Positions 1-64,000 of a stretch of DNA of 64,000 nt are shown piece by piece. The position numbers and the translations under genes were made by a program. Source of the stretch: Phenylobacterium sp. GTDB taxonomy: Bacteria > Pseudomonadota > Alphaproteobacteria > Caulobacterales > Caulobacteraceae. Under the pieces are notes generated by a model. That model was given only the letters and a program-made list of their open reading frames with translations, did no database searches and had not been told where the DNA came from. Numbering within the stretch: position 1 is the first letter of the stretch; each line of letters starts with the position of its first letter. The stretch is taken from positions 1 through 64,000 of the forward strand of contig JAGOQB010000012.1 in NCBI GenBank assembly GCA_017991675.1. The letters are read 5' to 3'.

Positions 1-1
1 C

Positions 2-112
2 ATGTTCGGCCGGCTCAAGGACTGGCGTCGCGTCGCCACCCGCTACGATCGATGCCCGACCGTCTTCCTGTCCGCCATCGCCCTCGCCGCTACCGTGCTC
101 TTCTGGCTATGA
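2..112 (+). mobile_element. C-terminal end of an IS5-family (IS427-like) transposase, partial
   Basis: The first 111 bases read in frame as the last 36 residues of a DDE transposase. The tail contains GRLKDWRRVATRYDR and ends in VLFWL followed by TGA, which is the typical end of IS427-group IS5-family transposases from alphaproteobacteria. The rest of the gene lies upstream of the window. The sequence just after the stop (about 111-122, gagtcctgagcc) is a plausible right terminal inverted repeat, followed by ctag, which fits the short TA-centred target duplications of this group. The reading frame of an ABC ATPase resumes immediately afterwards, so the element has inserted into that gene. The family call is from memory of the C-terminal motif. 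Confidence 0.75.
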
Positions 113-121
113 GTCCTGAGC

Positions 122-886
122 CTAGAAACCGATATTTTGCTAGTCGACGAAGTGTTGGCCGTCGGCGACGTCGCTTTCCAGCAGCGCTGCTTGGCCAGAA
201 TGGGCGACTTGGCGCACGACGGACGCACCGTACTGTTCGTCAGCCATAACATCGCAGCGATTCAGGCCCTGTGTCCTCGCTCGATCCTTTTGCAGCGTGG
301 ACAAATCGCGGCGGACGGACGCACAAATGAAATCGTCGCGGACTATGTGCGTAGTCGCACGAGTGAGACCCAGCCGCACGTCCGGCGCTGGGAGTTGGGG
401 GATGGCCCAAGCGGCGGCGCAGCTCGGTTGATTTCCGCCCAGATTATTCCGGCAGACTCGCCCCACCCCGCCCTAATCGACTGCACAATGCCGTTTAAGA
501 TCGCCTTCGAATACGAATGGTCAGGTGCCCCAAACGAGCCGCTCCGATTTGAAATAAAACTAGTCAACAGCGACAACGTCGTAGTGTTTGACATCTGCCC
601 GCCAGAAGCGATGTGGCGCCGCCACGAGCCAGGAACCAATTGCATATCCTGCGACATCCCCGCCGACCTTCTAAACTCTAGCGAATACAGAGTTAGCCTT
701 ACACTTAGAAGTAACGACCAGGAAGTTCTACAAGTGCCAGACATTCTAACGTTCGACCTGCACGATAGTGGTCGCGACCGTTACGGATGGTTCGGCACCT
801 GGGAGGGCGTTCTGCGCCCCCGTTTCCACTGGGAAACTGCTACACTACCCGGCCCAACGACCCGATCCGACGCAACAGAAGCCTGA
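122..886 (+). pseudogene. polysaccharide ABC transporter ATP-binding protein (Wzt/TagH-like), 5' part displaced by the IS
   Basis: The readable part starts at the Walker B segment (DILLVDEVLAVGD) and continues through the D-loop and switch histidine (VLFVSHN), then a C-terminal domain of about 150 residues resembling the carbohydrate-recognition domain of Wzt. These ATPases power export of undecaprenyl-linked O-antigen or capsule chains across the inner membrane with a Wzm-type permease. The Walker A and LSGGQ parts are absent, because an IS5-family end abuts at about 122. A TTG at 137 could start a 249-residue remnant, but that would lack the ATP-binding half. The C-terminal half has many AT-rich codons (around 540-760), unlike most of the window, suggesting acquired DNA. 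Whether the upstream half survives beyond the IS cannot be seen here. Confidence 0.75.
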
Positions 887-922
887 TTCCCCTCATTCTG
901 CGGTGGAACCTGAGCAACCGCG

Positions 923-1888
923 TCAGACTAAGGTCGAGCGCCTGCTTGCTACGCGACTCAGCGCGCGCCTCAACGGTCTGAGAGCCCTACGCAACCGCCG
1001 CACAGCCAGGATCAATCGGTCGCTCGATCGCATCGTCCACGCAGGATCTTCGTAGTCGCGGAACGCGCGACGAAAGGCTCCCTCCAATCGCGGCGTCATC
1101 TTTCCCGCAGCGCGCGTGTACTCCGCCGCCCAGCTCAGAAATGCTCTTCGTGACGCGTGAGGCCCGCCCAACCTATCGAAGTCGCCAGCCGCTGTCGCGG
1201 CCGCACAGGCGGAGTCTGGGTGTTGTCGATAGCGAGAGTGCACCTCCCCAATCACATGGACGGGATAGCGCAGCATGAGCTTCACCCACAGGCATTGATC
1301 CTCATAAATCTCGAAGCCTTCTTCAAATCCACCCACCGCTTCGATCGCCTCGCGCCGTATCATTACCGCGCAGACGCATGAGACTTCACCGAGCTGCTCC
1401 AGGAGCACCGACCCGAGCAGCCCCGGCGGCTGATAGGTCCGCCCCGCTTGCCTCCGCATGTCCTGAGCCCAGGCGCGAGCATCAGCTGGCCACCAGAATG
1501 TCGTCGGCCCATAGATCCAACCCACCTCCGGCATAAGCTCAAGCGTGGCCACCTCCGTGGCCAGCTTGGTAGCCTCGAACAGGTCGTCAGCATCCAAGAA
1601 TACGACGTACTTGCCCCGCGAGGCATTCAGCGCGCGATTGCGCGCGGCGGCAGCGCCCCTGCGCAACGGATCGGGCTTGATCAGCTTAATACGCTGATCA
1701 AGGCTTGCGGCCTGGGCAGTAACCTCCAGGCTATTGTCGATGGACCCGTCATCGGCCACCAGCAATTCCCAGTCAGTATACGTCTGGGCCTGAACCGAGG
1801 CGATCGCCTCGGCCAAATACGCCCCTCCATTCAGGTTCGGCGTAATGACCGAAACGGTTGGATTTGGTGCGTCGTGGCTCGCACTCAC
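923..1888 (-). CDS. family 2 glycosyltransferase
   Basis: A 321-residue GT-A fold glycosyltransferase that should transfer a sugar from a nucleotide-sugar donor onto a growing surface glycan. The N-terminal strand VSVITPNLNGG, the DDGS nucleotide-binding motif at about 46-49 and the metal-binding DADD at about 99-102 are intact. A YEDQCLW segment near 194 supplies the usual ED catalytic region. The C-terminus is strongly basic (repeated RRLRRALRP), suggesting membrane-surface association. The frame is open far upstream, but I place the start at a GTG at 1888. It overlaps the stop of the preceding glycosyltransferase by four bases (GTGA) and has a strong AGGAGG ribosome site just upstream. It is co-transcribed with that gene. 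Sugar specificity cannot be read from sequence. Confidence 0.85.
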   Translation of the reverse strand: MSASHDAPNPTVSVITPNLNGGAYLAEAIASVQAQTYTDWELLVADDGSIDNSLEVTAQAASLDQRIKLIKPDPLRRGAAAARNRALNASRGKYVVFLDADDLFEATKLATEVATLELMPEVGWIYGPTTFWWPADARAWAQDMRRQAGRTYQPPGLLGSVLLEQLGEVSCVCAVMIRREAIEAVGGFEEGFEIYEDQCLWVKLMLRYPVHVIGEVHSRYRQHPDSACAAATAAGDFDRLGGPHASRRAFLSWAAEYTRAAGKMTPRLEGAFRRAFRDYEDPAWTMRSSDRLILAVRRLRRALRPLRRALSRVASRRSTLV

Positions 1889-2838
1889 GACGCCCCTCCT
1901 GGCGACCGCGCGCGACGGCCGCGCAGCTCCCGTCGCACCCGCCGCACAAGCAAGCGCACTTCCCACCCAAGTGCTCGAAACAGGCCGCACGGCAACCCCA
2001 TCGGCGCGACCTTGGTGATGCCAACTGCCTGCATCAGCAGGGAATCCAACGGAATGTCGCCGCGCCGCAAGCCAGCGATCCAGCGGTCCGAATAAAAGCG
2101 AATGCAATTGGCTCGGCCCTGACGGAGAGCTGCGAGCCACTCCGGCCGCGCCTTCGCATCGTCGCGGTATCCTCGCAGAACCTCCAGCACCCACCCAAGC
2201 ATGAATGCACTGTCGCGCGATGTATTTCCGCCGTGCTGCCAGTACTCTGCGATCACTGTAGACCGCGCCACCACATGATAACGGCGCGCGATTCGCAAAT
2301 ATAGATCATAATCCTCAGACGCCCTCTGCTTCGCGTCGAATCCCCCAACCGCATGATAGGCGTCCGCCCGAAACATGGCGGCAGCCAACATCCCGACGCA
2401 GTTATTTCGCAAGAAGGCGGCAAAGGTATCTACGCCCGGAGCTTCAAAAGCCTCACTCGTCACCTTCCCTGTTGGCGCATCTACAAAAGCATACGCACCA
2501 TAGACCATCCCGCACTCGGGGTGGGCTGAGAATTGATCGAGATTTTGAGCAATTGCGTCAGGCATCAACCGATCGTCGGCGTCAAGGAATACTAAGTAGT
2601 CGCTGGCCGCCGCCGCAACCCCGGCATTTCGCGCCGCCGATACGCCCTGGCTACTCTGCTGTATCAGTTTGACCAGCGGGTAATGACTCGTCACCTTCGC
2701 CGGATCATCGCGTGATCCGTCATCAACGACGATCACCTCTGCTGCCGGCACCGTCTGCGACAACACACTATCGATGGCCGCAGCAAGAAAATGCGCGTGA
2801 TTATGCGTCGGAATGACTACTGCTACGCTTGCATTCAT
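1885..2838 (-). CDS. family 2 glycosyltransferase
   Basis: A 317-residue GT-A enzyme. It begins VAVVIPTHNHAHFLAAAI, carries DDGS at about 39-42 and VFLDADDR at about 83-90, and has the acidic catalytic segment SEDYDLYLRIA further on. It is the first gene of a two-gene leftward operon with the translationally coupled glycosyltransferase that starts within its stop codon. The basic C-terminal stretch (LLVRRVRRELRGRRARSP) resembles that of its partner, so the two may be old paralogs acting on successive linkages. Base composition is somewhat less GC-rich than the genes to the right. The ATG at 2838 opens onto a 336-bp divergent intergenic region. Confidence 0.88.
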   Translation of the reverse strand: MNASVAVVIPTHNHAHFLAAAIDSVLSQTVPAAEVIVVDDGSRDDPAKVTSHYPLVKLIQQSSQGVSAARNAGVAAAASDYLVFLDADDRLMPDAIAQNLDQFSAHPECGMVYGAYAFVDAPTGKVTSEAFEAPGVDTFAAFLRNNCVGMLAAAMFRADAYHAVGGFDAKQRASEDYDLYLRIARRYHVVARSTVIAEYWQHGGNTSRDSAFMLGWVLEVLRGYRDDAKARPEWLAALRQGRANCIRFYSDRWIAGLRRGDIPLDSLLMQAVGITKVAPMGLPCGLFRALGWEVRLLVRRVRRELRGRRARSPGGAS

Positions 2839-3180
2839 CGCCCACCCAACTCCCCAGCGTGATCCGACAGTCTGCGCCCTACCATCGAACGATAAGGCAC
2901 GAACGTACTAGGCTCCAATCTCGGTGGAATGGCCTGCATGGCCTGCCCCCGAGCCGATAGCCCGCAAATTGCGCATTCGCGGGAAATTCTCCAACGGGAA
3001 CCGCGTTTTTCGGGATGTATCCGAACGCAAAACGATTAATGTACAGACTATAAGTCTAGGAATATTGCGTACCTTGGGCCCACCTCTCTATCGGGATATC
3101 GACTGCCCTGGCCAAAGGGCTGTCGAGCCGGCTTATTGCTGGGTGGTGCTTGGCTCTACCGTTCACAACTGGGGGTGAAT
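2839..3180. other. divergent intergenic region of the glycan cluster
   Basis: About 340 bp between a leftward glycosyltransferase and the rightward epimerase. I see no coding sequence here. The composition is mixed, with AT-rich patches around 3001-3065, and a short perfect palindrome AGACT-ATA-AGTCT lies at 3045-3057. Promoters for both flanking genes must lie here, but I could not assign -35/-10 boxes with confidence. Confidence 0.4.
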
Positions 3181-4179
3181 GTGGGAAAGGCAGTACTCGT
3201 CGCCGGTGGCTGTGGCTTCCTTGGCTCGCACTTGATCGATCGCCTCCTGTTGAGGTCCGATGTCGACCGCATCGTCGTGGTGGACAATCTCTGGACCGGC
3301 ACCAGGGACAACCTCAAGCATATTTCCGACCCGCGCCTGCACCTCGAGGTCGCGCCCGCCGAGCAGTTCTCGACGTCGGAACGCTTCGACGAAATCATCC
3401 ACCTCGCCTCGCCGGCCTCGCCGCCGTGGTACATGCGCGACCCGGTCGGCGTCATCCAGGCCAACCTCGGCGGCGCCATGAACCTGCGCAACCTGCTGGC
3501 CAAGGGGGGGCGCTTCTCCTTCGCGTCGACCTCCGAGGTCTATGGCGACCCTCTCATTTCGCCCCAGCCCGAGCACTATCGCGGCTCGGTCGACTGCACC
3601 GGCCCGCGCTCGTCCTACGACGAGAGCAAGCGGTGCACGGAATCGCTGCTGTTCGAATGCCGCCGCGTCTACGGCATCGACATCCGCATCGTGCGCCTGT
3701 TCAACGTCTATGGCCCGCGCACGCGGATCGACGACGGCCGGGCAGTGTCGAACTTCCTCGGCCAGGCCCTGACCACCGGCAAGCTCACCGTCTACGGCGA
3801 CGGCCTGCAATCGCGCAGCTGGGGCTATGTCGACGACATCATCGATGCGCTGGAACGTTATTTCTGGCGTGATCAGATCAGCTATCCGGGCCCGCTCAAC
3901 GTCGGCAACGACCGCGAGATCTCGGTGCTCGAAGTCGCCGAGTACATCACCAAGCTGGTGCCCGGCTCGTCGATCGAGTTCATGCCGCCGGTCCCGCAGG
4001 ACCCGACCAATCGCAGGCCGGACCTGACGCGGATGAACCAGATCCTGCCGGGCTGGTCCGCGGACATTCCCTACGAAGACGGGATCCGCCGCACGCTCGA
4101 ATGGTTCAAGCAGCAGATCGGCCAGCAGAAGTCCGCGCCGGCCCTGGCGCCCGCCCCGTTGCTCATGGACCCTAACTAG
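3181..4179 (+). CDS. NAD-dependent epimerase/dehydratase, UDP-glucuronate decarboxylase (UXS)-like
   Basis: An extended short-chain dehydrogenase of about 332 residues. The Rossmann motif GGCGFLG is at about 9-15 and the catalytic YDESK at 146-150, preceded by the hallmark STSEVYGDP and PQPEHYRG segments of the UDP-glucuronate decarboxylase (UDP-xylose synthase) branch. The GPRSSYDESKR and FNVYGPR segments also match that branch. It would convert UDP-glucuronate to UDP-xylose, or a related substrate, supplying the adjacent glycosyltransferases. I chose GTG 3181 because a GGGGG run lies at the right spacing. An in-frame GTG at 3175 is the alternative. The 3' end overlaps the convergent glycosyltransferase by 8 bp. 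Another sugar-nucleotide epimerase specificity remains possible. Confidence 0.8.
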   Translation: MGKAVLVAGGCGFLGSHLIDRLLLRSDVDRIVVVDNLWTGTRDNLKHISDPRLHLEVAPAEQFSTSERFDEIIHLASPASPPWYMRDPVGVIQANLGGAMNLRNLLAKGGRFSFASTSEVYGDPLISPQPEHYRGSVDCTGPRSSYDESKRCTESLLFECRRVYGIDIRIVRLFNVYGPRTRIDDGRAVSNFLGQALTTGKLTVYGDGLQSRSWGYVDDIIDALERYFWRDQISYPGPLNVGNDREISVLEVAEYITKLVPGSSIEFMPPVPQDPTNRRPDLTRMNQILPGWSADIPYEDGIRRTLEWFKQQIGQQKSAPALAPAPLLMDPN

Positions 4180-5245
4180 CGGGACGCTCCACCATGCCCG
4201 GATCGTACGCGGCGTCGAGCGCAGCCAGGCTCTTGAACCGTTGAAGCCGGCGCCTCGCATCCCAGGGCGTGTCGACCTCGCTGTCGGAATAGGCGTCGAA
4301 GTGGCGTGGATCGATCGGCCGGTCCACGCGCACGCGCTTGCTCCGGCTGAGGTAGATGAACGTCAGCCGCGCCTGCTCGGCCAGCTTGAACGGGGCGCCG
4401 AGCGGATCGTGCGCGAACGTCTGGCCCACGGCGCCGATCGCCTCGCGGGCCAGGCCGCGGCGCGCGCGGTTGCGCGCGTACTCGGCGAAGAAGCCCGCCA
4501 TCCGCCGCCGCGCGAGCCCGCGGGCCGTGTCGTCCAGGTCCGGCCACAGCACCCGATACATCTGGATGTGCGAGCGGATCATCCGCCCGACGTCCTCGGT
4601 CATCGCCCCGTCGGTCCGGCGGTAGCCGGTCAGATAGGCCGGCACGCAGGCGAACTGATGGTTCAACGCGACCTGCAGCTGGATCAGATAGTCCTCGCAC
4701 CCCTGGGCGCCGACGGCGTTGAGCCCCGGGTCGTAGCGCACGTCGGCCAGCGCGCTGCGCCGGATCAGCGGCGTGCTGCCGTTGGACACGAAGTTCCAGT
4801 CCAGGTGCCGGTACAGCACCCAGCCCTCCACCACCGGCGCGGCCGAGACGTCGATGATCCTCCCGGACGTGTCGATCCGGCGATACCAGTTGTAGACCAG
4901 GCCCAGGCTGGCCGGCCCGTTCGTGAACCGCTCCAGCTGCAGCCGCAGCTTGTCCGGATGCCACAGGTCGTCGGCGTCCAGCGGCGCGATGAAGTCGCCC
5001 CGCGCCGCATCGATGCCGGTGTTGCGCGCGGCGGCCACGCCGGCGTTCGCCTTGGAGATCACCCGCACCCTGGGATCCTCGGCCGCGAAGGATTCCGCCA
5101 TCGCGCGCGTGCCGTCCTTCGAGCCGTCATCGACGACGATGATTTCGAGTTCGGCGTGGGACTGCCGCAGCGCCGACCGCAACGTCTCAGCCAGAGTCGC
5201 GGTGGCGTTGTACGCGGGTACGACGACGGAAATCAGGTTCGGCAT
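4172..5245 (-). CDS. family 2 glycosyltransferase
   Basis: A 357-residue GT-A glycosyltransferase beginning LISVVVPAYNATATLAETL, with DDGS at about 39-42 and LDADDLWHPDKL at about 89-100. The segment GCEDYLIQLQVAL carries the usual ED motif. A GYRRTDGAMTED loop follows and the C-terminal tail of about 100 residues is probably helical. It is transcribed leftward, convergent with the epimerase (8-bp overlap) and divergent from the GT4 gene at 5349. It is more GC-rich than the two glycosyltransferases further left. It most likely adds a hexose or N-acetylhexosamine to the same surface glycan. Specificity is not predictable. Confidence 0.88.
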   Translation of the reverse strand: MPNLISVVVPAYNATATLAETLRSALRQSHAELEIIVVDDGSKDGTRAMAESFAAEDPRVRVISKANAGVAAARNTGIDAARGDFIAPLDADDLWHPDKLRLQLERFTNGPASLGLVYNWYRRIDTSGRIIDVSAAPVVEGWVLYRHLDWNFVSNGSTPLIRRSALADVRYDPGLNAVGAQGCEDYLIQLQVALNHQFACVPAYLTGYRRTDGAMTEDVGRMIRSHIQMYRVLWPDLDDTARGLARRRMAGFFAEYARNRARRGLAREAIGAVGQTFAHDPLGAPFKLAEQARLTFIYLSRSKRVRVDRPIDPRHFDAYSDSEVDTPWDARRRLQRFKSLAALDAAYDPGMVERPAS

Positions 5246-5348
5246 GATCCAACTTCGCGGTGAAAACGTGCGGAATTCGAACTACACTATTCAAATACCT
5301 TTGGTAGCCATCGGCCTAGCGCCAATGTGCTGGTGAGCGGGAGTCATT

Positions 5349-6476
5349 GTGCGCATCGCCTTTGTCTCGCTAGGCAGTCCCTTCAACCGCTCGTCCTGGA
5401 GCGGCATACCCTATTATGCGCTGCGCGAACTCAGCCGGCGGTTCAACGACCTCACCGTGATCGACACCCCGCGGGTCGATGAGAGCCTGCGCTACGCCTC
5501 CAGCCTGGCGGCGATCGGGATGCTGATGTCGCGCGAACCGATGGTGACCCGCGCGTTCGGCCACTGGCTCGACAAGCGCCTGACCGAGGCCGACGCCGAC
5601 GCCGTGATCTCCATCGGCGCGGCCCACAAGGTCGCCTATATCGACCCCAAGTGGCCGGTGCTGCATGTCGCCGACGCGCTGTTCGGTCCGCTGGTCGACT
5701 ATTACCCGAAGTACCGCCCGCTCAACGGCCGCAGCCGGCGTATCGGCAACGCGCTGCAGCGCCACCTGATCAACCGCAACCAGCCGATCATGCTGACCTC
5801 CGATTGGGCGGCGCGCTCGGCGGCTGAATACTACCAGGTCCCGACCGAGCGGTTCGGCATCGCCCCGCTGGGCGCGAACTTCGACGTCGAGCCGCTCGCC
5901 TACGAGCGCGCCTCGAAGGGCGACAAACTGAAGCTGCTGTTCGTCGGCTACGACTGGCCGCGCAAGGGCGGGGCGCTGGTGCTCAAGGTTTTCAAGGACC
6001 TGCGCCGGCACATCGGCGACGCCGAACTGCACATCGTCGGCTGCAAGCCGGCCGAGACCCTCGGCGTCCCGGGCGTGGTCCACCACGGCCATCTGAGCAA
6101 GACCGACCCCGAGCAGGCCGCGCTGCTGGAGAAGCTGTTCCGCACCTCGTCCTTCCTGTTCATGCCCAGCCAGCAGGAGGCCTTCGGCCTCGTCTACTGC
6201 GAAGCCTGCGCCTTCAGCCTGCCCTCGCTCGCGCGCGACACCGGCGGGGTCGGGGCGATCGTCAAGCACGGCTCCAACGGCCTGCTGTTCGGGGCCGACG
6301 CCGCGGTCGAGGACTATGTGGCCGGCATCCGCGAAATCTGGGCCGACGAGGCCCGCTACCTGGCCATGACCCGGGCCGCCCGGGCGGCGTTCGAGGACCG
6401 CCTCCGCTGGAACGTGTGGGGCGCCACGGTCGAGGCGGAGATCCGCGCCCTGGGGAGGAAGGTCAATGGCGATTGA
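5349..6476 (+). CDS. family 4 (group 1) glycosyltransferase
   Basis: A 375-residue GT-B fold enzyme. The N-terminal half starts MRIAFVSLGSPFNRSSWSGIPYYAL. The C-terminal nucleotide-sugar domain begins LLFVGYDWPRKGG and contains the hallmark PSQQEAFGLVYCEACAFSLPS, corresponding to the EX7E region of GT4 retaining transferases. Such enzymes transfer sugars from UDP- or GDP-donors to lipid-linked oligosaccharides on the cytoplasmic face. The start is GTG at 5349. The gene is followed by galE with an 11-bp overlap, so the two form an operon with the methyltransferase behind galE. Acceptor and donor cannot be deduced. Confidence 0.87.
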   Translation: MRIAFVSLGSPFNRSSWSGIPYYALRELSRRFNDLTVIDTPRVDESLRYASSLAAIGMLMSREPMVTRAFGHWLDKRLTEADADAVISIGAAHKVAYIDPKWPVLHVADALFGPLVDYYPKYRPLNGRSRRIGNALQRHLINRNQPIMLTSDWAARSAAEYYQVPTERFGIAPLGANFDVEPLAYERASKGDKLKLLFVGYDWPRKGGALVLKVFKDLRRHIGDAELHIVGCKPAETLGVPGVVHHGHLSKTDPEQAALLEKLFRTSSFLFMPSQQEAFGLVYCEACAFSLPSLARDTGGVGAIVKHGSNGLLFGADAAVEDYVAGIREIWADEARYLAMTRAARAAFEDRLRWNVWGATVEAEIRALGRKVNGD

Positions 6477-7485
6477 AATCGGCGGGGCCAAGCCCGCCAT
6501 CCTGGTCACGGGCGGCGCCGGCTATATCGGCAGCCACGCGGTCCTTGAGCTGCTCGACGCGGGCTATCCGACCGTCGTCATCGACAATCTGGTCACCGGC
6601 TTCCGCTGGGCCGTCGATCCGCGCGCGGTCTTCGTCCAGGGGGCCATCGACGACGACGCCCTGGTGCGCCGGACGGTCCGCGAGCACGCGATCGGCGGGG
6701 TGCTGCACTTCGCCGGCTCCACGGTCGCGCCGGAGTCGGTCGCCGATCCGCTGAAGTATTATCGCAACAACACCGCGGCCAGCCGCTCGCTGCTGGAAAG
6801 CGTGATCGGCGAGGGCGTCCGCCACTTCGTGTTTTCCTCGACCGCAGCGGTCTACGGCGTCACCCCCGAGCGGCCGGTCACCGAGCGCGACCGCGTCGAA
6901 CCCGAAACGCCCTACGGCCGTTCAAAGCTCATGACCGAGCGGATGCTGGCCGACATCGCCGCGGCGAACGCCGACTTCAACTATTGCGCGCTGCGCTACT
7001 TCAATGTCGCCGGCGCGGACGCCCACGGCCGCGCCGGTCCGTCCGGCGTCGGCGCCACCCACCTGATGAAGGCCGCGGTCGAGGTCGCGGTCGGCAAGCG
7101 CGAGGCCCTCATCGTCCACGGCGACGATTTCGCCACCCCCGACGGCACCGGCGTGCGCGACTACATCCACGTCAGCGATCTGGCCGCGGTCCACATCCTG
7201 GCGCTGCAGCGGCTGCTTGAGGACCCCGGCGCCAGCCACGTGCTGAACTGCGGTTACGGCCGCGGCCATTCGGTGCTCGACGTGGTCGGGGCGGTCAGCC
7301 ACGCCGCCGGCCGCCAGATCCCCTACATCGTCGGAGATCGCCGCCCCGGCGACCTCGGCTCGGTCATCGCCGACAACGCCCGCATCCGGACCGAGTTCGC
7401 CTGGCGCCCGCGCTTCGACGAACTGTCGGTCATCGTCGCCGACGCCCTGCGCTGGGAGCAGGAGCTGGACCGGCGAAGGGTTTGA
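6466..7485 (+). CDS. galE: UDP-glucose 4-epimerase
   Basis: A 339-residue extended short-chain dehydrogenase that interconverts UDP-glucose and UDP-galactose with bound NAD. The GGAGYIGSH motif (about 16-24), FSSTAAVYG (S-T of the catalytic triad at about 125-126), YGRSK (Y150, K154), LRYFNVAGAD and the GTGVRDYIHVSDLA segment together are diagnostic of GalE. Length is normal for the family. It starts inside the 3' end of the GT4 gene (11-bp overlap). It would supply UDP-galactose or a related 4-epimer for the neighbouring glycosyltransferases. Activity on the N-acetylhexosamine derivatives is possible. Confidence 0.9.
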   Translation: MAIEIGGAKPAILVTGGAGYIGSHAVLELLDAGYPTVVIDNLVTGFRWAVDPRAVFVQGAIDDDALVRRTVREHAIGGVLHFAGSTVAPESVADPLKYYRNNTAASRSLLESVIGEGVRHFVFSSTAAVYGVTPERPVTERDRVEPETPYGRSKLMTERMLADIAAANADFNYCALRYFNVAGADAHGRAGPSGVGATHLMKAAVEVAVGKREALIVHGDDFATPDGTGVRDYIHVSDLAAVHILALQRLLEDPGASHVLNCGYGRGHSVLDVVGAVSHAAGRQIPYIVGDRRPGDLGSVIADNARIRTEFAWRPRFDELSVIVADALRWEQELDRRRV

Positions 7486-7487
7486 GC

Positions 7488-8663
7488 ATGGCCGAGGCGG
7501 ATCCCCCAAGGTTGGAGCGCCTGCTGCAACTCGGGATCCTGCGGCTCCGCGAGCACTTCCTGCACCATGCCGAGCAGATCTTCCGCCAGATGCTGGCCGA
7601 GACGCCGGACCATCCGCACGCCCAGCGTTTCCTGGGCGTGACCCTGTTCAAGCTCGGCCGGCGCGACGAGGGGGTCGAGTTGCTGCGCCAGGCGACCGCC
7701 GATCCCGACACGCCGCCCAAGGCCTGGGGCGACCTGGCCGCCGCCCTGCACCGGATGGGCGCCTCCGACGAGGCCGCAGAAGCCTATGGTCGCGCCGTGC
7801 ACGGCCCGCCGACGACCCCGCCGGCCGACATCGCCTTCGCCACCGAACGGGCGGTGCACGAGTTCAAGCTCTCCGACTATCCCTATCGCGCCACCGTGCG
7901 CTACGGCGCCGGGCGGCCGCCGCATCCGCGCCTGTTCGAGATGATCGACGCGCGGCGCGCCGACTATGCGCGCCAGTTCGCGGCCGTCGCCGAGATCCAG
8001 GCCGACTTCGCCGACATCGCCTGGAACGGCCACTACGACTCCACCGAGCCGTTCTGGCTGAACGGCTGGTTTCCGCCGCTGGACGGCATGATCCTGACCA
8101 ACATGCTGCGGCAAGCCAACCCGAAGCGCTTCGTCGAGGTCGGCTCGGGGGTCTCGACCAAGTTCGCGCACCGGGCCGTCCGCCGCTACGGCCTGCAGAC
8201 CAAGCTGATCTCGATCGACCCGCAGCCCCGCAACGAGATCGACGCGCTCTGCGACCAGGTGCTGCGCAAGCCGCTGGAGACCTGCGATCCGGCGATGTTC
8301 GACGTCCTCGATCCCGGCGACGTCTTCTTCCTGGATTCCTCGCACCGCGCCTTCCAGGGCTCGGACGTCACCGCCTTCTTCCTCGACATCCTGCCGCGCC
8401 TGAAACCGGGCGTGATCATCCAGATCCACGACATCTACCTACCTGACGACTACATCGGGGGCCATGTCGAGCGGCTGTGGAACGAGCAGTACCTGCTCGC
8501 CGCGGCGCTGCTGTTCGGCTCCGGCGCCTTCGAGATCCTGTTCCCCTGCTGGTACGCCGGCCAAGACGGCGCCCTCGCCGACCATGCGGCGGAACTCTTC
8601 CGCGGCGGCCCGCTCGAGGGCCTGAACCTCTACGGGGCCTCCTTCTGGTTGCGTAAAGCCTAG
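7488..8663 (+). CDS. TPR-containing class I SAM-dependent methyltransferase
   Basis: About 391 residues. Residues 10-110 form two to three TPR-like helical hairpins (HHAEQIFRQMLAETPDHPHAQRFLGVTLF and following repeats). The second half is a Rossmann methyltransferase. FVEVGSGVSTKFA is motif I, LISIDPQP the acidic end of strand 2 and DVFFLDSSH motif IV, with VIIQIHDIYLPDDY near the end. This arrangement resembles the Methyltransf_24 group often found in glycan clusters. The ATG at 7488 lies just after the galE stop with a GAAGGG site. A TTG at 7482 is possible. It may methylate a sugar of the glycan made upstream, for example as a chain-capping step; that role is inferred from context only. 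Confidence 0.72.
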   Translation: MAEADPPRLERLLQLGILRLREHFLHHAEQIFRQMLAETPDHPHAQRFLGVTLFKLGRRDEGVELLRQATADPDTPPKAWGDLAAALHRMGASDEAAEAYGRAVHGPPTTPPADIAFATERAVHEFKLSDYPYRATVRYGAGRPPHPRLFEMIDARRADYARQFAAVAEIQADFADIAWNGHYDSTEPFWLNGWFPPLDGMILTNMLRQANPKRFVEVGSGVSTKFAHRAVRRYGLQTKLISIDPQPRNEIDALCDQVLRKPLETCDPAMFDVLDPGDVFFLDSSHRAFQGSDVTAFFLDILPRLKPGVIIQIHDIYLPDDYIGGHVERLWNEQYLLAAALLFGSGAFEILFPCWYAGQDGALADHAAELFRGGPLEGLNLYGASFWLRKA

Positions 8664-8777
8664 CGGCCAAGTTCCGCACATTGCCAGCCAGCAGCGCCGC
8701 GGGCAGTTTGCGCGGCCCGGTCGCCCAGCCGCAGGGCCGCCGCTGTCAAACACCATGCGGCCAGGGAGAATCCAACC

Positions 8778-10052
8778 ATGTCGGGCGTCCAAGCTTCCTC
8801 GTCGACCAGCGACCTAGACCGCCTGCGCGAGGCCGCCGCCGAGGCCTGGACCTATGGCCTGCCGCTCATCGAGATCGCGACCACCCGCGGCAGCCGCGCC
8901 GGCTTCGGCGGGTCGCTGAACACCTTCGGCCACATGCGCAACCTGGCCAACCACAAGATGCGGGCGGTGACCACGCCCAACAACGACACCCTCTACACCA
9001 GCGCCCAGATCGACCTCAGCGCCGGCCCGGTCACCATCGCCCTGCCGGCCAGCGGTCAACGCTATCTGTCGCTGGCGCTGATGGACGCCTACACCAACAA
9101 CTTCGCGATCCTCGGCACCCGCACCACCGGCCCCGACGCCGTGACCTTCCGCCTGATCGGCCCGCAGGACACCAGCGAAGGGCCCAACACCCTGCGCTCG
9201 CCGACCAACCATGTCTGGGCCCTGGCCCGCATCCTGGTCGACGGCCCGTTCGACCTGGAGGCCGCCCGCGCCGTCCAGGCCGGCATTTCGCTGCAGGGCC
9301 CTGAAGCCTCCGACGCGCCCGTCCACGCCCGTCGCAGCGCGCCGTGGAACGAGTACTTCGCCAGCCTCGACGCCCTGCTGGTCGCCAACCCGCCGCCGGT
9401 CACCGACCTGGCGCTGCTGCGCCGCATCGCCCCGCTCGGGCTGGGACAAGGCGACTTCGACCCCGCCCGCTTCAGCGCCGACCAGGCCGCGGCCATCGAG
9501 GCCGGAATCGCCCAGGCCCGCACCATGATCCGCACCTCCGGCATCGGCGGCGTGAACTGGGTCGACGGCTGGTCCTATCCGCGCTCCGACCTCGGCGACT
9601 TCGGCCAGAGCTACGGCTATCGCGCCGCGGTGGCCCTGGCCGGGCTCGCCGCCCTGCCCCCGGTCGAGGCGATGTACATGCGCGGCAAGGGCGAGAGCCG
9701 CGGCCTCTATGACGGCGCCAAGGACTGGCGCCTGCACTTCCCGGCCGACCGCATGCCGGCGGTGGACAGCTTCTGGTCGTTGAGCCTCTACGAAGCGACG
9801 CCCGACGGGCAGTTCTTCTTCGCCGACAACCCGCTCGACCGCTACGCGATCGGCGACCGCTCGCCGGGCCTGACCTACAACGACGACGGCTCGCTCGACA
9901 TCTGGATCGGCCACGCCCACCCGGGCGAGGGACGCGAAAGCAACTGGCTGCCGGCGCCAGACGCGCCCTTCGCCCTGTTCATGCGCGCCTATCTGCCCAA
10001 GGCGGCGATGCTGGAAGGCGACTACCGCCTGCCGCCGGTGACCGCGGCCTAG
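8778..10052 (+). CDS. DUF1254/DUF1214 domain protein
   Basis: A 424-residue protein of the DUF1254-DUF1214 family. The N-terminal half has the family hallmark TTPNNDTLYTSAQIDL and the C-terminal half has DSFWSLSLYEATPDGQFF and a YNDDGSLDIWIGH strand region typical of DUF1214. No signal peptide is visible, although many relatives are exported. The biochemical function of the family is not established. It stands alone, 114 bp after the glycan operon and convergent with a hypothetical gene, and is followed by strong palindromes. The ATG at 8778 follows a GGGAGAATCC site (about 8764-8773). Confidence 0.8.
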   Translation: MSGVQASSSTSDLDRLREAAAEAWTYGLPLIEIATTRGSRAGFGGSLNTFGHMRNLANHKMRAVTTPNNDTLYTSAQIDLSAGPVTIALPASGQRYLSLALMDAYTNNFAILGTRTTGPDAVTFRLIGPQDTSEGPNTLRSPTNHVWALARILVDGPFDLEAARAVQAGISLQGPEASDAPVHARRSAPWNEYFASLDALLVANPPPVTDLALLRRIAPLGLGQGDFDPARFSADQAAAIEAGIAQARTMIRTSGIGGVNWVDGWSYPRSDLGDFGQSYGYRAAVALAGLAALPPVEAMYMRGKGESRGLYDGAKDWRLHFPADRMPAVDSFWSLSLYEATPDGQFFFADNPLDRYAIGDRSPGLTYNDDGSLDIWIGHAHPGEGRESNWLPAPDAPFALFMRAYLPKAAMLEGDYRLPPVTAA

Positions 10053-10059
10053 AGCCCTT

Positions 10060-10088
10060 CCCACTCACGATGGATCATCGTGAGTGGG
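10060..10088. terminator. perfect 12-bp inverted repeat after the DUF1254 gene
   Basis: Two perfect 12-bp arms (cccactcacgat and its complement) are separated by a 5-base loop, starting 8 bases after the DUF1254 stop. There is no U-tract, so it may be a factor-assisted or bidirectional terminator between convergent genes, or part of a dispersed palindromic repeat. A second imperfect hairpin follows at about 10116-10154. Confidence 0.5.
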
Positions 10089-10115
10089 TAAGAAATCAAA
10101 GAGCCGACCCTGTTC

Positions 10116-10154
10116 ATCCCGGCTGGCCTGTCTCAAGCCAACCGGGACAGGGCC
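10116..10154. repeat. second intergenic hairpin between convergent genes
   Basis: An imperfect hairpin with stem cccggctggc paired to gccaaccggg (one mismatch), extended outward by ccctgt/acaggg. It lies directly against the stop of the leftward gene at 10154. It probably works with the perfect palindrome at 10060-10088 to separate the two convergent transcripts. Confidence 0.4.
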
Positions 10155-10600
10155 TAGTGAACCCGCTCGAAGTGGCCGCACAGGCGCTCGACCGCATAGA
10201 CCGTCGTCCGCAGTTCGCGGGTCACCACCGGGTCGGGCGTCTCGTTCGGGTCGCCCGACCACAGCCCGCTGCCCTCGGCGCAGGCGGCCAGCAGCACCCG
10301 CAGCGCCAGCATCAGGTCCACCCAGATCGAGCGGTCGTTGTCCGCCGCCTGCGGGTCGGAGACCAGCATCAGGTCGGCGAAGCGGCGCATCGAGCGGGAG
10401 GCGTGCGCCACGTCGACGGCCAGCAGGCTGGCCTCGAACTGCGGCGCAAACGTCAGGCGGCTGAGCTCGCCGGGCGAGGCGCCGGCCCACAGCAGGCCCC
10501 CGTTCAGGCGGTGCAGCGCTTCGCTCAGCCGCAGCAGCCAGTAGGCCAACTGGTCGTGCGTCGCCAGGCCCGGATAGGGGGTCTCCACGAACGCGGCCAC
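10154..10600 (-). CDS. hypothetical protein, alpha-helical
   Basis: 148 residues, not recognised. It is predicted to be mostly helical (LAYWLLRLSEALHRLNG, SIWVDLMLALRVLLAACAEG) with no signal peptide, membrane segment or known motif. The GTG start at 10600 is one base after the stop of a 38-codon open frame for a small membrane protein, so the two may be translated together. Codon use fits the surrounding genes. No function is proposed. Confidence 0.6.
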   Translation of the reverse strand: MAAFVETPYPGLATHDQLAYWLLRLSEALHRLNGGLLWAGASPGELSRLTFAPQFEASLLAVDVAHASRSMRRFADLMLVSDPQAADNDRSIWVDLMLALRVLLAACAEGSGLWSGDPNETPDPVVTRELRTTVYAVERLCGHFERVH

Positions 10601-10601
10601 G

Positions 10602-10718
10602 TCAGGGATTGTCCACAGGGCGGCCGTCTGCGAGACACCGCTTAAGGGCGAATCCCAGCGACAGCACCATCACGAGCCAGACGATCGACAGGCCGGCGAC
10701 ATAGGCGGCGATACTCAT
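10602..10718 (-). CDS. small single-pass membrane protein (38 aa), putative
   Basis: An ATG-initiated frame of 38 residues with an N-terminal hydrophobic helix (AAYVAGLSIVWLVMVLSLGFAL) followed at once by a basic patch KRC and a polar tail. This is the usual architecture of small bacterial membrane proteins. Its TGA ends one base before the GTG of the 148-aa hypothetical gene, suggesting a short operon. I see no strong ribosome site upstream, so it is a plausible but unproven gene. Confidence 0.4.
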   Translation of the reverse strand: MSIAAYVAGLSIVWLVMVLSLGFALKRCLADGRPVDNP

Positions 10719-10771
10719 GAGAACACACGGGGTCGGCGGAAACTGGCCCCCTGCCTAGTCCAGGTCCCTGG

Positions 10772-10812
10772 CCGGAAGGTGTAAACTTCCGGCGCATTTA
10801 CACTTGTTTACC
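10772..10812. promoter_or_regulatory. nested dyads upstream of the response-regulator operon
   Basis: Two overlapping symmetries sit 78-118 bp before the regulator start. One is CCGGAAG-N7-CTTCCGG (10772-10792). The other is GTGTAAA (10779-10785) with its inverse TTTACAC (10797-10803), followed by a further GTTTACC at 10806. This AT-containing, repeated GTAAA motif stands out in a GC-rich region. It could be an operator for autoregulation by the adjacent OmpR-type protein. Confidence 0.35.
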
Positions 10813-10889
10813 GCCCCAAGCCGGACCATGGCTGTAGTTCTTCTGTCGGCGCCGGCCCCCTGCGGCGTCGGTGACGGCCCCGATCGAGC

Positions 10890-11609
10890 ATGCGTATGAG
10901 AATTGCGGCGTTGGAAGACGACGACGCCCAGAGAGAGGCGATCGCTCGCCTGTTGGTGAGCGGCGGGCACAACTGCCAGTGCTTTCAGCTGGCGACGCCG
11001 CTGATCGCGGCCCTGCGTCGGGAAACCTTCGATCTGCTGGTCCTCGACTGGAACCTGCCCGACATGAGCGGGCTGGACGTCGTGGCGTGGGCGCACAAGA
11101 ACCTGACCCCCTGCCCGCCGATCCTGCTGCTGACCAGCCGCTCGTCCGAGGCCGACGTCGTCGCCGGCCTGAACGGCGGCGCCGACGACTATGTGGTCAA
11201 GCCGGTCCAGTCGGGCGTGCTGCTGGCCCGCGTCAACGCCCTGCTCCGCCGCAGCTACCCGGACCGCGCCACCGGCGGAATCGAGACCCATGGCGAGTAC
11301 CGCTTCAACCTCCCGGCCGAGCAGGTGACCCGCAACGGCGAGCCCGTGCCCCTGACCGCCAAGGAATTCGGCCTGGCCCTTCTGATGTTCCGCAACGTGC
11401 ACCGGGCGCTGTCGCGCGGCCACATCCTCGAGGCGATCTGGGGCCGCAATCCCGACCTGCCGACCCGCACCCTGGACATGCATATCTCTCGCATCCGCAG
11501 CAAGCTCGAGCTGCGCCCGCAGAACGGCTACCGCCTCGCCCCCGTCTACAGCTACGGCTATCGGCTCGAACGGCTCACCGAGGATACGCCGGAAGAGGCT
11601 GCGGAATGA
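10890..11609 (+). CDS. OmpR/PhoB-family response regulator
   Basis: 239 residues. The receiver domain (about 3-118) has the acidic pair EDDD near 9-12, phospho-acceptor Asp53 in LVLDWNLPDMSG, the LLTS switch residues and Lys104 in DDYVVKPV. A winged-helix DNA-binding domain follows (about 135-230), with PLTAKEFGLALLMFRN and TRTLDMHISRIRSKL. It is the first gene of a tightly coupled trio, since its TGA overlaps the ATG of the LysM-FecR gene by 4 bp. The kinase two genes downstream is the obvious partner. ATG 10890 and ATG 10896 are both possible starts. Confidence 0.88.
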   Translation: MRMRIAALEDDDAQREAIARLLVSGGHNCQCFQLATPLIAALRRETFDLLVLDWNLPDMSGLDVVAWAHKNLTPCPPILLLTSRSSEADVVAGLNGGADDYVVKPVQSGVLLARVNALLRRSYPDRATGGIETHGEYRFNLPAEQVTRNGEPVPLTAKEFGLALLMFRNVHRALSRGHILEAIWGRNPDLPTRTLDMHISRIRSKLELRPQNGYRLAPVYSYGYRLERLTEDTPEEAAE

Positions 11610-12910
11610 GCTGGAAGCGGGCGGCGATCGCCGGATTGGCGCTGCAGGCGCTCGCCGCCGCGCCGGCCCTCTCGGCCGAACCGGTGGAAAGCTACGTCGT
11701 CCAGCCTGGCGACACGCTCTACGAACTGGGCCGCCGCTACTTCGCCGGCGGCGATTACCGCGCCGTCCAGCGGCTGAACCGCATCGCCGATCCGCGCCGC
11801 TTGCAGGTCGGCAGTCGGCTCAAGGTCCCGGCCCGGCTGCTGAAGGTCACCGCGATCGAGGCGCGCGTCGCCGGGTTCCGCGGCGCCGTCACGGTCACCG
11901 CCGGCGGCCGCACCCTGCCCGTCTCCACCGGCATGATGCTCAAGGAGGGCGCGGTCGTCGCCACGGGGTCGAACGCCTTCCTGCGGCTCGACCTGCCCGA
12001 CGGCACGCACCTGTCGCTGCCGTCCCAGAGCCGCGTGCAGCTGGGCAAGATGACCTTGGTGGAGATGACCGGGGTCGTCCGCCGCGACCTGCAGGTCCAG
12101 GGCGGCCGGCTGGAGTCCGACGTCACCCCGCTGCGCGATCGGCGCGACAGCTACACCGTGCGCACGCCGATGTCGGTCTCGGCGGTGCGCGGCACCGAGT
12201 TCCGCGTCGCCTACGACGAGCGGGCAGGCCGGGCCAGCACCGAGGTCATCGAGGGCCTGGTCGCGGTCAGCGCCGACGACGACGGGGCCGACGTCGCCGC
12301 CGCCTATGGCGCGGTCGCCACCGCCGACGGCGTCTCCGACCCGATCCACCTCGCCCCGCCCCCCGGCCTCGCCCAGCCCGGCAAGGTCCAGGACGAGCAG
12401 ACCGTGCGCTTCCAGCTCGCCGCCCCCGCCGCCGCGGGCGGATACCAGGTGCGACTGGCCGTCGACGCCGGCTTCGTCGAGGTGCTGGAGGAGACCGCCG
12501 CGCAGGGCCAGGAGGTCGTGCTCGGCGAGTTGCCGGACGGGGTCTACTTCCTGCGGCTGGCGGCGCTGGACGACAACGGCCTGCTGGGCCTGCCGGCCAC
12601 CTACGCCTTCCAGCGGCGCCTGAACACCCTGCGCGCCGAGGCGCCGGTCGCCTCGCGCGACGGCGGCGTGCGCCGCTACAAGTTCCGCTGGCAGGCCGGC
12701 GGCCTGGGCGAGCGCACCTACCGGCTCCAGCTCCTGCGCGAGGGCGCCGAGGCTCCGGTCGTCGACGAGGCCGGCCTGACCATGCAGGAGTTGACGGTCA
12801 CCGACCTGGCTCCCGGCGTGTACAACTGGCGCGTGATGTCGCGGACCTTCGCCGGCGGGGGCTACCACGAGAAATGGACGCCCCTCGAGCGGTTCGAAAT
12901 CGGCCGTTGA
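11606..12910 (+). CDS. exported LysM- and FecR-domain protein
   Basis: 434 residues with a cleavable Sec signal (residues 1-23, ending ALSAEP). A LysM domain follows (YVVQPGDTLYELGRRYF, about 29-75), which in this family binds peptidoglycan. A FecR-type beta domain then covers about 105-215 (TPMSVSAVRGTEFRVAYDE, TEVIEGLVAV). The C-terminal 200 residues look like beta-sandwich repeats. It is encoded between a response regulator and a CHASE2 kinase with 4-bp overlaps. That placement suggests the periplasmic sensory or effector arm of the same signalling pathway, perhaps reporting on the cell wall. The start ATG at 11606 overlaps the upstream stop (ATGA). Confidence 0.82.
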   Translation: MSWKRAAIAGLALQALAAAPALSAEPVESYVVQPGDTLYELGRRYFAGGDYRAVQRLNRIADPRRLQVGSRLKVPARLLKVTAIEARVAGFRGAVTVTAGGRTLPVSTGMMLKEGAVVATGSNAFLRLDLPDGTHLSLPSQSRVQLGKMTLVEMTGVVRRDLQVQGGRLESDVTPLRDRRDSYTVRTPMSVSAVRGTEFRVAYDERAGRASTEVIEGLVAVSADDDGADVAAAYGAVATADGVSDPIHLAPPPGLAQPGKVQDEQTVRFQLAAPAAAGGYQVRLAVDAGFVEVLEETAAQGQEVVLGELPDGVYFLRLAALDDNGLLGLPATYAFQRRLNTLRAEAPVASRDGGVRRYKFRWQAGGLGERTYRLQLLREGAEAPVVDEAGLTMQELTVTDLAPGVYNWRVMSRTFAGGGYHEKWTPLERFEIGR

Positions 12911-15195
12911 GCGCCCCCGTCGGCAAGCTTGGGGCCTGGTCCGCGCGTCGGCGGGTGATCGCCGAATGGGCGCTGGTGGCGCTGGCCGTCTCGGCCCTGG
13001 TCGCCGCCCTGGTGCTGACCCGCGCGACCGAGCGCGCCGACAACGTGGTCTTCGACACCGTGTCGGGCTGGGGCGTACGCGCCCCGCACGAGGACATCGT
13101 CGTCGTCGCCATCGACAACCGCAGCCTCGCTGAGCTCGGTCGCTGGCCCTGGCCGCGCGCCCGCCACCAGGCCCTGCTCGAAGCCCTGGCCGGCTACGGC
13201 CCGCGCGCCGTCGCCTACGACGTCCTGCTGGTCGAGCCGGACCCGACGCCGGGCGCCGACGACGCCCTCGCCAGGGCCCTGACGGCCGGTCCGCCGGTCT
13301 TCCTGCCGCTGACCTTCGACGTCCCCGGACCGAACGGCGCGCCCTACGAGGTGCTGGCGCCGATCCCCGCGCTCGCGGCCCGCGCCGCCGGACTCGGCCA
13401 GGTCAATGTCGACTTCGACAGCGACGGGGTCATCCGCCGCACCTACATGGTCGAGCGCGACGGCGAGCGGGCCTGGCCGCACCTGATGGCCTTCATGCAG
13501 GCCGCCGCCGAGGGGACGCCCCGTCCGGCCAGCGCCGGCGCCACGCCCGGCCCGGCCCGCGCGCCGCTGCTCCGTGAAGCGCCGCTGCTGGTCTCGTTCG
13601 CAGGGCCGCCCGGTCACTTCCGGACCGTCTCCTTCATCGACGTCGTCAACGGCGCGACCCCCGCCGAATTCCTGAGGGACAAGCTCGTCCTGGTCGGCGC
13701 CACCGCCGACGGGCTCGGCGACCGCTACGCCACCCCGCTCTCGCACCGTACCGAGATCATGTCGGGCATCGAGCTGCAGGCCAACCTGCTCGACACCCTG
13801 CTGACCGGGCGCGCCATCGCCCCGGCGGGCCCCGGTCGGTTGCTGGCCTTCTCGCTGACCCCGCTGCTCCTGGCCCTGGCCGGCTTTCTGCTGCTGCGCC
13901 CGCGCGCCAACCTGCTGCTCGGCGCCGCCCTGGTGGCCGCGACCATCGTCGCCAGCGCCGTGCTGTTGCTGCAGGCCCAGGTCTGGGCGCCGCCCACCGC
14001 CGCCCTGGCCGGGCTGATCCTGGTCTATCCGCTGTGGAGCTGGCGGCGGCTCGAGGCGACCAGCGCCTACATGCTGCAGGAACTGCGCGCCTTCTCGCAG
14101 GAGCCCGACCTGCTCTCGGCCCTGGCCCAGCGCCGCGGCGGCCCGCCCACCGACGTCATCGACCGACAGGTGGCGCTGATGCACGCGGCCATCGACCGCG
14201 CCCGCGACCTGCGCCGCCAGGTGCTCGACGCCCTCCAGGGCCTGCCCGACGCGACCCTGGTCACCGACCTGGCCGGCCAGGTGCTGATCGCCAACCGCGA
14301 GGCCGAAGCCCTGTTCGGCGACGACCCCGCAGGCCGACCGGTGGCCGAACTGATCGCCGGCCTCTCGCCCGAGGCCGGGGCCCTCGACCTGACGGGCGAG
14401 GCCGAACTCACCGTTCCCGACGGCCGCAGCTTCGCGATCCGCCGCACCCCGCTCAGCGAGGCCGGCGGCGACCAGGTCGGCTGGATCGTCCGCTTCACCG
14501 ACGTCACCGCCCTCAAGGACGCCGGCCGCCAGCGCGAGCACATCCTCGAACTGCTGACCCACGACATGCGCTCGCCGCAAGTCTCGATCCTGACCCTGCT
14601 CGGCAGCTCCGAGGCCAAGGCCGCCGTCGCCGCTCCGGTCGCCGACCGCATCGCCGGCTATGCGCGGCGCACCCTGTCCCTGGCCGACAACTTCGTGAAC
14701 CTGGCCCGCGCCGAGGCCGACGCCTACGCCGCCGAGGTGCTCGATCTCGGCGAGGTGCTGCTCGACGCGGTCGACGACCTCTGGCCGCAGTCCTCGGCCC
14801 GCCAGATCACGGTCGTCGCCGCCGAGACCGACGGCGAGGTGCTGGTCGAAGGCGATCGCGCCCTGCTGACCCGCGCCCTGATCAATCTGGTCGACAACGC
14901 CATCAAGTATTCGCCGGCCGGCGGGCGGGTGGACTGCGCGGTGCGGATCGAGGACGAGCAGGCCGTCTGCACCGTCGCCAACCAGGGCGAGGGCATGAGC
15001 CCGGCGCAGCTGGCCAACCTGTTCAAGCGTTTCCACCGGGTCCGCCCCAAGGGCGGCGAGCGGATCGACGGCGTCGGGCTCGGCCTCTCGTTCGTCCATG
15101 CCGTGGTCCAGCGCCATGGCGGGCGCATCGACTGCGCCAGCACGCAGGGCCATGGCGCCAGCTTCACGGTGCGCCTGCCGCTGGCCAGCGGCTAG
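12874..15195 (+). CDS. CHASE2-domain sensor histidine kinase
   Basis: About 773 residues. A membrane segment at about 30-50 leads into a large periplasmic CHASE2 sensor (from ADNVVFDTVSGW to about 300). Three transmembrane helices follow (about 310-390), then a PAS-like region (LPDATLVTDLAGQVLIANREAEALFG), an H-box with His563 (LLTHDMRSPQ), an N-box (NLVDNAIKYSPAGG) and a G-box (GVGLGLSFVHAVV). The H-box has DMRSP rather than the commoner ELRTP. It should phosphorylate the response regulator two genes upstream. ATG 12874 overlaps the upstream gene by 37 bp. A TTG at 12907 would give a TTGA 4-bp overlap and is an equally credible start. Confidence 0.86.
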   Translation: MDAPRAVRNRPLSAPVGKLGAWSARRRVIAEWALVALAVSALVAALVLTRATERADNVVFDTVSGWGVRAPHEDIVVVAIDNRSLAELGRWPWPRARHQALLEALAGYGPRAVAYDVLLVEPDPTPGADDALARALTAGPPVFLPLTFDVPGPNGAPYEVLAPIPALAARAAGLGQVNVDFDSDGVIRRTYMVERDGERAWPHLMAFMQAAAEGTPRPASAGATPGPARAPLLREAPLLVSFAGPPGHFRTVSFIDVVNGATPAEFLRDKLVLVGATADGLGDRYATPLSHRTEIMSGIELQANLLDTLLTGRAIAPAGPGRLLAFSLTPLLLALAGFLLLRPRANLLLGAALVAATIVASAVLLLQAQVWAPPTAALAGLILVYPLWSWRRLEATSAYMLQELRAFSQEPDLLSALAQRRGGPPTDVIDRQVALMHAAIDRARDLRRQVLDALQGLPDATLVTDLAGQVLIANREAEALFGDDPAGRPVAELIAGLSPEAGALDLTGEAELTVPDGRSFAIRRTPLSEAGGDQVGWIVRFTDVTALKDAGRQREHILELLTHDMRSPQVSILTLLGSSEAKAAVAAPVADRIAGYARRTLSLADNFVNLARAEADAYAAEVLDLGEVLLDAVDDLWPQSSARQITVVAAETDGEVLVEGDRALLTRALINLVDNAIKYSPAGGRVDCAVRIEDEQAVCTVANQGEGMSPAQLANLFKRFHRVRPKGGERIDGVGLGLSFVHAVVQRHGGRIDCASTQGHGASFTVRLPLASG

Positions 15196-15196
15196 A

Positions 15197-15694
15197 TCAG
15201 GAGCTCGGCGCGAGCCGCCTGGCCACCGCCGCATTGAGGCCGGCCTCGGCCGCCCCGCAGTCAGGCGCACGCCCCATGGCGCTGGCCCGCACGCGATAGG
15301 CCTCCGCCCCGCTCGCCGCCTCCAGGACCCGCGCAGTCAGGGTGCAGAGCTGGCGGCTGCGCGGCGTCCACCACCGGCGCTTTTCCGGCGCCGCCACCCA
15401 GGCGTCCGGCGCAGCGTCGGCGGCCGGCCGCGGCCCGGCATAGGCGCCGACCTTCTGCGGGCGCTCGCTGTAGCTCAGCTCGACCAGATAGCCCTCGCCC
15501 GGCGCCTCGCGCACCGCCAGGCCCTCGGCCTGCAGCGTCTTGGCCATCGGCCCCGCGCCCTGGCTCTCGGGCGCGAACGCCAGCCCGCGCGCGCGCAGAT
15601 CCGGCCGCACGCCGCTCTCGACCACGTCGATCTTGTTGGAGGCGCATCCCGCCACCAGCAGGGCGAGCACGCACGCGACGGGGACTCTCGTCAT
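15197..15694 (-). CDS. hypothetical lipoprotein
   Basis: 165 residues with a clear type II signal and lipobox (VLALLVAGCASNK), giving a lipidated Cys at about residue 17. The mature part resembles small outer-membrane lipoproteins with a beta fold (YLVELSYSERPQKVGAYAG) but I do not recognise a specific family. It converges on the sensor kinase with a one-base gap. A GC-rich hairpin at about 15756-15796 lies upstream of its start. Confidence 0.7.
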   Translation of the reverse strand: MTRVPVACVLALLVAGCASNKIDVVESGVRPDLRARGLAFAPESQGAGPMAKTLQAEGLAVREAPGEGYLVELSYSERPQKVGAYAGPRPAADAAPDAWVAAPEKRRWWTPRSRQLCTLTARVLEAASGAEAYRVRASAMGRAPDCGAAEAGLNAAVARRLAPSS

Positions 15695-16280
15695 CTCGAG
15701 CCAGACTTGGACATGGCCCGAGTATGGTCATTTCACCGGATGAGTAAATCGCGCAGCCCGGGGCGGCGTCCGCCCCGCGCGCGGCGGTCCCCGGGCGGCC
15801 GCTGACGCCCGCCATGGTGGTGAACAAAGCATGCGCCAGCAACGGCTGTCTGCAAGTTACGGAATTTGCGGGAGTTGCAACCCTTCCGGCAGCGCCGGCC
15901 TACGCTACGGCCCTGCTTCAAATCGTCGCCGAATTCAGCCATAAGGTGAAATGTCGGGCCCGACCCGCGAGTGTGATCAACCGCTCCCTCGCCGCCGTGC
16001 AACCGCGATTTGCCTGGATGAACAGCGATCCTGAGGCGAAATCGGCCGAATTCTCGCCCTCCGGCCGCCCGCACGCCCCGATTTATTCGCAGAACAAAGC
16101 TTTCGGACCGCGAGTATTCGACATCCACGAAACGTGTTCGCTGAGCATGCTCGACAATCGTCGGCCTGTGCGCAAACAGTACTCTTTTCAAAGGAGAATT
16201 ATGGGCCTTAACTTCCTTGAATCCAAAGCGAACCTCGGAGCCTTCACTCCGGCGGCCGACCTTTGGGTGAGGAGACCACA
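15695..16280. other. 586-bp intergenic region with a GC hairpin and a Shine-Dalgarno-preceded leader frame
   Basis: No convincing protein gene lies here. At 15756-15796 eight-base arms (gcccgggg/ccccgggc) enclose a GC-rich loop. Around 16190-16203, AAAGGAGAATT stands directly before an ATG that opens a frame out of phase with the XRE gene, so ribosomes could load onto this leader. The region is moderately AT-richer than its surroundings. The promoter of the XRE gene should lie here, but its boxes could not be assigned. Confidence 0.4.
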
Positions 16281-16700
16281 ATGTCTGCTGAACCTTCCAA
16301 CAAGACCCCCGATCCGATGGACGTGGCCCTCGGCGCCGCGGTCAGGATCCGTCGAAGGACGATCGGCATGTCGCAAGAAGCGCTTGCCGAACAGTGCGGC
16401 GTAAGCTTCCAGCAGATCCAGAAATACGAGAACGGCGCCAACCGGATCTCGTTTTCCCGGCTCGTTCAGATTGCACGGGCGTTGCGATGCCGGGTTGTGG
16501 ACCTGATGGACGTTCTGGACACTCCGGCCGGCGACGGCGACGTCGATCTGCTCAGCCGGATGCGCACCCCAGGCGCGCTTGAGTTGTTGAGCGCCTTCGA
16601 GCGCCTGCCGCAGGAAGCCAGGTCCTCCCTGGTCAATCTGCTGCGGGTGATGACCGACCCCGAGGCCGGCCAGCGCGTGCGCCAGAAGGAAGTGGCCTGA
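16281..16700 (+). CDS. XRE-family transcriptional regulator
   Basis: 139 residues. A Cro/CI-type helix-turn-helix occupies about 14-70 (RIRRRTIGMSQEALAEQCGVSFQQIQKYENG). A C-terminal helical segment (TPGALELLSAFERLPQEARSSLVNLL) is common in alphaproteobacterial XRE regulators. The ATG at 16281 is chosen over an upstream in-frame ATG (16263) because GAGGAGA sits at ideal spacing. It is monocistronic, with a long leader and a strong hairpin after the stop. Target genes are unknown. Confidence 0.85.
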   Translation: MSAEPSNKTPDPMDVALGAAVRIRRRTIGMSQEALAEQCGVSFQQIQKYENGANRISFSRLVQIARALRCRVVDLMDVLDTPAGDGDVDLLSRMRTPGALELLSAFERLPQEARSSLVNLLRVMTDPEAGQRVRQKEVA

Positions 16701-16705
16701 ACGAA

Positions 16706-16737
16706 ACGAGCGCCGGCCCTCGCAGACCGGCGCTCGT
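16706..16737 (+). terminator. hairpin terminator after the XRE gene
   Basis: Perfect 11-bp arms (acgagcgccgg and its complement) with a 10-base loop lie 5 bases after the XRE stop. There is no T-run, which is common for terminators in very GC-rich genomes. Because the cold-shock gene is convergent (stop at 16760), it may act in both directions. Confidence 0.6.
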
Positions 16738-16759
16738 CGCCTGAGCTTCTGTATGGGCG

Positions 16760-16963
16760 CTAGAGCGGCTTCAGGTCGACCGCCGCGATCTTGCCGCGCT
16801 CCTCCCGCTCGACGAATTCGAGCTTCTGGCCTTCGTTCAGGCTGCGCAGGCCCGCACGTTCGACCGCGGAGACGTGGACGAAGACGTCCTTGCCCCCATT
16901 ATCCGGCTGGATGAAGCCGTAACCTTTGGTGGTGTTGAACCACTTGACCGTCCCGGTGGCCAT
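16760..16963 (-). CDS. cold-shock protein (CspA family)
   Basis: A 67-residue single cold-shock domain, normal for the family. It contains RNP1 (KGYGFIQPD) and RNP2 (VFVHVSAV). Such OB-fold proteins bind single-stranded RNA and DNA and act as RNA chaperones. The frame is open upstream, but the first Met fitting the family ([10 protein letters not shown]) is at 16963, about 11 bases after a GGGAGA site. The roughly 185-bp untranslated region to the next gene on this strand could hold the structured leader typical of csp mRNAs. Confidence 0.92.
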
Positions 16964-17150
16964 AACGCTTTCGTCTCCCTGACTAGCGTTCCAAACAGGG
17001 CACGCTCGACGCGCGCCCTGAAACAATCTCAAGTCTGGGAAGGCTGGTTCGATCCGCAAGGGCGGGAAATGAACGTCTGCAGGCCCAAGTCCGGATTGCG
17101 GGCCAAATTTTTGCACACGGCCAGGCTGGGCGGTCAACAGAGAACGCGGG

Positions 17151-17780
17151 TCAATTTTCCGCCAGCACCTTGTCGATCAGGGCCTTGGCGTCCTTGCCGG
17201 ACCAGTCGGCGTCGCCGGCCAGCCGGCCCCGCTCCACCCCGTCGGCGCCATAGATCACCGTCGTCGGCATGCCCGCCGCCGGCGGCTTGAAGGCGAACGG
17301 CAGAGCCATCTTGGGGTCGTGATAGAAGGCCAGCGGCGCGTGCTTGGCGATGAAGGCGCGGGCCTTGTCGGCGTCCTGCGGGCGGTCGACGCTGATCGCC
17401 ACCACCTGCACCGGCTTACCCTCATAGCTGGCGGCCAGCTTGGCCAGGGTCGGCATTTCGATCACGCACGGGGCGCACCAGGTGGCCCAGAGATTGACCA
17501 CCGTCACCTGTCCCCGGAAGTCGGCGATGCGCTTGGGCGCGCCATTGGCGTCGAGGAAACTCGCGGCCGGCGGCGAGGCGGCTTCCAGCGGGACCTCGAA
17601 CTTGGCCATCTCGCCCTTGGCCAGAGACTTCAGGTCGGTTTCCTGCTGGGGGTTTATGAGAGCCAGGGCGATGATGTAGACAACCGCGGCGGCGCCGACG
17701 ACGGCGACGCCCCGAAGCGCCCATTTCAACGGGAAGGCCTTGGGTTCCCCAGCGGCTTTCTCGGCAGACTTCTCGTTCAT
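17151..17780 (-). CDS. TlpA/ResA-type membrane-anchored thioredoxin
   Basis: 209 residues: a short cytoplasmic N-terminus, one membrane anchor at about 20-42 ([19 protein letters not shown]) and a periplasmic thioredoxin fold. The active site is WATWCAPC and the cis-proline loop is GMPTTVIYG. TlpA-type proteins reduce disulfides in the periplasm, often for cytochrome c or copper-oxidase maturation, or to protect thiols. Its ATG directly abuts the divergent ATG of argH (CAT|ATG at 17778-17783), so its promoter and GAGGA ribosome site lie within the argH start region. In this orientation argH is the other arm of the divergent pair. Confidence 0.86.
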
Positions 17781-19214
17781 ATGACGCACTCTTCCTCGAC
17801 TGGCGCCGGAAACCCGACGCAAGCGCCCCAAGACGGGGGCCAGGCCATGTGGGGCGGACGGTTCTCGTCCAAGCCGGCCGAATTGATGCAGGCGATCAAC
17901 GTCTCCATCGGGTTCGACAAGCGGCTCGCGGCCCAGGACCTGGCCGGATCCCGCGCGCACGCGGCGATGTTGCTCAAGCAAGGCGTGATTTCAAGCGAGG
18001 ACGCCGCCGCCATCCAGGGCGGGCTGCAGGCGATCGAGGCCGAGATCGCCGCCGGGACCTTCCCGTTCCGCGACGAATACGAAGACATCCACATGAACGT
18101 CGAGGCGCGGCTGCGCGAGCTGATCGGCCCGGCGGCCGGCCGCCTGCACACCGCCCGCTCGCGCAACGACCAGGTGGCGCTCGACTTCCGCCTCTGGGTC
18201 CGCGACGCCTGCGACCGCACCGTCCACCAGGTCCAGGCGCTGCAGCGCGCCCTGGTCGCCAAGGCCGAGCCGCACGCGGCGACCTTGATGCCGGGCTTCA
18301 CCCACCTGCAGCCGGCCCAGCCGGTGACCTTCGGCCATCACCTGATGGCCTATGTCGAGATGTTCGGCCGCGACGCCTCGCGCTTCGCCGACGCCCGCGC
18401 GCGGATGAACGAATGCCCCCTGGGGGCCGCGGCCCTGGCCGGCTCGCCCTTCCCGATCGACCGCCATGCGACGGCCCAGGCCCTGGGCTTCGCCGCCCCG
18501 ACCGCCAACTCGCTGGACAGCGTCTCGGACCGCGACTTCGCGCTCGAAAGCCTCTCGGCCGCCAGCCTCTGCGCGGTGCACCTCTCGCGCCTGGCCGAAG
18601 AGATCGTGATCTGGATGACGCCGCAGTTCGGCTTCGTGAAGCTGACCGACGCTTTCACCACCGGCTCGTCGATCATGCCGCAGAAGAAGAACCCCGACGC
18701 CGCCGAGCTGATCCGCGCCAAGGTCGGCCGCGTGCTGGGCTCGCTGACCCAGCTGACCGTGGTCATGAAGGGCCTGCCGCTGACCTATTCGAAGGACATG
18801 CAGGAGGACAAGGTCCCAACCTTCGAGGCCTTCGACGCGCTCGAACTGTCGCTGGCCGCCATGGCCGGAATGGTCGCCGACCTGGAGCCGAACGCCGAGC
18901 GCATGGCCGCCGCCGCCGGCGCCGGCTTCTCGACCGCCACCGATCTGGCCGACTGGCTGGTGCGGACCCTCGACATGCCGTTCCGCGACGCCCACCATGT
19001 GACCGGGGCTGCGGTGAAGAAGGCCGAAGGTCTGGGCGTCGATCTGCCCAGCCTGCCGCTCGCCGAACTGCAAGCCATCGAGCCGCGGATCACCGCGGCC
19101 GTCTACGACGTGCTGACGCCCCAGGCGTCGGCCGCCAGCCGCATGAGCTACGGCGGAACCTCGCCGGAGCAGGTCCGCGCCCAGGTCGCGCGTTGGAAGG
19201 AGAAGCTCGGATGA
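17781..19214 (+). CDS. argH: argininosuccinate lyase
   Basis: Cleaves argininosuccinate to arginine and fumarate, the last step of arginine synthesis. The conserved N-terminal [10 protein letters not shown] and the superfamily signature [12 protein letters not shown] (about 295-306) are intact, as are the [12 protein letters not shown] and HLQPAQP blocks. The ATG at 17781 gives 477 residues, but ATG 17847, directly at MWGGRF, gives 455 and may be the true start because 17781 has no ribosome site on this strand. It heads an argH-lptM-lysA operon with 4-bp overlaps. Confidence 0.93.
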
Positions 19215-19489
19215 AACTTCACCCCCTCGCTGCGATCGCCCTGATCGGCGCGGCCGCCCTGGCCGGCTGCGGCAAGATGGGCGAACTCGAACGCCCCGGC
19301 CCGATGTTCGGCAAGGGCTCGGGCGCCGACGCCGGCGCCGACCCGGCCCGCGCGGTCCGCACCGTCGACCCGCGCACCCGCGACGACCGCCCCGCGCCGC
19401 CGCGCACCCTGCCGATCGACTCCGCCCAGAACCCGACCGCCAGCGCCCCGCAGGGCGCCCTGCCCGATCCGTACGCGAACCCCAGATGA
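19211..19489 (+). CDS. lptM: small lipoprotein, LptM (YifL)-like
   Basis: 92 residues: a lipoprotein signal with lipobox [16 protein letters not shown], then a proline- and alanine-rich disordered tail. The lipidated Cys followed by G-x-x-G-x-L is the pattern of the LptM family, short lipoproteins that help mature the LptD/E LPS translocon in Enterobacteria. The gene sits between argH and lysA with ATGA overlaps on both sides, a placement common in alphaproteobacteria. The tail here is longer than in E. coli. The LptM function is inferred from motif and location. Confidence 0.75.
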
Positions 19490-20769
19490 ATCATTTTGAG
19501 CTGAAGGGCGACGAGCTCTTCTGTGAAGGCGTGTCCCTGGCCGACATCGCTGCGGCGGTCGGCACCCCGGTCTATGTCTATTCCAGCGCCACCTTCGAGC
19601 GGCACTACACCGTCCTGCGCGACGCCCTCGTCGCCGAGGGGATCAAGGGCGACGACGGCGGCGATCCGCTGATCGCCTTCGCGGTCAAGGCCAACTCCAA
19701 CCTGGCCGTCCTGCGCACCCTGGCCAAGCTGGGGGCCGGCGCCGACACGGTGTCCGAGGGCGAGGTCCGCCGCGCCCTGGCCGCCGGCGTCCCGGCCGAC
19801 AAGATCGTCTTCTCGGGCGTCGGCAAGACCGAGGCCGAGCTCGCCTACGCGCTCAAGGCCGGGGTCGGCGAGATCAACGTCGAGTCCGAGCCGGAGATGC
19901 GCCTGGCCAGCCAGGTCGCCCAATCGCTGGGGACCCGCGCCACCATCGCCATCCGCGTCAATCCGGACGTCTCGGCCGGCGGCCACGCCAAGATCTCGAC
20001 CGGCAAGTCCGACAACAAGTTCGGCGTCTCGTTCTCCGAGGCCGAGCGGCTCTACGCCAACGCCTCGAACGATGCGGGCCTCAATCCGGTCGGCGTCACC
20101 TGCCACATCGGCAGCCAGATCACCGACCTCGAACCGATGGCCCAGGCGTTCGCCAAGATGCGCGGCCTGGTCGAGCGGCTCCGCGGCGAGGGCCTGTCGG
20201 TCAAGCGCCTCGACCTCGGCGGCGGCCTCGGCGTGCCCTACTTCAACCAGCCCGAACCGCCCTCGCCGGCCGACTACGCCCGCATGATCGCCAAGACCAT
20301 GAACGGCCTGGACGTCGGCTACGCCTTCGAGCCCGGCCGGATGATCGCGGCCAACGCCGGCGTGCTGCTGGCCCAAGTGCAGCACATCCACGAACGCCCG
20401 GAAGGCAAGAAGTTCGTCGTCCTCGACGCGGCGATGAACGACCTGATCCGCCCGGCGATGTACGACGCCTATCACGAAATCGTCCCGGTCCATCCCCGCG
20501 AGGGCGAGCCCGTCGTCTATGACGTCGTCGGACCGATCTGCGAGACCGGCGACACCTTCACGCGCGAGCGGGCCATGCCGCCGCTGCAGGCCGGCGATCT
20601 GGTCGCCTTCCTCAGCGCCGGGGCCTACGGGGCGGTGATGTCCAGCGAGTACAACAGCCGCCTGCTGGTCCCCGAAGTGCTGGTCAAGGGCGGCGCCTAC
20701 GCCGTTGTGCGCCCGCGCCCGAGCTACGAGGACATGCTGGCCAGGGAGGCCCCTGCCCCCTGGCAGTAA
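19486..20769 (+). CDS. lysA: diaminopimelate decarboxylase
   Basis: A 427-residue PLP enzyme of the alanine-racemase fold that makes lysine from meso-diaminopimelate. PLP lysine is in FAVKANSN (K68), with GHAKISTGKSDNKFGV, CHIGSQI, the glycine loop DLGGGLGVPYF, EPGRMI, and the catalytic Cys352 in GPICETGD all present. Length is typical. It is the last gene of the argH-lptM-lysA operon, with its ATG overlapping the lptM stop. Confidence 0.94.
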   Translation: MNHFELKGDELFCEGVSLADIAAAVGTPVYVYSSATFERHYTVLRDALVAEGIKGDDGGDPLIAFAVKANSNLAVLRTLAKLGAGADTVSEGEVRRALAAGVPADKIVFSGVGKTEAELAYALKAGVGEINVESEPEMRLASQVAQSLGTRATIAIRVNPDVSAGGHAKISTGKSDNKFGVSFSEAERLYANASNDAGLNPVGVTCHIGSQITDLEPMAQAFAKMRGLVERLRGEGLSVKRLDLGGGLGVPYFNQPEPPSPADYARMIAKTMNGLDVGYAFEPGRMIAANAGVLLAQVQHIHERPEGKKFVVLDAAMNDLIRPAMYDAYHEIVPVHPREGEPVVYDVVGPICETGDTFTRERAMPPLQAGDLVAFLSAGAYGAVMSSEYNSRLLVPEVLVKGGAYAVVRPRPSYEDMLAREAPAPWQ

Positions 20770-20798
20770 CCCGCGCGCTAACCCTATCTTGAAACTCC

Positions 20799-22574
20799 GT
20801 GCTGCACTTTGTCGCGGATCGATGGGCGAATGCGGGTCGAAACGTGGCGCTGAAGGAGATGCTGGACGACGGCCAGGACGGCTCGACGCTCGCCCAGAGC
20901 AAGCGCAGCCGTATCAGCCGTCTGATCCTCGCCAGCCTGGTGGGGGCGCTGCTCGGCTATCAGTTCGGCTGGAAGGCGGTCTGCGCCTGGATCGCCGTCA
21001 GCGCCGTCCTCGAACTGGTCCTGCTGGCCAGTCACCTCAGCTTCACCCGCAACGTCCGTAAGGACCGCAGCAAGACCCGCTGGGAACGGCTGGCCCCCGC
21101 GGTCACCTTCAGCCTCATCTGGACCGGCATGGCTGTCGGCTGCTGGATCTACGGCTCGGAGGCGGCACGCTTCGGCGCCCTGCTGGTGATGTTCGGCATC
21201 CTTCTTGAGGGGCTGAAATACGCCGCCCTCAGCCGCGCGGCGTTTCTCGCCATCGTCCCGTTCCCGGCTGCGGCCCTGGCCATCGCCCCCCTGACCTCGG
21301 GGGATTTCAGCGGCCGCGGCGCGGTCTTCGCCGCCGGCGCGCTGTTCGCCCTGGCCATCTGCGTGATCCACGTTTCGCGCGCCCTGCGCGCCAACGCCCT
21401 GGCCCTGGAAAAGGCCCAGGCCGAGGCCCAGGAGGCCAACCGCGCCAAGTCGGCCTTCCTGGCGATGATGAGCCACGAGTTGCGCACCCCGATGAACGGC
21501 GTGCTCGGCATGGCCCACGCCCTGGCGGCCACCAAGCTCGACCGCCAGCAGTCCGACTATCTCGACATGATCGTCCAGTCGGGCGACGGGCTGATGGCGA
21601 TCCTCAACGACATCCTCGACCTCTCCAAGATCGAGGCCGGCAAGCTCAACCTCGAGAGCGTCGGCTTCGACCTCGAGAAGATGGGCCGCCAGACCTTCCT
21701 GCTGTGGAGCGAGACCGCCCGCCAGAAGGGGCTGGAGCTGACCTTCGACATCGATCCGGCCGCGCCGACCTGGTTGGTCGGCGACCCAGTGCGCGTGCGC
21801 CAGATCCTGCTGAACCTGATTTCCAACGCGCTGAAGTTCACCGATCAGGGCTCGGTCGCGGTCCGTATCGCGCCGCTCGCCCCGCAGGGGATCGAGATCG
21901 TCGTGGCCGACACCGGCGTCGGCATGCGCCGCGACCAGCTCGACAACCTGTTCCAGGCCTTCTCCCAGGCCGAGATCTCGACCACCCGCCGCTACGGCGG
22001 CACCGGGCTTGGCCTCTCGATCTGCCGTCAGTTGGTCGCGATGATGGGTGGGGAGATTTCGGTGGAGAGCGAGCCCGGCTCCGGCTCGACCTTCCGTGTC
22101 GCTCTGCCGCTGCCGACCGGCGCGCCGCCCGCCGCGGCCCAGGCCGCGCCCGACACCGTCAGCCTGGAAGGCCGCCAGGTGCTGGTCGTCGACGACAACA
22201 AGGTCAATCAGGCCGTGGCCCGCGCCATCCTCGAAGCCGCCGGCGCGACCGTCCGTCTCGCCGACGACGGGCTCGAGGGCCTGGACGTGCTGCGCGCGGG
22301 CCATGTCGACGTGGTGCTGATGGACGTTCATATGCCGCGCATGGACGGCATCGAGGCCCTGCGCCGCATCCGCGCCGGCGAGGCCGGAAACCGCGGCGTT
22401 CCGGTGCTGGCGTTGACCGCCGACGCCATGTCGGACGAGTGCGAGCGGTTGATCGCCCAAGGCTTCGACGACGTTCACCCCAAGCCGATCCAGCCGGCCG
22501 AACTGATGTTCACGGTCGCGGCCTGGTGCGCGCGCGCCGATCAGGCGGCCGTGCTGGCCGCCAGCGCCGCCTAA
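20799..22574 (+). CDS. hybrid sensor histidine kinase with receiver domain
   Basis: About 591 residues. The N-terminal 200 residues hold six or so hydrophobic segments as a membrane input module. HisKA follows with His226 in FLAMMSHELRTPMNG, then HATPase (NLISNALKFTDQG, DTGVGM, GGTGLGLSIC), and a C-terminal receiver (from VLVVDDNKVNQ) with phospho-acceptor Asp509 in VLMDVHMPRMDG and the KPIQ lysine. No HPt domain is present, so the phosphate must pass to a separate HPt or return to His. GTG 20799 is used, but GTG 20844 and ATG 20861 are alternatives. It lies 29 bp after lysA and converges with hpt (4-bp overlap). Confidence 0.88.
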   Translation: MLHFVADRWANAGRNVALKEMLDDGQDGSTLAQSKRSRISRLILASLVGALLGYQFGWKAVCAWIAVSAVLELVLLASHLSFTRNVRKDRSKTRWERLAPAVTFSLIWTGMAVGCWIYGSEAARFGALLVMFGILLEGLKYAALSRAAFLAIVPFPAAALAIAPLTSGDFSGRGAVFAAGALFALAICVIHVSRALRANALALEKAQAEAQEANRAKSAFLAMMSHELRTPMNGVLGMAHALAATKLDRQQSDYLDMIVQSGDGLMAILNDILDLSKIEAGKLNLESVGFDLEKMGRQTFLLWSETARQKGLELTFDIDPAAPTWLVGDPVRVRQILLNLISNALKFTDQGSVAVRIAPLAPQGIEIVVADTGVGMRRDQLDNLFQAFSQAEISTTRRYGGTGLGLSICRQLVAMMGGEISVESEPGSGSTFRVALPLPTGAPPAAAQAAPDTVSLEGRQVLVVDDNKVNQAVARAILEAAGATVRLADDGLEGLDVLRAGHVDVVLMDVHMPRMDGIEALRRIRAGEAGNRGVPVLALTADAMSDECERLIAQGFDDVHPKPIQPAELMFTVAAWCARADQAAVLAASAA

Positions 22575-23110
22575 TCCATCGCCCCGATATAGGGCAGGCC
22601 GCGCAGCGCCCCGGCCGCGTCCATGCCGTAGCCGACCAGGAACCTGGCCGGCGCCTCCCAGGCCACGAAGTCGGGCACGATCGCGCGCGGCGTCGGCCAG
22701 GGCTTGCTGGCGAACACCGCGGTCAGCACCCGGCTGGCGCCGGCGTCGCGCACCAGGCGGTGTGCCTCCGACAGCGACAGGCCGGTGTCGATGACGTCAT
22801 CGATGACCAGCGCCGTGCGCCCGGCCAGCGGCCGCTGCAGATCGGCCCGCACCTCGCAGCGCCCCAGGCTGGCGCGCTCGTCCCCGTAGGAGGCCAGCCA
22901 CAGCGCATCGAAGCGCACGAACCGCCCGGCCCGCGCCAGCGCCCGGGTCAGGTCCGAGGCGAACCACAGCCCGCCGGTCAGCAGGCAGACGGCCACCGTC
23001 TCGTCGTCGATCGCCGGGGCGATCTGGCGGGCCAGCGCCTCGACGCGGCCCGCCACCTCCTGCTCGGTCAGGAGGACGGTGGGGGCGGGCTGGGCGATGG
23101 GATCAGTCAT
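22571..23110 (-). CDS. hpt: hypoxanthine phosphoribosyltransferase
   Basis: A 179-residue type I phosphoribosyltransferase that salvages hypoxanthine/guanine to IMP/GMP using PRPP. The PRPP loop is LVIDDVIDTGLSL (about 103-115) and the hood region FLVGYGMD near the C-terminus fits Hpt. It is downstream of and overlaps (8 bp) the zinc-ribbon gene on the same strand. A related PRTase specificity, such as xanthine, cannot be excluded. Confidence 0.87.
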   Translation of the reverse strand: MTDPIAQPAPTVLLTEQEVAGRVEALARQIAPAIDDETVAVCLLTGGLWFASDLTRALARAGRFVRFDALWLASYGDERASLGRCEVRADLQRPLAGRTALVIDDVIDTGLSLSEAHRLVRDAGASRVLTAVFASKPWPTPRAIVPDFVAWEAPARFLVGYGMDAAGALRGLPYIGAMD

Positions 23111-23999
23111 GGGTCGGCAGGGCGTCTGGGCTGCCCGGGGGCAGCGGCTGGGCCTCCACCGGCGCGAGCGCGGGCGCAGGCGCAGGGGCGGCCGGTTCGG
23201 CGGCGGGGCGCAGGGTCGGGCCGGCCGCCTTTCGGGCGACGGGGGCCGGGTCGCCCTGCTTGACGTTGAGGTTCACCGGCTCGCGCGGCGCGAACGCCAC
23301 CTCCAGCTCCTTGGCGCTGGCCGGCGGGTCGAGCAGCGCGATCGCGAAGTGGCGGGTCTCGCCGGGCGGGATGCGCGCGTCGGCCGGGCGGGCGATCTTG
23401 GTGGCCACCGCCTCGCCCTCGGCGTTGAGCAGGCTTATGCGCAAAGGCGGGGTCACCACCGGCTCGTTCTCGATGTTTCGGATCATGCCCGAGACCGACA
23501 GCGCCGCGTGGCCTTCCTGCAGCGACGGCTCGAAGCGCACGCCCTCGATCACCAGGCCCAGGCTGTTCACCGGCAGGCCGACCCCGGCATAGGCGCTGGC
23601 CGTCCGCGGCCACAGCCGCACCACGTCGACCCGGAAGATGATCGCCAGTGCGATCATCACCACCAGCGCCGCGGCCATGCCGGCCCAGATGACGCCCGTC
23701 GCCGCCGCCTCGCGCACGCGCCGGTCGGTGTCGGCCTTGGCGCGGAACGCCCGCGGCAGCTCATCGCCGCTCAGTTCGCGGACCGGCTTCTCGGCGGCCG
23801 CCTCCGGCTCCGGGGCCGGCTCGCGCGCCACCGCGCCCTCCTCCTCGGAGGTCTGCAGCTCCAGCGATTCCTCGGGGGGCGCAGGGGTCGCAGTCCAGCG
23901 CGCGCCGCAACTGGCGCACTTCACCAACCGGCCATCCGCGGGGATCTTGGAATCGTCCACGAAATAGCTGGTGGCGCAGTCTGGACAGGTCAGTATCAT
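23103..23999 (-). CDS. MJ0042-type zinc-ribbon membrane protein (DUF3426)
   Basis: 298 residues. The N-terminal MJ0042 zinc finger has two CxxC pairs (TCPDCATSYF and KCASCGARW). A Pro/Glu-rich linker follows, then one membrane helix at about 125-145 (GMAAALVVMIALAIIF), and a periplasmic beta-rich domain of the DUF3426 type (SLGLVIEGVRFEPS, SVSGMIRNIENEP). The cytoplasmic zinc finger coupled to an extracytoplasmic domain suggests a sensory or scaffolding role, but none is established. ATG 23999 is the first Met before the finger. It is divergent from ftsE across 56 bp. Confidence 0.83.
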   Translation of the reverse strand: MILTCPDCATSYFVDDSKIPADGRLVKCASCGARWTATPAPPEESLELQTSEEEGAVAREPAPEPEAAAEKPVRELSGDELPRAFRAKADTDRRVREAAATGVIWAGMAAALVVMIALAIIFRVDVVRLWPRTASAYAGVGLPVNSLGLVIEGVRFEPSLQEGHAALSVSGMIRNIENEPVVTPPLRISLLNAEGEAVATKIARPADARIPPGETRHFAIALLDPPASAKELEVAFAPREPVNLNVKQGDPAPVARKAAGPTLRPAAEPAAPAPAPALAPVEAQPLPPGSPDALPTHD

Positions 24000-24055
24000 G
24001 ACAGCCGAATCGGACGCTCCAGCAACCTCCACCGAGGTCGCCGATTTCGGCCCCC

Positions 24056-24772
24056 ATGTCCAGAAACCCGAACGCCACAGGCGCCACCGACGCCGATCAC
24101 GCCGTTGTCCGCTTCGATGATGTGTCGATGCGCTATGGTCGCGCCCCCGAGACCTTGAAGGACCTCACCTTCTCTCTGGAGCCGGGGTCGTTCCACTTCG
24201 TGACCGGCGCCTCGGGAGCGGGCAAGACCTCGCTGTTGAAGCTTTTGTTCCTGGCGGCCAAGCCGTCCAAGGGACTCATGCACCTGTTCGGCCAGGACGT
24301 CTCGACCATCGCGCGCGAAGCCCAGCCTTTCCTGCGCCGCCGCATCGGGGTGGTGTACCAGGAGTTCAAGCTGCTCGATCACCTCTCGGTGTTCGACAAC
24401 ACCGCCCTGCCGCTGCGGATCGAGGGGCGCAAGCCCGACACCTATCGCGACGACGTCGCCGAGCTGCTGGCCTGGGTCGGCCTCAAGGATCGGATGCACG
24501 CCATGCCCGCCACCCTGGCCGGCGGCGAGCGCCAGCGTCTGGCCATCGCCCGCGCCGTGGTCAACCGCCCCGAGATCCTGCTGGCCGACGAGCCGACCGG
24601 CAATGTCGACCCGGACATGGCGCTGCGCATCCTCAAGCTGTTCGTCGAGCTGAACCGCCTGGGCGCCACGGTGCTGTTCGCCACCCACGACCAGGACCTC
24701 GTCGCCCGCTCGGGCATGCCGGTGCTGCACCTGGAGCATGGCCGCCTGGTCGCGCAGGGAGCCCGCCGATGA
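24056..24772 (+). CDS. ftsE: cell division ATP-binding protein FtsE
   Basis: A 238-residue ABC ATPase, partner of FtsX. FtsEX couples ATP hydrolysis at the septal ring to activation of periplasmic peptidoglycan hydrolases. Walker A GASGAGKT (about 51-58), signature LAGGERQRLAIARA, Walker B ILLADEP and the H-loop ATHD are all intact. The FtsE-typical YQEFKLLDHLSVFDNTALPL is present. ftsX follows with an ATGA overlap, then a DUF218 gene and plsC, an order seen in Caulobacter relatives. Confidence 0.93.
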   Translation: MSRNPNATGATDADHAVVRFDDVSMRYGRAPETLKDLTFSLEPGSFHFVTGASGAGKTSLLKLLFLAAKPSKGLMHLFGQDVSTIAREAQPFLRRRIGVVYQEFKLLDHLSVFDNTALPLRIEGRKPDTYRDDVAELLAWVGLKDRMHAMPATLAGGERQRLAIARAVVNRPEILLADEPTGNVDPDMALRILKLFVELNRLGATVLFATHDQDLVARSGMPVLHLEHGRLVAQGARR

Positions 24773-25656
24773 GCGACTTCGACGTCGCCCGCTGGCGGCC
24801 CGCCCCGTTCCTGCCGGAGTCGGACGCCCGCGACGGTTCGCTGACCTTCGTGGTGGCGGTGCTCTGCTTCCTGGCCTGTCTGACCCTGCTGGCGGTGCTC
24901 GCCGCCGACCGCGCCGCCCGCGACTGGACCGACCAGCTCGAAGGTCAGGCGACGATCATCGTGCGGCCCAAGGCCAACGAGACGCCTGACGGCGCCGCCG
25001 CCCGCGCCGCCGAAACCCTGGCCGGGGTCGACGGCGTCGCCGAGGCCCGCGCCATTGAGCGCGAGAAGGCCGAGGCGCTGATCGCCCCCTGGCTCGGCGA
25101 CGCCGACCTCTCCGACCTGCCGGTGCCGCGGCTGGTCGCCGTCCAGCTCACCCGCGAGCGGCCGGCCAGCGCCGCCGTCCTCGACCAGGCGCTGAAGGCT
25201 CAGGGCCTCGACGCGGTCGTCGACGACCACTCGGTCTGGATGGCCGACATTCAACGCTCGGCCCGCACGGCCCGCTGGGCCGGGCTGGCGGTGTTCGGCC
25301 TGATCGCCGTGGCCGCCGCCGCGGTCGTCGCCTTCGCCACGCGCGCCGGGCTCGCCGCCCGCCGCGAGGTGGTCGAGGTGCTGCACCTTTCCGGCGCCGA
25401 GGACAGTTTCATCGCCCGCCTGTTCCAGGCCCGCTTCGCGCGCATGGCCGCCCTGGCGGGCTTGTTCGGAGCCGGCGGCGCGGCGATCATGGGGGCGTTG
25501 TTGCGTCTGGCCGGGGGAGGCCAAGGATTGTCGCCGGTGCTGCCCATCGCCTGGATCGATCTGCTGTCCGTCCTGCCCGCCCCGCTGGTCGCCGGCGGCG
25601 TGGCCGCGCTGGCCGCGCGATTCACCGCCCAGGCCATGGTCCGGGACCTGGCGTGA
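24769..25656 (+). CDS. ftsX: cell division protein FtsX
   Basis: A 295-residue permease-like protein with four membrane segments: one at about 25-45 (LTFVVAVLCFLACLTLLAVL), then a periplasmic domain to about 165, then three C-terminal helices. The periplasmic loop contains the family-typical RPKANETPDGAAARAAETL and EREKAEALIAPWLG. FtsX relays FtsE ATPase cycles to cell-wall hydrolases. Its start overlaps the ftsE stop, and its end overlaps the GTG start of the DUF218 gene. Confidence 0.92.
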   Translation: MSDFDVARWRPAPFLPESDARDGSLTFVVAVLCFLACLTLLAVLAADRAARDWTDQLEGQATIIVRPKANETPDGAAARAAETLAGVDGVAEARAIEREKAEALIAPWLGDADLSDLPVPRLVAVQLTRERPASAAVLDQALKAQGLDAVVDDHSVWMADIQRSARTARWAGLAVFGLIAVAAAAVVAFATRAGLAARREVVEVLHLSGAEDSFIARLFQARFARMAALAGLFGAGGAAIMGALLRLAGGGQGLSPVLPIAWIDLLSVLPAPLVAGGVAALAARFTAQAMVRDLA

Positions 25657-26270
25657 AAGGCCTCTTCGCCCTCCTCGTCGCGGCCGCCATCTGGGCGGCC
25701 GGCCTGCTCGCCTTCGCCGAGCGGGTCGAGCGCTCGACCCCGGCCCCCGAGCCGGCGGTCGCCGACGGCGTCGTCGCCCTGACCGGGGCCGGCTCCAACG
25801 AACGCATCGGCGCGGCGGTCGAGCTGCTGGCCGACGGCAAGGCCCGCCGCATGCTGGTCTCCGGCGTCAGCCGCGAGGCCTCGCGCGAGGACATCCGCGT
25901 GGTCAGCCGCGCGGTGCGCCGGCTCTACGACTGCTGCGTCGACCTCGGCTTCGACGCCGCCAACACCCTCGGCAACGCCCGCGAGACCCAGGAGTGGGCC
26001 CGCGCCATGCGCTTCGACAGTCTGATCGTGGTCACCGCCGACTACCACATGCCGCGCGCCATGCTCGAACTGCGCGGCGCCATGCCCGACAAGCGCCTGA
26101 CCCCCTATCCGGTCGCGACCTCGGTGATGAACGCCGGCCGCTGGTGGCGGACCAGCGGGGCTGCCCGGCTGATGGTGACCGAGTACTGCAAGTATCTGGC
26201 GATCCTGGGCCGCGAGGCGGTGCTGGGCCTTGGCCCCCGCAACGAACCGGCCCCGCCGAAGAAAGGCTGA
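25653..26270 (+). CDS. YdcF/SanA-like DUF218 protein
   Basis: 205 residues: a single N-terminal membrane segment (LFALLVAAAIWAAGLLAF) then a DUF218 fold with VALTGAGSNERIGAAVELLADG, LVSGV, NTLGNARETQEW and VTADYHMPRAMLEL. These are the conserved family blocks; the ADYH and N-T-x-x-N-A residues line the putative active site. DUF218 proteins are linked to envelope integrity and to vancomycin sensitivity (SanA), but the reaction is unknown. GTG 25653 overlaps the ftsX stop. The context with ftsEX and plsC supports an envelope role. Confidence 0.85.
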   Translation: MKGLFALLVAAAIWAAGLLAFAERVERSTPAPEPAVADGVVALTGAGSNERIGAAVELLADGKARRMLVSGVSREASREDIRVVSRAVRRLYDCCVDLGFDAANTLGNARETQEWARAMRFDSLIVVTADYHMPRAMLELRGAMPDKRLTPYPVATSVMNAGRWWRTSGAARLMVTEYCKYLAILGREAVLGLGPRNEPAPPKKG

Positions 26271-26275
26271 CCTTT

Positions 26276-26986
26276 TTGACGACCCTGCGCTCCCTGGCCT
26301 TCGCCTTCCTGTTCTATCTGTGGTCCGTCCTCGTCGCGGTCGGCTGCGCGATCGTCGTCCTGCCCGCCCCGCGCAGCTGGTGCACCGGCATGATGCGCAT
26401 GTGGGCCAAGGGCATCATCGTCCTGCTGCGCGTGGTCTGCGACATCAAGGTCGAGGTTCGCGGCCGCCAGCACATGCCGACCGGCGCGGCCCTGCTGGCC
26501 CCCAAGCACCAGTGCATGTTCGACGTCTTCGCCCAGTTCGCCTTCATGCCGGACGCCTGCTTCGTCATGAAGAAGGAGCTGATGTGGATCCCGTTCTTCA
26601 GCTGGTACGCGATCAAGGCCAAGATGATCGTCGTCGACCGCGGGGGCCACGCGACCGCCCTGCGCAAGCTGGTCAAGGACGCCCAGGAACGCTTCGCCGA
26701 CAAGCGCCAGGTGATCATCGCCCCGGAGGGCACCCGCACCGCGCCGGGCGCGGCCCCCGACTACAAGCCCGGCATCGCCGCCCTCTACCGCGAGATCGAC
26801 GTGCCCGTGCACCCGGTCGCCACCAACGCCGGCGTCCACTGGCCCAAGCACGGCTTCACCCGCAAGCCGGGGACCATCGTCTTCGAGTACCTGGAGCCGA
26901 TCCAGCCGGGCCTCAAGCGCGCCGAGTTCATGCGCACCCTGCAGGAGCGCACCGAAACCGCCTCCAACGCGCTGTTGGGGCTGTGA
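26276..26986 (+). CDS. plsC: 1-acyl-sn-glycerol-3-phosphate acyltransferase
   Basis: About 236 residues: an N-terminal membrane segment (LAFAFLFYLWSVLVAVGCAIVVL) and a PlsC domain with the catalytic HX4D motif in APKHQCMFDVF and the second block APEGTRTAPG. It acylates lysophosphatidate to phosphatidate in membrane phospholipid synthesis. A TTG at 26276 is the only sensible start before the membrane helix. It is 5 bp after the DUF218 gene, the last gene of the ftsEX operon. A palindromic repeat follows the stop. Confidence 0.87.
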   Translation: MTTLRSLAFAFLFYLWSVLVAVGCAIVVLPAPRSWCTGMMRMWAKGIIVLLRVVCDIKVEVRGRQHMPTGAALLAPKHQCMFDVFAQFAFMPDACFVMKKELMWIPFFSWYAIKAKMIVVDRGGHATALRKLVKDAQERFADKRQVIIAPEGTRTAPGAAPDYKPGIAALYREIDVPVHPVATNAGVHWPKHGFTRKPGTIVFEYLEPIQPGLKRAEFMRTLQERTETASNALLGL

Positions 26987-26995
26987 GCCTCTTGA

Positions 26996-27113
26996 ATGCT
27001 CCCCCTCTGGGGGAGCTGGCGGCCGAACGGCCGACTGAGGGGACTTTGACTCGACGCGGACGCCGCCCCCTCACCGGGCCTAGCGGCCCGGTGCTCCCCC
27101 AGAGGGGGAGCAT
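26996..27113. repeat. 118-bp intergenic inverted repeat with a GANTC site, copy 1
   Basis: Perfect 21-bp outer arms (26996-27016 and 27093-27113, beginning atgctccccct and ending agggggagcat) enclose two smaller palindromes (ggccgaacggcc and accgggcctagcggcccggt). A GACTC, the CcrM-type methylation sequence GANTC, sits near the centre at 27048-27052. It lies between convergent plsC and chaC. A diverged second copy lies at 35954-36069. Confidence 0.8.
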
Positions 27114-27120
27114 CTAACGG

Positions 27121-27660
27121 TCACCGCGCCGCCAGCTCGCGCGCCTCGACCATGCCCAGCAGCTTCTCCATCACCGCATCGTGCACCCCCATCTCGCAGA
27201 GGTGGACGACCAGGTCGCGCAGGTAGTCGACATTGCGCCCCGACAGGCCATGGGCCCCGGCGATCAGCTCGGCCTGCCGCTCCAGCGACAGCGCCCCCGC
27301 CCACTGCGGATGGTGCACGTCGGACAGAAAGACCAGCGTCTCGACCCGATGGCCGTTCGCCAGCCGGATGTTGGCCTTGGCCTCGACATAGGTCTCGGTC
27401 GGCTGCTCGCGTTCGCGCAGATATTCGTAGGTCGCCGGCCAGTGCTCCTCGGCCACCCGATAGGCCGCTCCACGTACTGCGCCGCCCGGCGCCAGGCCCA
27501 GCACCAGGCCCGGCCGCTGGTAGGTGCCGCGATGGTGCACCGAATAGATGCAGAAGGCGCGACGCCGCCCGTGTAGGGTGGCGCTCTGGCGCTCGACGAA
27601 CTCGAACCCCGGACGCCACATCAGCGACCCGTAACCGAAGACCCAACGCTCAACCGACAT
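27121..27660 (-). CDS. chaC: gamma-glutamylcyclotransferase (ChaC type)
   Basis: 179 residues. The N-terminal FGYGSLMWRPGFEF is the substrate loop of the ChaC family, and EYLREREQPTETY carries the catalytic Glu. ChaC enzymes cleave glutathione to 5-oxoproline and Cys-Gly. The ATG at 27660 is chosen because the family begins just before FGYGSL. An upstream in-frame start at 27723 would overlap the divergent gene heavily. The start codon physically overlaps the divergent DUF2125 ATG (CATG at 27658-27661). Confidence 0.86.
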   Translation of the reverse strand: MSVERWVFGYGSLMWRPGFEFVERQSATLHGRRRAFCIYSVHHRGTYQRPGLVLGLAPGGAVRGAAYRVAEEHWPATYEYLREREQPTETYVEAKANIRLANGHRVETLVFLSDVHHPQWAGALSLERQAELIAGAHGLSGRNVDYLRDLVVHLCEMGVHDAVMEKLLGMVEARELAAR

Positions 27661-28726
27661 GGCCCGCCGCGACAATCCCGCTCCGCCTTCCCCCCCTGTG
27701 CCCGATCCGGCGCACCACCGCAAACCCCGACGCGCGGCGCTCTACATCCCGTTCATCCTCGCCGGCGTGGCTGCGCTCGCCTGGAGCGGCGCCTGGGTCT
27801 ATGCGCGCGGCGAGGCGGCCAAGCGCCTGGAGGCCGGCGCCGAGCAATTGCGCAAGGCCGGCTACGACGTCGCCTGGAGCCACCAGCGCATCTACGGCTA
27901 CCCGTTCCGGCTCAACATCCAGCTCGATGACGCCAAGGTCCGCGAGCCGTCCGGCTGGGCGCTCGCCGCCCCCAAGCTCGAGGCCCAGGCCTTCATGCAC
28001 GGCCTGTCGTCCTGGGTGCTGGCCGCGCCCCAGGGCCTGACCTTCACCCGCCCGGTCGGCGGCCCGGTCGACGTCACGGGCGAGGTGATCCACGCCAGCC
28101 TCGCGGGCCTCGACCAGCCCTTGCCCCGCTTCTCGTTCGAGGGGACCAAGCTCGCCTTCACCCCGACGCCCGGCGCCCAGCCGTTCGCGCTGTCGGCCGC
28201 CGACAAGGTCGAATTCCACTTCCGCCCCGGCCCCGACGACCAGGCCGCGGTGTTCTTCAAGGTCGACGCCGGCAAGGCTCGGCTCTCGGGCCTGTTCGCC
28301 CACATCGCCGGCGACAAACCGATCTCGATTTCCTGGGACTCGCTGCTCTCCAAGATCAGCGCCTTCCAGGGCGCGAACTGGCCCGAGGCGGTCCGCGCCT
28401 GGACCACGGCGGGCGGACGCATGACCGTGCGCCAGGCCGGGATCACCGCGGGCGAGGCGGTGATCGGCGCCCAGTCCGGCGTGCTCAGCGTCGGCTATGA
28501 CGGCCGGCTGAACGGCTCGCTCGACGTCACCCTGCGCGAGGCGCCCAAGGCGCTCGGCGCCATGGCCGAGACCGGGGTCATTCGCCCGGAAGCCGCCATG
28601 GCCGCCTCGGCGGTCGCCGCCGCCCGCCAGGGCAATGACGACGTCGCCCGCGCCAACGTCACCTTCCAGGCCGGCCAGACCACGCTCGGTCCGGTCGCCA
28701 TCGGCCCGGCCCCGAAGGTCTACTGA
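27659..28726 (+). CDS. DUF2125 domain protein
   Basis: 355 residues: one N-terminal membrane segment at about 30-50 (ALYIPFILAGVAALAWSGAWVYA) and a long periplasmic beta-rich domain matching DUF2125 (EQLRKAGYDVAWSHQRIYGYPFRLNI). The family is common in alphaproteobacteria and has no assigned function. Its repeating strand pattern resembles AsmA-like lipid-handling proteins, which is only an analogy. The ATG overlaps the divergent chaC start. Confidence 0.8.
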   Translation: MARRDNPAPPSPPVPDPAHHRKPRRAALYIPFILAGVAALAWSGAWVYARGEAAKRLEAGAEQLRKAGYDVAWSHQRIYGYPFRLNIQLDDAKVREPSGWALAAPKLEAQAFMHGLSSWVLAAPQGLTFTRPVGGPVDVTGEVIHASLAGLDQPLPRFSFEGTKLAFTPTPGAQPFALSAADKVEFHFRPGPDDQAAVFFKVDAGKARLSGLFAHIAGDKPISISWDSLLSKISAFQGANWPEAVRAWTTAGGRMTVRQAGITAGEAVIGAQSGVLSVGYDGRLNGSLDVTLREAPKALGAMAETGVIRPEAAMAASAVAAARQGNDDVARANVTFQAGQTTLGPVAIGPAPKVY

Positions 28727-28748
28727 CGCCTACCTCCCTCCATCGCGC

Positions 28749-28881
28749 GTCATCCCGGTTTGCGCAGCAAGACCGGGACCCATGAACACCGGATGGATCA
28801 GAAATCGGCTCGACCGGGGCCCCATCACCCCTTCCCGCGCGAATGGGTCCCGGACAAGCCCTGCGGGCTTTCCGGGATGAC
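28749..28881 (+). repeat. 133-bp branched intergenic element, copy A
   Basis: First of five copies. Outer arms are gtcatcccgg/ccgggatgac. A small hairpin TTGC-gca-GCAA comes next, then a central stem cgggacccat/atgggtcccg with a variable tip of about 45 bases, then a hairpin AAGCCC-tgc-GGGCTT. It lies between the convergent DUF2125 and DJ-1 genes. Confidence 0.85.
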
Positions 28882-28902
28882 AGCAGGTGCGCTGGCGAAC
28901 GC

Positions 28903-29481
28903 CTACCCCGCCAGCTCCGCCGCACACATGGCCCGGAACTGCGCCAGGCTCTCGGCGCGCTCGGGATGCAGCGCGCCCAGCACCTCGATCGTGAAGGTCA
29001 CCGGCGCCGAGCCGGCCGCCGTCACCAGCGTCCCGTCGCGCACCGCCGCGGGCGTGTCGACATAGAGGTCCCAGGCCCGATAGCCGGGCGTGTAATGGCG
29101 CATGAAGTCGAGCGCGTTCGAGGTGTGCCGCCGGCTGTCCAGCAGGCCGGCGCGGGCCGCCGCCACGGTCCCCGCGCAGATCGCCCCCACCACCTTGCCG
29201 GCCGCGTCGGCCGCCTGCAGCACCGGGGCGATGTCGGGCGCATCGGCGCCGGTCCAGCCGTCCGACCCGATCACCACCAGCGCGTCGTAGGCCTCGGGCC
29301 GCAGGTCCTCGATGGCCGCGCCCGGGTCGATGGTCATACCGCCCATCGAGGTGACCGGCCGCCCGCCCGGCGTATGGAACGAGGTCGCCCCGTCGAAATA
29401 GGTCCGCGCCGCGGCGCTCAGCTGCGCGTGCTCCCAGTCGGCGAAGTTGTCGATGACGATGAAGGCGATGTGCTTGCCCAT
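28903..29481 (-). CDS. DJ-1/PfpI family protein
   Basis: 192 residues of flavodoxin-like DJ-1/PfpI fold. The nucleophile-elbow Cys is in VGAICAGTVAAAR and the acidic partner probably comes from IDNFADWEHAQ. Members include deglycases, chaperones, peptidases and isocyanide hydratases, so a precise activity cannot be assigned. It is a single gene, 72 bp after the M24 peptidase on the same strand. Confidence 0.82.
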   Translation of the reverse strand: MGKHIAFIVIDNFADWEHAQLSAAARTYFDGATSFHTPGGRPVTSMGGMTIDPGAAIEDLRPEAYDALVVIGSDGWTGADAPDIAPVLQAADAAGKVVGAICAGTVAAARAGLLDSRRHTSNALDFMRHYTPGYRAWDLYVDTPAAVRDGTLVTAAGSAPVTFTIEVLGALHPERAESLAQFRAMCAAELAG

Positions 29482-29553
29482 GGCGATACTCCAAACGCGC
29501 GATGACGAAACGCATCATCGCCGCTTCCGGCGCCAGAACCTGTCAGCAGGCTG

Positions 29554-30801
29554 TCAGTCCATCGGCCGGTCGATCGAGGCCGGCGGCGTGGAGAACCAGC
29601 GCGGCCCCTGCTCGGTCATGTAGAGGCAGTCCTCCAGCCGCACCCCGAACCGGCCGGGCAGATAGAGCCCCGGCTCGTTGGACAGGCACATGCCCGGCGC
29701 CAGCTTCGTCGCCTCGCCGCGGACGAAGTTGATCGGCTCGTGGCCGTCCAGGCCGATGCCGTGGCCGGTCCGGTGCGACAGCCCTGGCAGGCCGTAGCCG
29801 GGCCCATAGCCCAGGCTGGCGTAGTAGCGCCGCACCGCATCGTCGACCGCGCCGGCGGCGACGCCGACCTGGGCGGTCTCAAAGGCGATCTGTTGGCCGC
29901 GGGCCACCTCGCTCCAGACCTTGCGCTGGGCGCTCGTCGGCTCGCCGAACACGAAGGTTCGCGAGATGTCTGACTGATAGCCCTCGACCGTGCAGCCGCA
30001 GTCCATCAGCACGATCTCGCCCTCGCGGACGACCTGCGGCTTCTCCGAGCCGTGCGGCAGGGCCGCGCCCTCGCCGACCAGCACCATCGCGAACTCCGGC
30101 GCCCCGCCCAGCGCGCGGGTGGCCTTGTTCATGATCGCCCCGACCTCGGCCTGGGTCATGCCGCGTTCTACCTTGCCGTGGGTGTAGCGGTAGGCCGCGA
30201 CCGTCACGTCGGCGGCCAGCTGCATCAGCGCCAGCTCGGCGGGCGACTTGATCATCCGGCAGCCGCGCACGACGTCGGCGCCGGAAACGAATGTCGCATC
30301 GGTCAGCCGCCGCGCCAGGCCGTCATGGACGAAGAAGCGGACGGTCTCCTCGACCCCGATCCTGCCGGCCGCCAGCTTGCGCGCCTTCAGCCAGTCGGCG
30401 ACGACTAGGGCCGGATCCTCGTCCTCCTGCCAGACCCGCACCTGCGCCGGGACCGCCAGGCTCTCGCGTACCGACGGCTCCTCGAAGTGCGGCGTGACGA
30501 TCAGCGTCTCGCCCTCGACCGGAATGATCGCCGCGGTCACCCGCTCGCTACGCCACCAGCGCACGCCGGTGAAATAGGTCAGCGAGGCGCCGGCCTCGAC
30601 CACCAGCGCCGACAGCCCCTGCGCCTTCATCAACCGCTGGGCCTTGGCCATCCGCGCCAGGCGTTCCTGCGGCGAGATCGGGACCGCCCCGCCGGTGATC
30701 TTCGTCAGCCCGTCGACTTGCGCCGCCGCAGCCCCGCCGAGGCTCAGCGCCAGCCCCGCGCCCGCCGCCCCGGCCAGGAAGTTCCGTCGATCCAGCCCCA
30801 T
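29554..30801 (-). CDS. Tat-exported M24 family (Xaa-Pro type) metallopeptidase
   Basis: 415 residues. The N-terminus is a Tat signal (LDRRNFLAGAAGAGLALSLGGAAAA). A creatinase-like N-terminal domain follows, then the pita-bread peptidase domain with metal ligands in LMDCGCTVEGYQSDISRTF, the His of HRTGHGIGLDGHE, the Glu of SNEPGLY and the Glu of VRLEDCLYMTE. It should cleave Xaa-Pro bonds in the periplasm. ATG 30801 is chosen because AAGGGGGG precedes it and the twin-arginine lies at residues 5-6. An upstream ATG (30834) would bury the signal. Confidence 0.88.
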   Translation of the reverse strand: MGLDRRNFLAGAAGAGLALSLGGAAAAQVDGLTKITGGAVPISPQERLARMAKAQRLMKAQGLSALVVEAGASLTYFTGVRWWRSERVTAAIIPVEGETLIVTPHFEEPSVRESLAVPAQVRVWQEDEDPALVVADWLKARKLAAGRIGVEETVRFFVHDGLARRLTDATFVSGADVVRGCRMIKSPAELALMQLAADVTVAAYRYTHGKVERGMTQAEVGAIMNKATRALGGAPEFAMVLVGEGAALPHGSEKPQVVREGEIVLMDCGCTVEGYQSDISRTFVFGEPTSAQRKVWSEVARGQQIAFETAQVGVAAGAVDDAVRRYYASLGYGPGYGLPGLSHRTGHGIGLDGHEPINFVRGEATKLAPGMCLSNEPGLYLPGRFGVRLEDCLYMTEQGPRWFSTPPASIDRPMD

Positions 30802-30942
30802 GCCCGTCCCCCCTTTGGGCGAGGCGCTCGCCACCCCGCTCGCCTATCTGAGCCGAGCCGCGGGCCGGCTCAAACCGATAACAACGATATTCCCGAACCG
30901 CCCTTGCACAGCTAGCCTGCCGCCAAAAGGAGAGGCGTCCCC

Positions 30943-31707
30943 ATGACCCAGCCCACCAGCATCCTCGCCCTCGTGCTCGCCGCCGGCCTGTCGGCTTCGG
31001 CCCTGGCGACCTCGGCCTTCGCCGCGCCGCCGGCCAACATCGCCGCGGCCCTGGCCGATCCGGCGCGTCCGGCCGCCGACGTCGCCCGCGATGCGACCCG
31101 CAAGCCCGGGGATCTGCTGGCCCTGGCCGACATCAAGACCGGCGACAAGGTGGCCGACTTCGTGATCGGCGGCGGCTACTTCACCCGCATCCTCTCGGCC
31201 GCGGTCGGGCCGACCGGCCACGTCTACGCCTACCAGCCGGCCGAGTTCATCAAGTTCCAGGCGTCCTATGGCGAGAATCTCCAGAAGGTGGCGGGCGCCT
31301 ACAAGAACGTCACCCCGCTCGACGCCAGCTTCCAGCAGCTCGACCTGCCCGACGGCCTCGACGCCATCGTCACGGTCCAGAACTATCACGACCTCTACCT
31401 GAAGCCGTTCCCGTCCGGGATGGCCGCCAAGGTCGACGCCGAGCTGTTCAAGTCGCTGAAGCCCGGCGGCGTGCTGCTGGTGGTCGACCACGCCGCCCTG
31501 CCCGGCTCGGGCATCAGCGCCGCCGACAGCCTGCACCGCATCGACCCCGAGGCGGTCAAGAGCGACCTGAAGGCCGCCGGCTTCGTGCTGGAGCGCGAAA
31601 GCCCGCTGCTGGCCGACGCCGCCGATCCCCACACCGCCAGCGTCTTCGACCCCGCCATCCGCGGCAAGACCGACCAGTTCGTCCTGGTCTTCCGCAAGCC
31701 CCGCTAG
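30943..31707 (+). CDS. exported class I SAM-dependent methyltransferase-like protein
   Basis: 254 residues with a clear Sec signal (LALVLAAGLSASALATSAFAA, cleavage near 29). The rest is a methyltransferase fold: KVADFVIGGGYFTRIL as motif I, DAIVTVQNYHDLYL as motif IV, and LKPGGVLLVVDHA. Similar exported predicted methyltransferases occur in other alphaproteobacteria. S-adenosylmethionine is not expected in the periplasm, so the fold may bind another ligand or act differently. Divergent from the M24 peptidase. ATG 30943 follows AAAGGAG. Confidence 0.8.
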   Translation: MTQPTSILALVLAAGLSASALATSAFAAPPANIAAALADPARPAADVARDATRKPGDLLALADIKTGDKVADFVIGGGYFTRILSAAVGPTGHVYAYQPAEFIKFQASYGENLQKVAGAYKNVTPLDASFQQLDLPDGLDAIVTVQNYHDLYLKPFPSGMAAKVDAELFKSLKPGGVLLVVDHAALPGSGISAADSLHRIDPEAVKSDLKAAGFVLERESPLLADAADPHTASVFDPAIRGKTDQFVLVFRKPR

Positions 31708-31826
31708 CCGCCCGCGCGGCCTGGCGCGGCAACCGGTTTCCTCTGCAACTTTTTTGCGGCGAAGGGGCCTATTGCGCCTTCGTCTGCGATGACCTATGCG
31801 CCGAAACTTCGTTTTCGGGGGAAAGT

Positions 31827-32633
31827 ATGGCCAAGGCCGATCCCAAGTCCGCTCCGCCCACCCTCGAGGCCGTGCGCGCGCGCATCGATGCGATCGACGC
31901 CCAGCTGCTGGCCCTGGTCGACGAGCGCGCGGGCCTGGCTGTCGAGGTCGCCGCCGCCAAGGCCGCGGCCGGCGATGCGGACAAGTTCGCCCTGCGCCCC
32001 GGCCGCGAGGCCCAGCTGATCCGCAGCCTGCTCGAACGGCCGCGCAACGCCGCCCGCCCCAGCCTGGTCGTGCGGATCTGGCGCGAACTGATCGGCGACA
32101 GCCTCTCGCGGCAGGGTCCGTTCCACATCAGCGTCTTCGGCGGTCGCGATCCCGGTCGCGCGGTCGAGGGCGCGCGCCTGCGCTTCGGCGCAGCCGCCTC
32201 GCTGCGCCAGGTCGCCCGCCCTGAGGACGCCATCGCCGGCGCCAAGACCCTCGGCGGCGTCGCAGTGCTCGCCCTGTCGTCCGACACTCCCTGGTGGGGC
32301 CGCCTGCTGGCCGAGCCGAAGCTCAAGGTGTTCGCCGCCCTGCCGTGCCTGTCGGCCTGGGGCCCGAACACCGCCCTGGCCGTCGCCGAGGTCGAGGTCG
32401 AACCCACCGGCGCGGACCTGACCTACTGGGTCACCGACGCCGGCGGCACGGCTCAGGCCATCGAGGCCGCGCTCGGCCGCGACGGCGTCGCCGGCGACCT
32501 GATCGCCGAGGCCGGCGGCCTGAAGCTGTTCGCGCTGATGGGCTTCTACCAAGCCGGCGACGAGCGGCTGGCCCGCGCCCCCGGCCGCCTGACCGGCGTC
32601 ATCGGGGCTGCGCCGGCGCCGATCGACGTGTAA
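31827..32633 (+). CDS. chorismate mutase with an uncharacterised C-terminal domain
   Basis: 268 residues. The first 90 form an AroQ-type chorismate mutase (LEAVRARIDAIDAQLLALVDERAGLAVEVAAAK), which turns chorismate into prephenate. The remaining 170 residues (from about HISVFGGRD) are not a recognisable prephenate dehydratase. They include GFYQAGDERLARA and might be a degenerate dehydratase/ACT remnant. It starts a rightward operon with hisC and tyrA, so prephenate is passed towards tyrosine. Confidence 0.83.
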   Translation: MAKADPKSAPPTLEAVRARIDAIDAQLLALVDERAGLAVEVAAAKAAAGDADKFALRPGREAQLIRSLLERPRNAARPSLVVRIWRELIGDSLSRQGPFHISVFGGRDPGRAVEGARLRFGAAASLRQVARPEDAIAGAKTLGGVAVLALSSDTPWWGRLLAEPKLKVFAALPCLSAWGPNTALAVAEVEVEPTGADLTYWVTDAGGTAQAIEAALGRDGVAGDLIAEAGGLKLFALMGFYQAGDERLARAPGRLTGVIGAAPAPIDV

Positions 32634-32678
32634 GACGGCGCTCCCCTCCATCGCCGCCGAGCCCCCGCCGCCGAAGCC

Positions 32679-33809
32679 ATGTCCGACACCGTACTCGACC
32701 GCGCCTCCGCCCCGCGCCCGACGCCCAAGCCGGGCATCCTCGACATCGCCCCCTACGTGCCGGGCAAGTCGAAGGTCGAAGGCGTCGAGCATCCGCTGAA
32801 GCTGTCGGCCAACGAGAACATCCTCGGCTCCAGCCCCGCGGCGCGCGAGGCGTTCTCCACCGCCTTCGACCAGCTGCAGATGTACCCGGACGGGCGCGCG
32901 ACCATCCTGCGCGAGGCGCTGGCGGCGACCTACGGCCTGGAGCCCGAGCGCCTGCTGTTCGGCTGCGGCTCGGACGAGATCTTCCAGCTGCTCAACCAGA
33001 CCTTCCTCGAACCGGGCGACAATATCGTCCAGGGCGAGTTCGGCTTCGGCGCCTACGCCATCGGCGCGCGCGCCTGCCAGGCGGAAGTCCGCATGGCGCC
33101 CGAGCCCGGCTACCGCATCGACGTCGACGAGCTCTTGAAGCTGGTCGATGCGCGCACCCGCATCGTCTTCGTCGCCAACCCGGCCAACCCGACCGGCACC
33201 TGGAACTCCGGCGCCGAGATCCGTCGCCTGCACGCGGCCCTGCCGCCCAGCGTCGTGCTCTGCCTCGACGGCGCCTATGCCGAGTTCTGCGACGACCCGG
33301 CCTATGAGGACGGCATGTCGATGGTGCGCGAGTTCGAGAACGTCGTCGTCACCCGCACCTTCTCCAAGCTGCACGGCCTGGCCGCGCTGCGGGTCGGCTG
33401 GGCCTACATGCCGCCGGAGATGGCCGCCGCCGTCGACCGCATCCGCCTGCCGTTCAACGTCAACATCCCGGCCCAGCTGGCCGCCGTCGCCGCCCTCGGC
33501 GACGATGACTTCCAGCGCCGCTCGCTCGACCTCGTGAACCGCTGGCGCCCGTGGCTGACCCAGCAACTCGGCGGCCTTGGTCTCGAACCGCTGCCGTCGG
33601 CCGCCAACTTCGTGCTGGTCGGCTTTCCGACCACGCCGGGCAAGACCGCCAAGGAGGCCGACGCCTTCCTCAGCGCCCGCGGCCTGATCGTCCGCAACGT
33701 CGCCGGCTACGGCCTGCCCAACCACCTGCGCATCACCATCGGCCTCGAAGAACACAACCGCGCCGTGGTCGAAGCCCTGCGCGAGTTTCTGCACGGAGCC
33801 GGCGCATGA
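32679..33809 (+). CDS. hisC: histidinol-phosphate/aromatic aminotransferase
   Basis: A 376-residue fold-type I PLP aminotransferase. The block KLSANENILG at the N-terminus, FGCGSDEIF, VFVANPANPTGTW, DGAYAEFCDD and the PLP-lysine region TRTFSKLHGLAALRVGW fit HisC. Placed between chorismate mutase and tyrA it probably transaminates prephenate or 4-hydroxyphenylpyruvate as well as histidinol phosphate. Its stop overlaps the tyrA ATG by 4 bp. Confidence 0.9.
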   Translation: MSDTVLDRASAPRPTPKPGILDIAPYVPGKSKVEGVEHPLKLSANENILGSSPAAREAFSTAFDQLQMYPDGRATILREALAATYGLEPERLLFGCGSDEIFQLLNQTFLEPGDNIVQGEFGFGAYAIGARACQAEVRMAPEPGYRIDVDELLKLVDARTRIVFVANPANPTGTWNSGAEIRRLHAALPPSVVLCLDGAYAEFCDDPAYEDGMSMVREFENVVVTRTFSKLHGLAALRVGWAYMPPEMAAAVDRIRLPFNVNIPAQLAAVAALGDDDFQRRSLDLVNRWRPWLTQQLGGLGLEPLPSAANFVLVGFPTTPGKTAKEADAFLSARGLIVRNVAGYGLPNHLRITIGLEEHNRAVVEALREFLHGAGA

Positions 33810-34735
33810 GCGTGATCTACCCACGCATGGCGGTGATCGGCTGCGGCCTGATCGGCTCGTCGGTGATCCGCGCGGCCCGCGAGGCTGGCGCCGTCGGCCA
33901 CGTCTTCGTCGCCGACGCCAGCGAAGCGCACCGCGCCCGCATCGCCGAGCTCGGCTACGCCGACGAGGTCACCGGCGACATCGGAGAGGCGGTCAAGGAC
34001 GCCGACCTCGTGGTCCTCGCCGTCCCCGTGCTGGCGATGGGCGAGGCCGCGGCGGCGGCCGCCGCGGCGCTGAAGCCCGGCGCCACGGTCACCGACGTCG
34101 GCTCGGTGAAGGGCAGCGTCGCCGACGCCATGGCCAAGGCCCTGCCGGAGAACGTCTTCGTCATCCCCGGCCACCCGATCGCCGGCACCGAGCATTCCGG
34201 CCCCGACGCCGGCCTCGCCGAGCTGTTCCAGAATCGCTGGGTGATCCTTACGCCCCAGCCGCGCGAGGACGCAGCCTATGTCGAGGCGACCGGCCGCCTG
34301 GCCGAGTTCTGGCGCGCGCTCGGGGCCAATGTCGAGCAGATGGACGCCGGCCACCACGACCTGGTGCTGGCCGTCACCAGCCACCTGCCGCACCTGATCG
34401 CCTACAACATCGTCGGCACCGCCGCCGACATGGAGGAGGTCACCCAGGCCGAGGTGATGAAGTACTCGGCCGGCGGCTTCCGCGACTTCACCCGCATCGC
34501 CGCCTCCGACCCGACCATGTGGCGCGACGTGTTCGTGGCCAACAAGGATGCGGTGCTCGAAATCCTCGGCCGCTTCACCGAGGATCTCCAGGCCCTGTCG
34601 CGCGCCATCCGCTGGGGCGAGTCCGACAAGCTCTACGACCTCTTCAGCCGCACCCGCGAAATCCGCCGCGGCATCATCGCCGCCGGCCAGGAAAGCGCCG
34701 AACCCAACTTCGGCCGCGACCGCGGCAAACATTGA
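33806..34735 (+). CDS. tyrA: prephenate/arogenate dehydrogenase
   Basis: 309 residues. NAD(P)-binding GCGLIGSSV at about 11-19, the conserved GHPIAGTEHSGPDAG block with catalytic His, and SHLPHLIAY are all present. It oxidatively decarboxylates prephenate or arogenate towards tyrosine. No ACT regulatory domain follows. The last six codons (Arg-Asp-Arg-Gly-Lys-His-stop) recur downstream of the next gene, at 35925-35945, with two synonymous changes, indicating that the 3' end was replaced during insertion of the acyltransferase gene. Confidence 0.92.
   Translation: MSVIYPRMAVIGCGLIGSSVIRAAREAGAVGHVFVADASEAHRARIAELGYADEVTGDIGEAVKDADLVVLAVPVLAMGEAAAAAAAALKPGATVTDVGSVKGSVADAMAKALPENVFVIPGHPIAGTEHSGPDAGLAELFQNRWVILTPQPREDAAYVEATGRLAEFWRALGANVEQMDAGHHDLVLAVTSHLPHLIAYNIVGTAADMEEVTQAEVMKYSAGGFRDFTRIAASDPTMWRDVFVANKDAVLEILGRFTEDLQALSRAIRWGESDKLYDLFSRTREIRRGIIAAGQESAEPNFGRDRGKH
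34715..34735 (+). repeat. direct repeat at the tyrA 3' end (left copy)
   Basis: A 21-bp segment encoding the last six residues and stop of TyrA. It matches 35925-35945 at 19 of 21 positions, and the two differences are synonymous (aaa/aag, cat/cac). The two copies flank the acyltransferase gene. Confidence 0.75.
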
Positions 34736-34828
34736 GCGCTGGCCGAAGAACAATTCAACCTGCAGTATACATGAGATTGCAACGCGCCTCGCCGATATCT
34801 TAGTGTATTGGGGGCCACGGGGGCGCGC

Positions 34829-35923
34829 ATGCACGACAAACAGCTGGATTCGCTGCGCGCGTTCGCAGTCGCGGGTGTTTTTTACACCCACATGGTGGAC
34901 GACAGCACCCCGTTTGGCACCTGGGGCGTCCGCCTTTTCTTTGTCCTAAGCGGATTTCTGATCACCCGCATACTGATCGAAGCGAAGCCTGAAACGGGCG
35001 CCGACGCGGGCCAACCGCTGTTCGCATTTTACGCTCGACGAGCCCTAAGGATCCTTCCAGCGTACTTCGCAGCCTTGGGCTTGATGGCGATAGTCTTCTG
35101 GTCCGACGTGCGCACGTCCTTGCCTTGGCACGTGTTCTTCGCATCGAACATCTGGTTCTCCCTGCGCGATGCATGGGAGCCCTGGTTCTTCGCCCATCTG
35201 TGGTCGCTCAGCGTCGAGGAACAGTTCTACCTCATCTGGCCGCTTCTGATGATCCTCTCCCCAAGGCGGGCTCTGGCGTCGGTTTGCCTCGGCGGCGTGG
35301 CCCTGTCGGTCGTCTTTCGCCTGATCTGGCCGAGCCAGGATGGGGAAATGACAGGATCGCTGCTGCTTCCGGCGGCATTGGATGCTCTCGGAGCCGGCGC
35401 GCTGCTCGCGGTCTGCCGGCTGCAGGGCGTCGCCTTGCCGCGTTGGGCGCCGTGGGTGATGGCCGGTGTGGGAGCCGTCTCGCTCGTCATCATGACGTCG
35501 GACCCGGAGGCCTTGGACATCCTAGGTCCGCGCGCGGGATGGATCGCATCCTCGGCCTTGCCGCTACTGCTGTTCGTCCCGCTGATCGGAGGCGCGTCGA
35601 AGGGCTTCGGCGGGATCGGCGGAGTGATCCTGGAACTCGCGCCGCTCCGCTGGCTCGGCCGCATCAGCTACGGGCTCTACCTCTACCACATGCCGGTGCT
35701 CGCATTGGCCATCGCCCTGGCGCACCGCCACTTGATCCCGCACGCCTTGATCGAGCCAGGCCTATTGCGCCTCGCCGCGGTCGGCGGGGCGACCACCCTC
35801 GTCGCCACGCTTTCATGGCTTCTGATGGAGCGCCCCATCAACGGCCTGAAGCGTTACTTCAGCTATCGCCCGCCAAGCGGAAGCTTCGTCACCCGCGCCC
35901 CCCAGACACAGGCCGCCGGATAG
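34829..35923 (+). CDS. acyltransferase 3 family membrane protein
   Basis: About 364 residues with roughly ten membrane helices, the OafA/NodX-type acyltransferase family that acetylates or otherwise acylates surface polysaccharides. SLRAFAVAGVFYTHMVDD carries the conserved catalytic His; FFVLSGFLITRIL and SLSVEEQFYLIWPLL are family blocks. ATG 34829 opens at MHDKQLDSLRAFA. Codon use is less GC-rich than all flanking genes. It is bounded by a direct repeat of the tyrA 3' end, so I infer recent insertion behind tyrA. Confidence 0.87.
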   Translation: MHDKQLDSLRAFAVAGVFYTHMVDDSTPFGTWGVRLFFVLSGFLITRILIEAKPETGADAGQPLFAFYARRALRILPAYFAALGLMAIVFWSDVRTSLPWHVFFASNIWFSLRDAWEPWFFAHLWSLSVEEQFYLIWPLLMILSPRRALASVCLGGVALSVVFRLIWPSQDGEMTGSLLLPAALDALGAGALLAVCRLQGVALPRWAPWVMAGVGAVSLVIMTSDPEALDILGPRAGWIASSALPLLLFVPLIGGASKGFGGIGGVILELAPLRWLGRISYGLYLYHMPVLALAIALAHRHLIPHALIEPGLLRLAAVGGATTLVATLSWLLMERPINGLKRYFSYRPPSGSFVTRAPQTQAAG

Positions 35924-35924
35924 T

Positions 35925-35945
35925 CGCGACCGCGGCAAGCACTGA
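35925..35945 (+). repeat. displaced original tyrA 3' end (right copy of direct repeat)
   Basis: Begins two bases after the acyltransferase stop and still reads Arg-Asp-Arg-Gly-Lys-His-stop, the C-terminus of TyrA. It differs from the functional copy at two third-codon positions. It has no start and is not translated as such. It is best read as the native tyrA tail left behind by an insertion. Confidence 0.7.
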
Positions 35946-35953
35946 CCTGCTTC

Positions 35954-36069
35954 AGATGCTCCCCCTCTGGGGGAGCTGTCAGCCGACCGGCTGACTGAGG
36001 GGGACAGCAGACTCAGCGGTCCCCCTCCGTCGCGCTTCGCGCGCCACCTCCCCCAGCGGGGGAGGATCT
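35954..36069. repeat. intergenic inverted repeat with a GANTC site, copy 2
   Basis: Diverged second copy of the element at 26996-27113. The left arm agatgctccccct is closely matched, and the right arm (cctcccccagcgggggagg) has compensating changes. GACTC is at 36010-36014. It lies between the acyltransferase and the convergent EF-G-like gene and directly precedes branched element copy B. Confidence 0.75.
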
Positions 36070-36082
36070 GCCCACCACAGGT

Positions 36083-36216
36083 GTCATCCCGGTTTGCGAA
36101 GCAAGACCGGGACCCATGAACACCTGATGGCGCATATCCTGGCTGGGCTGGGCCTCACTCTGCAGCCCCCGGCGCGAATGGGTTCCGGGCAAGCCCTGCG
36201 GGCTTTCCGGGATGAC
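36083..36216 (+). repeat. 134-bp branched intergenic element, copy B
   Basis: Same plan as copy A: outer arms gtcatcccgg/ccgggatgac, hairpin TTGC-gaa-GCAA, central stem with one G-T wobble (cgggacccat/atgggttccg), and hairpin AAGCCC-tgc-GGGCTT. It lies 23 bp before the stop of the convergent EF-G-like gene. Confidence 0.85.
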
Positions 36217-36238
36217 ACCATTTTCTTAGTCTCCGACC

Positions 36239-38269
36239 TCACCCCGCATGCTGCTCGCCCTTGGCCACCTGCTCAGCCAGCCTGCCAGGCAGTTCGGCCA
36301 TGTGGTCGAATTCCGCGGTGAACTCGCCCAGCCCCTGGGTCAAGCCGCGCAGTTCCTGGATCAGGTCCTGGCGCTCGGCCCGGGGCAGGCAGACCTCGAT
36401 CTCGTCCCAGCCGCTCCAGCCCTCGCGCGGCGCAAAGCCGAGGATCTGGCCGCGCCGGGCCGACACCGCCTGGGTGATCTTCGAGGTCGAGGCCTGCGGC
36501 GCGTGGATCGTCAACTTCTCCACCGGCTCCAGCAGATAGGGCGCGGCGGCCCGCAGGCCCTCGCTCATCGCCAGCCGTCCGGCCGCCCGGAAGCTCATCT
36601 CCGAGGAGTCGACGCTGTGGTAGGAGCCGTCGACCAGCACCACCTCGACGTCGGTCACCGGAAACCCAAAGGCGCCCCGCTCCATGGCGTCGCGCACGCC
36701 CTGCTCGACCGAGGGGATCCACTGCTTGGGCACCACCCCGCCGGTGATCTTCTGCGAGAATGCAAACCCCTCGCCCCGCGCCCGCGGCTTGATCTCCAGC
36801 ACCACGTCGCCGAACTGGCCATGGCCGCCGGTCTGCTTCTTGTGCCGCCCGCGCTGGGTGACCGGCTTGCGCAAGGACTCCTGGTAGGAAACCTTCGGCC
36901 GCCCGGTCGCCGCCTCGACCCCGAACCGCCGCTTCAGCCGCTCCAGCAGCACGTGCAGGTGCGCCTCGCCGCGGCCGGAGACGATGGTCTCCTGGGTGGC
37001 CGGATCCTGGGCCACGACGATGGCCGGATCCTCCTCGGCCAGTTTGTTCAACGCCGCCGACAGCCGCACGTCGTCCTTGCGGTCCTTGGCCGAGATCGAC
37101 ATCGAGTAGAGCGTCGCCGGTGGGAACGCCGGCTGCGCCAGGCTGCGGGCCTTGCCGTCCATCGAGGCGACCATGCCCGGCGTCGCCGCCTCCAGCTTGC
37201 CGATCGCCGTCACCTCGCCCTCGCGCGCCCTGTCGGTCTTCTTACCGCTCGGGCAGGAGAAGCTGACCAGCCCGCCGGCCCGGGCCTTGTCGCCGCCGCC
37301 CAGGGTCAGTTCCTGGCCGTCGGCCAGCTCGCCCTGCATGACGCGGGCATAGGCGATCTTGCCGGCCTGGCCGGCGTAAGAGGTCTTGAAGACATAGGCG
37401 CAGGGCCCGTCCAGCCCCATCCGCGCCGCCGCCGCGCTGACGTCCGGCGTCTCGTGCCGCAGCGCCTTCAGCAGCCGCCGCACCCCGAAGCCGTTCAGCG
37501 CCGAGCCGAAGAACACCGGGGTGATCAGCCCCTGGGCGAGGTCCGCCACCAGGTCGGCGAACACCGCGTCCTGGCTGGGGCTGAGGTCCGAGAGCAGTTG
37601 CTCCATGAGCTCGTCGTCGAAGTCGGCCAGCTGCTCCAGCATGTGGAACCGCGCGTCGGCCTCGGCCGCCGCCATGTCGCCGCTGAGATCGACCTGCTGG
37701 CTCGGCTGGCCCGGCCGGTAGACGAAGGCCCGCTCCAGCGCCAGGTCGACGAACCCGGTCACGTGCTCCTTCTCGACCAGCGGGATCTGGCGGGCGACCA
37801 GCCGGTTACCGGACGCCGGGGCCAGGGCCGCCATCAGCTCGTCCAGCCCGCCGCGCGCCTGGTCGATCTTGTTGACGAACACCGCATGGGGCACGCGCCG
37901 CGCCTCCAGCTCCTTGAAGATCGGCTGCAGCAGGTGCGCCCGTGTCGGGTTCGGATCGGCGACGATAATCGCCAAGTCGACCGCCGGCAGCACGAAGTCC
38001 TCGGTCCCCGAAAACTCCGGCGAGCCGGGGCAGTCGATCACCGCATAGCGGTCGCCCATGAACTCGAAGCCCGCGACGTTGAACTCGATGGACTGGCCGC
38101 GGGCCCGCGCCTCGGGACTGGCGTCGCCGACGCTGGCCGAGCCGACCTCGCCCTGGCGCGGGATCGCGCCGGCCGCGAACAGCATGGCTTCCATCAGGGT
38201 TGTCTTGCCGGCTCCCGCCGCGCCGACGAGGGCGATGGCGCGTGCGGCGCCGGATCCTGGTCTGCCCAT
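36239..38269 (-). CDS. EF-G-like translation GTPase paralog
   Basis: 676 residues with EF-G architecture: P-loop GAAGAGKT (16-23), effector region, NKID (133-136), domain II and domains IV-V (RHKKQTGGHGQFGDVVLEIKP, EMSFRAAGRLAMSEGLR). In the G3 motif the canonical D-T-P-G-H is D-C-P-G-S (79-83), replacing the catalytic His. This fits the EF-G-like (FusA2-type) paralog group, not the main translocase. Its role is unsettled, perhaps ribosome or stress related. ATG 38269 follows a GGAGGG site. A TTG at 38284 is possible. Confidence 0.87.
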   Translation of the reverse strand: MGRPGSGAARAIALVGAAGAGKTTLMEAMLFAAGAIPRQGEVGSASVGDASPEARARGQSIEFNVAGFEFMGDRYAVIDCPGSPEFSGTEDFVLPAVDLAIIVADPNPTRAHLLQPIFKELEARRVPHAVFVNKIDQARGGLDELMAALAPASGNRLVARQIPLVEKEHVTGFVDLALERAFVYRPGQPSQQVDLSGDMAAAEADARFHMLEQLADFDDELMEQLLSDLSPSQDAVFADLVADLAQGLITPVFFGSALNGFGVRRLLKALRHETPDVSAAAARMGLDGPCAYVFKTSYAGQAGKIAYARVMQGELADGQELTLGGGDKARAGGLVSFSCPSGKKTDRAREGEVTAIGKLEAATPGMVASMDGKARSLAQPAFPPATLYSMSISAKDRKDDVRLSAALNKLAEEDPAIVVAQDPATQETIVSGRGEAHLHVLLERLKRRFGVEAATGRPKVSYQESLRKPVTQRGRHKKQTGGHGQFGDVVLEIKPRARGEGFAFSQKITGGVVPKQWIPSVEQGVRDAMERGAFGFPVTDVEVVLVDGSYHSVDSSEMSFRAAGRLAMSEGLRAAAPYLLEPVEKLTIHAPQASTSKITQAVSARRGQILGFAPREGWSGWDEIEVCLPRAERQDLIQELRGLTQGLGEFTAEFDHMAELPGRLAEQVAKGEQHAG

Positions 38270-38391
38270 GGCAGGCCCTCCCAAGTTGGAGGCGCCCGCC
38301 TCATGGGAGCGGGCGCTCGTGACCCCGACCGGCTATATGCTTCCACCCGCTTGGCGATCTGCACAAGCGCCGAGTTCGATGAGGAGCAGGG

Positions 38392-38724
38392 ATGAACGGA
38401 TACGCCTGGCTGGGTCTGGCCATTGTCGCCGAGGTGATCGCCACCACCGCGCTGAAGGCCTCCGACAGCTTCTCGAAGCTGGGCCCCTCGCTGCTGACGG
38501 CGGTCGGCTACGGGATCGCCTTCTACTGCCTGTCGCACTCGATGAAGACGGTCCCCGTCGGGGTCGGCTACGCCATCTGGTCCGGCGTCGGCATCGTGCT
38601 GATCACGATCATCGCCTGGGTGCTGTTCAAGCAGCGGCTCGATCCCCCGGCGCTGGTCGGCATGGGGCTGATCGTCGCCGGCGTGCTGGTGATCAACGTG
38701 TTCTCCAAGAGCTCAGCCCACTGA
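38392..38724 (+). CDS. small multidrug resistance (SMR) transporter
   Basis: A 110-residue, four-helix drug/metabolite exporter of the EmrE/SugE family. The essential membrane Glu is in [13 protein letters not shown] (about position 13), and the [10 protein letters not shown] Trp motif is present. It exchanges cationic drugs or guanidinium for protons as a dimer. Divergent from the EF-G-like gene with a 122-bp gap. Confidence 0.87.
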
Positions 38725-38731
38725 TCGAACG

Positions 38732-39196
38732 TCAGTGGGCGCCGACCGCCTCGACCTCCAGCGCCAACCGCTCGATCCCCTCGCGGGTGCCCTCGATGCG
38801 GTCGGCGAGGTCGTCGTGGCCGTCGAAATAGGCCAGTTGCTCGGTCATGCGCATGAAGGTCTGCTCGCCCTCGGCGCTGAACTCCACCGTCACCAGCGAG
38901 GCCGACAGCCGCTTGCCGCCGATCTCGACGTCGTAGGCGAAGACGATCCGCGCGTCGGGCACGATGTCGAAGAACACCTTCTCGACCCGCTGGCTGATCC
39001 CGCCGGGCAACTCGGCGCGGTAGCTCTCGCGCCCGCCGGGGCGGAAATCCATGGTCAGCTCGGTCTCGCCCTCCCCGGTATGACAGTCGGACCAGCGCTT
39101 CTTGGCCTCCAGGTCGGCCCAGGCGCCGAACACCGCCGCCGGCGGGGCGGCGAACCGCCGCTCGATGACGAAGCTCGTATGGCTCGCCGAATTCAT
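38732..39196 (-). CDS. SRPBCC (AHSA1-like) domain protein
   Basis: 154 residues of START-like helix-grip fold (FVIERRFAAPPAAVFGAWADLEAKKRW, ELTMDFRPGGRESYRAEL). Such AHSA1-type proteins often follow an ArsR gene, as here, where its ATG overlaps the ArsR stop by 4 bp. The ligand is unknown. It is the last gene of the leftward GST-ArsR-SRPBCC operon and is convergent with the SMR gene. Confidence 0.85.
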   Translation of the reverse strand: MNSASHTSFVIERRFAAPPAAVFGAWADLEAKKRWSDCHTGEGETELTMDFRPGGRESYRAELPGGISQRVEKVFFDIVPDARIVFAYDVEIGGKRLSASLVTVEFSAEGEQTFMRMTEQLAYFDGHDDLADRIEGTREGIERLALEVEAVGAH

Positions 39197-39534
39197 CTCT
39201 CGTCTCCGCTCTTGGTCTGCGCCAGATAGGCGTCCAGCCGGTCGAACTGCGCGTTCCAAGCCCGCTTGCGCGACGCCACCCAGGCCTCCAGCCCGCTGAA
39301 CGCATCCGGCGCCAGGCGGTAGGTCCGCACCCGCCCGGCCTTCTGCGAGGCGACCATGCCGCTCGCCTCCAGCACCGCCAGGTGCTTCATCACCGAGGGC
39401 AGCGCCAGGGTGGTCGGCGCCGCCAGCTCGCTGGCCGAGGCCGGCCCCGCCGCCAGCCGGTCGATCATCGCCCGCCGCCCCGGATCGGCCAGCGCCGTGA
39501 ACACCCGGTCCAGCCCCTCGCCGGCCCCGCTCAC
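39193..39534 (-). CDS. ArsR-family transcriptional regulator
   Basis: 113 residues of winged helix-turn-helix (VFTALADPGRRAMIDRLAAGPASASELA, LPSVMKHLAVLEASGMVASQKAGRVRTYRL). No metal-binding Cys motif is visible, so it belongs to the ArsR group paired with SRPBCC proteins and not the metal-sensing group. The GTG start at 39534 lies in a 12-bp tandem duplication just after the GST stop. Confidence 0.83.
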   Translation of the reverse strand: MSGAGEGLDRVFTALADPGRRAMIDRLAAGPASASELAAPTTLALPSVMKHLAVLEASGMVASQKAGRVRTYRLAPDAFSGLEAWVASRKRAWNAQFDRLDAYLAQTKSGDER

Positions 39535-39554
39535 GCCTCCTCTCACGCCTCCTC
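39531..39554. repeat. 12-bp tandem duplication at the GST-ArsR junction
   Basis: The 12-mer tcacgcctcctc occurs twice in perfect tandem at 39531-39542 and 39543-39554. On the coding strand each unit contains a GAGGAGG ribosome site followed by GTGA. The upstream unit supplies the GST stop and the downstream unit the ArsR GTG start. Confidence 0.8.
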
Positions 39555-40217
39555 CAGGAAGCGCGCGGGCATCAGCTCGCGATAGGGGAAGTAGTCGAAG
39601 AACGGCCGCGCCTCGGCCAGCGTCCGCGCCACCGACGGCCGCGCGACCAGCCGCTCGAAATAGGCCGCGAGCGCGCCCTGCTCCTCGCCCCACGGCGCGA
39701 CGATCCCGGCATAGAACAGCGCCGGCGTCGCCGCGCAATCGGCCAGGCTGAACGCCTCGCCCGCCGCCCAGGTCCGCCCGGTCATGTGTCCGTCGATCAG
39801 GCCATAGGCCATGGCCAGCATCTGCCGGGCGTTCTCCACGCCGCGCGGGTCCTTCTCGCCATCGGCCCGCAGCCGGTCGGCGACGATCTTCTGCATCGGC
39901 GTCATCACGTACTGGTCGAACAGCCGGTCCCACAGCCGCGCCTCCAGCCGCGCGTCGGCGTCGGCCGGCAGCATCGGCGGGCCCGGATAGCGGGCGTCGA
40001 GATACTCAAGTTGGATGCTGGTCTCCGGCACGACGCGCCCGCCGTCCACCAGCAGCGGGATCCTCGCGGTCGGCCACAGCGCCTCGAACGCGCTGCCCGC
40101 CGACGGTTGGGACAGATCCATCACCCGCGCCTCGAACGGCGTGCCGCGCTCATAGAGCCCGATCAGCACCTTGTGGCAGTAGGACGACAGCGGATGGAAG
40201 TGCAGCACCAGGCTCAT
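39543..40217 (-). CDS. glutathione S-transferase
   Basis: 224 residues: a thioredoxin-like N-terminal domain (LHFHPLSSYCHKVLIGLYE, then VPETSIQLEYLD with the glutathione-binding E-T-S) and an all-helical C-terminal domain (FSLADCAATPALFY). It should conjugate or reduce substrates with glutathione. First gene of the operon with the ArsR and SRPBCC genes. The class and substrate are unclear. Confidence 0.87.
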   Translation of the reverse strand: MSLVLHFHPLSSYCHKVLIGLYERGTPFEARVMDLSQPSAGSAFEALWPTARIPLLVDGGRVVPETSIQLEYLDARYPGPPMLPADADARLEARLWDRLFDQYVMTPMQKIVADRLRADGEKDPRGVENARQMLAMAYGLIDGHMTGRTWAAGEAFSLADCAATPALFYAGIVAPWGEEQGALAAYFERLVARPSVARTLAEARPFFDYFPYRELMPARFLEEA

Positions 40218-40304
40218 CGGCTCGGCTCCAATTACTTTCCGTGCAAGCTAACTATCGCGCGCCGCTTGGCAAGCAAAAGTTTCCATGAGAGCTAAGTGTT
40301 TCCT

Positions 40305-40315
40305 CCCCCCCCCCC
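40305..40315 (+). repeat. homopolymeric C11 tract
   Basis: Eleven consecutive C in the upstream region of the GST gene, 5 bases before branched element copy C. Long mononucleotide runs are prone to slippage. It is noncoding here, so an effect could only be on transcription or RNA structure. Confidence 0.9.
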
Positions 40316-40319
40316 AACT

Positions 40320-40455
40320 GTCATCCCGGTTTCGGCGTAGCCGAAGACCGGGACCCATGAACACCGGATAGATCAGAAATCGGCGCGGCCGAGCCCCATC
40401 GCCTCCTCCTGCGCGAATGGGTCCCGGACAAGCGCTTCGCGCTTTCCGGGATGAC
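40320..40455 (+). repeat. 136-bp branched intergenic element, copy C
   Basis: Same plan as the other copies, but the first hairpin is TTCGGC-gta-GCCGAA and the last is AAGCGC-ttc-GCGCTT, so both stems are kept by paired base changes. It lies between the alpha/beta hydrolase stop and the GST start, both on the minus strand. Confidence 0.85.
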
Positions 40456-40486
40456 ACCCCTAGAAAACCAGGGATGGCGCCTCACC

Positions 40487-41425
40487 TCACAGCCGCGCCT
40501 TCAGGAACCGCACCACCTCGGCGTTGAACCGCACGTGGAAAGCCGTGCGGTCGAACCCCGGCGTCGGCGCGCAGACCGCCGGCGCGACGGCCGCCAGCTG
40601 CGCGCTGCAGGGCCGCAGGAAGTCGAAATGCCCCGCGCCTTCCACAAGGTGGAACTCCGGCAGGGTCGGCAACCCCGCGCGCACCGGCTCGACGTACCAC
40701 GGCGCCGGCAGCACCTGGTCGCCGCTCGCCTGCCAGAGCTGGACCGGCTGGCGCACCTGGGCCAGCCCCTCGCGGGTGAACGCGAACCCCAGGGCGGGCG
40801 CGGCAACCACCGCCGCCTTGATGCGGGTATCGTGGGTCCAGCGCGGGATCTCCGCCGTCACCGGCCGGGCGGCGATCAGCTGGCAGTCGTAGAAGCCCGG
40901 ATTGGCCCGGCAATGTTCGGCGATGCGCGACAGGTCCGCCTCGCCCCCGACCGCCGTCAGCACCGTGAACCCGCCCGCCGAGAACCCAAACGCCCCCACC
41001 CGCGCGGGATCGAGGCTCGCCCGCCCCTCCCAGGCCCCCAGCATGTAGTCGATCAGCACGGCCAGTTGCCGCGGGCGCCCGGCCACATCGGTCGCCCGGC
41101 TCTGGTCGCGCCAATTATCGCCGGTATGGGTCAGGGCCGCGACCACGAAGCCGGCATGGGCCAGGGCCTGGGCCGTATCTTCATGGCTGCGGAAGTCGCC
41201 GCCGTTGCCGTGCGAAATCACCACCAGCGGCAGGCCGCGCCCGCCGCCGGGCGGCGTCCACACCGCCGCCTCGATGGCCGGTCCCTCGCCGTCGGGCACG
41301 ACCAGGGGCGAGAAGCGCGTCTCGCTCGGCCTCGCCGCTGCAGCCGGTGCAGTGGCCGGTGCAGGGGCGGGCGCGGGCGAGCCGGACAAGGCGGCCAGGG
41401 CGGCGATCAGCGGCAGCAGGGACAT
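40487..41425 (-). CDS. exported alpha/beta hydrolase
   Basis: 312 residues with an N-terminal hydrophobic stretch (LLPLIAALAALSG) and Ala/Pro-rich linker suggesting export. The hydrolase core has oxyanion HGNGGDF, nucleophile Ser in GFSAGG, catalytic Asp in QASGDQVLP and His in GAGHFDF. Nearest in layout to dienelactone hydrolase-like or PAF-acetylhydrolase-like enzymes. The substrate is unknown. Divergent from the LytTR gene over 143 bp. Confidence 0.85.
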   Translation of the reverse strand: MSLLPLIAALAALSGSPAPAPAPATAPAAAARPSETRFSPLVVPDGEGPAIEAAVWTPPGGGRGLPLVVISHGNGGDFRSHEDTAQALAHAGFVVAALTHTGDNWRDQSRATDVAGRPRQLAVLIDYMLGAWEGRASLDPARVGAFGFSAGGFTVLTAVGGEADLSRIAEHCRANPGFYDCQLIAARPVTAEIPRWTHDTRIKAAVVAAPALGFAFTREGLAQVRQPVQLWQASGDQVLPAPWYVEPVRAGLPTLPEFHLVEGAGHFDFLRPCSAQLAAVAPAVCAPTPGFDRTAFHVRFNAEVVRFLKARL

Positions 41426-41568
41426 GTTGCGGGGGTCTCTCCAAAGAACGTCGCCCCTTCCGTCGCCGCCGATCGGGCCGTGCGCCAGCGGTTCTGCGTG
41501 AACGGGCGAACGGGTTCGCGAGCGGGCCGGCGGCTGCGGCCCCGACCGCTCTTTGCTAGGGTCGGCGG

Positions 41569-42333
41569 ATGGAATCGGCGGGCGGCGATCAGGCGAGGTG
41601 GCGGGCGACGGCGGCGGGCTTCGCCGCGGCGAGCGTGCTTGGCCTGGTGCTCGGCGCCATCGGACCGTTCGGCAGCTATCTCAACGGATCGGCGCCGGCG
41701 CGCATGGCCTACTGGGTCGCCAACCTCTGGGTCGGGTGGCTGGCCTTCGGGTTCAGCCTGCCGCGCCTCTCGGCCTGGGCGTCCCAGCGCAATGTCCCGC
41801 TGTGGGCCTGGACGCCGCCGGCGGTCGCGGTGCTCGCCGTCCTGCCCGCCCTGCTCAGCCGCGCCATGGCCGTGCGGCTCTGGCCCGTGGTCGGCCAGGT
41901 CCACTGGCTGGAATGGTACGTCCAATGCCTGCTGATCAGCGCCCTGATCACCACCGGCGTGCTCTGGGCCACCCGCCCGCGAGCCGCCGCCGCCGGCCCG
42001 AACCCGACCTCCGCCGACCCGCGCGAGCGCCTGCCCGCGCATCTGGGCCGCACGGTGCTGTGCCTGAAGATGGAGGACCACTACGTCCGGGTGCACACGC
42101 CGCAGGGCTCGGCCCTGGTGCTGATGTCGCTCTCCCAGGCGATGGACGGCCTCAAGGACCTGGAGGGCGCCCAGACCCACCGCTCCTGGTGGGTCGCCCG
42201 CGCGGCCATCACCGGCGTCGTCGAGGACGGCCGCAACCTGCGCCTGACCCTGCGCGGCGGCCTCCAGGCCCCCGTCTCCCGCGCCCGCGTCGGCCGCCTG
42301 CGCGAAGACGGCTGGCTCGCAGCCAGCCAGTAG
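41569..42333 (+). CDS. membrane-anchored LytTR-family DNA-binding regulator
   Basis: 254 residues: three to four membrane helices in the first 145 residues, then a LytTR domain (LCLKMEDHYVRVHTPQGSALVLMSLSQAMDGL, THRSWWVARAAITG). A LytTR domain fused to an integral membrane region implies direct membrane-to-DNA signalling without a kinase. The adjacent beta-lactamase-fold gene may be a target. This is inference from location. Confidence 0.85.
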   Translation: MESAGGDQARWRATAAGFAAASVLGLVLGAIGPFGSYLNGSAPARMAYWVANLWVGWLAFGFSLPRLSAWASQRNVPLWAWTPPAVAVLAVLPALLSRAMAVRLWPVVGQVHWLEWYVQCLLISALITTGVLWATRPRAAAAGPNPTSADPRERLPAHLGRTVLCLKMEDHYVRVHTPQGSALVLMSLSQAMDGLKDLEGAQTHRSWWVARAAITGVVEDGRNLRLTLRGGLQAPVSRARVGRLREDGWLAASQ

Positions 42334-42347
42334 CGCTCCCCACGCCT

Positions 42348-42481
42348 GTCATTCCGGTTTGCGCAGCAAGACCGGGACCCATGAACACCAGATGGACCAG
42401 ACTTCGGCGCAGCCTCGCCCCATCACCCCGCACTAGCGCGAATGGGTCCCGGACAAGCGCTGACGCGCTTTCCGGGATGAC
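42348..42481 (+). repeat. 134-bp branched intergenic element, copy D
   Basis: Outer arms gtcattccgg/ccgggatgac (one T-G wobble), hairpin TTGC-gca-GCAA, central stem cgggacccat/atgggtcccg, and hairpin AAGCGC-tgac-GCGCTT. It lies between two rightward genes, the LytTR regulator and the beta-lactamase-fold hydrolase. Confidence 0.85.
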
Positions 42482-42566
42482 ACCAAGAAGCCCCTGGCAC
42501 GACCGGGCGGCGTTGACGTACGCGCCTAAATTGCAATCATCCCACGCTACCCTTGCCGGAGACGTG

Positions 42567-43994
42567 ATGCGAATTCTGTGCGCTGCTATCGCCATGACCA
42601 CGGCCCTTGCCGCGTCGATCGCCGCCGCATCACCGCCACAGGCCAAGGCCGACGACTTCGGCCGGCTCTATGTCGACGCCGTCAACAGCGAAGCCGGGTT
42701 TGAACGCTTCATGCTGCGCGATGCGGAACCGGTCCCCCGCGAGGCCATCCGCTTCTTCTTCGACGACCAGCGCTGGATCAATGGCGGCGGCGTGGACCTG
42801 ATCGGCGCCCGTCCTCGGCCGGGAAATCCCCGCCTGATCGAGGTCGCGGTGCGCAACCGCATCTATGGCGCAATTCAGGGCGTCGAGTTGACGCTCGACG
42901 CCGCCGACCGCATCGCCGCGTTCGACCCGACTCCCGCGCCAAGCTGGGCCGTGCCCGCGGCGACTCCCTTGACCCGAACCGAAATGACGACGCGCGCCAC
43001 CCAGCTCATCGACAAGGGCTGCGCGGCCGGCCTGTTCTCCGGCGCCGTCCTGATCGCCGACGGCGCCGAGGTGCTGGTCGAGAAGGCCTGCGGCGAGGCC
43101 TCGCGCCGCTATCACGCCGCCAACACCACGACGACGCGCTTCAACATCGGCTCGATGGACAAGATGTTCACGGTCGTCGCGGCCATGCAGTTGGTCGAGG
43201 CCGGCAAGCTCTCGCTGGACGCCCCGCTCGACCGCTATCTGGACGCCTCCTGGCTCGCTCCCGACGTCGCGCGAAAGGTCACGGTCTGGCAGCTGATGAC
43301 CCACACCAGCGGCCTCATGCCCGATGTCGCCGACGAACTCGAAACCAAGCCCCGCTTCCGCCTCCGCGAGCTGGATCAGTTCAAGCCCCTGGTCCGCGAC
43401 GCCAAGCCGACGACCACGCCTGGCGAGACCTTCAACTACAGCAATACCGGCATGCTGCTGCTCGGCGCGGTGATCGCCCAGGCCTCGGGCGAGGACTACT
43501 ACGCCTACGTCCAGCGCCACATCTTCGCGCCGGCGGGCATGACCGCGACCGGCAGCTACCTCATCGACGACCCGGTCGAGAACCTGGCCATCGGCTACAC
43601 GCGTATCCCGGGCAGCGACTTCGGGTGGCGGGAGAACTCGATCCGCATCCTGCGCCGCGGCATTCCGGCCGGCGGCGGCTACTCCACCGTCGGGGACCTC
43701 CACCGCTTCGCCCTGGCGCTGCAGTCGGAAAAGCTGATCTCCGCCGCTTCGCTGCGCCGCCTCTGGGCCGACGAGGATCGGGACAACTACGCCGCCGGTT
43801 TCGAGATCGACCACGGCGCGATGGGCCTCGCCGTCGGCCACTCAGGCCTGGACGCCGGCGTCAGCACCCGCGGGCGCCTCTACCTGGACCGGGGCTACAT
43901 CGCGATCATCCTCGCCAACATCGACCGCGCCGCCCCGCCGCTTCTCAACGCCATCGAAGGCGAGCTGCTGCGCACGCCGGCCACGGTCAAGTGA
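42567..43994 (+). CDS. beta-lactamase-fold serine hydrolase
   Basis: 475 residues with a Sec signal (about 1-21). After an N-terminal domain of about 120 residues, a class C beta-lactamase/esterase fold has the S-x-x-K nucleophile as GSMDK, the YSN-type tyrosine motif as NYSNTG, and GHSGLDAG in place of the KTG box. Members include esterases, D-aminopeptidases and penicillin-binding proteins, so antibiotic hydrolysis should not be assumed. ATG 42567 follows CCGGAG. It is preceded by a branched repeat. Confidence 0.86.
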   Translation: MRILCAAIAMTTALAASIAAASPPQAKADDFGRLYVDAVNSEAGFERFMLRDAEPVPREAIRFFFDDQRWINGGGVDLIGARPRPGNPRLIEVAVRNRIYGAIQGVELTLDAADRIAAFDPTPAPSWAVPAATPLTRTEMTTRATQLIDKGCAAGLFSGAVLIADGAEVLVEKACGEASRRYHAANTTTTRFNIGSMDKMFTVVAAMQLVEAGKLSLDAPLDRYLDASWLAPDVARKVTVWQLMTHTSGLMPDVADELETKPRFRLRELDQFKPLVRDAKPTTTPGETFNYSNTGMLLLGAVIAQASGEDYYAYVQRHIFAPAGMTATGSYLIDDPVENLAIGYTRIPGSDFGWRENSIRILRRGIPAGGGYSTVGDLHRFALALQSEKLISAASLRRLWADEDRDNYAAGFEIDHGAMGLAVGHSGLDAGVSTRGRLYLDRGYIAIILANIDRAAPPLLNAIEGELLRTPATVK

Positions 43995-44010
43995 GGACCA
44001 GTCTCCAACT

Positions 44011-44147
44011 GTCATCCCGGTTTCGGCGTAGCCGAAGACCGGGACCCATGAACACCTGATGGTTCAGACCTCGGCGCGGCCTCGCCCCTCCGCCGATGCC
44101 CGCGCGAATGGGTCCCGGACAAGCGCTGGCGCGCTTTCCGGGATGAC
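44011..44147 (+). repeat. 137-bp branched intergenic element, copy E
   Basis: Outer arms gtcatcccgg/ccgggatgac, first hairpin TTCGGC-gta-GCCGAA, central stem cgggacccat/atgggtcccg, last hairpin AAGCGC-tggc-GCGCTT. It lies between the convergent beta-lactamase-fold and helicase genes. Confidence 0.85.
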
Positions 44148-44204
44148 ACTCTGTGGTCACCCGCGGGGCGCTGCAAATGGCCGTGGCTCATAGATGCCGA
44201 GCAT

Positions 44205-47018
44205 CTAGTCCGCCGAGCTCGGCGCCCCCGTCCCCAGGAACTCCGTCACCGCCTCGATCACCTCGACCAGGCCCAAGCGGTCGACCCGCACGCCTTCGGG
44301 TAGCCCTGAGAACAGCCGCGTCGGGGCGGCGGCGTCCAGCATCACGAACACGCCCTTGTCGTCGGCGCGGCGGATCAGCCGGCCGAAAGCCTGCGAGATC
44401 CGGGCGCGGGCGACGTTGTCGTCGTAGACCTTGCCGCCGAACCGGGCGCGGCGGGCCTTGTGCAGGATGTCGGGCCGCGGCCAGGGCACCCTGTCGAAGG
44501 CCAGCAGCCGCAGCGAGCGGCCCGGCACGTCCACCCCGTCGCGCACCGCATCGGTGCCCAGCAGGCAGGAGTCCTCCTCGGCCCGGAAGATGTCGACCAG
44601 CGCCCCGACCTCCAACGGATCGACGTGCTGGGCGTAGAGCGCCAGCCCCTTGTCGGCCAGCGGCGCGGCGATGCGTTCGTGCACCGCTCGCAGCCGGCGG
44701 ATGGCGGTGAACAGGCCCACGCCCCCGCCCCCGGCCGCCAGGAACAGCTCGCGCATCGCCGCAGCCACCTGGCGCGGGTCGTCGCGGCCGATGTCGGTGA
44801 CCACATAGGCCCGCGAATTGGCGGCGTAGTCGAACGGCGAGGCCAGCTTCAGGGTCTTGGGCCGGTCGGGCAGGCGCCCAGCGCCGGTGCGCATCTCGGC
44901 CAGGGCGAACGGGTCGTCCAGCGTCGGGTCGGTCAGGGTGGCGCTGGTCACCAGCACCCCGTGGGCCGGCGCGATGACGGCGTTGGTCAGCGGCTCGGTC
45001 GGGTCGACCCAGTGGCGGCGGCAGGCGGCGTCCACCACCCGGCCATAGAGGAACGTCGCGTCGAACCAGTCGACGAAGTCCGGATCGTCCTCAGCGTCCT
45101 CGTCGATGGCCCGCAGCATCGAGCGCCAGGCCGGCAGCAGCATTCGGCAACGGCGATCCAGGCCGCGCAGCGCCCCCTCGATCCGGCCGCGGTCGCTGGT
45201 GACGATCTGGCTGGCCTCCTCGTCCAGCAGGTCCTCCAGATGCCGGGCCAGTGCCAGCAGCGGGGCCTCGATCTTGGCCAGGGCGGCGGCGGCCTCGCGG
45301 GCGGTGGCGCGCACCAGGTCCAGGGCCGGGCGCGCGGCGCATTCCATGCCGACGTCCGAGGGCGCGGCGCGGGCGCGCAACTGCTCGATCACCGCGACGA
45401 GAAACGCCTCGATCGGGCCGATCGGATTGACCTCGCCGTTCGGCGGCGCGATGCGCCCCGACCAGCCCTCGCCCGGCAGGGCGGCGGCGGCCTGGATGGC
45501 CGCGATCAGCGCCTCGCGGGCGTCCTCGCGGTCGCCCAGCATGTCCATCAGCCGCGCTTCCAGTCCGCGCCCGCGCCGCCCGCGGCCTTCCGGCCCGCGG
45601 ATCCAGCGCCGCAGCTCAGCGGTCTCCTGCCCCGACAGCGCCGCGGCGAACGCCGCGTCGGCGGCGTCGAACAGGTGGTGGCCCTCGTCGAAGACGATGC
45701 GCTTGAGCTGGGTGGTCTCGCCGTCGGCCTTGGAGCCGCGCGCCGCACGGGCGCCGTCGAACGCCGCCTGGGTCAGCACCAGGGCATGGTTGGCGATCAC
45801 CAGGTCGGCCTTGCGCGACCCGCGGATCGCCTTCTCGACGAAGCAGGCCCGGTAATGCTGGCAGCCGGTGTGGACGCACTCGCCGCGCCGGTCGACCAGG
45901 TTGGCGGCGCTGGCCTGCCCCGCCGCCGGAACCGCGAACAGGGTCGGCAGCCAGGCCGGGAAGTCGCCGCCGGTCATGTCGCCGTCGCGCGTCGCCCGCG
46001 CCCAGCGCGCGGTCAGCGCCATGCCGATCAGGTCGGCCCCGCCCTGCTGGGCGGTGTTGGCCAGGTCCTGGAAGTTCAGCAGGCAGAGATAGTTCTCGCG
46101 CCCCTTGCGCACGACCGCCTTCTTGGCCCGCACCTTCGGGTCTGGAAAGATCGAATGGCTCTCGCGCTCGATCTGCCGCTGCAGGGCGCGGGTGTAGGTC
46201 GAGACCCAGACCGACGGCCCGTTGGCCTCGGCCCACAGCGAGGCCGGCGCCAGGTAGCCGAGGGTCTTGCCGACCCCGGTGCCGGCCTCGGCCAGCATCA
46301 TCCGCGGCTCGCCTTCGCGTTCGCGCGGGGCGAAGGCGAAGGCCGCCTCCTGGGCGTACTCGGCCTGGGCGGGGCGGGTCTCATCCAGCCCCGAGCGCTG
46401 CAGCAGCTCGGCCAGCCGCAGGCCGGCCTCCTCCGGCGCAACGGGCCGCGAGCTGGCCTCGCCGGGCGGGGCCTGATCCTCCCACTCGGCGATGCGGGTC
46501 CAGACGTCCATGCCCGAGGTGCGGAACTGGTTGCCGACCGGGGCCGAGCGCAGGGCGGCGACCACCGCCGGGCCCCAGGCCCAGCCGGCGCGCATCATGG
46601 TCTCGGCCAGGGCCAGGGCTTCCTCGCGGCTCGGCTGCGGCGCCTGGGCGATTTCGGCCAGCAGCTGTGAGCACGCCGCGCGCAAGGCTTCGGCTTGCGC
46701 CTGCGCGCCCTTCGGCTCGGGCTGACCGAGCGCCAGGGCCAGGCCCACCGCCGACGGCGCGCAGAAGGTCGCCGAGCGGGCGAAGGCGTAGAGCTCCAGG
46801 GCGTCGAACAGGCCGGGCATGCGCGGCGGCGCGTTCAGTCCCAGCCGGCGCGCGGTCATCGAGGCGTGGGCCACCAGCACCGGGCCGCGTTGGAGCAGAT
46901 CACGCGCGTCCGGCGCGCGGATCGCCTGCCCCCCGGTCGCGTCGGCGACAGCCGCGCGCGGCCCCGGCAGCACCACCAGGGCGGGCGCAAGATCCAGACT
47001 CGTTGCCGGGGCGTTCAC
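44205..47018 (-). CDS. DinG/YoaA-type ATP-dependent DNA helicase
   Basis: 937 residues of the XPD/DinG superfamily-2 group. Walker A AEAGTGVGKT is at about 244-253, and the DEAH-type box is FDEGHHLFD (about 441). Four Cys that could hold a 4Fe-4S cluster lie between them: one in NYLCLLNF and three in CVHTGCQHYRACF. The C-terminal half has LVTSATL and SQAFGRLIRR. It would unwind 5'-overhanging or R-loop DNA in repair. The N-terminal 220 residues are an extra region found in alphaproteobacterial relatives. Confidence 0.9.
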   Translation of the reverse strand: MNAPATSLDLAPALVVLPGPRAAVADATGGQAIRAPDARDLLQRGPVLVAHASMTARRLGLNAPPRMPGLFDALELYAFARSATFCAPSAVGLALALGQPEPKGAQAQAEALRAACSQLLAEIAQAPQPSREEALALAETMMRAGWAWGPAVVAALRSAPVGNQFRTSGMDVWTRIAEWEDQAPPGEASSRPVAPEEAGLRLAELLQRSGLDETRPAQAEYAQEAAFAFAPREREGEPRMMLAEAGTGVGKTLGYLAPASLWAEANGPSVWVSTYTRALQRQIERESHSIFPDPKVRAKKAVVRKGRENYLCLLNFQDLANTAQQGGADLIGMALTARWARATRDGDMTGGDFPAWLPTLFAVPAAGQASAANLVDRRGECVHTGCQHYRACFVEKAIRGSRKADLVIANHALVLTQAAFDGARAARGSKADGETTQLKRIVFDEGHHLFDAADAAFAAALSGQETAELRRWIRGPEGRGRRGRGLEARLMDMLGDREDAREALIAAIQAAAALPGEGWSGRIAPPNGEVNPIGPIEAFLVAVIEQLRARAAPSDVGMECAARPALDLVRATAREAAAALAKIEAPLLALARHLEDLLDEEASQIVTSDRGRIEGALRGLDRRCRMLLPAWRSMLRAIDEDAEDDPDFVDWFDATFLYGRVVDAACRRHWVDPTEPLTNAVIAPAHGVLVTSATLTDPTLDDPFALAEMRTGAGRLPDRPKTLKLASPFDYAANSRAYVVTDIGRDDPRQVAAAMRELFLAAGGGGVGLFTAIRRLRAVHERIAAPLADKGLALYAQHVDPLEVGALVDIFRAEEDSCLLGTDAVRDGVDVPGRSLRLLAFDRVPWPRPDILHKARRARFGGKVYDDNVARARISQAFGRLIRRADDKGVFVMLDAAAPTRLFSGLPEGVRVDRLGLVEVIEAVTEFLGTGAPSSAD

Positions 47019-47086
47019 CCCGTCTTGCTAGCCGCTTTCGGCAGGAAACGGAAAGGGAACGTGGAAAACCTGCCGATCGGCCGCAA

Positions 47087-47515
47087 TTACTCGGCGATGG
47101 CCTCGCCGGAGCCGCCGAACTCGGCCGGGAAGTCCTTCAGTTTCGGCAAGCCGTCCTTCATCCGCAGCACGGTCTCGGCATAGTTCACGTGCACGCCCGG
47201 CGTGAATTCGAGGCTCGGCAGCGTAGCGGCGAATACGTCGACCAGCTTCAAGGGCGGATGATTGGTCATCAGATGTCCGCCGCACTTGCTGCAGTACTTC
47301 CGCTCGCTCAATTCGGTCTTGGCGAAGGTCGCCACATATTCCTGGCCCGCGGTCACCTTGACCGCCGACGGCTCCCAGAGACTGAAGGCGTTGACCGGCC
47401 CGCCCGACCACGATCGGCAGGATCTACAATGGCAATAGCCCATGGCTGCCGGTTGGCCCGTGACCTCGATCTTCACGGCGCCGCAAAAGCACTCACCCGG
47501 GTACGACTGAGACAT
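47087..47515 (-). CDS. GFA family zinc-binding protein
   Basis: 142 residues with the GFA/CENP-V pattern of zinc-binding Cys: GECFCGAVKIEV, YCHCRSCRSWSG and KYCSKCGGHLM. The family is named for glutathione-dependent formaldehyde activation in Paracoccus, but most members have no proven enzyme activity. It is a single gene on the same strand as the helicase, 68 bp upstream of it. Confidence 0.87.
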   Translation of the reverse strand: MSQSYPGECFCGAVKIEVTGQPAAMGYCHCRSCRSWSGGPVNAFSLWEPSAVKVTAGQEYVATFAKTELSERKYCSKCGGHLMTNHPPLKLVDVFAATLPSLEFTPGVHVNYAETVLRMKDGLPKLKDFPAEFGGSGEAIAE

Positions 47516-47636
47516 GCTCGGCTCCTGTCAGCTTATGCGCGACGCCGCCAAGTCTACGCCCTCCGCGTGCGCCGACCACCGACTCAGGGGCGCAAGAATT
47601 CACTGAAACGGAACGGGAACATGTTATAGGCGGAGC

Positions 47637-50108
47637 ATGGCCGATAGCCCGGCGAGCCCGCCTGATCTGTTGCCCGCAAGGTTCGCCGCCTGGTTCGAGG
47701 GCCGCGGCTGGAGCCCGCGCGCGCACCAGCTGGACATGGTCGCCCGGGCCCGCGAAGGCCGCGACGCCCTGCTCATCGCCCCCACCGGCGGCGGCAAGAC
47801 CCTGGCCGGCTTCCTGCCCAGCCTGATCGAGCTGGCGGAGCGTCCTCCCGCCAACACCCCGCGCGGGATCCACACGCTCTACATCTCTCCGCTGAAGGCG
47901 CTGGCCGTCGACGTCGAGCGCAACCTGATGGCGCCGATCCTCCAGATGGGCCTGCCCATCGTCGCCGAGAGCCGCACCGGCGACACCGGGATCTCGCGCC
48001 GCCAGCGCCAGCGGGTGAAGCCGCCGGACATCCTGCTGACCACGCCCGAGCAGCTGGCGCTGTTCTGCGCCTGGGAGGGCGCGCGGCTCTATTTCGAGAG
48101 CCTGTCCTGCGTGATCCTCGACGAGATCCACACCCTGCACGGCTCCAAGCGCGGCGACCTGCTGGCGCTGGACCTCGCACGGCTGCAGCAGTTCGCGCCC
48201 AACCTGCGCCGCGTCGGGCTGTCGGCGACGGTGGACGATCCCGACGTCATCCGCCGCTGGATGGGCTATGGCCGCGCCGCCGACACCCACGAGCAGGTCG
48301 CCCTGGTCCGCGGCCCAGCCGGCGCGCCGCCGATCGTCGACATGCTGCTCTCGCAAGGCCAGGTCCCCTGGGCCGGCCACACCGCCAAGCACGCCATGGA
48401 CGAGGTCTACGAGGCGATCAAAGGCGCCCGCACCGCCCTGGTGTTCGTCAACACCCGGTTCCAGGCCGAGTTCGCCTTTCAGGAGCTCTGGCGGCTGAAC
48501 GAGGACAATCTCCCGATCGCCCTGCACCACGGCAGCCTGGCCGCCGAGCAGCGGCGCAAGGTCGAGGCGGCGATGGCTCGCGGCGAGCTGCGCGCGGTGG
48601 TCTGCACCTCGACCCTCGACCTCGGCATCGACTGGGGCGACGTCGACCTGGTCATCCAGCTGGCCAGCCCCAAGGGCGCCAGCCGCATGGTCCAGCGGAT
48701 CGGCCGCGCCAACCACCGCCTGGACGAGCCCTCGCGCGCCCTGTTCGTGCCGGCCAACCGCTTCGAGATGCTGGAGTGCCAGGCCGCCCGCGAGGCCATC
48801 GCCGAGAACCGCTTCGACGGCGAGGCCAGCCGCGTCGGCGCGCTCGACGTGCTGGCCCAGCACGTCATGGGCTGCGCCTGCTCCGAGCCCTTCGACCTCG
48901 TGGCCCTCTACGACGAGATCACCAGCGCCGGGCCCTATCGCGACCTGCCCTGGGAGGACTTCGAGCAGGTCGTCGACTTCGTCTCCACCGGCGGCTACGC
49001 GCTGAAGACCTACGACCGCTTCCGCCGGATCGTGAAGACCCTCGACGGCCGCTGGACCGTGCGCAACGCCGAGACCGCCCAGCGCCACCGGCTGAACGTC
49101 GGGGCCATCGTCTCCCCCGCCATGCTGGCGGTGCGCATCTCGATGGGCCGCGGCCGCGCCGGCCGCAAGATCGGCGAGGTCGAGGAGGGCATGCTGGAGA
49201 TGCTCGATCCCGGCGACACCTTCGTCTTCGCCGGCCAGGTCTGGGCCCTAGTCGCCGTCACCGGCGTCGAGGTGCTGGTCAGCCCGGCGACCCACAAGGA
49301 CCCGAAGATGCCCTCCTGGGGCGGCTCGAAGTTCGCGCTCTCGACCTTCCTGGCCAGCCGCGTGCGCGAGCTGATGTTCGACCAGGACCACTGGAAAGTG
49401 CTGCCGCCGGACGTGCGCGAATGGCTGGAGGCCCAGCGCGACCTGTCGCTGATCCCGCCTCCCGAGGAGATGCTGCTGGAGACCTTCCCGCGCGGGAAGC
49501 GGTTCTTCCTGGTGGTCTACCCGTTCGAGGGCCGCCTGGCCCACACCACGCTTGCCATGCTGCTGACCCGGCGGCTGGAGCGGCTGGGCGCGGCCCCGCT
49601 GGGCTTCGTCTGCAACGACTACGCCATGGCGATCTGGGCGCTGAAGCCGATGGACGGCCTCGATTTCGACGAGCTGCTTAGCGAAGACATGCTCGGCGAC
49701 GACCTGGAGGCTTGGCTCGCCGAGAGCTTCATGATGAAGCGCGCCTTCAAGGGCTGTGCGATCATCTCCGGACTCATCGAGCGGCGCTTCCCGGGCCACG
49801 AGAAGACCGGCCGCCAGGTGACCTTTTCGACGGACCTGATCTACGACGTGCTGCGCCGCCACCAACCCGACCACCTGCTGCTGCGCTGCGCCCGCGAGGA
49901 CGCCGCCACCGGCATGATCGACGTCGCGCGCCTGGGCCAGATGCTGGCGCGCATCAAGGGCCGTATCCGCCATGCGCCGCTGGCGCACCTGTCGCCGTTC
50001 TCGGTGCCTATCCTCCTGGAGATCGGCAAGGAGCGCTCGCCCGGCGACGCCGCCGAGCTGATCCTGGCCGAGGCGCAGGACGACCTGATCGCCGAGGCCA
50101 TGTCGTGA
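47637..50108 (+). CDS. ligase-associated DEXH-box helicase (Lhr-like)
   Basis: An 823-residue superfamily-2 helicase. Walker A APTGGGKT is at about 48-55 and DEIH at about 162-165. LSATVDDPD, a C-terminal domain with RMVQRIGRANHR, and a long winged-helix/Lhr C-terminal part follow. This is the bacterial subgroup found with ATP-dependent DNA ligase genes and pdeM in DNA damage-response clusters. Here it is followed by pdeM with a GTGA overlap, but no ligase or its exonuclease is in the window. Confidence 0.9.
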   Translation: MADSPASPPDLLPARFAAWFEGRGWSPRAHQLDMVARAREGRDALLIAPTGGGKTLAGFLPSLIELAERPPANTPRGIHTLYISPLKALAVDVERNLMAPILQMGLPIVAESRTGDTGISRRQRQRVKPPDILLTTPEQLALFCAWEGARLYFESLSCVILDEIHTLHGSKRGDLLALDLARLQQFAPNLRRVGLSATVDDPDVIRRWMGYGRAADTHEQVALVRGPAGAPPIVDMLLSQGQVPWAGHTAKHAMDEVYEAIKGARTALVFVNTRFQAEFAFQELWRLNEDNLPIALHHGSLAAEQRRKVEAAMARGELRAVVCTSTLDLGIDWGDVDLVIQLASPKGASRMVQRIGRANHRLDEPSRALFVPANRFEMLECQAAREAIAENRFDGEASRVGALDVLAQHVMGCACSEPFDLVALYDEITSAGPYRDLPWEDFEQVVDFVSTGGYALKTYDRFRRIVKTLDGRWTVRNAETAQRHRLNVGAIVSPAMLAVRISMGRGRAGRKIGEVEEGMLEMLDPGDTFVFAGQVWALVAVTGVEVLVSPATHKDPKMPSWGGSKFALSTFLASRVRELMFDQDHWKVLPPDVREWLEAQRDLSLIPPPEEMLLETFPRGKRFFLVVYPFEGRLAHTTLAMLLTRRLERLGAAPLGFVCNDYAMAIWALKPMDGLDFDELLSEDMLGDDLEAWLAESFMMKRAFKGCAIISGLIERRFPGHEKTGRQVTFSTDLIYDVLRRHQPDHLLLRCAREDAATGMIDVARLGQMLARIKGRIRHAPLAHLSPFSVPILLEIGKERSPGDAAELILAEAQDDLIAEAMS

Positions 50109-50833
50109 GCGCGCTCGCCCCGCCCGCCCCCTACGCCTTCGCGCCCAGCCCCTGCGGCGGCCTGCGCACCGGCCTGAACGGAACCGCCGTGACCTTGCGC
50201 CCCAGCGGCGCGCTGTGGATCGAGGCGGCGCGGATGCTGGTGGTCGCCGACCTGCACCTGGAGAAGGGCTCGGCCTACGCCATGCGCGGCCAGATGCTGC
50301 CGCCTTACGACACCCGCGACACCCTGCGCCGGCTGCAGGCCGAGGTGGTCGCCGCCCAGCCGGCGGCCGTCGTGCTGCTCGGCGACACCTTCCACGACCG
50401 CGCCTCCGAAGACCGTCTGGCCCGCGACGACGCCGAGGGCCTGCGCGCGCTCTGCGGCCAGACCCGCCTGGTCTGGGTGGTCGGCAACCACGACGCCGAC
50501 GGCCCGCGCGGGCTGCCCGGCGAGGTCGCGGCCGAGATCGCGGTCGCGAGCCTGATGCTGCGCCACGAACCGACCCCCGGCCGCCAGGACGGCGAGGTCG
50601 CCGGCCACCTGCACCCCTGCGCCCGCGTGGTCGCCTCGCGCGGCAGCGTGCGCCGCCGCTGCTTCGTCACCGACGGGGCGCGGATGATCGTCCCGGCCTT
50701 CGGGGCCTATGCCGGCGGGCTCAGCATCCGCGACGAAGCGTTTTCAGGCCTGTTCGCGCGGCCGCCGCTCTGCGGGGCGCTGGGCGCCGGGCGGGTGCAC
50801 GCCGTCGGCTGGCGCTCCGTCGCCAGCGACTAG
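50105..50833 (+). CDS. pdeM: ligase-associated metallophosphoesterase PdeM
   Basis: 242 residues of the calcineurin-like fold with metal ligands DLHLEKG, GDTFHD, GNHD and GHLHP, matching the PdeM group found next to Lhr-like helicases and ATP-dependent ligases. GTG 50105 overlaps the helicase stop (GTGA). It probably processes DNA or RNA ends for the helicase. That is inferred from the conserved pairing. Confidence 0.88.
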   Translation: MSALAPPAPYAFAPSPCGGLRTGLNGTAVTLRPSGALWIEAARMLVVADLHLEKGSAYAMRGQMLPPYDTRDTLRRLQAEVVAAQPAAVVLLGDTFHDRASEDRLARDDAEGLRALCGQTRLVWVVGNHDADGPRGLPGEVAAEIAVASLMLRHEPTPGRQDGEVAGHLHPCARVVASRGSVRRRCFVTDGARMIVPAFGAYAGGLSIRDEAFSGLFARPPLCGALGAGRVHAVGWRSVASD

Positions 50834-51301
50834 CTACAGCCGCAACGCCTGTTCGAGCGCCAGGCCCAGCGACAGGCAGGCGCCCAGGGTCAGGCTGGTC
50901 ATCAGCCGCGGATAGCGGGCCGGCACGTCCGGCGCGGCATGATCGTACAGCCACTGCAGAATGAACGCCGCCAGGAAGCCGCACAGCAGCCAGGCGGTCT
51001 CCACCGAGCCGCGGGCGAAGATCAGCGTCCAGGCCACGGTCGGCGAGATCACCGAGGTCGCCAGCCGCGTCCAGCGTGGGCTCGCCCGCCCGCTCTCCAG
51101 CCCCCAGCGGATGCCGCCCAGGAACCCCAGCACGATCGCCGACCAGGTCAGCAGAACGGTCAGCGCCGGGCCGCTCATGTCGGCGTCGCCATAGACATAG
51201 GTCAGGGCGGAGATCGGGAACGGCGCCAGCCCGAACAGCGCAATCACCCAGAGCGGGCGCGGCGCGGAGGTCTCGGCGTGCACGTGGCCGTCGGTTTCCA
51301 A
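50834..51301 (-). CDS. DUF3429 membrane protein
   Basis: 155 residues with about five hydrophobic helices (LWVIALFGLAPFPISALTYVY, TVLLTWSAIVLGFLGGIRWGL, AWLLCGFLAAFILQWLYD). The block FLGGIRWG is typical of DUF3429. The His-rich N-terminus (DGHVHAET) is cytoplasmic. Function unknown. It directly abuts the pdeM stop in convergent orientation, last gene of the leftward TSUP operon. Confidence 0.8.
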   Translation of the reverse strand: METDGHVHAETSAPRPLWVIALFGLAPFPISALTYVYGDADMSGPALTVLLTWSAIVLGFLGGIRWGLESGRASPRWTRLATSVISPTVAWTLIFARGSVETAWLLCGFLAAFILQWLYDHAAPDVPARYPRLMTSLTLGACLSLGLALEQALRL

Positions 51302-51305
51302 GCGG

Positions 51306-52088
51306 TCAGTTCCTCCGGAAAGCCACTGACGCGGCCCAGCCCGCAGCCAGGGCGATCGCCACCGAAGCCAGACCGTACGACCATGGCCGTTGATGGGCGA
51401 ACAGGTAAAGCGCCCGCTCGATCCCGGCCTTCTCGACGGTCAGGCCGCGGGTCCGGCTCGACACCGGCTGGCCGTCCTGGAACAGGAAGATGTCGGCCGA
51501 ATAGACCCCGATCGGCGCCCCGGTCGGCAGGTCGATCTCGGCCTTGAACAGGCCCTTGTCGACGAAGCTGACCCCGCGCGAGTCCGCGGCGTAGAGGCCG
51601 CTGTCCTCCTTCAGCCGCACCACCGCCCGCCGCCAGTCGAGATAATCGGCCCCCAGGCCGCTGACCACGACGTCGCGCACGCCGTAGCGGGTCTCGATCC
51701 GCTGCTCCATCGGCGCGTTGATCCGCAGGTGGTCGATCCCCGCGCCCAGCCGCCGCAGGGTGCTGAAGCTGGCGATTTCGTTCAGCGGCCTGGTCGAGGC
51801 GGCCATGTAGAAGCCGGGCGCGCCATCGAACACCACCGGCCGCGAATTGACCCAGATCCCGGCGACCCGGGTCTTGCGCGCCATGCGGACCGGCGCGTCG
51901 GGCCCGCGAACGATGACCACCACGTCGCTCGGCTTCTGGCTGGGATCGAGCACCGCGCCGTAGAGCACGATGCGCGCGCCGCGGAAGCTGGAGGTCACCC
52001 GCACATTGGTCGTGGTCAGCGCGGCCGAAACGGCGGCCGGCGGCGGCGTCGGAGGTAGGTGTGGGGGCGGGGCGGCCTCGATCGCCAT
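51306..52088 (-). CDS. TIGR02186 family protein, partner of the TSUP exporter
   Basis: 260 residues: a beta-rich domain (VRVTSSFRGARIVLYGAVLDP, FYMAASTRPLNEIAS) and a C-terminal membrane helix (SYGLASVAIALAAGWAASVAF). The family is usually next to TauE/SafE exporters, as here, with a TGATG stop-start overlap. Typical members begin with a Sec signal that would place the domain in the periplasm. This one begins with a Pro/Ala-rich stretch without one, so its topology is unusual or the true start is elsewhere. Confidence 0.82.
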   Translation of the reverse strand: MAIEAAPPPHLPPTPPPAAVSAALTTTNVRVTSSFRGARIVLYGAVLDPSQKPSDVVVIVRGPDAPVRMARKTRVAGIWVNSRPVVFDGAPGFYMAASTRPLNEIASFSTLRRLGAGIDHLRINAPMEQRIETRYGVRDVVVSGLGADYLDWRRAVVRLKEDSGLYAADSRGVSFVDKGLFKAEIDLPTGAPIGVYSADIFLFQDGQPVSSRTRGLTVEKAGIERALYLFAHQRPWSYGLASVAIALAAGWAASVAFRRN

Positions 52089-53008
52089 CAGCCGTTCCCC
52101 GCCATCAGCACGAACGGCTCGTCGGGCGTGAAGAACAGGCCCAGCCCCATCCGCAGGCCGACGGCCAGCACGATCAGCGCCAGCAACGCCCGCAACTCCT
52201 CGGCGCGGAACCGCGACGAGGCCCGCGCCCCGACCTGGGCGCCCAGCACCCCGCCGATCAGCAGCAGGGTGGCCAACACCACGTCGACGGTCTGGTTGCG
52301 CCCGGCCTGCAGCACGCTGGTCAGCGAGGTGGTGATGATGATCTGGAACAGGCTGGTGCCGACCACCACCCCGGCCGGCATGCGCAGGATGTAGACCATC
52401 GCCGGCACCAGCACGAAGCCGCCGCCGACGCCCATGATCGCCGACAGGATGCCGACGAACACGCCCAGCAGGACCGGCGGAATGACGCTGATATAGAGCC
52501 GCGAGCGCGGAAACCGGACCTTGAACGGCAGACCGTAGAGCCAGGGCGGGCGCCGGTCCTTGCGCGGCTTGGGGGCATCCCCCCGCCGGCGGCGCAGGAT
52601 CGAGCCGAGCGACTCCCACAGCATCAGCGCGCCGATGACGCCCAGGAAGATCAGATAGGACAGCGAGACCACGAGGTCGGCCTGGCCCAGCAGCCGCAGC
52701 CAGCGGAACACCTCGACGCCCAGCAGCGAGCCCACCGCCCCGCCGGCCGCCAGCACCCCGCCCATGCGGAAGTCGACCGCCTTGCGCCGCGTGTAGGAGA
52801 TCACGCTGGAGGTCGAGGAGGCGGCGACGTGATTGGCCTCGCTGGCCACCGCCACCGCCGGCGGGATGCCTAAGAACACCAGCACCGGCGTCATCAGGAA
52901 GCCGCCGCCGATCCCGAACAGGCCGGAAATGAACCCCACCGCCGCGCCCAGCGCGATCAGCAGGGGCGCGTTCACCGAGACTTCTGCAATGGGGAGGTAG
53001 AAATCCAA
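52088..53008 (-). CDS. TauE/SafE (TSUP) family sulfite/sulfur exporter
   Basis: 306 residues with eight to nine membrane helices in two repeats. The repeat motifs GFISGLFGIGGGFLMTPVLVFLGI and GILSAIMGVGGGFVLVPAMVYIL are diagnostic of TSUP. It exports sulfite, sulfoacetate or related anions. It is the first gene of the operon with TIGR02186 and DUF3429 genes. The exact substrate is not predictable. Confidence 0.9.
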   Translation of the reverse strand: MDFYLPIAEVSVNAPLLIALGAAVGFISGLFGIGGGFLMTPVLVFLGIPPAVAVASEANHVAASSTSSVISYTRRKAVDFRMGGVLAAGGAVGSLLGVEVFRWLRLLGQADLVVSLSYLIFLGVIGALMLWESLGSILRRRRGDAPKPRKDRRPPWLYGLPFKVRFPRSRLYISVIPPVLLGVFVGILSAIMGVGGGFVLVPAMVYILRMPAGVVVGTSLFQIIITTSLTSVLQAGRNQTVDVVLATLLLIGGVLGAQVGARASSRFRAEELRALLALIVLAVGLRMGLGLFFTPDEPFVLMAGNG

Positions 53009-53031
53009 GAGCGCCCCTTACCCGGCGCGCG

Positions 53032-56000
53032 TCACCGCGTGAAGACCTGAAGCCGCGAAAGCGTGACGGGATCGAGCGAACCGGTCGCCGCCATGCCCTG
53101 ATGCCGTTGATAGGCGGCGATCGCCATGGTCAGGGCCGGCGAGACGCTACCGTCGGTCGGCCCCTGATAATAGGCCAGCCGCGACAGCGCCCGCTGGGCG
53201 GTGGCCACGTCGTTGCTCGCCGCGGCCGGCGCCGCGGCGGCCGAAACCGCCGGCGACACCGCACGGAAGCCCTGGGCCGAACGCTCGGAGACCGCGCGCG
53301 CCTCGGCCGACAGCCCCGCGCGCACCCGCGCGGCGTTGTCCAGCGCCAGCTCGTCGCGGCTGCGGGCCGCGATCAGGTACCACTTGTAGGCCTCGGCGGC
53401 GTTCTGGGTGACCCCGCGCCCCTGCTCATAGAGGACGCCGAGATTGTACTGGCTGTCGACGAGGCCGAGATCGGCCGCCTTGCGGAACCACTCTGCGGCC
53501 AGGGTCAGGTTCTTCGGACCGCCCTGCCCCTGGGCGAGCGCTATGCCGAGATTATGCATGGCCGCGCGGTTGCCGCCCTCGGCCGCCCGTTCGGTCCAGC
53601 GACGGGCCTCGACCGGATCCTTCTTCAGGCCCGCGCCGCCGTCCGCATAGAGTTTGGCGAGATAGAATTGCGCCGGCGAATGGCCAAGGTTCGCGGCCTT
53701 GCGCAGCTTGTCGAGGCCGCCCGGCTCGGAGGCCTCGAGCGCGCGCAGCGCCTCGGCGTAGAGATTGCTGACCGCGGCGGGATCGCCGGCCGTCGCAGCC
53801 GCCGCCGGAAGGCCGCCGGCGGACGTCGTCAGCGGTTGCGGCGCCAGGGCTACGGCGGCGCGGACGCTCGTCGGATTGGGGGTGGTGTCGGCCTCGCCGC
53901 CGGCGATCTCGCCGGCCTGGTCGCTGGCGAACACCGCCAGGGCGTCAGCCACGCGCTTGGGCGGGGCGCCGCCGGGTTCGGCGTCGGTCACGAAGTAGCT
54001 GGCCGCCGCCAGGCCCAGGAACGCCGAGCCGCCCGCCACCAGCAGGGCGGTCTGCAACGACGAAGAGCCCACCGCCCGCTTGCGCAGGCTCAGGCCCGAA
54101 AACAGCGAACGACCGCCCTTTTCCTTGCGGGGCAGCTTCTCGATCTTGCCGCCCTTGCGCTTGGGCTCGCCCGTGCTGGAGGCGGCGCGCGCCGCGGCCC
54201 GCGCCTGCTCGATGACTTCGCGGGTCGACAGCGGACGCGCCGGCTCGGCCTCGACCTCGGCTTCGGCCTCAGCCTCGGGAAGTTCGAAGTCTTCGGGGAC
54301 CTCGCGCGCTTCCGCGGCTTCCGGTTCGGCCTCCGGCTCGCCCGGCGAGGTCCAGGCGCTCTGGGCGAACGGATCGACGGCCGGGTCGGCGAAATCGTCG
54401 CGCTCGTCCAGCTCGTCGCCGAACGGGTCGTTCGCCTCCGCCTCGACCTCGCTCTCGATCTGCGCAGCCGGCGTCTCGATCGGCTCGAAGCCGTCTGCGG
54501 CCTCGAAATCGACGGCGTCGAACACCGGCGTGTTCGTCGTTTGCGGGAACTCGGCGACGATCGCCGGCTCATCGGCGTCTTCGGCGGGCTCGGCCCCATC
54601 TGCGGGCTCGATCTCGCCGACTGCGGCGGCCGCCGGTTCCGGCGCGGCGAAGGCCTGCAGGGCGAGCCCTTCCGGCCGGGCTTCCGCCATCGGGCCGAGC
54701 TCACGGAACGGATCGTGGTCCAGCAAGCTTTCCGCCGGCTCCTCACGGGTGAGGCGTGGCGCAGCCGGCCCGGCGGCGGCCGCCGCCAGGGTCTGCTCGC
54801 CGCTGCGGCGATGCGATTCGGCCAGGCCCCGGTCGATGGTCACGCGCGCCTCATCGAGCAGTCGTGCGGTGCGCTCCTCGCTCTGGCGGATGCGTTCGGC
54901 GAGATCCTCGCCCGAGCGCTCCTGGCGCTGAGTGATCCGCTCGCTGACCCGGGCGACCTGCTCGCCGACATCGTCGATAGCCTGGGCGGCGCGGCGCTCG
55001 GAGCTGCCGATCCGTTCGGTCAGGCGATCGGTGATGCGGCCGATTTCCGCGCCCAGCTTTTCCAACGCTTCGGCATGCGCGCCTTCCGAGCGGCCCAGCC
55101 GCTGCTCCATCGCCTGGGCGATGCGGGCGACTTCGCCGCCGACCTGCTCGATCGCGTCGGCGCTGCGGTGCTCGGCGGCCTGAACCTGGCGGTTCAGGGT
55201 GTCGGCCATGGTCAGGACCTCGCGGCCCATGCGCTCGATGGCCTCGCCCGTGGCCTGCTCGGTCTTGCGCACCGTCTCGGCCACTTCGCCGAGTTGGCGC
55301 TCCAGGCGATCGACCCGACCGCCCCCGGCGTCACCCACCCCCTTGGCGATCTCGCTACGCACGTCCTCGGCGCGGCGCGACAGGGTGGCCGCCAGTTCCT
55401 CGATCTTGCGCTCGACCTCCGGACCGACGGACTTTTCCGCCGCGCCCATCCGGCCGTCGAGATTGGCGAACGCCTGGCCCAGATTGACCAGCGCCTCGGA
55501 GGTCCGTGTCTCGGCGTCGGTCAGACGGGCGTCGACGCGGTCGACGATTTCCTCGAGCAAAGTGGCCGGATCGCCGCCGCCGGAGGCGAAGATCTGCTCG
55601 ATCCGCTGCTCCATGGCCTGCAGGCTGTCGCGGGTGCGGCCCTCGCCCTCGTAGAGATGGTTGGCGACCTTGCCGAGCGCCGCCTCCAGCGAGCGCAGCG
55701 CTTCGGCCGAACGCGGGCCGGCGGCCTCGGCCTCGACCCGGCGCAGCCGCTCGGCCAGGCGGGTGTTTTCGGCGCGGGCCTCCTGGACGGCGCCCTCGAA
55801 ACGGGCGGCGACCGCGACGGCCTCGCGCTCAGCGGCCTCGATACGGGCCACGGCCTGGCGCAGCACGTTCTCGGCGGCGATGGATTCCGGCGTCACCCGC
55901 TGCGCGGCGCGATCGGTCTTGCCGCTCAGGCGCTCAAGCGCCGTCGCCACGCGGCCCTCATCGGCGGAAGTCGCCGCCCCGAAGCGGCCGGGCGGCGGCT

Positions 56001-56241
56001 CGATCACCACCCCACCCGCGGCCTCCGCGGCGCGCGGCGGCTCGCCATAGACGCGCTCGCTGCGAGCGGGGCGATCCTCGAAATAGGACTGCGAGGTGAT
56101 TTCCTCGGGCGCGTCGTCCTCGAGGATCATGCGGTTCAGCCATTCGCCGAGGGTCATGCCGGACCGGCGCGCGAGGTCCTTTGCGACCTCCCTCGCCTTA
56201 GGGTCGATCCCCTTGACGCTCCAGGGCGCACCCGACGTCAT
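53032..56241 (-). CDS. podJ: cell polarity localization factor PodJ
   Basis: 1069 residues. The N-terminus SVKGIDPKAREVAKDLARRSGM followed by TLGEWLNRMILED is the conserved PodJ start. Residues 100-500 are heptad-rich coiled coil, then a Pro/Glu-rich acidic region to about 690. One membrane helix lies at about 729-750 (LLVAGGSAFLGLAAASYFV). The periplasmic part has Sel1 repeats (LGHSPAQFYLAKLYADG, DSQYNLGVLYEQG) and a C-terminal peptidoglycan-binding domain. In Caulobacter PodJ organises the new pole for pili, holdfast and stalk formation. Upstream are a CtrA-type and a DnaA-like site. Caulobacter PodJ is about 970 residues, so this is slightly longer. Confidence 0.88.
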   Translation of the reverse strand: MTSGAPWSVKGIDPKAREVAKDLARRSGMTLGEWLNRMILEDDAPEEITSQSYFEDRPARSERVYGEPPRAAEAAGGVVIEPPPGRFGAATSADEGRVATALERLSGKTDRAAQRVTPESIAAENVLRQAVARIEAAEREAVAVAARFEGAVQEARAENTRLAERLRRVEAEAAGPRSAEALRSLEAALGKVANHLYEGEGRTRDSLQAMEQRIEQIFASGGGDPATLLEEIVDRVDARLTDAETRTSEALVNLGQAFANLDGRMGAAEKSVGPEVERKIEELAATLSRRAEDVRSEIAKGVGDAGGGRVDRLERQLGEVAETVRKTEQATGEAIERMGREVLTMADTLNRQVQAAEHRSADAIEQVGGEVARIAQAMEQRLGRSEGAHAEALEKLGAEIGRITDRLTERIGSSERRAAQAIDDVGEQVARVSERITQRQERSGEDLAERIRQSEERTARLLDEARVTIDRGLAESHRRSGEQTLAAAAAGPAAPRLTREEPAESLLDHDPFRELGPMAEARPEGLALQAFAAPEPAAAAVGEIEPADGAEPAEDADEPAIVAEFPQTTNTPVFDAVDFEAADGFEPIETPAAQIESEVEAEANDPFGDELDERDDFADPAVDPFAQSAWTSPGEPEAEPEAAEAREVPEDFELPEAEAEAEVEAEPARPLSTREVIEQARAAARAASSTGEPKRKGGKIEKLPRKEKGGRSLFSGLSLRKRAVGSSSLQTALLVAGGSAFLGLAAASYFVTDAEPGGAPPKRVADALAVFASDQAGEIAGGEADTTPNPTSVRAAVALAPQPLTTSAGGLPAAAATAGDPAAVSNLYAEALRALEASEPGGLDKLRKAANLGHSPAQFYLAKLYADGGAGLKKDPVEARRWTERAAEGGNRAAMHNLGIALAQGQGGPKNLTLAAEWFRKAADLGLVDSQYNLGVLYEQGRGVTQNAAEAYKWYLIAARSRDELALDNAARVRAGLSAEARAVSERSAQGFRAVSPAVSAAAAPAAASNDVATAQRALSRLAYYQGPTDGSVSPALTMAIAAYQRHQGMAATGSLDPVTLSRLQVFTR

Positions 56242-56454
56242 ATCGAATCGTTCTCCCAGCCCATTCTGGACGCTACCACCGATCCCTGGTGTGTAAACGG
56301 AAGGTTAACACTAGATATTGGGCCCACAGCGAAAGCCTGTGGATGGCGGCCCTTCCCCTTGAGAAAACAAGCGTCAACATGGTTAAGGGGCCGTTAAGCC
56401 TTGAGGGCGGCTTCACCTTTGCTCCCGGGCGGCGCCTGCTGTAGGCGCTGGGGA
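56242..56454. promoter_or_regulatory. podJ/small membrane protein divergent control region
   Basis: 213 bp with no gene. It has a TTAA half-site at 56305-56308 (aaggttaaca), a DnaA-box-like TGTGGATGG at 56338-56346, and a perfect TTAA-N7-TTAA at 56383-56397. This fits cell-cycle control by DnaA and CtrA. Which promoter each site serves is not decidable here. Confidence 0.6.
56383..56397. promoter_or_regulatory. CtrA-type binding site
   Basis: Perfect TTAA-GGGGCCG-TTAA, the full CtrA recognition pattern. It lies 142 bp upstream of podJ and 58 bp upstream of the small membrane protein gene. TTAA is rare in this GC-rich DNA, so chance occurrence is unlikely. Confidence 0.7.
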
Positions 56455-56658
56455 ATGGATTTGCACCTCACCCTGGCGCTATGCGGCGTCCTGCTTGCGC
56501 TCGCCGCCTTCGCCGGCTGGAGGGGTTCCAAGCCGTCCGACCCGATCAAGGGACCTCGGATGATCCCCTGGCGCTTCATCATGGTGACGGCCAGCGCGTT
56601 CGCGCTGTTCATGATCGTCCATGCGGTGAACCTGCTCGGGGTGACGACGGGCCGCTGA
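56455..56658 (+). CDS. small two-helix inner-membrane protein
   Basis: 67 residues: helix 1 LTLALCGVLLALAAFAGW, a polar loop RGSKPSDPIKGPRMIPW, helix 2 FIMVTASAFALFMIVHAV. I have seen near-identical proteins in Caulobacterales, where they carry no known function. ATG 56455 follows GCTGGGGA. A CtrA-type site lies 58 bp before the start, so it may be cell-cycle regulated. Confidence 0.75.
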   Translation: MDLHLTLALCGVLLALAAFAGWRGSKPSDPIKGPRMIPWRFIMVTASAFALFMIVHAVNLLGVTTGR

Positions 56659-56668
56659 GCATGCGGGG

Positions 56669-58342
56669 CTACGCTGCGTTCGGCAGCCCGGCGGCCTCCT
56701 CGGCCTTCTTCGGACGCTTGGCCAGGCCGGCCACGCCGCCGGAGGTCAGCAACCCCATGTCGGCCAGCAGCAGCGGGATCGCCCACTTGTTCGGCGCCGC
56801 CATGTAGCGCGGCCGCCAGACCGGGTCGTACTTGCCCTTGTAGGCCCGCACGCCCTGGAAATTGTAGATCTCCTCGCCGCGCTCGAAGATCAGCGCCCCG
56901 ACCCGCGACAGCACCGGCGCCAGCGGCCGGTCGTCCAGTCCCGACAGCGGAGCCATGCCGAACTCGATCGCCTGGTAGCCCTCGCGGCGGCCCCACTCGA
57001 TCAGCTCGACGAACAGATAGTCCATGATCCGGCGCGGACCTTCCTCGATGTACCGCATCAGGTCCATCGAGAACGCGCTGCGGTTGGCGGTGACCCAGAG
57101 CGTGGCGAAGGCGATGATCTTGCCCTCGAACCACACGATGCCGACCGGGAACTCGGCCACGTAGGACGGATAGAAGCCGCCCATGGAGAAGCTCTTGTCG
57201 CCGCCGGCGTGATGCACCAGCCAGGCGTCGGAGATCGCCTGCAACTGGGGCATGATCTCGTGCACCCGCTCCGGCGGCACGACCTCGAAGGTGGCGCCGG
57301 CCTCGCCGGCCTGGCGCCAGGCCCTGCGCAGATTGCCGCGCTTGGTGCCCTCGATGGTGAAGGTGTCCAGGGCGACGGCCGCGCTCTCGCCGACCTTGGC
57401 GATCGCAAAGCCTAGCTCGACCACGTCGGGCAGATCGTCGGCGTCCAGCCCATAGAAGCCCGGGCGCGCGGCGTGGGCGTCGGCCAGCTCGCGGAAACGC
57501 CACAGCAGGTCCATCCGCTCGTCGCGGCGGCCGACCGGGGCGCCGAGCGAGATCCACGAACGGCCGCGGACCCCGAACATCAGGAAGCTCTCGCCCGACG
57601 GCGAAAACAGGAAGCGCTTGTCGCCCAGCAAGGCGAGGTTCGAACCGGGCTCGGCGTCCTCGGCCTTGGCCAAGGCCGCGCGCACGCGGCCCAGTTCGGG
57701 GTCGTCCTCGCCGACGACCTTGGGGGTCGCGGCCGAGGCGAACAGCCGCCAGATGCCGAACGCCAGCAGCAGGATCGCCGCGCCGACCCAGCCGCGGATG
57801 GCGCGGGCCGCGTCGGCGTCGGCCATTACGGCCCAGAACGGCTTGTCGCCGTAGTCGGCGTGTTGGAAAGACCACAGGCCCAGCAGCCCCGCGCCGACCA
57901 TGACCGCGAAGGCCGAGATCAGCCAGCCGGGCGTCACCTCCATGCTCAGCAGCCGCGCCTTGCGCGGGAAGGCGCCGTGGAACGGCAGCAGCAGCGCCGC
58001 GAACAGCGCCAGGGCCAGGGCCTCCTCCCAGGCGAAGGCCTTGAGCAGGGCCAGCGGGCTGGCGACGACCAGGGTGGCCAGCGTGGCCCACCAGGCCCCG
58101 TCCAGCCTGGCCCGCAGCCCAAAGGCCAGCAGCACCAGCACCAGGCCCAGGATGCTGGACAGGAAGTGGCTGACTTCGATCAGCACCACGGGGCTGATCT
58201 CGTAGATCTGGAGGAAGCGGTCCGGGATGGTGGGCGTGGCGCCCGAGGCGAGGAGCATGATCCCGGCCAGCAGGGCCAGGATGGCTGCCGTTGACGGCGC
58301 CGCGGCGAAGGCCGCCGGCTTCAGTTCACGCCAAAACCTCAT
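56669..58342 (-). CDS. mprF: MprF-like lysyl-phosphatidylglycerol synthase domain protein (DUF2156)
   Basis: About 557 residues: six membrane helices in the first 260 residues, then a DUF2156/LPG-synthase catalytic domain (GFYGLDADDLPDVVELGFAI, FPVGIVWFEGKIIAFATLW, NFQGVRAYKGKYDPVW). MprF transfers lysine or alanine from tRNA to phosphatidylglycerol and flips the product, lowering surface negative charge. Full-length MprF has about 840 residues and more N-terminal helices, so this is a shorter form. The amino acid used is unknown. ATG 58342 follows GGAGGG; an upstream TTG/ATG extension (58450) looks unnecessary. Confidence 0.82.
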   Translation of the reverse strand: MRFWRELKPAAFAAAPSTAAILALLAGIMLLASGATPTIPDRFLQIYEISPVVLIEVSHFLSSILGLVLVLLAFGLRARLDGAWWATLATLVVASPLALLKAFAWEEALALALFAALLLPFHGAFPRKARLLSMEVTPGWLISAFAVMVGAGLLGLWSFQHADYGDKPFWAVMADADAARAIRGWVGAAILLLAFGIWRLFASAATPKVVGEDDPELGRVRAALAKAEDAEPGSNLALLGDKRFLFSPSGESFLMFGVRGRSWISLGAPVGRRDERMDLLWRFRELADAHAARPGFYGLDADDLPDVVELGFAIAKVGESAAVALDTFTIEGTKRGNLRRAWRQAGEAGATFEVVPPERVHEIMPQLQAISDAWLVHHAGGDKSFSMGGFYPSYVAEFPVGIVWFEGKIIAFATLWVTANRSAFSMDLMRYIEEGPRRIMDYLFVELIEWGRREGYQAIEFGMAPLSGLDDRPLAPVLSRVGALIFERGEEIYNFQGVRAYKGKYDPVWRPRYMAAPNKWAIPLLLADMGLLTSGGVAGLAKRPKKAEEAAGLPNAA

Positions 58343-58504
58343 CCGCCCTCCAAATGGCCGCCCCTGGCGCCCGTATATATCGTGATTTGCGCCATGGGCA
58401 GGGGCGACGCGGCCAGTCAAACAAGCGTTTCGTTCCGCTTGCTCTTGCACCGCCGCCCGCTAATGTGCCCGCGCGTAAAGGCGTTTCCGTTGCGGGAGGA
58501 ATTC

Positions 58505-59728
58505 ATGGCCGACTTTGGCGGCGGCGATCTCAACGCATTTCGCGGCGAGGTGAAGGCCTGGCTCGAAGCCAACTATCCTCCCGAACTGCGTGATCGGAAC
58601 GCCAAGACCGACGAAGAGGCGGTCTGGGGCGGCCGCGCCTTCGCCGGCTCCAGCGACCCGCAGATCGTCTGGATGCAGCGGATGGCGGACAAGGGCTGGA
58701 CCGCGCCGACCTGGCCCCAGGCCTATGGCGGCGGCGGCCTGTCGCCGCAGCAGGCCCGCATCCTCGACCAGGAGCTCAGCGCCGGCCGCTACCGCCAGCC
58801 GCTGGCCTCGTTCGGCATCTGGATGCTGGGCCCGGTGCTGCTCGAATACGGCTCCGAGGCGCAGAAGCTGGAATACCTGCCCAAGATCGTCCGCGGCGAA
58901 ATCCGCTGGTGCCAGGGCTATTCCGAGCCCGGCGCCGGCTCCGACCTCGCCGGCCTGCAGACCCGTTGCGAGGACAAGGGCGACCACTGGCTGATCAACG
59001 GCCAAAAGGTGTGGACGTCCTACGCCAACAAGGCCGATTGGTGCTTCTGCCTGGTCCGTACCGATGCTTCGAAAAAGCACGAAGGAATCTCCTTCGTCCT
59101 TATTGATATGAAGACCCCCGGCGTCGAGACTCGGCCGATCCAGCTGATCTCGGGCGAGAGCCCGTTCTGCGAGACCTTCTTCACCGACGTGAAGCTCGCC
59201 AAGGACGCCCTGGTCGGCAAGGTCAACGGCGGCTGGGAGATCGCCAAGCGGCTGCTGCAGTACGAGCGCCAGAACATCTCCGGCGGCTTCGGCGGCGGCG
59301 GCGGCGCAGGCGGCGCGGCCGGCGACCTGGCCCAGATCGCCAAGAGCTACATCGGCATCGACGAGACCGGCGCCCTGGCCGACAGCGACCTGCGCACCCG
59401 GATCACCAAGAACAAGATGGACTTCGACTGCTTCTACAAGACCATCGCCCGCGTGGCGGCGGAGTCGAAGGCCTCCAACGGCCCCAGCGCCGCCACCTCG
59501 ATCATCAAGTACGCCGCGGCGACCTTTGCCCAGGAGCGCTCGGAGCTGATGGTCGAGGCCATGGGCGCGCAAGGGCTCGGCTGGGAAGGCGAGGCCTACG
59601 CCCCGCTCGAACTGACCGCCACCCACGGCTGGCTGCGCTCGAAGGGCAACTCCATCGAGGGCGGCACCTCGGAGGTGAACCTCAACGTGGTCTCCAAGCG
59701 GGTGCTCGGCCTGCCCGACCCCAAGTAA
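58505..59728 (+). CDS. acyl-CoA dehydrogenase, first of a tandem array
   Basis: A 407-residue FAD-dependent acyl-CoA dehydrogenase that introduces the alpha-beta double bond. QGYSEPGAGSDLAGL and WTSYANKADW line FAD. The usual catalytic Glu of the MCAD type is Gly here (the motif reads NSIEGGTSEVN), but LLQYERQNISGG keeps a Glu at residue 254, the position used by isovaleryl-CoA dehydrogenase. ATG 58505 follows GGGAGGAATTC. It is related to the next three genes and ends ...LGLPDPK like the second. A glycine-rich loop FGGGGGAGGAAG follows the candidate base. Confidence 0.9.
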   Translation: MADFGGGDLNAFRGEVKAWLEANYPPELRDRNAKTDEEAVWGGRAFAGSSDPQIVWMQRMADKGWTAPTWPQAYGGGGLSPQQARILDQELSAGRYRQPLASFGIWMLGPVLLEYGSEAQKLEYLPKIVRGEIRWCQGYSEPGAGSDLAGLQTRCEDKGDHWLINGQKVWTSYANKADWCFCLVRTDASKKHEGISFVLIDMKTPGVETRPIQLISGESPFCETFFTDVKLAKDALVGKVNGGWEIAKRLLQYERQNISGGFGGGGGAGGAAGDLAQIAKSYIGIDETGALADSDLRTRITKNKMDFDCFYKTIARVAAESKASNGPSAATSIIKYAAATFAQERSELMVEAMGAQGLGWEGEAYAPLELTATHGWLRSKGNSIEGGTSEVNLNVVSKRVLGLPDPK

Positions 59729-59804
59729 GTGTGAACGGCGGCGCACTGTTCTTCGGGCCCCGTCCTTGATTTGATCGAAGCGATTTCGAGAGGCGAGATT
59801 TCCC

Positions 59805-61016
59805 ATGGCTGACTTCGGCGGCGACGACCTGCAGGCCTTCCGCAGCGAGGCGGCGGCCTGGCTCGAGGCGAACTTCCCCAAGGCGCTGGCGGCCGATCCG
59901 GCCGCCCAGGTCGCCAAGGCGAGCGGCGGCGAAGAGACGCCCGACGCGCTGGCCTGGCGCAAGGCCATGGGCGAGAAAGGCTGGGGCGTTCCGACCTGGC
60001 CCGCGCAATACGGCGGCGGCGGCCTGAGCCTCCAGCAGGCCCGCGTCCTGCATGAGGAAATGGCCAAGATCGGCGCCCGCAACCCGATCGGCGGCATGGG
60101 CGTGATGATGTTCGGCCCGACCCTGATCGAGTACGGGACGGAGGAGCTGAAGCGCCAGCACCTGCCGGGCATCATCAGCGGCGACGTCCGCTGGTGCCAG
60201 GGCTACTCCGAGCCGGGCTCCGGCTCCGACCTCGCCTCGCTGCAGACCCGCGCCGAGGACAAGGGCGAGACCTATCTGGTCAACGGCTCGAAAATTTGGA
60301 CAAGCGGCGCCAACCTCGCCGACTGGTGCTTCTGCCTGGTGCGGACGGATACGTCGAAGAAACACGAGGGCATCTCGTTCCTGCTGATCGACATGACCAC
60401 GCCGGGCGTCGAGGTCCGGCCGATCCTGCTGATCAACGGCACCTCGCCGTTCTGCGAGACCTTCTTCACCGACGTGGTCGTCCCCAAGAACCAGCTGTTC
60501 GGGCCGCTGAACGGCGGCTGGACGGTGGCCAAGCGCCTGCTGCAGTTCGAGCGCGACAACATCTCGGCCGGCCTCGGCGGCGGCTCGATCGGCGCGCCGG
60601 TCAACGCCCTGACCGTCAAGAGCGCCGCCAAGCAGTATGTCGGCCTGGACGAGAGCGGTCGGCTGGCCGACAGCGACCTGCGCCGGCGCATCACCGAACA
60701 CCTGATGGAAGTGCAGAGCTTCCAACAGACCGTCCGCCGCGCCGCCGACGAAGCCAAGGCCGGCAACGGCCCGTCGGCCGCCACCTCGATCATGAAGTAC
60801 ATGGGCGCCAAGGTGGCCATGGACCGCAACGAACTGATCGTCGAGGCCCTCGGCACGGCCGGCGCCGGCTGGGGCGGCGAAGGCTACGAAGACCCCGAGC
60901 TGGCCGCCGTCCGCACCTGGCTGCGCTCGAAGGGCAACTCGATCGAAGGCGGCACCTCGGAGATCAATCTGAACGTCGTTTCAAAACGAGTGCTGGGCCT
61001 GCCCGATCCCAAGTGA
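59805..61016 (+). CDS. acyl-CoA dehydrogenase, second of the array
   Basis: 403 residues, same N-terminus (MADFGGDDLQAFRSEAAAWLE) as the first. The FAD loop is QGYSEPGSGSDLASL. The MCAD-type catalytic Glu position reads IEGGTSEIN (Gly), while LLQFERDNISAG holds Glu249 at the alternative base position. Spacer from the first gene is 76 bp. The paralogs probably arose by tandem duplication and may accept different chain lengths or branched acyl-CoAs. Confidence 0.9.
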   Translation: MADFGGDDLQAFRSEAAAWLEANFPKALAADPAAQVAKASGGEETPDALAWRKAMGEKGWGVPTWPAQYGGGGLSLQQARVLHEEMAKIGARNPIGGMGVMMFGPTLIEYGTEELKRQHLPGIISGDVRWCQGYSEPGSGSDLASLQTRAEDKGETYLVNGSKIWTSGANLADWCFCLVRTDTSKKHEGISFLLIDMTTPGVEVRPILLINGTSPFCETFFTDVVVPKNQLFGPLNGGWTVAKRLLQFERDNISAGLGGGSIGAPVNALTVKSAAKQYVGLDESGRLADSDLRRRITEHLMEVQSFQQTVRRAADEAKAGNGPSAATSIMKYMGAKVAMDRNELIVEALGTAGAGWGGEGYEDPELAAVRTWLRSKGNSIEGGTSEINLNVVSKRVLGLPDPK

Positions 61017-61091
61017 TTTTATAGCCCCGCCCGAATACGGCAGCGCGAACCATAATCGTCGCTAAGATAATGATTATTAGGGAGAATTTTC

Positions 61092-62300
61092 ATGGCTGAC
61101 TTTGGCGGCCCCGATTTGGAAGCCTTCCGCGCCGAAGCCAAGGAGTGGCTTGAGGCGAATTTCCCGAAGTCGCTGGGCAAGGACGTGGCCGGTCAGACCG
61201 CCGCGTTGATGAGCCCGGACAAGCCCACCGGCGACCTCGCCGTGTGGAAGGAACGCATGGGCGCCAAGGGCTGGGGCGTGCCGACCTGGCCGAAGGCCTA
61301 TGGCGGCGGCGGCCTCAGCGCCCCCGAAGCCCGGGTCCTGGCCCAGGAGATGGGCAAGATCGGCGCGGTGAACCCGATCGCCGGCATGGGCGTGGCGATG
61401 TTCGGCCCGACCCTGCTGGAATACGGCACCGAGGAACAGAAGAAGAAGTATATCCCGGACATCGCCACAGCGAAGGTCCGCTGGTGCCAAGGTTTCAGCG
61501 AGCCGGGCGCCGGTTCCGACCTGGCTTCTCTGCAGACGAAAGCAGAAGACAAGGGCGATCACTGGATCGTTAACGGCTCGAAGATTTGGACCAGCGGCGG
61601 CCAATACGCCGACATGATCTTCTGTCTTGTTCGCACCGACCAGAGCCGCAAGCATGAAGGCATCTCGTTTGTTGTCTTCGACATGCACCAGCCGGGCGTC
61701 GAAGTGCGGCCGATCAAGCTGATCGCCGGCAACTCGCCGTTCTGCGAAACCTTCTTCACCGACGTTCCGGTGCCGAAGGAGAACCTGGTCGGGCCGCTGC
61801 ACGGCGGCTGGACGGTGGCCAAGCGCCTGCTGCAGCACGAGCGCAGCGGCATGAACGGCGGCCGCGCCGGCAGCACCTCCAACGTCTCGCTGGGCGTGCT
61901 GGCCAAGAAGTACGTCGGCGAGGACGAACAGGGCCGCCTGGCCGACAGCGACCTGCGCACCCGCATCATCCTCAACGAAATCGACCAGCGCGCCGTCGCC
62001 CAGACCGTGGTCCGCGCCGCCCAGGAATCCAAGGGCAATTCCGGCCCGTCGGCGGCGACCTCGATCATGAAGAACGCCTTCATGAAGGCGACCCAGGACC
62101 GCGCCGAACTGACCCTCGAGGTCATGGGCCACCAGGGCCTGGGCTGGGAGGGCGACGACTTCAGCGAGGAGGAGCGCACCGCGGTCCGCACCTGGCTGTC
62201 GGGCAAGGCCGGCTCGATCTACGGCGGCTCGAACGAAGTGCAGAGCAACATCATTTCCAAGCGTATCCTGGGACTCCCGGACCTGACCCAGAACCACTAG
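61092..62300 (+). CDS. acyl-CoA dehydrogenase, third of the array
   Basis: 402 residues. Differs from the first two at the C-terminus (IYGGSNEVQSNIISKRILGLPDLTQNH), where the MCAD Glu is again Gly. LLQHERSGMNGG supplies the candidate base Glu. AGGGAGA precedes the ATG. With the fourth gene it forms a closer pair, sharing the LTQN ending and IIxxRILGL. Confidence 0.9.
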   Translation: MADFGGPDLEAFRAEAKEWLEANFPKSLGKDVAGQTAALMSPDKPTGDLAVWKERMGAKGWGVPTWPKAYGGGGLSAPEARVLAQEMGKIGAVNPIAGMGVAMFGPTLLEYGTEEQKKKYIPDIATAKVRWCQGFSEPGAGSDLASLQTKAEDKGDHWIVNGSKIWTSGGQYADMIFCLVRTDQSRKHEGISFVVFDMHQPGVEVRPIKLIAGNSPFCETFFTDVPVPKENLVGPLHGGWTVAKRLLQHERSGMNGGRAGSTSNVSLGVLAKKYVGEDEQGRLADSDLRTRIILNEIDQRAVAQTVVRAAQESKGNSGPSAATSIMKNAFMKATQDRAELTLEVMGHQGLGWEGDDFSEEERTAVRTWLSGKAGSIYGGSNEVQSNIISKRILGLPDLTQNH

Positions 62301-62397
62301 GGTGCATCCGAACCAGGCCGTTTGCGCCATGTCATTTCGCATGGCGCAGGCGGCCACGAGTTTTCAAACGACCTGATTTTTCTAGGAGACTATTTCA

Positions 62398-63603
62398 ATG
62401 GCAGATTTTGGCGGCGGCGATCTCGACGCCTTCCGTTCGGAAGTGCGCGGCTGGGTCGAGGCCAACTTCCCCGCTTCGCTGAAGGGCAAGCCCAACCCGA
62501 TGATGCGCGAAGAGCGCAGCAACCCGAGCCCGGACCAGGACGCCTGGCGCAAGGCGGTGGGTTCGAAGGGCTGGGGCACCCCGACCTGGCCGGCCGAGTA
62601 CGGCGGCGGCGGACTGTCGTCGGCTGAAGGCCGCGTCATCATGCAGGAGTTCCAACGCGCCGGGGCCTACAACCCGATCGGCGGCATGGGCGTCATGATG
62701 TTCGGCCCGACCCTGCTGGAATACGGCACGGACGCGCAGAAGAAAGAGCACATCCCCTCGATCTGCCGCGGCGAAATTCAGTGGTGCCAAGGTTTCAGCG
62801 AGCCTGGCGCCGGTTCCGACCTCGCCTCTCTTCAGTGCAAGGCTGAAGACAAGGGCGACCATTACCTGGTGAACGGCCAAAAGATCTGGACTTCGGGCGC
62901 TCAATACGCCGACTGGTGCTTCTGCCTGGTGCGCACCGACACCAGCAAGAAGCATGAAGGCATCTCCTTCGTGCTGTTCACCATGCACCAGCCGGGCGTC
63001 GAAGTCCGCCCGATCCCGCTGATCGCCGGCAACTCGCCGTTCTGCGAAACCTTCCTGACCGACGCCCGCGCCGAGAAGAAGGACCTGGTCGGCCCGCTGA
63101 ACGGCGGCTGGACCATCGCCAAGCGCCTGCTGCAGCACGAGCGTTCGGGCCTGTCGGGCGCCGGCGGCGGCGGTTACGGCGGCGCCAAGCCGCTGCCGAA
63201 GCTGGCCAAGGACTATGTCGGCCTCGACGAGAGCGGCAAGCTGGCCGACAGCGACCTGCGCACCCGCATCATCCTGAACGAGATCGACGGCCGCGCCTTC
63301 CAGCAGACCGCCGTGCGCGCGATGATGGAAGCCAAGGGCAATTCCGGCCCGTCGGCGGCGACCTCGATCATGAAGAACGCCGGCACCCGCTGGATGCAGG
63401 ACAAGGCCGAACTGACCCTCGAGATCATGGGTCACCAGGGCCTGGGCTGGGAAGGCGACGCCTTCACCGGCGACGAACTGACGGCGGTCCGCTCATGGCT
63501 CGGCGGCAAGGCCACCACGATCTATGGCGGTTCGCAGGAGGTGCAGAACAACATCATCTCCAAGCGCATCCTCGGCCTGCCCGACCTGACGCAGAACAAC
63601 TAA
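62398..63603 (+). CDS. acyl-CoA dehydrogenase, fourth of the array
   Basis: 401 residues. N-terminus MADFGGGDLDAFRSEVRGWVE, FAD loop QGFSEPGAGSDLASL, and the candidate base in LLQHERSGLSGAGGG. The C-terminal motif is IYGGSQEVQNN, again Gly at the MCAD base. AGGAGA precedes the ATG. Most similar to the third gene. The 97-bp spacer in front is the longest in the array. Confidence 0.9.
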   Translation: MADFGGGDLDAFRSEVRGWVEANFPASLKGKPNPMMREERSNPSPDQDAWRKAVGSKGWGTPTWPAEYGGGGLSSAEGRVIMQEFQRAGAYNPIGGMGVMMFGPTLLEYGTDAQKKEHIPSICRGEIQWCQGFSEPGAGSDLASLQCKAEDKGDHYLVNGQKIWTSGAQYADWCFCLVRTDTSKKHEGISFVLFTMHQPGVEVRPIPLIAGNSPFCETFLTDARAEKKDLVGPLNGGWTIAKRLLQHERSGLSGAGGGGYGGAKPLPKLAKDYVGLDESGKLADSDLRTRIILNEIDGRAFQQTAVRAMMEAKGNSGPSAATSIMKNAGTRWMQDKAELTLEIMGHQGLGWEGDAFTGDELTAVRSWLGGKATTIYGGSQEVQNNIISKRILGLPDLTQNN

Positions 63604-63647
63604 CTCTCAGAACAACCACAGATATTTTCGAGAATAGGATTTAAGAC

Positions 63648-64000
63648 ATGGCCGTTCTGAACGAAGAACAGAGCATGCTCCGCGACGCGGCGAAGAGCTG
63701 GGTCCAGGAAAAGAGCCCGGTCACCGCCTTCCGCAAGATGCGCGACTCGGGCGTCGAGCTCGGCTACGACGCCGCCGCCTGGAACGAGCAGGCCGAAATG
63801 GGCTGGGCCGGGGTGATCATCCCGGAAGACTTCGGCGGGTCGAACTTCGGCTACCTGTCGATGGGCCTGATCCTCGAGGAGATGGGCCGCACGCTCACCG
63901 CCTCGCCGCTGCTGGCCTCGGGCCTGGCCGCCGCCAGCGCCCTGATGCTGGGCGGCAACGACGCCCAGAAGGGCGAGTACCTGCCGAAGATCGCCGACGG
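63648..64000 (+). CDS. acyl-CoA dehydrogenase of a different subtype (partial, runs off the window)
   Basis: The first 117 residues only. MAVLNEEQSMLRDAAKSWVQEKSP is an N-terminal helical domain of the acyl-CoA dehydrogenase fold, followed by MGWAGVIIPEDFGGSNFGYLSMGLILEEMGRTL. It lacks the MADFGG start of the four upstream genes and looks like the partner subunit seen in heteromeric enzymes. Its catalytic residues lie outside the window. Confidence 0.85.
   Translation, partial: MAVLNEEQSMLRDAAKSWVQEKSPVTAFRKMRDSGVELGYDAAAWNEQAEMGWAGVIIPEDFGGSNFGYLSMGLILEEMGRTLTASPLLASGLAAASALMLGGNDAQKGEYLPKIAD

Follow-up and report, generated by a model that had tools for sequence, protein, structure and literature searches.

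A foreign acyltransferase gene behind tyrA in a Phenylobacterium genome, flanked by two copies of the tyrA 3′ end

Among the integrated elements described so far, the closest in appearance to the locus analysed here are the genomic islands found in dusA, a protein-coding gene. These islands are flanked by semiconserved direct repeats of 21 bp, the gene end beside the insert can be derived from the element, and they also occur in Phenylobacterium zucineum; they are located in the 5′ portion of dusA, encode an integrase and span 4.8-185 kb (PMC4482086). For Mesorhizobium elements, guaA, radC and dusA are listed as sites (PMC8627217). Homology-facilitated illegitimate recombination provides a second precedent, in which integration relies on homology at one end and on illegitimate joining at the other (PMC3240628). 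An insertion in V. cholerae that shifted back the 3′ end of a gene has been proposed to be perhaps of this type (PMC5361080). In such events, a foreign segment comes to lie beside a homologous anchor and the old 3′ end is displaced downstream (PMC3240628, PMC5361080). Finally, tRNA genes act as hotspots with variable cargo at the gene 3′ end, as at a tRNA-Cys gene in Phenylobacterium, where one genome (G010) holds a broken relative of the acyltransferase discussed below.

The window, which is the whole stretch of 64,000 nucleotides that was analysed, stems from a Phenylobacterium genome (G000) and contains a membrane acyltransferase gene behind the prephenate dehydrogenase gene tyrA (Table 1). 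Like the dusA islands, the insert has a protein gene as its target and is flanked by semiconserved direct repeats of 21 bp, but it is located at the 3′ end of tyrA, comprises 1.2 kb, has no integrase that could be found and is known from one genome. According to the original prediction, this site, if reused by different cargo, would be a cassette hotspot not yet described; the claim of novelty fails because gene-end exchange at a protein gene has been published for dusA with repeats of the same length (PMC4482086). Among the titles and abstracts listed in a targeted search of the literature, none named tyrA as an integration site, which is not proof of absence. The type of event is already known under either of the two main mechanisms weighed below.

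Table 1. Features of the tyrA/EF-G region, in window coordinates
Feature	Position	Strand	Remarks
tyrA (prephenate dehydrogenase)	33806..34735	+	Intact; Pfam PDH_N and PDH_C
Upstream copy of the 21-bp tail	34715..34735	+	CGCGACCGCGGCAAACATTGA; is the tyrA end, AAA CAT TGA
Leader preceding the acyltransferase ATG	34736..34828	+	58% GC; absent from relatives
Membrane acyltransferase gene	34829..35923	+	364 aa from ATG, open throughout; Pfam PF01757 Acyl_transf_3
Downstream copy of the 21-bp tail	35925..35945	+	CGCGACCGCGGCAAGCACTGA; non-coding, AAG CAC TGA
Repeat 1 (common interspersed repeat, inverted arms)	35950..36076	.	Absent at this place in G038, G032, G010 and G018
Second interspersed repeat	36079..36219	.	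TGTCATCCCGG...GGGATGACA
EF-G-like gene	36239..38284	-	Forms the right border and is oriented convergently to tyrA; 890.8 bits to NCBIfam NF009379 (elongation factor G)

The two copies of the tyrA tail agree at 19 of 21 positions and both encode R-D-R-G-K-H-stop. Their two differences (AAA/AAG and CAT/CAC) fall on third codon positions and are synonymous, and the longest identical stretch amounts to 14 bases. The acyltransferase stop codon (35921-35923) is separated from the downstream copy by a single base. The original prediction had described this recurrence of the tyrA end correctly, both in its coordinates and in the two synonymous differences. A 21-mer close to both copies and ending in TAA, searched with at most 3 mismatches, occurs at two places only in the window and had no match in 100 dinucleotide shuffles, and when the downstream 5 kb was simulated 1,500 times with a first-order Markov model, the best tail match was 16/21. 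Furthermore, a comparison was made of 88 distinct tyrA 3′ ends, many of them from outside the genus, which were taken from 115 of the 117 loci L001-L117 after two loci with a cut-off tyrA had been dropped. A downstream match better than 16/21 was present at the window's own locus only; room of at least 1,400 nt was available downstream in 80 of the 88 ends, so that the other eight are unable to reveal an insert of such a size. A chance origin of the tail repeat is excluded. Nor is the tail a common unrelated sequence, its exact pattern being rare outside tyrA in the genus.

The acyltransferase may alternatively start at a TTG codon at position 34808, which yields a protein of 371 aa. Residues 11-335 of this longer form match the Acyl_transf_3 profile with 92.3 bits against a cut-off of 31, and the match spans positions 2-323 of 326, that is, nearly the whole domain, which places the protein in this family. 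No NCBIfam name was obtained at E<=0.001. From its family, the enzyme probably acylates a surface polysaccharide or lipid. It is the sole ORF with a Pfam match among those of at least 60 aa starting inside the insert, and three ORFs overlapping it, one of which extends beyond the right end of the insert, have no Pfam match. The GC content is 64.6% (GC3 80.8%) for the gene and 58.1% for the 93-nt leader, compared to 71.0% (GC3 93.9%) for tyrA and 71.1% (GC3 93.5%) for the EF-G-like gene, which bears out the earlier observation that the DNA between the repeats is less GC-rich than either flank. None of the 17-mers of the leader occurs in the other loci compared (the window's own L001 and L118 being left out), and folding of the leader revealed no unusual structure.

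Homologues of the acyltransferase are distant. In the genus, 12 of 101 genomes, the window's own included, contain a match at E<=1e-20; the homologues in the other genomes are 32-38% identical, with the exception of the G010 remnant, which is internally deleted, shows 61-65% identity and adjoins the 3′ end of the tRNA-Cys gene. Further matches in a sample of the family (n=299, E<=1e-25) are 34-40% identical, and a sample of the class (n=385) yielded nothing but the window's own acyltransferase at E<=1e-40. On plasmids and phages every relative has less than 60% identity, the best among the plasmid matches listed being full-length genes of approximately 43-47% on Sinorhizobium, Ensifer and Rhizobium replicons, and relatives on viral contigs reach at most 39%. 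To judge from its lower GC content and the distance of its homologues in the genus, the insert of about 1.2 kb is foreign.

A mobile unit common to the window and the G010 remnant was considered and rejected: the homology stops about at the gene and no flank could be aligned. The orientation of the remnant relative to tRNA-Cys also differs from the arrangement at tyrA. The tRNA-Cys site, between genes for an acyl-CoA dehydrogenase and a PCMT-family protein (Pfam, on the G010 copies), varies in its contents among relatives (loci L198, at G000:C6:66000-70000, L132 in G010, and L199-L202); it is empty in G038 and contains the broken acyltransferase in G010. This site looks like an ordinary hotspot, whereas no reuse is seen at the tyrA tail.

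Relatives for the comparison of the region were retrieved by tyrA. The sister of the window's genome is G038 (support 100/100 in a tree built from hisC together with most of tyrA). A tree of the EF-G side groups the window with G038, G010, G032 and G018, with G038 nearest and the branching order unsupported. The tyrA protein has 97% amino-acid identity to those of G038, G032 and G010. In G038 and G032, tyrA is followed by seven bases, the second interspersed repeat and then the EF-G-like gene; in G010 and G018, it runs directly into the EF-G-like gene; and in G013, it is followed by a relative of repeat 1. The original prediction proposed to look for strains in which tyrA runs directly into the repeat near 35954; a related copy follows tyrA in G013, and this repeat is absent at the site in the other four genomes. 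None of the five contains the acyltransferase at this place. The alignment of the region across relatives, which had been proposed as a check, therefore yields empty sites rather than a gene shared by all relatives, and supports the predicted insertion of a foreign segment of approximately 1.2 kb that left tyrA intact. The distance between the aligned ends of the two genes, tyrA and the EF-G-like gene, is 1,510 bp in the window; of the 14 distinct other genomes with both genes found, 12 have 9-171 bp and two have 1,342 bp. Because G038 and G032 lack repeat 1 too, approximately 1.34 kb in total are missing there, namely the leader and gene, the downstream tail and repeat 1, and the difference may stem from more than one event. 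From these comparisons, the tail repeat brackets a true insertion behind tyrA.

Two readings would deny an insertion. In the first, the order tyrA-acyltransferase would be ancestral and would have been lost in the relatives via recombination between the two tails. Such an exchange between direct repeats would leave behind exactly one tail, but the lineages leading to G038, G032, G010, G018 and G013 would each have had to lose the gene, with only the window keeping it; apart from the G010 remnant, which lies at a different location, the genus offers no near relative of the gene. We judge an ancestral order to be highly improbable. In the second, the acyltransferase would have been wrongly joined behind tyrA in an incomplete draft, as the insert is known from one assembly of 25 contigs with 70.7% completeness. 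The identity of 14 bases between the tail copies is too short for usual assembly overlaps, a false join is not expected to place copies of the tail on both sides, and the gene order known from the relatives is maintained on either flank, all of which renders an artefact very improbable.

The account that we consider probable, with considerable room for doubt, is a single insertion of approximately 1.19 kb of foreign DNA, containing one intact Acyl_transf_3 gene, by illegitimate or homology-assisted recombination. The segment would have entered the lineage of the window's genome after the split from G038, being placed at the tyrA 3′ end within the convergent tyrA/EF-G gap, with the joining using or duplicating the tyrA end. 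Two routes may be envisaged. In one, fill-in of a staggered break during end joining of the foreign DNA could have produced two identical copies, which diverged afterwards. In the other, pairing with tyrA could have anchored one end of the incoming DNA, the opposite end being joined without long homology; the old tail of the recipient would then be left downstream. The anatomy of the locus is compatible with homology-facilitated illegitimate recombination, but a donor with tyrA plus the acyltransferase was not found in the genomes searched, for which reason we infer the joining step. In addition, no imported patch is visible in the 3′ part of tyrA against seven relatives, so that the homology-assisted form would need a very near donor. 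The end-joining protein Ku is found in G038, G032 and G010, and was not found in the 70.7% complete assembly of G000. The whole looks like one event in which nothing was broken.

The original prediction regarded the upstream tail as foreign and the downstream tail as native. This assignment is not established by the relatives: the tyrA tail of G038 (GGCAAGCATTGA) has the CAT codon in common with the upstream copy, while those of G032 and G013 are identical to the downstream copy. With a window branch of 0.02 changes per site, 0.84 differences are expected between initially identical copies, and by a rough Poisson estimate the probability of at least two differences is 0.21, or 0.62 at 0.05 changes per site. 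Two differences are thus unremarkable for copies that were initially identical, and no foreign tail is needed; a simple duplication at insertion would be enough to explain the pair.

A repeat of 21 bp ending exactly at the stop codon is also expected of an attachment site at a gene end, which counts against illegitimate or homology-assisted recombination. The main rival is accordingly site-specific integration, in which a tyrosine-recombinase element used the tyrA 3′ end as its chromosomal attachment site; the upstream copy would have come with the element, the native end would be the right repeat, and the integrase would have been lost or have acted in trans. Direct repeats that restore the target gene are indeed present: 14 identical bases are followed by the two synonymous differences before the stop, tyrA is regenerated and the insert lies between the repeats. 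The upstream tail is richer in A/T, like the insert, and the dusA islands, which are flanked by 21-bp semiconserved repeats, likewise supply the gene end (PMC4482086). However, no integrase match was obtained among the ORFs of at least 60 aa in the insert, and the five PF00589 matches in G000 are all on other contigs. The G010 remnant lies at tRNA-Cys in another orientation and without a flank match. Illegitimate recombination is favoured over site-specific integration because neither an integrase in the insert nor a second occupied site nor a donor form was found, and we regard the site-specific reading as unlikely, though it deserves to be taken seriously.

Transposition with a long target-site duplication would likewise leave a direct repeat flanking the insert, but no transposase match was obtained among the insert ORFs tested, and no inverted repeat joining the two ends was seen among the 25 pairs listed out of 27, in a search with a minimum length of 14 nt that would miss shorter ends. 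Moreover, compared to known target duplications, 21 bp is long, and transposition is accordingly judged highly unlikely. The sequence 3′ of the gene, with one base between the stop and the tail copy, did not qualify as an attC site of an integron cassette.

The exact tail pattern has matches in 35 of the 101 genus genomes, the remaining genomes being without a match. It occurs twice in G000 and once at tyrA in 33 others, none of which has a second exact copy, although this search would miss an inexact second copy far from tyrA; the lack of a second copy also speaks against site-specific integration. Four matches away from tyrA (one each in G064, G006, G056 and G087) were read and proved to be unrelated sequence. 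The original prediction of a cassette hotspot, reused and marked by the 21-bp repeat, is not supported by these counts. In G075 and G050 (L041 and L113), the tyrA/EF-G gap does contain another gene, of 421 aa and belonging to the PF00144 beta-lactamase family (Pfam, on the G075 copy), but the tail duplication expected to flank such genes is absent. Other genes behind tyrA in G009 and L037 also come without a duplicated tail. The gap between these convergent genes thus accepts other genes without a second tail, and is permissive rather than marked as an attachment site. It is scarcely credible that the tyrA 3′ end serves as an attachment site for integrase-less single-gene cassettes that each bring a replacement tyrA tail, a reading under which sampling has so far hit a single occupied site. 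Phage attachment was likewise considered and rejected: the tail pattern occurs on one viral contig, where it lies between two ORFs, and the three ORFs tested on this contig gave a phage lysozyme, an SU10 adaptor and no match. The absence of an integrase among these three is a further point against the site-specific reading.

Repeat 1 has 52 matches in G000, 33 in G038, 53 in G032 and five in G018 (E<=1e-5, both strands counted, so that one palindromic copy can score on both), and its number differs strongly between close relatives. Since the repeat is common, no special link with the insertion is needed, and its presence beside the downstream tail may be a separate event. The second interspersed repeat is found four times within approximately 8 kb (36079-36219, 40314-40458, 42336-42483 and 44005-44149). 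Further downstream, four tandem repeats of approximately 1.29 kb occupy positions 58505-63503. Compared over stretches of 300 nt, they share 66-80% identity with the reference copy. The repeats match a gene for an acyl-CoA dehydrogenase, and Pfam recognises Acyl-CoA_dh_N at the beginning of the second one.

If further strains were to contain a variety of genes behind this tail, always accompanied by the duplication, this would hint at an attachment site that has gone unrecognised; no such inserts are seen in the present sample. The locus provides a clean snapshot of a single foreign gene entering a chromosome without damage, with an empty site in the sister genome and both junctions readable. 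Overall, it gives the impression of an ordinary gene acquisition, neat and without a second instance.
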